From the IMG/VR virus record IMGVR_UViG_3300033146_001012, positions 1 through 24,310 of that record: a DNA stretch of 24,310 nucleotides, one strand, 5' to 3'. Shown piece by piece: positions 1 to 24,310 of the stretch; position 1 is the stretch's first letter; the number at the start of each line of letters is the position of its first letter. Below the pieces are notes generated by a model. It did not search any database, had not been told where the DNA came from, and was given only the letters and a program-made list of their open reading frames with translations. The DNA is from a virus. A program made the position numbers and the translations under genes.

Positions 1-268
1 AATACCAGGAGGCAAGAACCGCTGTGAGTCTGTCCTAGACGACAGGAACATTACAGAGCATGATACAATGACTCCTGCTACGTACCATGCACCCGAGACA
101 TCTACAGACATCGACCTTGGGTTGGTGCCAAATAATACATCAAGGTTTGTCAGAAGCCTTGGTGGGCCAACTAACATCAGAGGCATCGACCGACTACAAA
201 CCCATGGCACTATCCAAGACGCTGTCGTGATTGACAGAGCCATGAAATACACAGAACCGCAGAGCTAA
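1..268 (+). CDS. C-terminal end of a tail protein (5' end lies outside the window start)
   Basis: The frame beginning at base 2 is open from the window edge to the TAA at 266-268, giving 88 codons. There is an internal ATG at 68, but no start is needed because the frame has no stop before it. It is in phase with the frame still open at 24310: the codon made of bases 24309, 24310 and 1 would read CCA (Pro). Joined across the ends, the protein would be about 400 residues counted from ATG 23376. The residues are polar with no motif I recognise. The position, after the distal tail genes and before the lysis genes, suggests a tail tip or fibre protein. If the window is not circular, this is simply the end of an upstream gene or a 66-residue ORF starting at 68. 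Confidence 0.65.
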   Translation, partial: IPGGKNRCESVLDDRNITEHDTMTPATYHAPETSTDIDLGLVPNNTSRFVRSLGGPTNIRGIDRLQTHGTIQDAVVIDRAMKYTEPQS

Positions 269-287
269 CAACCACCGTAATATTATA

Positions 288-803
288 ATGACCAGCAACC
301 CAAAATTCGCCTACATCATTGTAAGCTTCGACCTAATCGACAACGACCCGCACATTCAAGCCCTTTGTGATAACGCCCTTCGTAAGGGAGGCCGTCCAGA
401 GTATCGAGGTGAGGAAGCCATCTACCCGATTGAGCACGATTACCTCGTACCCTACACAGCCGACTATGTTATCGGCTTAGGTGGTTACGTCGAGAACTAC
501 AACATCACGCGCTACACGCCTGTCACGGACTTATCAGCATCACTTGATGCAAGTATCCCGGAGTCAAGTATTATGGAAGGTGACGAAGGTGACGCCGTGA
601 CACGCCAGTTAACATACCAGGATGTGATTGACATGGACACGACCCACGCACCTTTACGTGATGGCACATACTACTTCAACGTGATGGCACACGCAGGTCA
701 TAGACCTCTCACCCTTGACGAGTATCACGCATGCGACACAGCCGGGTTAGACATGGTTTTAGCTAAGGACATTCCAGCCGATGAAACATCACCCAATGCA
801 TAA
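288..803 (+). CDS. Unknown protein between tail and lysis genes, 171 aa
   Basis: This is a complete ORF starting 19 bases after the previous stop, with an AT-rich upstream sequence (TATTATA) and no Shine-Dalgarno. I do not recognise a family. The protein is acidic and rich in Tyr, Asp and Thr, with no signal peptide or membrane segment, and is probably a compact soluble domain. Its last 23 bases overlap the upstream-most possible start of the next gene, so it is likely co-transcribed with the lysis genes. Position suggests a tail-fibre accessory or chaperone protein, but that is inference from order only. Confidence 0.7.
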   Translation: MTSNPKFAYIIVSFDLIDNDPHIQALCDNALRKGGRPEYRGEEAIYPIEHDYLVPYTADYVIGLGGYVENYNITRYTPVTDLSASLDASIPESSIMEGDEGDAVTRQLTYQDVIDMDTTHAPLRDGTYYFNVMAHAGHRPLTLDEYHACDTAGLDMVLAKDIPADETSPNA

Positions 804-1206
804 CATGACCCCCGAAGACTACAAGCTGATGGCGGAAGCAATCCATCAAGAGTTTGCTAAGTCACCCACCAACCAGATCGTGATCGACGGTACAGGCAAA
901 CTAAAGCTACCTCAGACTTGGGGTGGTTGGCTTGGGCTCGTCACACTATGTTCCGCCATTATCGGTTTTGCCGCCACGTCCGTTGTCAGCTTCCATGACC
1001 AGGCAGAGCAAGTGGAAGCGAACAAGGCAGCAATCCTAGCTCACGCAACACGGCAAGGAATCCACCAGACGACCGCTGAGAAGCGTTTGTCTACGATTAG
1101 CACCATACAACCCATCAGGGACGACATCGCGTCTCTACACCACAGCCTAGAGACAATCATCGTACGTATGGAACACATGGAGGAACTACTTCACAACTAC
1201 GAGTAA
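781..1206 (+). CDS. Single-pass membrane protein with C-terminal coiled coil; holin or inner-spanin candidate
   Basis: The 141-residue product has a polar N-terminal part, one hydrophobic segment at about residues 50-69 (from WLGLVTL to TSVV), and a long helical, heptad-like C-terminal half (about 72-140). It lies directly ahead of a lipoprotein gene and upstream of the endolysin, so it belongs to the lysis cassette. One membrane span followed by a periplasmic coiled coil resembles an i-spanin such as Rz, although the N-terminal domain before the span is longer than usual. A holin role is the alternative. Starts at 796 or 805 (after the upstream stop) are also possible. The gene ends one base before the next start codon. 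Confidence 0.7.
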   Translation: MKHHPMHNMTPEDYKLMAEAIHQEFAKSPTNQIVIDGTGKLKLPQTWGGWLGLVTLCSAIIGFAATSVVSFHDQAEQVEANKAAILAHATRQGIHQTTAEKRLSTISTIQPIRDDIASLHHSLETIIVRMEHMEELLHNYE

Positions 1207-1207
1207 G

Positions 1208-1366
1208 ATGAAAACAATGATTAAACTTTCAATAGCGCTCGTGTTCATGGCTTTAACAGGCTGTGGCACGACCATATGCTACACAGATCCCGGGACAGGT
1301 ATTCGTGTGTGCGAGGTAATTGATGGCGTCCTAGCCCCGGTCATCGAAATCAACTACCAGAAGTAA
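1208..1366 (+). CDS. Small lipoprotein, probable outer spanin (Rz1-like), 52 aa
   Basis: This short ORF starts at ATG 1208, one base after the previous stop, and ends with TAA at 1364-1366, whose last A begins the next gene's ATG. The product opens with Lys residues and a hydrophobic core ending in the lipobox LTGC (Cys19), a typical signal peptidase II site, leaving a mature lipoprotein of about 34 residues. Small lipoproteins next to a single-span coiled-coil protein and an endolysin are usually o-spanins, which join the outer membrane to the i-spanin and fuse the membranes during lysis. This supports a diderm host. Two further Cys (24, 35) are present. The lipobox is directly visible; the spanin role is inferred from context. 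Confidence 0.75.
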   Translation: MKTMIKLSIALVFMALTGCGTTICYTDPGTGIRVCEVIDGVLAPVIEINYQK

Positions 1367-1761
1367 TGTACACATACGATAACCTTCCCGACCCACGATC
1401 CCACTTTATTGATGGGGTCGTTTGGTATTACTGGGACGAAGACATCGAGTACACGCTTCATGATGGCTCTAAGATTGTAATCCCGGCTTACTTCATGTCC
1501 GATGGCGGGTCGATCCCGTGGGTATTCACAAAGGGGCTGAAACCTAATGGTGTCATGCTGGCGGCTTACCACCTCCATGATTACCTTTACTCAAAGTCTA
1601 GCCCTTACAAGATTTCACGTAAACACGCCGACCAACTATTGTTCCTCTACTCAGGTGCTGTTGACTACCCGATGCATAAACGTCAGCTCATTTACGCCGG
1701 GGTAAGGGTAGGTGGTTGGGCATCGTGGAAGAAGCATTACGGGCATGAACGAGAACACTAA
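1366..1761 (+). CDS. DUF1353 family protein
   Basis: The 131-residue product matches the DUF1353 pattern: a start in a run of aromatic and acidic residues, then SDGGSIPW at about residues 45-52, then a HDYLY motif at about 71-75, then an Arg-x-x-Ala-Asp motif near 85. DUF1353 proteins occur in many phages close to lysis genes, and their molecular function is not established. Here the start overlaps the lipoprotein stop (TAATG), and the end overlaps the possible start of the amidase, which shows tight translational coupling in the lysis cassette. Confidence 0.85.
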   Translation: MYTYDNLPDPRSHFIDGVVWYYWDEDIEYTLHDGSKIVIPAYFMSDGGSIPWVFTKGLKPNGVMLAAYHLHDYLYSKSSPYKISRKHADQLLFLYSGAVDYPMHKRQLIYAGVRVGGWASWKKHYGHEREH

Positions 1762-2452
1762 CGCACGTCGTAATTGTATGGACACAGAAACACTGAGGAC
1801 ACAACTATTAGGCGTAATCGACACAGCTAAAGAAGCGCTTGTCACGCTAGGAGAGATTGAGGACGCTATGGAGGAGGAGGCAACCCCTGACCCCGTTAAG
1901 AGGCCGCTCATTCCACTACCCGGGCAAGACTACGATGTGTTCATCATGGCGGGGCATGCCGGTGATGGCGCCACGCATGAGGAGGAGTATTGTGGCGGGC
2001 TAGTCATACAGGTCGTGGAAGCACTACAAGACATGGGTTATAGGTCATACGTCCACGTCCACACAATCAAGCCCTACGGCACACGCCAGGACGTCATGGC
2101 AGCCACATGCAAATCCGTAGCCCCTCATGCCCGTGTAGCTGTAGAGTTGCACGCCAACGCTCACAACGGGTTCGTGGCAGGACATGAGTCTTTATACGCC
2201 AACACGCCAGCGTTAGCTACAGCCATCGAGGACGCCATGGACGTGTCTTTCCCCGACAAACCCAGCAGAGGCATCAAACAACGACTCACAGGCAACGGCA
2301 GCGGGTTCTTACGTAAAGCGCCATGCCCTGCTGTTATCGTGGAGCCGTTCTTCATCGACAACAACAGCGAGTACATTTATTTCAAACAATACAAGGCTAA
2401 GCTAGCAGGAACAATAGCCCGGGGTATTGCCTCATTCATCGATAGGGCATAA
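1745..2452 (+). CDS. Endolysin, N-acetylmuramoyl-L-alanine amidase (Amidase_3 type)
   Basis: This enzyme should cut the amide bond between muramic acid and the peptide stem of peptidoglycan during lysis. From residue about 56 the protein has the Amidase_3 layout: a zinc-binding His in MAGHAGDG, an acidic motif shortly after (HEEEYCGG), a second zinc His in VELHANAHNGF, and the catalytic Glu in VEPFFIDN near the C-terminus. The first ~50 residues form a helical acidic linker with no cell-wall-binding repeat. No signal peptide is seen, so release needs a holin. ATG 1745 overlaps the previous gene by 17 bases; ATG 1778 (after the stop) is an equally plausible start and ATG 1712 a less likely one. 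A strong terminator follows. Confidence 0.88.
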   Translation: MNENTNARRNCMDTETLRTQLLGVIDTAKEALVTLGEIEDAMEEEATPDPVKRPLIPLPGQDYDVFIMAGHAGDGATHEEEYCGGLVIQVVEALQDMGYRSYVHVHTIKPYGTRQDVMAATCKSVAPHARVAVELHANAHNGFVAGHESLYANTPALATAIEDAMDVSFPDKPSRGIKQRLTGNGSGFLRKAPCPAVIVEPFFIDNNSEYIYFKQYKAKLAGTIARGIASFIDRA

Positions 2453-2507
2453 CATTTATGTTGGTTGATTCGCTACCACCACAGACATAAGCCAAGACAA
2501 AGGCACA

Positions 2508-2544
2508 AAGAAACCCGAAGGACTCTTACACCTTCGGGTTTCTT
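2508..2544. terminator. Bidirectional rho-independent terminator between convergent operons
   Basis: AAGAAACCCGAAGG (2508-2521) and CCTTCGGGTTTCTT (2531-2544) form a perfect 14-bp stem with a 9-base loop. The A-rich left flank and the T-rich right arm give a U-rich 3' end in both directions. It sits between the rightward endolysin gene and the leftward antirepressor operon, so it probably ends both. Confidence 0.9.
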
Positions 2545-2563
2545 ATGTCTACGCCTTCCATTG

Positions 2564-2764
2564 TTACAGCCCCATACGGATGTTGAACTCTATCACTCTT
2601 AGCCGGGAAAGCTGCTCGTCCATTTCAGCCATACGCTTACGGTGTCGTTCATCCTGCTTGTAGGCGGTCATTTGCAGGGCAACCTGACATTCGACTTCGG
2701 ATTTCATCTCTTCGCGGATTTCACGCTTAATCACGAGCCTTTCTGCGTGCGGTAGTTTACTCAT
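2564..2764 (-). CDS. Small charged coiled-coil protein, 66 aa
   Basis: This is the last gene of the leftward operon, starting 4 bases after the antirepressor stop. The product is almost entirely helical and highly charged (many Glu, Arg and Lys), with no hydrophobic span. Residues about 12-55 could form a coiled coil. I do not recognise a family. Tight spacing and the terminator just downstream support it as a real gene. It may be a small DNA-binding or partner protein of the antirepressor, but nothing in the sequence proves it. Confidence 0.6.
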   Translation of the reverse strand: MSKLPHAERLVIKREIREEMKSEVECQVALQMTAYKQDERHRKRMAEMDEQLSRLRVIEFNIRMGL

Positions 2765-2768
2765 GGTC

Positions 2769-3575
2769 TTAGTAGTTTGATTTAACGTTAACGGAACGGA
2801 GCGTGGAAGCCATGCCTACCATCCAGCCAATGCCCTTCTGTGTTACGCGGTAGTGAACCCGGATCTTCACTTCACCCGTGTTTCTATTACGTACAGGAAC
2901 TTCTTTAGCCACGAAGTACTCCTTGGCTAGGAACGGCGCGTAGGGGACAGGAGCGTCTTTACTGTTACGGAAGATAACCCGTAAGTCCTCCCATATCCGG
3001 TTCATCGTAACGGCTTTCCATGGTAGCCCAGCAAGTGAGCAAGCTTCGTTCACCGTGACACTGTCCTCATTTAGTAGCACGGTCTCAGCGAACTCCACCT
3101 TAGGAGCGTCAGTGGCTTGCTGAGCGAGGAGTAGCTGCTTATCGGCCTGTAGCTGTAGTTTGTCTGCTTCCACCCGCTCAAGCTCTAAAACAGCCGTCTT
3201 CAGCATGTCCAACGTACTCAAGGGCTTTACCCGGGTCTGTAGTGCTTTCTCGCACTCGATGAAGTAACGTCTCACACGCTTACCCTTATCAGAGCGCTGA
3301 AGCATAGAGATGGATTTGGCGCTGTCCAAAGTGAGCGTGTAATCCTTGCGACGACGGCCGCCATTACTTTCACGCAAAAATGCGCTAAAGTCTAATCCGT
3401 CTTCTAAACCTGCCGTTTCGATGTAGCGTACGATCCAATCATGGAATGGAGTCTTCACATCAAGGGCTGTGTGTAATGCGCGAGCGTCCACAAACTGTCT
3501 CCCGTCTGTGCCGGTGCTAATTGTAATGTCTAATGTTGCCTCTGCCGTAGCAGTGAGCTGGTTTTGCGTATTCAT
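2769..3575 (-). CDS. Antirepressor, AntA/AntB N-terminal domain plus KilA-C-like C-terminal domain
   Basis: This 268-residue protein is built like P1-type antirepressors. Residues about 17-110 form an AntA/AntB domain: DGRQFVDARALHTAL, then PFHDWIVRYI, then DYTLTLDSAKSISML and RRYFIECEKAL. A helical linker follows (about 115-150). The C-terminal part (about 160-265) resembles the KilA-C/phage antirepressor domain: VTVNEACSLAGL, WKAVTMNRIW, and RVTQKGIGWM. Such proteins usually bind and inactivate a phage repressor or act as DNA-binding regulators. No obvious repressor is encoded in the window, so its target is unknown. It is the third gene of the leftward operon. Confidence 0.88.
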   Translation of the reverse strand: MNTQNQLTATAEATLDITISTGTDGRQFVDARALHTALDVKTPFHDWIVRYIETAGLEDGLDFSAFLRESNGGRRRKDYTLTLDSAKSISMLQRSDKGKRVRRYFIECEKALQTRVKPLSTLDMLKTAVLELERVEADKLQLQADKQLLLAQQATDAPKVEFAETVLLNEDSVTVNEACSLAGLPWKAVTMNRIWEDLRVIFRNSKDAPVPYAPFLAKEYFVAKEVPVRNRNTGEVKIRVHYRVTQKGIGWMVGMASTLRSVNVKSNY

Positions 3576-3617
3576 GTTATAAAATGCTGGTTTGAGCAGA
3601 GCCAGCGTGCTGTCGTG

Positions 3618-4013
3618 TTACATTTTGGCGAACAAGTGAGTGAGGTTAGCTTTATGGTCGGAGGCTTGGGCTATGCAGAACGTATCGATCAGCTTGAGAG
3701 CGTAGTTACCTGCCTCACTCCCGGTGATGGCTTGTGCTTCCACGAGGTCTTGTAGGTAGTATAACGTCTGCTCGTCGGTGAGGTAACACTCTGCGTAAGG
3801 CTCCACACCTGCAAAGGATGGAATCATAGCGTAGTCGTCCGGGATATAGACATCTACGGCATGAGCATCGAGGATATTGTTCAGTGTTGATAATGATGCA
3901 CGCCATTGTCCCTCTACTTTGAGGAGCGGCATACAAGAGATGGCTTCCTTAACGGTCAGCCCTGTGGTTGTGTTCATGTCTTTAATTGGTGTATGTTGGT
4001 TACGTTTCTTCAT
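3618..4013 (-). CDS. Small regulator-like protein, paralogue of the gene at 4021-4410
   Basis: The product (131 aa from ATG 4013, or 119 aa from an internal ATG at 3977) aligns by eye with its upstream neighbour. Shared features are a PL...W..S...L motif near the N-terminus, a His then Pro-rich stretch, then a YLTDEQTLYYL segment and a conserved NYA...F near the C-terminus. The 3977 start gives an N-terminus (MNTTT) like the neighbours (MNTQT, MNTQN), so I favour it. The general plan, a short strand-rich start followed by a helix pair, resembles a diverged AntA/Bro-N-type domain as found in the next gene, but the similarity is weak. Function unknown; location in the antirepressor operon suggests regulation. 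Confidence 0.72.
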   Translation of the reverse strand: MKKRNQHTPIKDMNTTTGLTVKEAISCMPLLKVEGQWRASLSTLNNILDAHAVDVYIPDDYAMIPSFAGVEPYAECYLTDEQTLYYLQDLVEAQAITGSEAGNYALKLIDTFCIAQASDHKANLTHLFAKM

Positions 4014-4020
4014 GCTATGC

Positions 4021-4410
4021 TTACTTTACTCCGTCGAAGATTTGAGTGGTCATGGCCTGGATGTGTAGCCGTTTGTGTAGCTCTCCGAACATGGTAGCGA
4101 TGGCGTATGCGTAATTGGTGTAATCACGCTCTAGGAGCATGCCGCAGTCCTTAGCTTGCTTGAGGTAGGCGATTGCGTCGTCCTCCGTTAAGTGCCACGT
4201 GTAGGTGAACGCGCCGTCAACATACACGTCGGTAACGGATGCGTTCTCCGGGAAGGGCAGTTCGTCACCTGTAGCAAGCTGGTGATGGTTCACGAGTGTT
4301 TCGAGGTCATCACCACTCACAGTCCATTCGTCATGGATAAGAGTGAGAGGTAAGATACGTGTGATGGACTCTACGGCTGTAGAGATTGTGGTTTCAGTTT
4401 GGGTATTCAT
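4021..4410 (-). CDS. Small regulator-like protein, first gene of the leftward operon
   Basis: This 129-residue protein is a diverged paralogue of the next gene (3618-4013). Both share PL...W.VS...L, a downstream Tyr-rich strand, LT.D.A..YL and NYA. Its N-terminus (MNTQTETTISTAVESIT) also resembles that of the antirepressor (MNTQNQLTATAEATLDIT), which hints that the three genes arose by duplication. The weak pattern match to AntA (LTEDDAIAYLKQ against LTLDSAKSISML) suggests an antirepressor-like fold without the KilA-C domain. The start is 45 bases downstream of the -10 of the 4456-4483 promoter, with an AT-rich leader and no Shine-Dalgarno. Confidence 0.72.
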   Translation of the reverse strand: MNTQTETTISTAVESITRILPLTLIHDEWTVSGDDLETLVNHHQLATGDELPFPENASVTDVYVDGAFTYTWHLTEDDAIAYLKQAKDCGMLLERDYTNYAYAIATMFGELHKRLHIQAMTTQIFDGVK

Positions 4411-4455
4411 ATTATTATAGGATACGGACTAGGGCTAATTCCCTGTCACGACTTC

Positions 4456-4483
4456 ATAATACGCGATGGAAGACTAAAGTCAA
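4456..4483 (-). promoter_or_regulatory. Leftward sigma70-like promoter for the antirepressor operon
   Basis: On the minus strand TTGACT (4483-4478) is followed after 16 bases by TATTAT (4461-4456). Just upstream of and overlapping the -35 is ACCCGAAAAGGTAT, a 14-base word with inverted ACC/GGT halves that also occurs inside the promoter at 8969-8996. It may be a common operator. Confidence 0.8.
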
Positions 4484-4609
4484 TACCTTTTCGGGTATAA
4501 CACGTGAGGTAAATTAAGTTTTTATTAAGTAGCAACGACTTACGCACGAGAACAGCTCCATACCCGGGAACTACGCTTACGGCCGGACCATACTTGTATT
4601 CATTGATTA

Positions 4610-4655
4610 CCTGGCTCCCCTCTCCCCTGTGACACGTCACCGAGGGGAGCTCAGG
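4610..4655 (+). other. Strong GC-rich hairpin, function unknown
   Basis: GCTCCCCTC (4614-4622) pairs perfectly with GAGGGGAGC (4642-4650). The stem extends with CCTG (4610-4613) to CAGG (4652-4655) past one bulged T, and the loop contains a small GTGA/TCAC stem. It is followed 15 bases later by a terminator-like hairpin. Together they look like the 3' half of a small RNA, but I see no promoter for it. Confidence 0.5.
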
Positions 4656-4669
4656 AAACGATAAAGTGT

Positions 4670-4707
4670 AAACCCTCGTCAGCTAGTCTGTCGGGGGTTT
4701 TGTGTTT
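4670..4707 (+). terminator. Terminator-like hairpin facing right
   Basis: AAACCCTCG (4670-4678) pairs with CGGGGGTTT (4692-4700), 9 bp including one G-U, followed by TTGTGTTTC. It faces right in a region without a rightward gene upstream, so it either ends an unseen small RNA or insulates the origin region. Confidence 0.55.
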
Positions 4708-4767
4708 CTAAGCCGCACACGTAGTCGATGCTCCGGCTTCACATAGCGGCAGGTAGTATATCCGGGT

Positions 4768-4781
4768 AAGTTGATCAACTT
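4768..4781. promoter_or_regulatory. Perfect 14-bp palindrome, operator-like
   Basis: AAGTTGATCAACTT is a perfect palindrome within the non-coding region, next to a TCCGGGTA motif and followed by GGTGAAAACC. The last two motifs recur at about 5181-5222, suggesting a repeated regulatory block. The binding protein is unknown. Confidence 0.5.
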
Positions 4782-4810
4782 AGTATGAGGTGAAAACCCA
4801 CCAAAATAAC

Positions 4811-4924
4811 AGGGCAGGTATACCTACCCTAATCGAAAACGAACCTACCCTACCTGCCTTACTTTTTTACCGGGTAAATGGGATTAGGGCAGGTAGGGGA
4901 GGTAGGTAGTCTGTACCTGCCCTA
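4811..4924. repeat. GGGCAGGTA boxes in direct and inverted copies
   Basis: AGGGCAGGTA occurs at 4811-4820 and 4886-4895, and its complement at 4851-4858 (partial, TACCTGCC) and 4914-4923. TAGGGCAGGTA (4885-4895) and TACCTGCCCTA (4914-4924) form a perfect 11-bp hairpin. CCTACCC words lie between them. No ORF of credible composition is present here. It looks like a protein-binding or origin array. Confidence 0.6.
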
Positions 4925-4953
4925 TTTAAACCCTTATAGAATAAGGGCGAAAT

Positions 4954-5104
4954 GGGGTAGGTTGGGTAGGGTAGGGTGTTGAGAGTGTAACCAAGTAAAA
5001 GGGGGATATGGGGGATATCGGGATATATGGGTGTAGGTGATATCCCCCTTATCCCCATATCCCCCTTTTCTTGTGGTGTTGTGTTTCTTACCTACCCTAC
5101 CCAA
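4954..5104. repeat. Nested inverted repeats with two G-quadruplex motifs
   Basis: TTGGGTAGGGTAGG (4962-4975) is perfectly complementary to CCTACCCTACCCAA (5091-5104). Inside it AAAAGGGGGATATGGGG (4997-5013) is perfectly complementary to CCCCATATCCCCCTTTT (5053-5069), and GGGATATC (5012-5019) to GATATCCC (5039-5046). The strand also holds two canonical four-run G motifs, 4954-4976 and 5001-5031. The element could fold as a cruciform or as quadruplexes and is a strong candidate for a replication-related structure. Confidence 0.7.
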
Positions 5105-5326
5105 CGAACACCTGTTTACATTGACACGTTGAGCTATTATCCCGGTGTGAGAATAAATCAATAATCCTACCACACTTACATCCGGGTAGTAGGATGATCG
5201 ACTCGGTAAGGGTGTGAAAACCTCAGAGGTAATTCCATTTCTGACCCCCAAAAAACAACAACCACTACCCCCATTTTCGACCCCCATAGGTTTTGTTTCA
5301 TTTACTACTATAACATTTCTACCCCC

Positions 5327-5458
5327 CACTAGCGTAACATTTAGCGTAGAACCCGGTGTAACGTATATGGCATAAGGGCTGTAGCTGTTACGCTAGTGTG
5401 CTGTAGTAGCGTAACACCTACCGTAACGCCCTAAAACACGTGACGTAGCGTAACACCT
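5327..5458. repeat. Iteron-like TAGCGTAACA repeats, origin candidate
   Basis: CACTAGCGTAACA (5327-5339) has a perfect 13-bp inverted copy at 5386-5398. Further copies of TAGCGTAACA lie at 5407-5416 and 5446-5455, a shortened one (TAGCGTAGA) at 5342-5350, and one more in the second 83-bp repeat at 5749-5758. Such clusters of about 10 bases next to a helicase gene resemble initiator-binding iterons. Confidence 0.55.
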
Positions 5459-5504
5459 CGAAGCACATCAATTATCCCGGCATAATTACATCCCGGAGGT
5501 ACGA
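5422..5504 (+). repeat. 83-bp direct repeat, copy 1
   Basis: Bases 5422-5504 match 5725-5807 with one difference (C5427 against T5730). The unit contains a TAGCGTAACA iteron, an AATTAT/ATAATT inverted repeat around CCCGGC, and TCCCGGAGGTACGA. It lies 36 bases upstream of the -35 of the first promoter. Confidence 0.95.
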
Positions 5505-5540
5505 TTGTGTGTCCCTCTGAAAATAACACACATTGAATAG

Positions 5541-5568
5541 TTGACTCTACCTGCTAATGAGGTATAAT
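5541..5568 (+). promoter_or_regulatory. Sigma70-like promoter P1 (small RNA promoter)
   Basis: TTGACT (5541-5546), 16-base spacer, TATAAT (5563-5568). It is preceded by CTGAAAATAACACACATTGA, closely similar to the sequence before the promoter at 5856. Transcription should start near 5575 and end at the terminator at 5721. Confidence 0.88.
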
Positions 5569-5574
5569 ACAGTC

Positions 5575-5721
5575 GTTGCGAGGGAAACCTCACACAGCCT
5601 ATTGGTCACAGGTTACGGTACGAAACTGCAAAACACTTTCTTTTCATAATTGAGTAAGAAGCCCGCTAGCACAGTTTCGTAAAGAGTGACCACTCAGAAA
5701 TGCTAGCGGGTTTCTTTTTTT
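5575..5721 (+). ncRNA. Predicted ~147-nt phage small RNA with pseudoknot-like fold
   Basis: A strong promoter and a strong terminator bracket a stretch with no ORF. Three paired segments are visible: TGGTCAC (5603-5609) with GTGACCA (5686-5692), TACGAAACTG (5619-5628) with CAGTTTCGTA (5672-5681), and the terminator stem AAGCCCGCTAGCA (5659-5671) with TGCTAGCGGGTTT (5701-5713). The first two are nested; the third crosses them, because its left arm lies in their loop and its right arm lies beyond them. The RNA is therefore either a pseudoknot or a switch between an early fold and the terminator. No known RNA family is recognised. It may regulate replication or the neighbouring helicase leader. 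Confidence 0.72.
5659..5721 (+). terminator. Rho-independent terminator of the small RNA
   Basis: A 13-bp stem (5659-5671 with 5701-5713, one G-U pair) encloses a 29-base loop, followed by C and seven T (5715-5721). The loop carries the 3' arms of the two upstream helices of the small RNA, so termination and the alternative fold may influence each other. Confidence 0.85.
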
Positions 5722-5724
5722 CGG

Positions 5725-5807
5725 CGTAATGCCCTAAAACACGTGACGTAGCGTAACACCTCGAAGCACATCAATTATCCCGGCATAATTACATCCCGGA
5801 GGTACGA
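5725..5807 (+). repeat. 83-bp direct repeat, copy 2
   Basis: This is the second copy of the 5422-5504 element, offset by 303 bases, with one mismatch. It starts right after the small RNA terminator and lies 48 bases upstream of the -35 of the helicase promoter. Confidence 0.95.
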
Positions 5808-5855
5808 CTATGAGTAGGTGGTTCATCCCGCCTGAAAATAATACACGTTAAATAG

Positions 5856-5883
5856 TTGACTCGTCTCGTTGAATGGGTATAAT
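5856..5883 (+). promoter_or_regulatory. Sigma70-like promoter P2 for the helicase operon
   Basis: TTGACT (5856-5861), 16-base spacer, TATAAT (5878-5883), preceded by CTGAAAATAATACACGTTAA as at P1. Transcription should start near 5890, leaving a leader of about 176 bases before the helicase start. Confidence 0.88.
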
Positions 5884-5889
5884 GCTGCT

Positions 5890-6065
5890 CAGTAAGGCGC
5901 TTCACAGTGTTGTCCTATTACTAAATCTTTCAGCTTTTTGCATAACGCACTCCTTCACGCCCACTGTGACAACGTTTATTACGTTGGGGTTTGAAGGGGT
6001 GTTTTGCGTTCACACGTAATGAGAGTAGGTAACGACGCCACCTTGACGGCGTCACAATCACGATT
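5890..6065 (+). promoter_or_regulatory. Structured 5' leader of the helicase gene
   Basis: The leader can form a long arm in which AACGCA (5944-5949) pairs with TGCGTT (6005-6010) and CTCCTTCA (5950-5957) with TGAAGGGG (5992-5999), capped by CAACG (5970-5974) with CGTTG (5982-5986). A competing fold pairs CACAGTG (5903-5909) with CACTGTG (5962-5968) or GTTGTC (5909-5914) with GACAAC (5968-5973). A last hairpin, GACGCC (6034-6039) with GGCGTC (6048-6053), ends 12 bases before the start codon, which lacks a Shine-Dalgarno. This suggests RNA-based control of helicase expression. Confidence 0.55.
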
Positions 6066-8453
6066 ATGCAAACATATTACACAAACGACGGGTCTATTAC
6101 CTTGTCACACGCAAGTAAGGAGCTGTTCGATACAGCCGTAGCCACCACAGACGTTAAACTGTTCATGCTACCCGGGGACGACGTTACGTTGTCGTCATCA
6201 TGGAGGGATATTGCTACACTAGACGTACCATCTACCGGTGCGACCCCATGGACATACGGTACGCCGATGGAGAAGGGTACGCACAAGCCATTAGGTAAGT
6301 TCAACGAGAAGGACAAGAAGAAGAAGAAGCTAGAGCTCGTAGCTCACTTTCTACGCCGTATTAAGGTGTCAGCGACATCGGCTTACACGAGCGAGTTCCT
6401 CAAGCGTTACACTATACCAGCAGAGGCAGGTGTTGAGGAGATCATAAAGAAGCCACCTCTTCAGGCTTTGGTGGACAACGATTACTACTTGATGCCCATA
6501 CCGTCAATGTTCCGTGACCCGGAGTTGTTCGAGATGTTTATCAACGTAGAACAAGGGTGCGCCGCTATACACGAGCGTGAGATTGCTACAGGAGAGCTCA
6601 CGCATTACTGTGAGTTGGACATATACAGAGCCTACCACGACACGGACGCTGACGGTTTAGATGCTGTAGAGGCTTTCAAGAAGCTTGAGCAGGACTACCC
6701 TGTTAACAACGTGTATGACGTAGACGCAGAGTCAGACCCGCTTACGGACCACCCTCACCAGATCGCACCTAAAGAGATTTACCACAACAAAGGCACTTAC
6801 TACATGCGCATGAAAGACAACCCACACTTCATGTCACTGTCATACGGTCGTGCTGTTGACCAACTATTGATTGACAACCACGATGGTACATCACGCGGAG
6901 GCTTCCCTTCAGTTGTCGCTCAAATACTTGCTCACGCCGACCGTAACGGAAACGCCAACGGCAAAGAGATTAAGACTATCGATGCGCTGGCAGGTCAGCC
7001 CGCCGGGTTACTTGGGTGTAACATACTTGTGCGGAATGCATACGCGCTACCGTTCGAGGAGCCAACCACAGCTACATGCCCGGACACACTCGCACTACTC
7101 AAGCAGTTGTTCGGACACAAGCAACTGGACTTATTCATACTCTGGCTACAACGCGCCCGTATAGCTCTACGGACATGCGAGTACTCACAACGCCACGCTC
7201 TCGTACTCGCAGGGGCACCTGGGGCCGGTAAGACACTTGTAGGTTCAACAATGATCCCGGCACTACTAGGAAGCGCAGGTGACGCTAATAGCTACATCAA
7301 GGGGATAACACAGTTCACCGACTCGTTACACAGCGCTGAGGTGCTTGTAATCGATGATAAGAGTAATGGTAAGACAGGTCATGACCGCGCCCTGTTTGCC
7401 GATGGTATCAAGGACGAGGTGGCGTCAACACACATTAAGCGTCACGAAGCAAAAGGTGTAGGCGCGTTCGTAGCACCCGTGATACGGTCGCTCGTCATAC
7501 TAATGAACGACGATGAGTCATCACTACGTGGCTTCCCGTTACTAGGAGAAGGCGACAGTGATAGCATCGCAGACAAGTTGCACATGTTACTTGTTGAGAA
7601 GACCGAGCTACCTACAGGTTCGTTTATAGACACAAATGCTTACATCGCTGACATGATGACACGTGAGATGCACGCCTTCGCCAGCTACATTGACACGTAT
7701 ACGTCAGAGACAGCCTGCAACAAGCGTTTCGGAACAGAAGCGTACCACCACCCAGAGTTGTTACGTAAGCTAAACGTACAGAGTCCGGAGCGCGTTATAA
7801 GAGAGTTCGTCAACGAGACGTTCTTCACAAACTCACTACCATGCGTGGGAGGAATACAGCAAGCTATCACGACGGCTAAGTCATGGACAGGCACAGCCAA
7901 GGAGTTCGGAGCAATGCTCAAGCAACACCTATCCGATTACCCGGGACAGAGCGTGCGTAAGATGATTTCAGGACGTATTGAGTTCGGTGACCTAGCCCTA
8001 CTGTCCAGCAAGATACTTCGTAGTATTGAGCAACTTGACGACAACGAAGGTTCCTACACACAACGCAAGACTAATGGACGCCTTGTATGGACGATAACCG
8101 AGCAATTAGACACAGCAGACGACGTACAACCAGAACAACCAGAACCACAACAACACAATGAAAACACAAGCCATACCACAGCACCGGAGACAAGCAAGAC
8201 AGCAGACACGACTACAGAAAGCACAAGCATTAGCCCGCAGGATGCCTGTAAACACGCCGTGGAAGGAAATAGCGCACCACTTGACCATCCACGGGTACAA
8301 GGACATTGTAGCCCTACTACAGGCGCACCAGAGCAAACAACTATAACGCCCGAACACTACAAGCCTGTAACGTACGACACCCCCGGCAAGAAACACTTCA
8401 TGCCGCCTTGCCAGGACATTAAAGCCAAACGCATAGACCACGCATCATCATGA
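6066..8453 (+). CDS. Phage replicative helicase, SF3/primase-helicase type
   Basis: The 795-residue protein probably unwinds or initiates replication at the adjacent origin. The P-loop GAPGAGKT is at residues 383-390, the Walker B strand VLVIDD at 426-431, and a motif resembling SF3 motif C with an Asn, VILMNDDESS, at about 477-486. This matches phage primase-helicase proteins of the DUF5906/SF3 kind. Residues 1-370 have no CHC2 zinc finger or obvious primase motif, though a DNA-binding or divergent primase domain is possible. After residue ~680 the tail is rich in Gln, Thr, Pro and Ser and looks disordered; part of it overlaps another reading frame of better quality (8158-8346). The start has no Shine-Dalgarno and follows a structured leader. 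Confidence 0.88.
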   Translation: MQTYYTNDGSITLSHASKELFDTAVATTDVKLFMLPGDDVTLSSSWRDIATLDVPSTGATPWTYGTPMEKGTHKPLGKFNEKDKKKKKLELVAHFLRRIKVSATSAYTSEFLKRYTIPAEAGVEEIIKKPPLQALVDNDYYLMPIPSMFRDPELFEMFINVEQGCAAIHEREIATGELTHYCELDIYRAYHDTDADGLDAVEAFKKLEQDYPVNNVYDVDAESDPLTDHPHQIAPKEIYHNKGTYYMRMKDNPHFMSLSYGRAVDQLLIDNHDGTSRGGFPSVVAQILAHADRNGNANGKEIKTIDALAGQPAGLLGCNILVRNAYALPFEEPTTATCPDTLALLKQLFGHKQLDLFILWLQRARIALRTCEYSQRHALVLAGAPGAGKTLVGSTMIPALLGSAGDANSYIKGITQFTDSLHSAEVLVIDDKSNGKTGHDRALFADGIKDEVASTHIKRHEAKGVGAFVAPVIRSLVILMNDDESSLRGFPLLGEGDSDSIADKLHMLLVEKTELPTGSFIDTNAYIADMMTREMHAFASYIDTYTSETACNKRFGTEAYHHPELLRKLNVQSPERVIREFVNETFFTNSLPCVGGIQQAITTAKSWTGTAKEFGAMLKQHLSDYPGQSVRKMISGRIEFGDLALLSSKILRSIEQLDDNEGSYTQRKTNGRLVWTITEQLDTADDVQPEQPEPQQHNENTSHTTAPETSKTADTTTESTSISPQDACKHAVEGNSAPLDHPRVQGHCSPTTGAPEQTTITPEHYKPVTYDTPGKKHFMPPCQDIKAKRIDHASS
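8158..8346 (+). CDS. Possible overprinted small protein inside the helicase tail, 62 aa
   Basis: This ORF lies wholly within the helicase gene in the +1 frame. Its product starts MKTQAIPQHRRQARQQ, continues with a basic helix, and ends with a compact segment (about residues 33-60) containing NTPWKEIAHHLTIHGYKDI, which reads like a helix-turn-helix-type domain. In the same bases the helicase frame gives a low-complexity chain. The codons in this frame (aac, tac, aag, gac, gta, cta, cag, cac) are those common elsewhere in the phage. The start context (ACAATGAAAACA) resembles other starts here. It may be a genuine overlapping gene or a trace of a frame change; no direct proof is visible. Confidence 0.5.
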   Translation: MKTQAIPQHRRQARQQTRLQKAQALARRMPVNTPWKEIAHHLTIHGYKDIVALLQAHQSKQL

Positions 8454-8890
8454 CACCTACACAAGAACACACAGACACGTACCAGGGGTTTGTCTACATC
8501 ACGACGAACCGGACGAAGAACATGCACTACATCGGTATTAAGAACTTCAGGAGGAAGGTGACACGCAAGCCACTGAAGGGCTACAAGCGTAAGAGGACAA
8601 CCTACCCTCAATCCGACTGGGAGAGCTACATGGGGTCAAGCGATAGACTCAAGCAAGACATACTAGACGGAGACAACGTTACCAAAGACATCATATGTGT
8701 CTGTAAGAGTAAATGGGAGATGAACTACATCGAAGCATGGAGCCAACTGTCATGGGACTTATCGCTCAACACAGCATGGTACAACGGGATGGTGAACCTC
8801 AGACAAGGCAAGCCACCAAAGGACATGGACATCAAACAACTACGACACAACAAGTGGCTGATCACCCGGGCAATCAGCCTACTCACTTAG
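8450..8890 (+). CDS. GIY-YIG family endonuclease, Seg-like
   Basis: The 146-residue product starts in the ATGA overlap with the helicase stop. It carries a GIY-YIG-like pattern: GFVYITTN (13-20), HYIGIKNF about ten residues on, then WESYMGSS and a later Glu in NYIEAW (about 90-95), the expected order for phage GIY-YIG nucleases. It may be a free-standing homing endonuclease or a replication- or recombination-associated nuclease. The first GIY is FVY, a common variation. The protein is basic. A terminator follows 18 bases after its stop. Confidence 0.72.
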   Translation: MTPTQEHTDTYQGFVYITTNRTKNMHYIGIKNFRRKVTRKPLKGYKRKRTTYPQSDWESYMGSSDRLKQDILDGDNVTKDIICVCKSKWEMNYIEAWSQLSWDLSLNTAWYNGMVNLRQGKPPKDMDIKQLRHNKWLITRAISLLT

Positions 8891-8908
8891 TCAACTAAGA
8901 CCACACAC

Positions 8909-8945
8909 AACAGCATAGCTCAGAAATGGGTTATGCTGTTTTTGC
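8909..8945 (+). terminator. Rho-independent terminator after the helicase operon
   Basis: AACAGCATA (8909-8917) pairs perfectly with TATGCTGTT (8932-8940), extended by a G-U and a C-G pair towards the loop, followed by TTTTGCTTT. It is placed just before the next promoter. Confidence 0.88.
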
Positions 8946-8968
8946 TTTATGGTTACTTACATTAAACG

Positions 8969-8996
8969 TTGACAACCCGAAAAGGTATGGCATAAT
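8969..8996 (+). promoter_or_regulatory. Sigma70-like promoter with an operator-like word in its spacer
   Basis: TTGACA (8969-8974), 16-base spacer, CATAAT (8991-8996). The spacer begins with ACCCGAAAAGGTAT, the same 14 bases that abut the -35 of the leftward promoter at 4456-4483. A protein bound here would block RNA polymerase. The start point is expected near 9003, on the first ATG of the next gene. Confidence 0.82.
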
Positions 8997-9002
8997 ACAG
9001 GC

Positions 9003-9350
9003 ATGTTGAATCCAACATATAACGCCATGACAACCATATCACCTAAACTAGCCAACGAGCAGTACCACGCCATCGACATATTATTGACAGCCTTCAGCGA
9101 TATAGCTGACACAGACACGTCCAAGGAAGAGCAAGCAATACTAGAAGGGCAACGCCTGATTAGCACACATACGTCTGAAGCAGACTACGCAGCCACAGAG
9201 GAAGCAATAGAGTGTGCTGTATTCGAGCTCTGCAGGGTAGCCGAGAAAGCATCAGCAGCCATCACAGCCGTGGAGGACAGCCTACGTAAGGCAAGCACAT
9301 CGTTCTACCCGGTGGCAGCGAGGGAGCGCAGCCGCATTAAGCAAAACTAA
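9003..9350 (+). CDS. Unknown acidic helical protein, 115 aa
   Basis: The product is mostly alpha-helical, acidic, without membrane spans, and I recognise no family. ATG 9003 coincides with the predicted transcription start, so translation from it would be leaderless; ATG 9027 (MTTISPK, 107 aa) leaves a 24-base leader and fits the ATGAC context common in this phage. It is the first gene of a group driven by the 8969-8996 promoter, followed by the HNH gene after 16 bases. Its strong own promoter and possible operator suggest an early regulatory or host-interaction role, which is inference only. Confidence 0.68.
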   Translation: MLNPTYNAMTTISPKLANEQYHAIDILLTAFSDIADTDTSKEEQAILEGQRLISTHTSEADYAATEEAIECAVFELCRVAEKASAAITAVEDSLRKASTSFYPVAARERSRIKQN

Positions 9351-9366
9351 ATCACATCACATAATC

Positions 9367-10068
9367 ATGAATACAACAACAGCATACAAAGACCTATACG
9401 AACTCACGACGTTTAACATCGGAGAAGGCTTAGACAGCGTCACCATAAACGGACAGACGTACATGCGTAAGAGCAATAGACAAGGACAGTGGCTTATCTC
9501 CTACAAGAGTAGAGCCGTCACAGTTAACAAGCTCTACACGGAGATGACAGGCAACACACTACCAAACAACTACGCAGGTGGAATGAGACGAGCAACAGAG
9601 CGTGAAGCTTTCGAACACGCACTCACACTCTACAGCGTAGACCTAGAGACAGGACATGTAACCAGAGACAACAAGGAGATTCCATACAAGACTAATGCTC
9701 TAGGCCACCAGATGATCACGGTGTATCCAGAGAACTGTAGAGGGTACAACGTGTACGTTCATAGACTCATCATGTATATCCTACACTCAGACATACCTGC
9801 AGGACTTGTATGCGACCACATCAATCGTAATCCCCGGGATAATAGAGCGTGTAACATAAGGCTACTCACCCACACACAGAACAACCTCAACAAAGCCAAC
9901 ATCAGACCAGACGGTACGTTCGTAGGTGTATACAGGAACAAGTCAGGGACATACACGGCTAAGCTAGGACGCGAGAACCTAGGTACGTTCAGTACAGAGT
10001 ATGAAGCCAACACAGTAAGGACAGACGCAGTAGCTGAAGCCCTCTCCATCACACCTACATCATACTAA
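9367..10068 (+). CDS. HNH endonuclease with C-terminal AP2-like DNA-binding domain
   Basis: Residues about 130-180 contain a typical HNH core: VHRLIMYILHSDIPAG, then CDHINRNPRDNRACNIR and LLTHTQNN. After it (about 185-225) comes an AP2/ERF-like segment, FVGVYRNKSGTYTAKL and LGTFSTEYEAN, as in many phage homing endonucleases. The N-terminal 120 residues may bind DNA or be a NUMOD-like region. It probably cuts DNA at a specific site, as a mobile free-standing nuclease. It starts 16 bases after the preceding gene, in an A-rich context without a Shine-Dalgarno. Confidence 0.88.
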   Translation: MNTTTAYKDLYELTTFNIGEGLDSVTINGQTYMRKSNRQGQWLISYKSRAVTVNKLYTEMTGNTLPNNYAGGMRRATEREAFEHALTLYSVDLETGHVTRDNKEIPYKTNALGHQMITVYPENCRGYNVYVHRLIMYILHSDIPAGLVCDHINRNPRDNRACNIRLLTHTQNNLNKANIRPDGTFVGVYRNKSGTYTAKLGRENLGTFSTEYEANTVRTDAVAEALSITPTSY

Positions 10069-10071
10069 GCC

Positions 10072-10461
10072 ATGAATAACGTAAACAAGAAGCAGAAGGA
10101 TTACGAGGCGCACTACTTGCTGCCACACCGGGATGGACACGTGGATGAGCGGACACCAGCAACATATGCGATGGCGAATGAAGAAGGAGAAGGTACCCAC
10201 CCCCCTAGTGATACCTCCCCCTACCGTGAGGCTAGCGCTCGTATGCTGAAAGTATTAACAACATCCCTAGGTATATTGCTCGACAGTAAAGCCAACCCCG
10301 AGACGAAGAGGCAGGTATACGCACTCATACTCGCTCTCGGGCTAGACAACATGATCGATGGCATGACCCCGGCTCAGGTGAGTAGACACGTCGGTATCAA
10401 GCGGTCAACACTACACCGTATGGTGAAGTCGTACAAAGCTACGTTAGGATTAGACCTTTAA
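10072..10461 (+). CDS. Small protein with C-terminal helix-turn-helix
   Basis: The 129-residue product begins 3 bases after the HNH gene. Residues 1-55 are polar and probably disordered, 56-95 helical, and about 98-125 form a clear helix-turn-helix: MTPAQVSRHVGIKRSTLHR followed by a basic helix. This resembles resolvase- or sigma-like HTH domains. As the last gene before the packaging genes it could control late transcription or recognise DNA near cos, but there is no family match to fix the role. Confidence 0.7.
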   Translation: MNNVNKKQKDYEAHYLLPHRDGHVDERTPATYAMANEEGEGTHPPSDTSPYREASARMLKVLTTSLGILLDSKANPETKRQVYALILALGLDNMIDGMTPAQVSRHVGIKRSTLHRMVKSYKATLGLDL

Positions 10462-10595
10462 GGTGTGAAATCGAAAACAAAGATAAACAAAGAAAAGTAA
10501 GTTGAGTAATGTAGTAAGGAATCTCTTTCAAGGATTTAGACGAGGCTATGGTCGCCCGACACTTTTTTTACACCGCCGAGAGTTCGCCAGCCCCC

Positions 10596-10634
10596 ACACC
10601 CGTCAACCCTTATAGACCAAGGGCCGGCGGGTGT
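10596..10634. repeat. Two-part hairpin in the pre-terminase region
   Basis: ACACCCG (10596-10602) pairs with CGGGTGT (10628-10634), and CCCTT (10607-10611) with AAGGG (10619-10623). It overlaps the following palindrome by two bases. Possible terminase- or regulator-binding structure. Confidence 0.55.
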
Positions 10635-10650
10635 TCATTTTAAAATGAAC
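10633..10650. repeat. Perfect 18-bp palindrome
   Basis: GTTCATTTTAAAATGAAC is its own reverse complement. An operator or a terminase-binding site are the most likely roles given the position before the terminase genes. Confidence 0.65.
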
Positions 10651-10809
10651 TGTTAGCCGTGATTTCTCATAGCGATTAGTTGCCCCAAAACGCCCACATC
10701 GAAAAAATACCGGGAGTGAAATCATGGTCATTACTTGCCACAAAACCCAACTAAACGAAGATCGTGCACCCCTGTATCTGCTAACGCTTACACCCGCCAC
10801 ACTTGCAGA

Positions 10810-11424
10810 ATGGCTAAGAAATCAGAAACACAAAAGAGAACCATCAAAGACCTTACCCAGCCCGAGTTGGCTACGTTGTATGGTGTGACCGCTCACCGTA
10901 TGGTCTACTGGCGTAACAAGGGGCATGACATGTATAACTTCAAGAAGTTCTGGAAGGTGATGCACCCGGACAAACCCTGCCCGCCGTTGAAAGTCCCGCC
11001 TGCTATTGCAGGAAGCCGTGCCGACATCCTTGCTAAGCAGAAGCAGGCACGCGAGGACAAGAAGAAGCGTGAGGCAACACCCGCGCAAGGCATCGATCCT
11101 GATAACCTATCCAATGACCCGGACACACTCAAAGCCACCAAACTTAAAGCAGACACGGTGTTTGCCATTATCCGGGGTGATAAGATCAGGCACGAGCTAG
11201 CCATCACGAAGCGTGAGTATATCCCCGTGGACGAGGTAGGCCGTGTCATGGAAGTGGCATTGATCAGGCTGAAGACACGCCTTGAAGCCCTTCCTACGCT
11301 ACTGTGTAACGAGTTGGTTGGTTTGAGTACGAACAAGATCAAGAAGTCATTACAGACATCGATATACGAGGTACTCAAAGACCTCGCTGCTAACCTCAAA
11401 CTAGATGACGACAACAATGAATAA
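10810..11424 (+). CDS. Terminase small subunit
   Basis: The 204-residue protein should recognise the packaging site and load the large subunit. Residues about 13-35 form a winged-helix-type motif as in lambda Nu1: DLTQPELATLYGVTAHRMVYW. A Lys- and Glu-rich helical linker (about 75-110) follows, then a helical C-terminal region that would contact the large terminase. A frame upstream is open to ATG 10735, but those residues are Cys/Arg-rich and unlike the rest, so I start at ATG 10810. The end overlaps the large terminase start by 20 bases (8 if it begins at 11417), typical of coupled terminase genes. Confidence 0.85.
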   Translation: MAKKSETQKRTIKDLTQPELATLYGVTAHRMVYWRNKGHDMYNFKKFWKVMHPDKPCPPLKVPPAIAGSRADILAKQKQAREDKKKREATPAQGIDPDNLSNDPDTLKATKLKADTVFAIIRGDKIRHELAITKREYIPVDEVGRVMEVALIRLKTRLEALPTLLCNELVGLSTNKIKKSLQTSIYEVLKDLAANLKLDDDNNE

Positions 11425-13153
11425 CGAATCATCAACAGTCCGCTTGCAACAGCGTATGCGTAACGCGCTCAAGCCTACGGAGATCGTCGGCATCAAAGAG
11501 TGGGTGAACAGAGACAAGATGGTTTACATGCCCGCCGTGAGTCAATACGCGTCATGGAAGTATATGCCGTGGATGCTTGGTATAGCCGAGGACTACGCAT
11601 CAGGAGACTTCACACATCAGTTCGTGCAGGCCCCGGTTGGTTGTCAGAAGTCCACGCTCATCGAGATCCTTGTATGCTACGGGTTCCTGGAGCCATCGAA
11701 CCACATGATTGTCATGCAGTCGTTAGTGGACGTCAACCTTTGGGGGGAGAACCGACTACTCCCGATACTCAAGGCATCAAAAGCGTCTAAGGAGATGATG
11801 GAGATGACGGGCAAGGGAGGGATCAAGCGTAACCTCATCAGGCTGCCATCAGGAACTTACATCAACTACGTGTCGGCCACGAAGAACAGTCTGCAAGCCA
11901 AGTCAATTGTGCGGGCTATTGGTGATGAGTGTTGGCTCTGGAAATCCGGGCTAATCAATGACCTTTACAAACGAACACAGCTCAACCCACAGGCATCCGT
12001 CTTACTCGTATCGCAGGGAGGGTATAAAGGCAGCGACTGGCAACAAGAGTCCGATACGGGAGAGCGCATGAACCTGCACTGGACATGCAAGAAGTGCGGC
12101 CATGACAACATGTGGGACAGAGCAGACATCCGTTGGAACCCAGACATAGCATTTGACGAGGACGGAGGCATGGCATGGGCTGAGTTTATCGCAAGCGTCT
12201 ACATGGAGTGCCCGCACTGTCACAAACACTACGCGGACACCCTACAGAACCGTTACGACCTGTCACAGAAGTCGAATTACGTCAAGGACGTGGCACAGAA
12301 AGAGTTCATGCCCGGGAGACGCACGTATAACTTTCCGGTTTACGCCAACTACAGGAGTCCGTGGGCAGACATGGCTGTGGAGTGGGTGAAAGCCAACAGA
12401 GAGAAGAAGAAAGGGAACATTGCGCCATTACGTGAGTTCGTCATGCAACGACTTGCTAACCACTGGGACGACACAATGTCCATTGCCAAGAATGATAAGA
12501 TCAAGGTAAGCACGTTCACGAAGGCATCGATGCAGGACGTACCCGAGGACGAGGTAGGCAGGTTGTTTACGATTGACTGTCAGGGTAACATGGACTTGCC
12601 GATGTATTTTTGGGTGAGCATTTACACATTTCAGAAAGGAAGCATACGTTTAGCCTTTGAAGGCCGCATAGACCACGAGGACGACTTGTTCGACCTAAAG
12701 GAGCAATACAACATCATGGACGGGTACACGTTCATTGACAGTGGTTATAGGACAGACGAGGTGCTAGATCTGGGTTGTCGTCTACGAGCCATCGCCCTTA
12801 ACGGTATTGACGCCAAGCACATGTTCAAGCACCGTGTAGGGGGTAAGATTGTAGAACGTCCGTATAGTCAGCCTTCCGTAGAGATTACAGAGTCAGGCTC
12901 CATCCCGAAGGTTCAGTTCCTGTCATCCCGGATCAAAGACATCGCCTACCTCTACCAACATGGCAAGACCACAACCAAGCTAGAGCTACCACGAGACATC
13001 ACAAAGGCGTTCCGGGAACAGTGGTTCTCCGAGGTTAAGGTGCTGGACGAGTCTACGGGTCGCATGGTCTGGAAGCAGATACGTAAGGATAACCACCTTT
13101 TCGATACGTTCTTGATGGCGCTCAACGGGGCCAAGATGTTGAACTACATTTAA
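11405..13153 (+). CDS. Terminase large subunit, GpA type
   Basis: The 582-residue protein is the ATPase and nuclease motor of DNA packaging. The deviant Walker A APVGCQKST lies at 76-84, and Walker B with the catalytic acid pair (AIGDECW, D174/E175) after an SLQAKS motif at about 162-167. Zinc-ribbon pairs are at C228/C231 and C269/C272. The nuclease part includes a first Asp in FTIDCQGN (about 393-400), TFIDSGYRTDEV, and a final Asp in HLFDTFLMAL. This layout matches the GpA family of lambda-like phages, which usually make cohesive ends. ATG 11405 and 11417 are both possible starts; no frame problems are seen. Confidence 0.95.
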   Translation: MTTTMNNESSTVRLQQRMRNALKPTEIVGIKEWVNRDKMVYMPAVSQYASWKYMPWMLGIAEDYASGDFTHQFVQAPVGCQKSTLIEILVCYGFLEPSNHMIVMQSLVDVNLWGENRLLPILKASKASKEMMEMTGKGGIKRNLIRLPSGTYINYVSATKNSLQAKSIVRAIGDECWLWKSGLINDLYKRTQLNPQASVLLVSQGGYKGSDWQQESDTGERMNLHWTCKKCGHDNMWDRADIRWNPDIAFDEDGGMAWAEFIASVYMECPHCHKHYADTLQNRYDLSQKSNYVKDVAQKEFMPGRRTYNFPVYANYRSPWADMAVEWVKANREKKKGNIAPLREFVMQRLANHWDDTMSIAKNDKIKVSTFTKASMQDVPEDEVGRLFTIDCQGNMDLPMYFWVSIYTFQKGSIRLAFEGRIDHEDDLFDLKEQYNIMDGYTFIDSGYRTDEVLDLGCRLRAIALNGIDAKHMFKHRVGGKIVERPYSQPSVEITESGSIPKVQFLSSRIKDIAYLYQHGKTTTKLELPRDITKAFREQWFSEVKVLDESTGRMVWKQIRKDNHLFDTFLMALNGAKMLNYI

Positions 13154-13177
13154 AGGGCTAACATCGCCTGCATCATT

Positions 13178-13462
13178 ATGGCAAGTTGCGCGAAAATAAA
13201 GAGGTCGATCATCATATGGGTCGGCAAAGACCCGTCTAAGCTAGCAGAGGTTAAGATGTGGTTAGACACGTATATGCGTGAAATGCTAGAATCAGGAGGA
13301 CAGACAATATCCCAGGGGTCTACGAACGGCTCTAGCTTCAGCTTTGGTGTATCCATCACGATCGGCGAGTGGGTATCCATCCTCACAGACGTCATCGATC
13401 AAGTAGAGAACGGCAACACGCCTGTAACCAAAACAATAGGCGTTATTTCGCCGAGATACTAA
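13178..13462 (+). CDS. gpW-like head-tail joining protein
   Basis: This 94-residue protein lies between large terminase and portal, exactly where gpW lies in lambda. It has a helical start rich in Lys, then a strand-turn segment with SSFSFGVSITI and a helix EWVSILTDVIDQV, comparable to the gpW plan of helix, beta hairpin, helix. Similarity in residues is only loose, so the identification rests on size, layout and position. Such proteins seal the portal after packaging. The gene ends 3 bases before the portal start. Confidence 0.6.
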   Translation: MASCAKIKRSIIIWVGKDPSKLAEVKMWLDTYMREMLESGGQTISQGSTNGSSFSFGVSITIGEWVSILTDVIDQVENGNTPVTKTIGVISPRY

Positions 13463-13465
13463 AAC

Positions 13466-14890
13466 ATGAAACCTGTAACACTATATGGAGCCGACAACAA
13501 AGAGATCCAACCCTACTACGGGCGTGGGATCAACAAGAACGCCAGGCAATCGAACGGCGTAACGTACACGCCTCTACAGAACAAGGACTGGGACGCTCTG
13601 CTACCTATCACGGACTTCACAGCCCTGCTATCGACATCCCGGGTACTCTACAACAATAACGCTGTCCTCAAGGGGTCAATCGATTGGTTGGCTAACCGCG
13701 CCGTGAGTAATGGCTACAACCCGTTGTTCCGTGGTAAGGACGCTGAGTGGGGCGATAAAGCGAAAGCATGGCTGAAGACGTTCTACAGGATCGGAAACGT
13801 CCGTGGAGAGAACTACGACTTCAAGTCGAGCCTCGTGCATGATAGTATTGCCATGTCCCGTGATGGGACGAGCTACTGCCTCCTCACACAGACATCCAAG
13901 GGCTACCCCCAACTACAAGCCATCCCAAGTCACCGCGTAAGCAACAGACCCGGGGTGAATGTTGTGCAGACGGGCAGGTTCAAGGGCCGACGGCTCACTA
14001 ATGGTTGCATCCTATCAAAGGTCGGGCGTGTCATTGGTTACGTTATCCTAGGTGAGACGGAAGCAGAGGACAACTACGTAGACGCAGGCTCGATGATTGC
14101 TATGGAGGAGCTACACAACCACGACCAGAGCAGAGGACTTCCCCTGTTCAGTTGTTGCCTCGACAGCTTCCAGCAGATGCAGACGTCCGTAGAGTACGAG
14201 CTACACGCCCAACAGCTCATGTCAGCCATCGCCCTCAACGTGACAAACGAGACAGGGACGAATGAGGACGTGAGTAGCTACTACAACCGTGACGAATCCA
14301 CGCCTGTTGACCCAAGCGTGTCGTACGAGCAGATCCAAGGAGGAACAATCAACTACCTTCAAGCAGGCGTAGGACGCATTGAGACGCTCACCAACGACCG
14401 ACCATCTGATGCATGGCAGAAGTTCCACAAACGGATCATCAACGACTGCCTCATGAGCGTCAGGCTACCTTACAGCGTTGTGGTGGACAGCCAGGGAGGT
14501 AACGGAACGAGTTCACGCATGGACATCGGCAAGTCAGAGGCAACAATCACAGAGCGCCAACAACAGCTCGACAAGTTCGCGCTTAAGAAGATCACATACG
14601 CATTAGCCACAGCGATCGAACGAGGCTACCTCCCGGCACACCCGGAGTGGTCTATGTGGGAGTTCTCCCACCCGCGCCGGCTCAGTATCGACCTCGGACG
14701 TGATAATGTTGCCGAGCTCAAGTCATACGACGCAGGCTTACGCACCAAGACACAGATCCTAGCGGAACGTAACATCTCGCTCAACGAACAACTCACGGAG
14801 CAATACACGGAGAAAGCCAAAGAAATCCTTATACGTCAGGAGGTGGAGAAGAAGTACGGCGTAACCCTAACCCAAGACCAAGATGATTAA
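13466..14890 (+). CDS. Portal protein, lambda type
   Basis: The 474-residue product resembles lambda gpB family portals: a leading segment (DFTALLSTSRVLYNNN, then GSIDWLANRAVSNGY), a middle region with AIPSHRVSNR and CILSKVGRVIGYVIL, and the stem or clip helices (DSFQQMQTSVEYELHAQQL) followed by SSRMDIGKSEATITERQQ and a polar C-terminus. Twelve copies would form the vertex ring through which DNA passes. The end overlaps the protease gene by 8 bases. Length is slightly shorter than lambda B (533 aa). Confidence 0.93.
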   Translation: MKPVTLYGADNKEIQPYYGRGINKNARQSNGVTYTPLQNKDWDALLPITDFTALLSTSRVLYNNNAVLKGSIDWLANRAVSNGYNPLFRGKDAEWGDKAKAWLKTFYRIGNVRGENYDFKSSLVHDSIAMSRDGTSYCLLTQTSKGYPQLQAIPSHRVSNRPGVNVVQTGRFKGRRLTNGCILSKVGRVIGYVILGETEAEDNYVDAGSMIAMEELHNHDQSRGLPLFSCCLDSFQQMQTSVEYELHAQQLMSAIALNVTNETGTNEDVSSYYNRDESTPVDPSVSYEQIQGGTINYLQAGVGRIETLTNDRPSDAWQKFHKRIINDCLMSVRLPYSVVVDSQGGNGTSSRMDIGKSEATITERQQQLDKFALKKITYALATAIERGYLPAHPEWSMWEFSHPRRLSIDLGRDNVAELKSYDAGLRTKTQILAERNISLNEQLTEQYTEKAKEILIRQEVEKKYGVTLTQDQDD

Positions 14891-15680
14891 CACATATTAC
14901 ATCAATAGCGTAGCCCTTCAGAGCTACAACACATTCAAGGAGCGTCATGCTCAAGGACTCAAGCTATCCGACTTCATTAACGCCCGACCTCAAGCAGAGA
15001 TGAAGGACGGTATTGCCACGATTCACGTGACAGGCGTAATTGCGAACAACCCGCCTCCTGTCCACAGCATGTTAGGAGGTTCTAGTTACGACGAGATCGC
15101 GACGGAAATCGATGAAGCTATCGAAGCAGGAGCAACAGGCATCCTATTCAGCCACGACAGCCCCGGGGGACAGGTGGCAGGTAACGCTGAGTTAGCCGAG
15201 AAGATCGCAGACCTCGACGTACCAACCGTAGCATTCGCCAAAGGCTTGTGCTGTAGTGCATCGTACAAGCTAGCCGTAGGGTGTGACGCCATCGTAGCCA
15301 GGCCATCATCGGAGGTGGGCAATGTAGGCACGATCCTCCTGTATGTTGATGACTCAGCTTTCACGGACAAGCTCGGCATCAAGGTTCACGCTATCACATC
15401 AGACGAGGCATCCCTCAAGTCCACGCTGCATACAATGCCTGTCACGGACGAGCAGAGAGAGTTCTTGCAAGAGAGCATCACACGGTCAGGTAACGAGTTC
15501 AAAGACTACGTGAGAGCTAACAGAGCAGGTATTGATGAGGTGTTTGTGAAAGCTGGCTGGTATAAAGGCGAGCAGGCACTAGCACTCAACTTCATCGACA
15601 GTGTAGGCAACGAGCAAGACGCCCGGGACACGCTGACTGACATGATCGAACAACTACAACGCTTACAACAAACACATTAA
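14883..15680 (+). CDS. Capsid maturation protease, S49 (SppA/lambda C-like)
   Basis: The 265-residue protein is a serine protease of the S49 clan: SPGG at 93-96 forms the oxyanion motif, the likely nucleophile is S125 within LCCSASYKLA, and the likely general base is K179 in EASLKST. It lacks the long C-terminal scaffold part of lambda C, because that function is encoded by the next, separate gene. It should cleave the scaffold and possibly portal or capsid during prohead maturation. The start overlaps the portal stop, consistent with translational coupling. Confidence 0.93.
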   Translation: MINTYYINSVALQSYNTFKERHAQGLKLSDFINARPQAEMKDGIATIHVTGVIANNPPPVHSMLGGSSYDEIATEIDEAIEAGATGILFSHDSPGGQVAGNAELAEKIADLDVPTVAFAKGLCCSASYKLAVGCDAIVARPSSEVGNVGTILLYVDDSAFTDKLGIKVHAITSDEASLKSTLHTMPVTDEQREFLQESITRSGNEFKDYVRANRAGIDEVFVKAGWYKGEQALALNFIDSVGNEQDARDTLTDMIEQLQRLQQTH

Positions 15681-15684
15681 TATT

Positions 15685-16104
15685 ATGAGTCTCTTTAAGA
15701 AAAACATTTCCCAAGTCGAAGAAGCGCTAAAACAGGCTGAAGCCAACCTTGTTACGGCTAATGAAGCTAACACTGCCCATGAAGCAACTATTATCAACAT
15801 CACCGAACAACTAGCGACATCACAAACAGAACTTGCCGGCAAAGCCACAGAGTTGACTGAAACCACCGAGAAGCTGACAAATGCAGAAGCATCGATCGTC
15901 ACACTCACCGAGTCTCAAGCTGACTTTGATGGGCGCCTAGCAGCTGACACAGCTACAGCCGTAGCCGCACTAGGACACCAAGAGCCGATCAAGGACGCTA
16001 AGGAAGACGAAAAGCCTATGGACTTGATGGAAACATTCAAATCACTCAAAGGCGCAGAGCTCGCTGAGTTCTACGAGGCTAACAAAACACTCATCTTCGG
16101 ATAA
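15685..16104 (+). CDS. Capsid scaffold protein
   Basis: The 139-residue product is a coiled coil from about residue 6 to 80 (EEALKQAEANLVTANEANTA and repeated TELTETTEKL-like heptads), followed by a flexible acidic stretch and a short C-terminal helix (METFKSLKGAELAEFYEANK) that could bind the major capsid protein. Its position between protease and major capsid corresponds to lambda Nu3. Low sequence complexity means no firm family match. Confidence 0.75.
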   Translation: MSLFKKNISQVEEALKQAEANLVTANEANTAHEATIINITEQLATSQTELAGKATELTETTEKLTNAEASIVTLTESQADFDGRLAADTATAVAALGHQEPIKDAKEDEKPMDLMETFKSLKGAELAEFYEANKTLIFG

Positions 16105-16133
16105 TCAACACTCAACACAAAAACCTATAAATT

Positions 16134-16973
16134 ATGGCTAATACAATCGACCCGGCGCTAGTCTCCCAAGCGCTCTCCGCTAAGACCCACACCCTCGTCA
16201 AGAAAGCACTTGTCGCGCTAAAGGTATTCTCGACGAACTACTCTGCATCCAAAATCAAGCCAAAAGGCACGCTCGACGTACCCATGGCTACTGCGGCATC
16301 CGGGGCAATCGTTAACGGCACAACTTTCACGGGCGGTGATACTACCGTCGAGGACGTTCCTGTCGTGATGAACAACATCACCCAACTCTTCCACCTCACC
16401 TACGACGAGCTTAACGGCACCGAAGCAGGCCTGGATACTATCCTCGACGTGAACCTCATCAGCTTTACTGATAAGATCATGGAGCAGGTGTTTAAGGCGA
16501 TCACAACCGCTAAGTTTGGCGACTCAGCTGTAGTGGCTGACCCGGACACGTTTGACGCTAAGGATCTTCAGAAGATTTGGGCAGAACTCAAGGGTAAGCG
16601 CAAGCACATCATCCTTGCTTCTGAGCTGTATGCTAACTTCAACGCTGTAGACGCCGACTCCCTCACCGGAGACAGTCGTTTCGGCTTCCAGAAGTTCTTA
16701 CACACCGACACCGTTGTAGGACTTCCTACTAAGGCCGTGGCTGTAGCCTGTGACCCGCTCGCACTTTGTGTAGCTAGTCGCCTGCCAATCATGCCTAACC
16801 AGGATCAGCTCATCACCTACCAGACGTTCGCCATCCCAGAACTCGGTATCACTTACGCGTTCAGCTTATTCTCCGACAACCGCACGCGGTCACTGCAAGG
16901 TGCGTTTGATGTTTGTATCGGAGTTGGACAGTCCAAACAAGCCAACGCTCTTAAGATCGTTAAGACTGCCTAG
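16134..16973 (+). CDS. Major capsid protein
   Basis: The 279-residue protein follows the scaffold gene and is itself followed by a strong terminator, as expected for the most heavily made product. Features fit a small HK97-fold shell protein: a helical N-terminus, a beta-rich segment with GTTFTGGDTTVEDVPVVMNN (E-loop-like), a central spine helix with DKIMEQVFKAITTAKFGD, and a C-terminal region ending in GITYAFSLFSDNRTRSLQG. The identification rests mainly on order and fold-like pattern. The start has an AT-rich leader (CTATAAATT) instead of a Shine-Dalgarno. Confidence 0.85.
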   Translation: MANTIDPALVSQALSAKTHTLVKKALVALKVFSTNYSASKIKPKGTLDVPMATAASGAIVNGTTFTGGDTTVEDVPVVMNNITQLFHLTYDELNGTEAGLDTILDVNLISFTDKIMEQVFKAITTAKFGDSAVVADPDTFDAKDLQKIWAELKGKRKHIILASELYANFNAVDADSLTGDSRFGFQKFLHTDTVVGLPTKAVAVACDPLALCVASRLPIMPNQDQLITYQTFAIPELGITYAFSLFSDNRTRSLQGAFDVCIGVGQSKQANALKIVKTA

Positions 16974-17000
16974 ACACCCTCCCCAGTGTATTCATAGCAG

Positions 17001-17034
17001 CCCTCGTAGCATTCGTGCTACGGGGGTTTTCCTT
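17001..17034 (+). terminator. Rho-independent terminator after the major capsid gene
   Basis: CCCTCGTAGCA (17001-17011) and TGCTACGGGGG (17016-17026) form an 11-bp stem (one G-U) with the stable TTCG tetraloop, followed by TTTTCCTTT. It would reduce downstream transcription and favour capsid RNA. Confidence 0.9.
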
Positions 17035-17060
17035 TGTAGGCTAACATCCAATATATTAAC

Positions 17061-18431
17061 ATGAGCCAGTTTGACAGATTCATGCAGCGAGGCATGACCA
17101 AGACCATGACAGTGTTACCCACCGTGACGCTGTCGTACGACGGTCATACGTGGGATGTTGTGGCTATGGTTCACAAAAGGACTGATGAGAGCATCACAGG
17201 AGGCTACGAACCAACAGATGCCCGGGAGGTGAGCTTCCCGACAGCGTCGATGCCTACAGTGCCATTGCTCCACAAGCTCGTATTACTCACAACAACTACA
17301 TCAGAGGACAAATGGCGTGTCGTAGCCATGTCCCTCGGGGATACGTTGACAACCATGACTATTGTCTCGTACGATAAGATGTCGTCAAGACCAGGAGCGT
17401 TGAATAAGTGGATAAGCACAGCTAGCCCTACCACGCGTCCGCGAGGTGTGGTATTGCGACGTGAGGCTGCGCGAAAAATGAAGCAAGCTGACCACTCGGA
17501 AGCAACTTACAAACAAGGGTACGGCGTTGCGGCTCTACAAGGGCAACTGGCGCAGCTGGCCAAGTATCACAGCGAAGTGCCGGGTGTTCTCATAGGGGAA
17601 ATGGCTAGATTCACGGCCAGGCAACTAGCCATAGGGACGTTCCCTTACGGCATTAGTAAATCTACAGCGCGCAAGTCCAGGAAAGCTATTCAACGCGCCA
17701 TCAACAAGACATACAAGCGTGGCGCTTACATGTATCAGCAATTACGACTCATCGACAAAGACTTAGCCAGAGGGTATGCCCGGGCAGTGGAACAAGGTGA
17801 CTCAGCACAAGCTCACAAGTACCTCAGAGAAGCCGGCATCCTAAACAGTGTCACATCCGGCGTGCATAATAACGAAACATTCTTCGACGGCGGAGCATTA
17901 CACGCGCTTAACCGTGGGGAGGGTATTCAAGGCAGAACCCCGGACATCCCTATAACCATGGTTGTAGGCAAGCGCAGCCCTCAATACATGCTATGGAGAG
18001 CCCGTCAGTTAGCTAAAGCAGGGTTGGTAAAGTCTGCGTGGCTTGAGGCAACGCACGCGTTTTCAAGGATCAAGAAAGGCGCGAAGCATAAGAGAGGTAA
18101 ACCGCCAAAGCACCCTGCATGGCTTGAAGCTAACGCGCACCACAACCTAGGAACAGCCGAGGTACACATTGGCCAGCGCCACCTACGCACCGTGGAGGAG
18201 TTAGGTAGGCCGGAGCGTGTTATCGAGATGTACAGTGTGACGCTGACCAACAACGTCAGGTACTCATCCAACAAGCTCATAGGAGGAGGGAACATGCTTC
18301 ACTTACACATGGCTATAGCTCGCAAAAAAGCCATGAACTACTTCGACAAGGAAATATCAAAAGCCAGGGGCAGGGACGCTGCCGACATAGCTAAGAGCCT
18401 AAAACATATGCTTAACTTTATAATGAAATAA
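17061..18431 (+). CDS. Fused head-tail connector (FII-like) and tail completion/minor tail (Z-like) protein
   Basis: The 456-residue product seems to contain two parts. Residues about 18-115 are strand-rich and look like a head-closure stopper (TVTLSYDGHTWDVVAMVHKR, KWRVVAMSLGDTLTTMTIVS). After about 130 the chain is basic, helical and Ala/Lys-rich (MARFTARQLAIGTFPYGISK, RAINKTYKRGAYMYQQL, NVRYSSNKLI), resembling minor tail or virion morphogenesis proteins. In lambda these are separate genes, FII then Z, placed here between capsid and tail terminator. The fusion is inferred from length, pattern and gene order rather than from strong homology. Confidence 0.65.
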   Translation: MSQFDRFMQRGMTKTMTVLPTVTLSYDGHTWDVVAMVHKRTDESITGGYEPTDAREVSFPTASMPTVPLLHKLVLLTTTTSEDKWRVVAMSLGDTLTTMTIVSYDKMSSRPGALNKWISTASPTTRPRGVVLRREAARKMKQADHSEATYKQGYGVAALQGQLAQLAKYHSEVPGVLIGEMARFTARQLAIGTFPYGISKSTARKSRKAIQRAINKTYKRGAYMYQQLRLIDKDLARGYARAVEQGDSAQAHKYLREAGILNSVTSGVHNNETFFDGGALHALNRGEGIQGRTPDIPITMVVGKRSPQYMLWRARQLAKAGLVKSAWLEATHAFSRIKKGAKHKRGKPPKHPAWLEANAHHNLGTAEVHIGQRHLRTVEELGRPERVIEMYSVTLTNNVRYSSNKLIGGGNMLHLHMAIARKKAMNYFDKEISKARGRDAADIAKSLKHMLNFIMK

Positions 18432-18432
18432 T

Positions 18433-18864
18433 ATGACAGCAACACCTATAATCGCAAACACAAAAGCAATACTCGACGGTATCATTCCTCCCGGGTACAC
18501 AGTTTACCTTGATTCAGCGCAAGAGGACGTTGAAGTACCATCCATCATCATATCGGCCGTGGAGTCACTAAATGCGTCAATGCCCGATGGTTACACAGAC
18601 GTAGAGTTATCCCTAGACCTTGTAACAACGGAAGAGACGGAAGCACAACACACACAGGTAGCTGACGCCGTGGCGGACTACTACTTCCAGCAAGACGTGC
18701 ATAACCTCTACAACGCACCGACTGACGGGTCTACAGACACACGACCACGCAAGGACATCCACGTGTTTAACGTGACGGCTCCCGACCGCGTGTATGCCCA
18801 CTTACCAGAAGGACAACACACATCCATAACCGTCTCGCTCGTCTGCATGGCTCGACAAGGCTAA
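18433..18864 (+). CDS. Tail terminator protein (gpU-like)
   Basis: The 143-residue protein begins 1 base after the previous stop and lies directly before the tail tube gene, the position of lambda U. It has an N-terminal helix (IIANTKAILDGII), alternating strands (TVYLDSAQ, SIIISAVESL, DVELSLDLVT), a helix QHTQVADAVADYYFQQD, and a C-terminal strand SITVSLVCMA, consistent with the alpha-beta plan of tail terminators that cap the tube at the head end. No strong motif is known for this family. Confidence 0.72.
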   Translation: MTATPIIANTKAILDGIIPPGYTVYLDSAQEDVEVPSIIISAVESLNASMPDGYTDVELSLDLVTTEETEAQHTQVADAVADYYFQQDVHNLYNAPTDGSTDTRPRKDIHVFNVTAPDRVYAHLPEGQHTSITVSLVCMARQG

Positions 18865-18902
18865 CTTATCACTTATCACTAATAACTCGCACATCATAAC
18901 TT

Positions 18903-19295
18903 ATGGCATCTCCAACAAAACTAATCGGCAAGGGCGTTTTCGGTATTAAACCGGAACCCAACCTCGGGCTAATCGCTCAGTCTATCTCTTACGACATCCA
19001 GGCAGAGTCTGCCACCCTCAACTCGGAGACAGGAGCCACCGTTGGTGTCGCTTACTTTGATGAGAAGGTGAGCATGTCTATTTCTACTAAAGTAGACGCG
19101 GACACAGCATGGACAGGCACCGTAGGCAGTGTACTCACGCTCGTCAACACCGTCCCGGGCTACCTGTTCACAGTTGACGACCCTTCTACGGAGGGACTCA
19201 TGCTCATTGAAAGCATCAACGTCTCCAAGGACAGCAAGGACTTCAACAGCTTAGACATTTCAGCAACATTCTACCCAAGTCTTTCGACTACCTAG
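18903..19295 (+). CDS. Major tail tube protein
   Basis: The 130-residue product is beta-rich with Thr, Ser and Gly (SATLNSETGATVGVAYFDEK, VSMSISTKVDAD, LDISATFYPS), like tail tube proteins, and is short for the family, giving a single tube domain without decoration domain. The gene lies between tail terminator and chaperone genes and is followed by a terminator hairpin, which fits high expression. Its start has no Shine-Dalgarno but follows an AT-rich sequence with a repeated TTATCAC. Confidence 0.75.
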   Translation: MASPTKLIGKGVFGIKPEPNLGLIAQSISYDIQAESATLNSETGATVGVAYFDEKVSMSISTKVDADTAWTGTVGSVLTLVNTVPGYLFTVDDPSTEGLMLIESINVSKDSKDFNSLDISATFYPSLSTT

Positions 19296-19319
19296 ACAAA
19301 GGTTTTTCATGGTATAGGA

Positions 19320-19356
19320 GGCTCACATCGTTTCGGCGGTGTGGGCTAACTTTTTG
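19320..19356 (+). terminator. Rho-independent terminator after the tail tube gene
   Basis: GGCTCACATCG (19320-19330) pairs with CGGTGTGGGCT (19337-19347) with three G-U pairs around a TTTCGG loop, followed three bases later by TTTTTG. It lies 13 bases before the next start codon, so it probably partly terminates and lowers downstream gene expression. Confidence 0.75.
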
Positions 19357-19368
19357 TCTACGAATAGA

Positions 19369-19755
19369 ATGATCAGATCAACAAATTACATTGTCACAGA
19401 AGACATCACATTATCCTCCGTCCTTTTAACATTAGGCGTTCCGCTACAGTCACAGGCTGTAAAGATCGATGCTAACGGACGAGAGAAGTACGTTTTCCTG
19501 TTCGAGGACGGAAACGAAGACGGGTCGGCACGAACAGCCGACGTCATCGCCAAGTGGGGCGACAGCAGTTACCCCGGGGAAGGAGAGGAGGAGCCCCTAG
19601 CGTTCATGAAGGTAGCTCACTTCAACCGTGAAGCCATCCTAGATGAAATCAAGCAAGACATCGGCTTCTCAGAGGTTGTGGATGACTGCGGACGTATCGC
19701 CCTCATCCGTAAGTCTAGCGCGCCCGAGTATGTTGAAGCACTTTTATCCAACTAA
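19369..19755 (+). CDS. Unknown protein between tail tube and chaperones, possibly DUF5659-like
   Basis: The 128-residue product resembles the pattern of the small DUF5659 phage domain: an opening TEDITLSSVLLTLG, a strand REKYVFLFEDGN, and a later Phe-Asn-Arg-Glu helix (HFNREAILDEIKQDIGF). That match is from memory and weak. The frame is also open upstream to a GTG at 19339, but that lies in the terminator stem, so ATG 19369 is the better start. In lambda no gene occupies this place; it may be an extra tail assembly factor. Confidence 0.65.
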   Translation: MIRSTNYIVTEDITLSSVLLTLGVPLQSQAVKIDANGREKYVFLFEDGNEDGSARTADVIAKWGDSSYPGEGEEEPLAFMKVAHFNREAILDEIKQDIGFSEVVDDCGRIALIRKSSAPEYVEALLSN

Positions 19756-19758
19756 GCC

Positions 19759-20085
19759 ATGAACGATTTTACACGCAACGACACGACCTACCGTCAACTC
19801 ACAGCATCCGATATTGCCATCCTCACGGCTGTAGAGTCTCCCTTACTCAGGGGAGGCACTAACGAGGTGGAGAACATGCTCAACTACTTCTACACAGTAT
19901 CACATGATGTAAGGGAGTTGTTGAAAGCTAAACGCGAGGGTTGGGAAGACGCCGTCCTGGTATGGGGTAGTACCGTCAACATGGACGACCTCATGTCAAT
20001 GTCAGACCTCATGGGCGAGGACATTGACAATATCATAGAAGCCGAATCAGAGGTCATCCCGGACAAAGATTCATCAAAAAAGTAA
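19759..20085 (+). CDS. Tail assembly chaperone, short form (gpG-like)
   Basis: The 108-residue product is made by reading the zero frame to TAA 20083-20085. It is acidic and helical, with the size and position of lambda G, directly ahead of the tape measure gene. Its last codons, TCA AAA AAG TAA, contain a slippery heptamer, so a fraction of ribosomes should shift and extend it. The start follows the previous stop by 3 bases. Confidence 0.82.
   Translation: MNDFTRNDTTYRQLTASDIAILTAVESPLLRGGTNEVENMLNYFYTVSHDVRELLKAKREGWEDAVLVWGSTVNMDDLMSMSDLMGEDIDNIIEAESEVIPDKDSSKK
20076..20082 (+). promoter_or_regulatory. Programmed -1 frameshift site A AAA AAG
   Basis: The heptamer A AAA AAG lies exactly in the X XXY YYZ register of the zero frame, immediately before the stop. 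The -1 frame is open from 20082 to 20303. This is the classic arrangement of the tail chaperone genes in siphoviruses (lambda G-T). Confidence 0.88.
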
Positions 20086-20303
20086 GTGGCGATTCCCCTC
20101 CCTTCCTGTTCTCCTACATCCTAACGATAGCTAAAGAGACGGGTTGGAGCCGGGAGTACATCGCCGAACAACTACCATACAGCGAAGGGTTACATTACCA
20201 AGTGGGCATCCTACAATTCGCTGGTATTTCATCCACGTACACCAACAAGAACAACGACTCACTTAAACAACAGATAGCTCAAGCATTATGGCAACAACAG
20301 TAA
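20082..20303 (+). CDS. T extension of the tail assembly chaperone, reached by -1 frameshift
   Basis: After the slip at 20076-20082 the -1 frame encodes 73 residues with no stop: V-S-G-D-S-P-P-F-L-F-S-Y, then ILTIAKETGWSREYIAEQL and HYQVGILQFAGISS, ending QALWQQQ at 20301-20303. The total product from ATG 19759 is 181 residues. No start codon is needed. The end overlaps the tape measure gene by 16 bases. The long form should bind tail tube subunits and the tape measure, as gpGT does in lambda. Confidence 0.85.
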   Translation, partial: VSGDSPPFLFSYILTIAKETGWSREYIAEQLPYSEGLHYQVGILQFAGISSTYTNKNNDSLKQQIAQALWQQQ

Positions 20304-21769
20304 CTACATTTAAGGCTAATACAGCCCCCTTCAACGCTAAGATGGATCAAACCATCAAGAAGCTGTCGAAGGTGCGTACAGCGGCTATGAAAACAGCCTC
20401 TAAGGTGGGCAAGTCCATGTCAGGCTTTGTCATCGGAGGTCTTGGCGCTACAGCCATCATCGCAGGAGCCCGGGCTGTGGGTGAGTTTGCTGACGAGGTG
20501 GATAACCTAGGTAAGTCAGCGAAACGCGCAGGCATGAACGTGGAGGACTTTCAGCGGCTCATTAACGTAGGCGAGTTCAACGACGTCGATTCAGAGCAGG
20601 TCACGAAAGCTATTGTGAACATTGACGATGCTATCGGCAAAGCCAATGAAGGACTCACCTCTTACACCCGGGCATTCAAGAACCTAGGCATCAACGTGGA
20701 CGAGTTCTCAACGCTCACACCTACAGACCGCGTAATCGCATTAGCAACAGCGTTCCAGAAAGCGCAGAAGTCAGGAGATGGCATGACAGACGTGTTAACC
20801 ATCCTAGGTAAGGGAGCAGGTAAGTCCATGCTGCCCTTGCTCAAACAGGACGTTAACGACCTGTCAAAAGCCATACAACACGCCACGTATATTAACGAGA
20901 GTCACATTGCCTCTGTGGAGCGTGCTAATGACGCATGGGCTAGGCTCAAGCAGCGTGTGAAAGGCCACGTAGCTGACCAGCTGGGCGGGTTCCTAGACGT
21001 ACCTGAGAACTGGGATGAGATGGGCGCCTACGCAGCAAACTCACTGAAGTACATGACAGGTTTCCTAGGAGCCGCAGTTGTGGCTCACACGGGCGATACG
21101 CGCAGCGACCGGGCAGACAAAGATAAGGCAGCTCAAGCCGAACGTAATATCGAGAAAGCGAAACTGAGAGCCAAAGCACTTGCTAAGATACAGGAACAAC
21201 TCAAACAGGCAGGCTTGAAGTACGGCCGTACGTTCACGCAGTTGTCTGAGATCGGTGTATGGGAGAAGCACCTCGTCAAGTATAGCGAGGACGCTGTAAA
21301 AGGCTTTATCAAGTTGCGGGATTACACGATGGATCAACTACCCGTACTCGAACAGTTGAAGGCAGCCCGTAAGGAATTGAAGGTTCTTGAAGCGGCTGAT
21401 ATGGAGCCGTTGAAAGTAGCGGAGAAGAAGATAGCCGTCATGAAGCTTGAGGTGAAGGCGGCGGAAGAACTCGCTAAAGCTAAAGAGGAGGACGAGAAGG
21501 CATCCAAGAAAGCGTCAGACCTCATCATCGCTAATGCTAAGAAGGTGAAAGACGCCTACATGGAGGTTTACAAGGTCGTACAGGCCATGAACCTAGCTCA
21601 CCACACATTCACACCCGGGTCAGCCACTGTGACATCATTAGGACGTATAGGAGGTACGCAAGGAGGACGAGCACCCGAACGTCTCTCCGCCATCCTCAAG
21701 ACAGGCAACCAGTTCCTCAAGGACATCAAGGCTAATACAGCCAAACCCCAACTACAAAGATTACGGTAA
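20288..21769 (+). CDS. Tail tape measure protein
   Basis: The 493-residue protein sits after the frameshifted chaperones, the defining position of the tape measure. It has an N-terminal helical region (NAKMDQTIKKLSKVRTAAMK), a Gly/Ala-rich hydrophobic segment at about 43-65 (MSGFVIGGLGATAIIAGA), a long middle and strong coiled coils at about 275-430 (KAAQAERNIEKAKLRAKALA, KEEDEKASKKASDLIIANAK). It is short; at the usual 0.15 nm per residue it would predict a tail of roughly 70-75 nm. No lysozyme or peptidase domain is seen. It ends in an overlap with the next gene (TAATG). Confidence 0.87.
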   Translation: MATTVTTFKANTAPFNAKMDQTIKKLSKVRTAAMKTASKVGKSMSGFVIGGLGATAIIAGARAVGEFADEVDNLGKSAKRAGMNVEDFQRLINVGEFNDVDSEQVTKAIVNIDDAIGKANEGLTSYTRAFKNLGINVDEFSTLTPTDRVIALATAFQKAQKSGDGMTDVLTILGKGAGKSMLPLLKQDVNDLSKAIQHATYINESHIASVERANDAWARLKQRVKGHVADQLGGFLDVPENWDEMGAYAANSLKYMTGFLGAAVVAHTGDTRSDRADKDKAAQAERNIEKAKLRAKALAKIQEQLKQAGLKYGRTFTQLSEIGVWEKHLVKYSEDAVKGFIKLRDYTMDQLPVLEQLKAARKELKVLEAADMEPLKVAEKKIAVMKLEVKAAEELAKAKEEDEKASKKASDLIIANAKKVKDAYMEVYKVVQAMNLAHHTFTPGSATVTSLGRIGGTQGGRAPERLSAILKTGNQFLKDIKANTAKPQLQRLR

Positions 21770-22632
21770 TGAAGATTCACGAAAATGTATTACACGCGGG
21801 TATTGCCCGTAACACAGCCGTATGGCAGTCAGACTTCACGGCAGACTTCGCAGACGACGGTACTATCTCCGCCAACCACAGTTTTCAGTGTGTCTCTTAC
21901 GACGCTCGAGCGCTCATCCCGAAGCACGGTAGCCCGTGCCAACACAGAGGCTATGAAACACTACGCCTGTCATCAGCACGTGTGACAGAGGATGATGGAC
22001 TCATCGCCACGGTAGATTGCTCGTACGGCGGCACGACAGGGGATGGCGACTTCTCCTTCGACCCGGGAACAGGGACAGGTACATTCGATGGAAAGGTTAA
22101 GACGTCGTTATCCCTTGCTACAGCAGAGGAGCCATTGGCAACCAACCCAAGGTATCAACCAGACCCGCCCACGGGAGCCTCTTACCCACCAAAAGGTACT
22201 GCGCCTGTCAGGACAGCCATCCTCAAAGAGTTCAACGATGGAAACATTGTCCTGGTATTCGACGAGGACGACAATTCAGATGGGTGGTTCAGGCTAGACG
22301 CAGAAGGACAGCCTACAATCGGTGTAGAGCTTGAAGGAGGAGAAGACGAGCTATTCCGCAACCTCACAATGTCTTACGACAGCTTCCTAGACCCTACAAT
22401 GGAGTGGAGCGTGAGTGTGAGGCAGAACAACGCCATAACGAGCGCTCAACTCAACAGCCTCGGCACCATCGTGAGGCCGCCTTACAACCCGCCTACACCG
22501 CGCAATCGTGATTGGTTGTTCTCATCGGCTACTCAAGACGAGCAGTCCGGGTTCTTCGATGTTACGTTCTCGTTCAGGCTCTCGGGTCGTGGCGGTTGGG
22601 ACCCACGCATTTACAAGCACACAAACGTATAA
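21769..22632 (+). CDS. Distal tail/tail tip protein, 287 aa
   Basis: The start codon overlaps the tape measure stop. The product is beta-rich (FTADFADDGTISANHSFQCV, RLSSARVTEDDGLIATVDCS, FFDVTFSFRLSGRGGWDPR) with a Pro-rich linker near 132-146 (PDPPTGASYPP). The gene order tape measure, then this, suggests a distal tail or baseplate protein that connects tube and tip; I do not recognise a named family such as lambda M or L, and no Cys cluster is present. Confidence 0.65.
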   Translation: MKIHENVLHAGIARNTAVWQSDFTADFADDGTISANHSFQCVSYDARALIPKHGSPCQHRGYETLRLSSARVTEDDGLIATVDCSYGGTTGDGDFSFDPGTGTGTFDGKVKTSLSLATAEEPLATNPRYQPDPPTGASYPPKGTAPVRTAILKEFNDGNIVLVFDEDDNSDGWFRLDAEGQPTIGVELEGGEDELFRNLTMSYDSFLDPTMEWSVSVRQNNAITSAQLNSLGTIVRPPYNPPTPRNRDWLFSSATQDEQSGFFDVTFSFRLSGRGGWDPRIYKHTNV

Positions 22633-22634
22633 CG

Positions 22635-23258
22635 ATGAAACTAGGACACAAATTTAAATCAGGCGACCTCCTTCCTACAGCCGCGTGGTTCAACAGCCTG
22701 ACAGCGCATATCAAGGCCAACACGATACAACCATCCACGTCAATACGCGTGAGACGCTCTCAGGCGGGCGTGACGCTCGTTGCCGCGCCTAAAGGTAGAG
22801 CGGCGCCACACAAAGGCAAAGCGTGCAAATTAGGCACAATGTCGCCCAATAAAGACAACAGCACTAACCGCGACATTTCAGCGGGCATCATATCGGGTGC
22901 GGGCGCGTCATACGCAGTTGGTGTAGGATCGCCCGACGGCCTGGGCGTGAACATGACCCCGTCCCCGGGCCAGTACGTGTATGCTAAACTTACATGGGAC
23001 GTGACTGTCATTGACGAAGTACTACAAGGCGGCGGCGAATTATCTAACGTAACTATCGAGACAGGCCCTTCTGTCCCTGTTAACGATGTTGCGACTGAAG
23101 AGTCTGAAAGTATTCATGGCTATGTTTGCCTTGGTTGGTGGTATAAGCCCGCCCCTGCTAAAGACACAATCAGCTGGAACGGTGCAGGCTGTGGTTCCAT
23201 CGACGTGTCATTCTGTTACGGATCAAGACAACTGACTTACACAAGAAACGATGGCTAG
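22635..23258 (+). CDS. Tail tip protein of unknown family, 207 aa
   Basis: The 207-residue product starts at ATG 22635, 2 bases after the previous stop; the open frame upstream to 22512 encodes a Cys/Arg-rich extension that is not credible. The N-terminus (MKLGHKFKSGDLLPTAAWFN) resembles the opening of short phage tail-fibre or appendage proteins, followed by Gly/Ala-rich stretches (ISAGIISGAGASYAVGVGSP) and strands. Function is inferred from position only. Its end overlaps an ATG at 23251 in another frame. Confidence 0.65.
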   Translation: MKLGHKFKSGDLLPTAAWFNSLTAHIKANTIQPSTSIRVRRSQAGVTLVAAPKGRAAPHKGKACKLGTMSPNKDNSTNRDISAGIISGAGASYAVGVGSPDGLGVNMTPSPGQYVYAKLTWDVTVIDEVLQGGGELSNVTIETGPSVPVNDVATEESESIHGYVCLGWWYKPAPAKDTISWNGAGCGSIDVSFCYGSRQLTYTRNDG

Positions 23259-23322
23259 AAACATTTACGACAAAGACGTCCACCCTGATGCGCCGCCTAA
23301 CCTCACATTTAAAGCGGCTTAG
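23251..23322 (+). CDS. Short ORF, likely N-terminal fragment of the tail gene that follows
   Basis: ATG 23251 overlaps the previous stop by 8 bases, like other genes here, and encodes 23 residues, MARNIYDKDVHPDAPPNLTF then KAA, before TAG 23320-23322. In the -1 frame the long reading frame from 23313 to the window end begins just before this stop. It therefore looks like the true start of that gene, separated by a frame change. No canonical slippery heptamer is present in the right register, so a one-base indel or unusual recoding are both possible. Confidence 0.5.
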   Translation: MARNIYDKDVHPDAPPNLTFKAA

Positions 23323-23375
23323 ACGCGACGGGAGAGCTGGAGCGTTACAGTACAGATTACCGTATTGGCCGGGGC

Positions 23376-24310
23376 ATGATCGCAGAGAAGAGTAAGTGTC
23401 GTGGCTGCCCGCAAATACTAGGTTCATCATCCTTACGTGCTCATACAACCCACAGGTGTTGCCTCGTGGTCCATAACGCATTCGCTAAAAGCGTTGTTTC
23501 CGACCCTGACTTTACTTCAGGCCTGCTCTACCAAGTTGTGACTATGCGCAACAACGGCTACTACCGCAGCATACGGAAACGGGAAAAGAATGGTAAAAGC
23601 TTGTTGGACTCAGAGATTCATACATGCAACACCACACTCACAGCAACAGCTCACCCGGTATACGTTATCGACGCAGATGGCGGGCTCTCAGGAGACCCTG
23701 CTGCAACCTACACAGGCAGCGGTAGTATGACCGTGAATAAGATCGACGACGACGGCTACCGCAGGAAGGTCAATGACATACACTATGTTTATGTGAAGAA
23801 AGGAACGGTTGTAACCACGCCTTATGGCGATGAGGTGGCCAATGGACAGCAGTGGAAGAGGACAGACTCAGGCTACGTTATAAACCTTACGACAGGAGAG
23901 AAGCGGGATGAGTACTCAGACGACTATTTGTCTGGTCAGCCTATGTGCGGCATCTACCGTCACACATCAGAGGACGTCACGGAAACTGACACAACTTATA
24001 AAGTGCATTGGTCGGGGAATCACGCCGGCTCTGAATCTTCAGCCACCGTGAGTATGTCTTCATCTAGGAAGTACACGTACTCAAATATTTTCAACGCAAA
24101 CGACTACAACGGCACGCAGGGGCCAGGGTACACAATCGACAACAAAGGTGCCCATAGAGCGCCTCAGGCGTTACTAGAGCGGAGCACGTATAGAGACGAG
24201 CACTACAAGGATAACTACAGGCCGTCACGTGTATGCACGCTGTTCCAATTAACAGCTGACACCGTGTCTGTTGAGAAGGTAAGAGGACACAACCGTAACA
24301 CATTTGTCCC
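23376..24310 (+). CDS. Tail tip/fibre protein, continues past the window end
   Basis: The frame is open from 23313 to 24310, with a first ATG at 23376. Sequence before the ATG (from GLDATGELERYSTDYRIGRG) already looks coding and may belong to the protein through the short ORF at 23251. Residues near the ATG include CRGCPQ and a CC pair, possibly metal- or disulfide-bonded. The rest is Tyr/Thr/Asp-rich and beta-like (YVIDADGGLSGDPAATYTGS, WSGNHAGSESSATVS), as in tail fibres or tip proteins. At 24310 the frame runs on and fits the frame open at base 2. Confidence 0.7.
   Translation, partial: MIAEKSKCRGCPQILGSSSLRAHTTHRCCLVVHNAFAKSVVSDPDFTSGLLYQVVTMRNNGYYRSIRKREKNGKSLLDSEIHTCNTTLTATAHPVYVIDADGGLSGDPAATYTGSGSMTVNKIDDDGYRRKVNDIHYVYVKKGTVVTTPYGDEVANGQQWKRTDSGYVINLTTGEKRDEYSDDYLSGQPMCGIYRHTSEDVTETDTTYKVHWSGNHAGSESSATVSMSSSRKYTYSNIFNANDYNGTQGPGYTIDNKGAHRAPQALLERSTYRDEHYKDNYRPSRVCTLFQLTADTVSVEKVRGHNRNTFV

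Follow-up and report, generated by a model that had tools for sequence, protein, structure and literature searches.

A candidate phage small RNA framed by its own promoter and terminator

The plus-strand segment at 5575–5721 is best read, and likely, as a stand-alone phage small RNA (sRNA) of 147 nt. The explanation that best accounts for its features is an sRNA gene whose transcript would fold into an H-type pseudoknot locked by its own terminator and would act in trans, a joint proposition to which we give slightly less than an even chance. The unit is a non-coding stretch framed by its own promoter and an intrinsic terminator. Specifically, promoter P1 (TTGACT–16 nt–TATAAT, 5541–5568, plus strand) matches 11 of the 12 sigma-70 consensus positions, and a stricter promoter search recovers just four promoters in the whole window (the complete stretch of 24,310 nucleotides analysed here), P1 and the downstream promoter P2 among them. 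The predicted RNA start lies 7 nt past the −10 element, and the end is set by the T7 tract (5715–5721, plus strand) of the terminator, which has a 16-bp stem. A search of 5575–5721 for a small ORF found no ribosome-binding site and short frames only, in agreement with the initial annotation, which had proposed an undescribed phage small RNA. Transcription of the sRNA is what we infer from this promoter–terminator sequence.

The source is a virus record from IMG/VR (IMGVR_UViG_3300033146_001012, positions 1 to 24,310), and the window contains tailed-phage genes encoding a terminase, a portal, an S49 protease, an endolysin and an AntA/KilAC antirepressor, the last on the minus strand at 2769–3575, near the sRNA. 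Sequence comparison marks the phage as an orphan. Among named phages the closest portal, that of Verrucomicrobia phage P8625, has at best 25% identity, and the best portal match among IMG/VR contigs (L006) reaches 31% identity. Downstream of the sRNA, the first gene of the P2 operon (6066–8453, plus strand) encodes a 795-aa orphan P-loop protein with the motif GAPGAGKT, probably a replication helicase or NTPase; its sole family match is to RNA_helicase PF00910 (E 0.002, below the cut-off). At the sensitivity used, no relative of this protein was found in phages, plasmids, IMG/VR or GTDB genomes, and a tblastn search of phages and plasmids gave no match. Scans with the P-loop protein, the terminase and the portal returned distant relatives only, none of which carries the P-loop protein or the sRNA.

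Nucleotide searches for relatives of the sRNA were likewise negative. A blastn search of the sRNA region against phages, plasmids and E. coli genomes returned no homologue, and exact patterns for the terminator/H2 junction, the operator element, the H2 inverted repeat and the 5′ hairpin had no hits each in IMG/VR. In GTDB genomes the operator pattern occurred twice, about the chance expectation and without phage or flanking similarity. No homologous sequence was found for the sRNA in these collections, and the proposed pseudoknot shape is derived from a single sequence.

Across the whole window, a Shine-Dalgarno-like motif precedes just 2 of 28 gene starts, yet the promoters are of the TTGACA/TATAAT type, a combination that narrows the range of host kinds. 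A separate promoter, TTGACA–16–CATAAT at 8969–9003, ends 6 nt ahead of the ATG at 9003, which suggests a leaderless mRNA for the gene starting there.

Crossing helices within the sRNA

The transcript would begin with a 5′ hairpin, GAGG-GAAA-CCUC (5580–5591, plus strand), closed by a GNRA tetraloop and present in every predicted fold with a probability of about 1.0. Further downstream, the outer helix H1 pairs the 5′ arm TGGTCAC (5603–5609) with the 3′ arm GTGACCA (5686–5692) through seven Watson-Crick base pairs, while an alternative outer register, H1′, uses GGTTAC (5611–5616) and positions 5686–5691 of the same 3′ arm and is preferred by the folding model. The inner helix H2 joins TACGAAACTG (5619–5628) to CAGTTTCGTA (5672–5681) in ten Watson-Crick base pairs. 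Its 3′ arm directly abuts the left arm of the terminator stem, with no nucleotide between 5671 and 5672. The left terminator arm, AAGAAGCCCGCTAGCA (5656–5671), pairs with the right arm, TGCTAGCGGGTTTCTT (5701–5716), and the 27-nt A/U-rich loop L1 (5629–5655) between H2 and the terminator would be single-stranded in the pseudoknot model; all these elements lie on the plus strand. H1 and H2 are mutually nested and both cross the terminator stem, enclosing its left arm and leaving its right arm outside. This is the arrangement of 7- and 10-bp helices given in the initial annotation, whose 13-bp terminator stem is also present in its place but was undercounted, being a stem of 16 bp that includes one G-U pair (G-T in the DNA).

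The pairing pattern departs strongly from chance. When the terminator arms were kept fixed and the flanking and loop segments were shuffled with dinucleotides preserved, none of 5000 trials attained the nested Watson-Crick sum of 17, which bears out the earlier statement that three such pairings are unlikely to arise by chance; a single 10-bp helix appeared in 0.28% of these 5000 shuffles. Moreover, a window scan for hairpins with a stem of at least 10, a loop of 15–60 and at least 9 nt of that loop complementary to upstream sequence identified the sRNA as the only plus-strand locus in the 24-kb window, against an average of 0.0 in shuffled genomes. The whole RNA has a minimum free energy of −42.8 kcal/mol (z −3.3), a value as low as which occurred in none of 200 shuffles. 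A random origin of the sRNA sequence is very unlikely.

Pseudoknot and nested folds

The folding model gives different answers before and after the right terminator arm is included. Before this arm emerges, H2 forms with a probability of 0.94, and the outer helix is H1′ (0.87–0.95) rather than H1 (0.05–0.12). At full length, the terminator wins in the best pseudoknot-free fold, and H1 and H2 open (probability about 0); a pseudoknot-free model cannot hold H2 and the terminator simultaneously. Pseudoknot energies were estimated roughly by hand, using two published types of penalty. On this rough scale, H2 and the terminator alone give −40 to −43 kcal/mol, close to the −42.8 kcal/mol of the nested fold, and adding an outer helix gives a clearly lower −49 to −54 kcal/mol.

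Geometrically, H2 and the terminator are suited to an H-type pseudoknot in the model, with stems in crossing order, a junction of 0 nt and loops of 27 and 19 nt, of which the 27-nt loop L1 is ample to span the 16-bp terminator stem. Once an outer helix forms, a linker of 8–9 nt must span the whole first stem, so that in the pseudoknot the outer helix may be sterically strained and have to bend or open. Together, the modelled energies and geometry give the coexistence of H2 and the terminator roughly an even chance. The pseudoknot of the initial annotation is favoured by the crossing helices beyond chance and by the zero-nucleotide junction, and its rough energies of −40 to −54 kcal/mol lie on either side of the nested −42.8 kcal/mol.

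The same calculations allow an ordinary terminated transcript with a nested final RNA, whose one relevant structure is the extended terminator hairpin (16 bp plus UUUC/GAAA and GAGU/ACUC), H1 and H2 being remnants or chance pairings. The nested minimum of −42.8 kcal/mol needs no crossing, and the terminator does take over in the model, but chance pairing is hard to reconcile with nested perfect helices of 10 and 7 bp that none of the 5000 shuffles reproduced, and we regard this reading as distinctly unlikely.

A duplicated control region around the sRNA

The sRNA begins just past P1 and fills the space that separates a control region from its near-identical second copy. Copy 1 (5422–5568, plus strand) lies upstream of P1 and includes it, and consists of repeats of 91 bp and 52 bp. 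Copy 2 (5725–5883, plus strand) starts 4 nt past the sRNA end and ends in promoter P2 (5856–5883), from which transcription would run into the gene at 6066. The 91-bp repeat (5422–5512 and 5725–5815) is 96% identical between the copies; for the 52-bp repeat (5517–5568 and 5832–5883) the figure is 77%. Because P1 and the sequence upstream of it duplicate in tandem the promoter and control region of the P2 operon, co-regulation with this rightward operon is expected, and the sRNA is probably an early phage sRNA co-regulated with it. The position of the sRNA between the copies suggests a simple route to co-regulated sRNAs, namely duplication of a promoter and placement of an RNA behind the first copy.

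Repeated elements surround the sRNA. An operator-like element is present in three plus-strand copies, at 5164–5186 (partial), 5474–5496 and 5777–5799. In addition, the iteron-like TAGCGTAACA occurs in five exact copies, at 5330, 5386 (minus strand), 5407, 5446 and 5749 (span 5330–5758), exclusively in the intergenic control region; these repeats are possible, putative sites of a replication origin or of initiator binding. With the antirepressor operon running leftward on one side and the P2 operon rightward on the other, this region looks like a control region and possibly a replication origin. Farther left, at 4840–5112, GGGTAGG/CCTACCC and GGGGGATAT motifs abound in a dense block of long inverted repeats, which includes 30-nt arms at 4997–5026/5040–5069 and adjoins the leftward promoter; this block could be an origin or packaging feature.

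Such surroundings raise the question of whether the inverted repeats of the sRNA act as DNA, as half-sites for an initiator or repressor in a replication origin or operator region together with the TAGCGTAACA repeats. The five exact TAGCGTAACA copies, the three operator-like elements and the several long inverted repeats at 4840–5112 are compatible with this idea. However, the half-sites of H1 and H2 are found nowhere else in the window, 5575–5721 itself contains no repeat or operator element save one iteron match with two mismatches, and the promoter–terminator frame is better suited to a transcript. A role as DNA sites is accordingly quite improbable.

Proposed folding pathway and trans action

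In the preferred explanation, a trans-acting sRNA with a terminator-locked pseudoknot, the RNA would be made at the same time as the proteins of the P2 operon. As modelled, the 5′ hairpin would form first during transcription, followed by H2 together with an outer helix (H1′ or H1). The right terminator arm would then emerge and pair with its left partner, presented in the loop of H2, a pairing that would both stop transcription and lock an H-type pseudoknot composed of a 10-bp stem, a zero-nucleotide junction and a 16-bp stem. What results would be a stable and compact molecule with the 27-nt A/U-rich loop exposed. Through this loop, by RNA pairing or protein binding, the sRNA may act in trans and tune early phage development, with the leader of the downstream P2 operon as a possible target.

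A fuller version makes the terminator stem the second stem of the pseudoknot, so that stopping and maturation are one folding event, and adds to this production from the duplicated operon promoter, by which the sRNA would report on the replication operon and act back on it via the leader. Taken as a whole, we place it clearly on the unlikely side. If transcribed and folded as modelled, the unit would be an undescribed sRNA, encoded by an orphan phage, and would show in compact form an intrinsic terminator as part of a pseudoknot; if true, this would be informative about terminator folding on the polymerase and about what makes phage sRNAs stable.

The P2 leader as a possible partner

The P2 transcript is predicted to begin with a structured leader (5890–6065, plus strand; MFE z −4.1). 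Within it, TTTGCATAA (5937–5945) is a 9-nt perfect complement of the start-codon region at 6064–6072 (P 0.007), with a low predicted pairing probability of 0.04–0.12, and the leader may be a translational control element. The leader also has crossing helices of its own, 5902–5909/5962–5969 inside the hairpin 5947–5957/5992–6002. Divergence of the sRNA and the P2 leader from a common leader sequence was rejected, the alignment score being no better than that of shuffles.

A specific form of the best explanation makes the sRNA a trans antisense regulator, in which the loop segment 5627–5645, largely L1, would pair with the leader at about 5991–6008 and alter translation of the first operon gene. 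The predicted duplex, ten plus seven pairs, has an energy of −18.0 kcal/mol (P 0.04 against a shuffled loop; the site was picked post hoc), and a 9-nt perfect match has a P of 0.08; as modelled, the duplex would break the leader hairpin 5947–5957/5992–6002. Against these figures stand the marginal P values for a site chosen after looking, the burial of the target in a stable hairpin, and a rank of third genome-wide on the plus strand, where two other sites score better. We consider this specific form improbable. Other pairing targets were screened as well. In the rest of the window the longest perfect complement of the sRNA is 11 nt, and pairing to gene start regions is at chance level, on which grounds antisense action on phage genes was rejected. 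Seed targeting of Shine-Dalgarno sites was also discarded, there being almost none in this phage (the 2 of 28 starts above).

Alternatively, the locus may work like lambda 6S RNA or IsrK, as a leader or attenuation unit in which the P1 RNA is usually terminated and conditional read-through continues into copy 2 and the operon. Early formation of H2 would close the left terminator arm in its loop and slow the terminator, the crossing helices would tune read-through, and the short and read-through forms might interact. The P1 terminator and the P2 operon do share a strand, the one immediately preceding the other; in the folding model H2 gives way to the terminator only when the right arm has emerged; and the strongly structured P2 leader carries a complement of its gene's start codon. 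A terminated sRNA accompanied by a read-through mRNA has a precedent in IsrK of Gifsy-1 (PMC4825925). However, the near-identical P2 right behind makes read-through partly redundant, and no antiterminator protein or site was identified. Nor does the sequence force a choice between helices: H1, H1′ and H2 share no nucleotide with 5656–5671/5701–5716, and because they have no base in common with the terminator there is no classical terminator/antiterminator pair. The attenuator suggested in the initial annotation is thus unlikely in its classical form, and the broader reading, with conditional read-through, is unlikely too, though it deserves more weight than any other alternative considered here.

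Comparison with known RNA families and phage regulators

An Rfam search with the sRNA gave no match at the gathering threshold, consistent with its original description as an undescribed RNA. Under a permissive search, what matched was the terminator part; the highest-ranking family, RybB (RF00110; E 0.028, 20.9 bits), fell far short of its gathering score, 40, and membership was rejected. The likeness to RybB is confined to the terminator arm (GCCCGC...GCGGGUUU plus the U tract), whereas the crossing helices have no counterpart in RybB. In the wider region, sub-threshold families were eukaryotic microRNA and similar models lying on the long inverted repeats, and were discarded. A 6S-type decoy that binds RNA polymerase, also put forward in the initial annotation, gains from the prediction of a small structured RNA in a phage, but even the permissive search gave no 6S hit and the fold is different, with no long bulged hairpin joining the 5′ and 3′ ends and with its own terminator crossing the helices; such a decoy is extremely improbable. 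The modelled sRNA resembles H-type pseudoknots in general in its two crossing stems, its long loops and a junction of zero nucleotides that would suit coaxial stacking. It differs from them in that one stem doubles as an intrinsic terminator and that strain may arise where the outer helix extends the other stem.

Lambda 6S RNA is a short transcript from a strong phage promoter that ends at an intrinsic terminator upstream of phage genes. The sRNA described here shares its short promoter-to-intrinsic-terminator layout and its place upstream of phage genes, but the locus yielded neither a Q-type antiterminator nor a pausing signal, and we know of no counterpart in lambda 6S RNA of the crossing helices or the duplicated control region.

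More broadly, it is well established that phages encode sRNAs transcribed from promoters of their own, lambda 6S RNA and PreS are listed as Hfq-dependent lambda sRNAs of unexplored function, and OOP and sar are phage antisense RNAs controlling development (review PMC12197685). Like OOP and sar, the present sRNA is a small phage RNA in the control region of replication or antirepressor genes, with an AntA/KilAC gene nearby. C4 RNA, a further phage antisense RNA controlling development, invites the same comparison. Unlike these RNAs, the sRNA runs in the same direction as the operon and is antisense to no gene, and an antisense RNA of the C4/sar/OOP type, for which extended complementarity to ant or another phage mRNA is expected, was rejected on the 11-nt longest complement in the window.

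Among known arrangements, the one most like this locus is that of IsrK in the Gifsy-1 prophage, where an sRNA that ends at a terminator precedes a phage operon and also has a read-through isoform and pairs in trans (PMC4825925). The two differ in that the downstream operon here is served by a duplicated promoter of its own, that no sequence similarity turned up (no Rfam match), and that read-through, trans activation and the anrP/antQ genes belong to IsrK. A possible interaction between the sRNA and the downstream leader would be one likeness. The plainer shared ground is a structured locus in which an sRNA with its own promoter and terminator is placed directly upstream of a phage operon.
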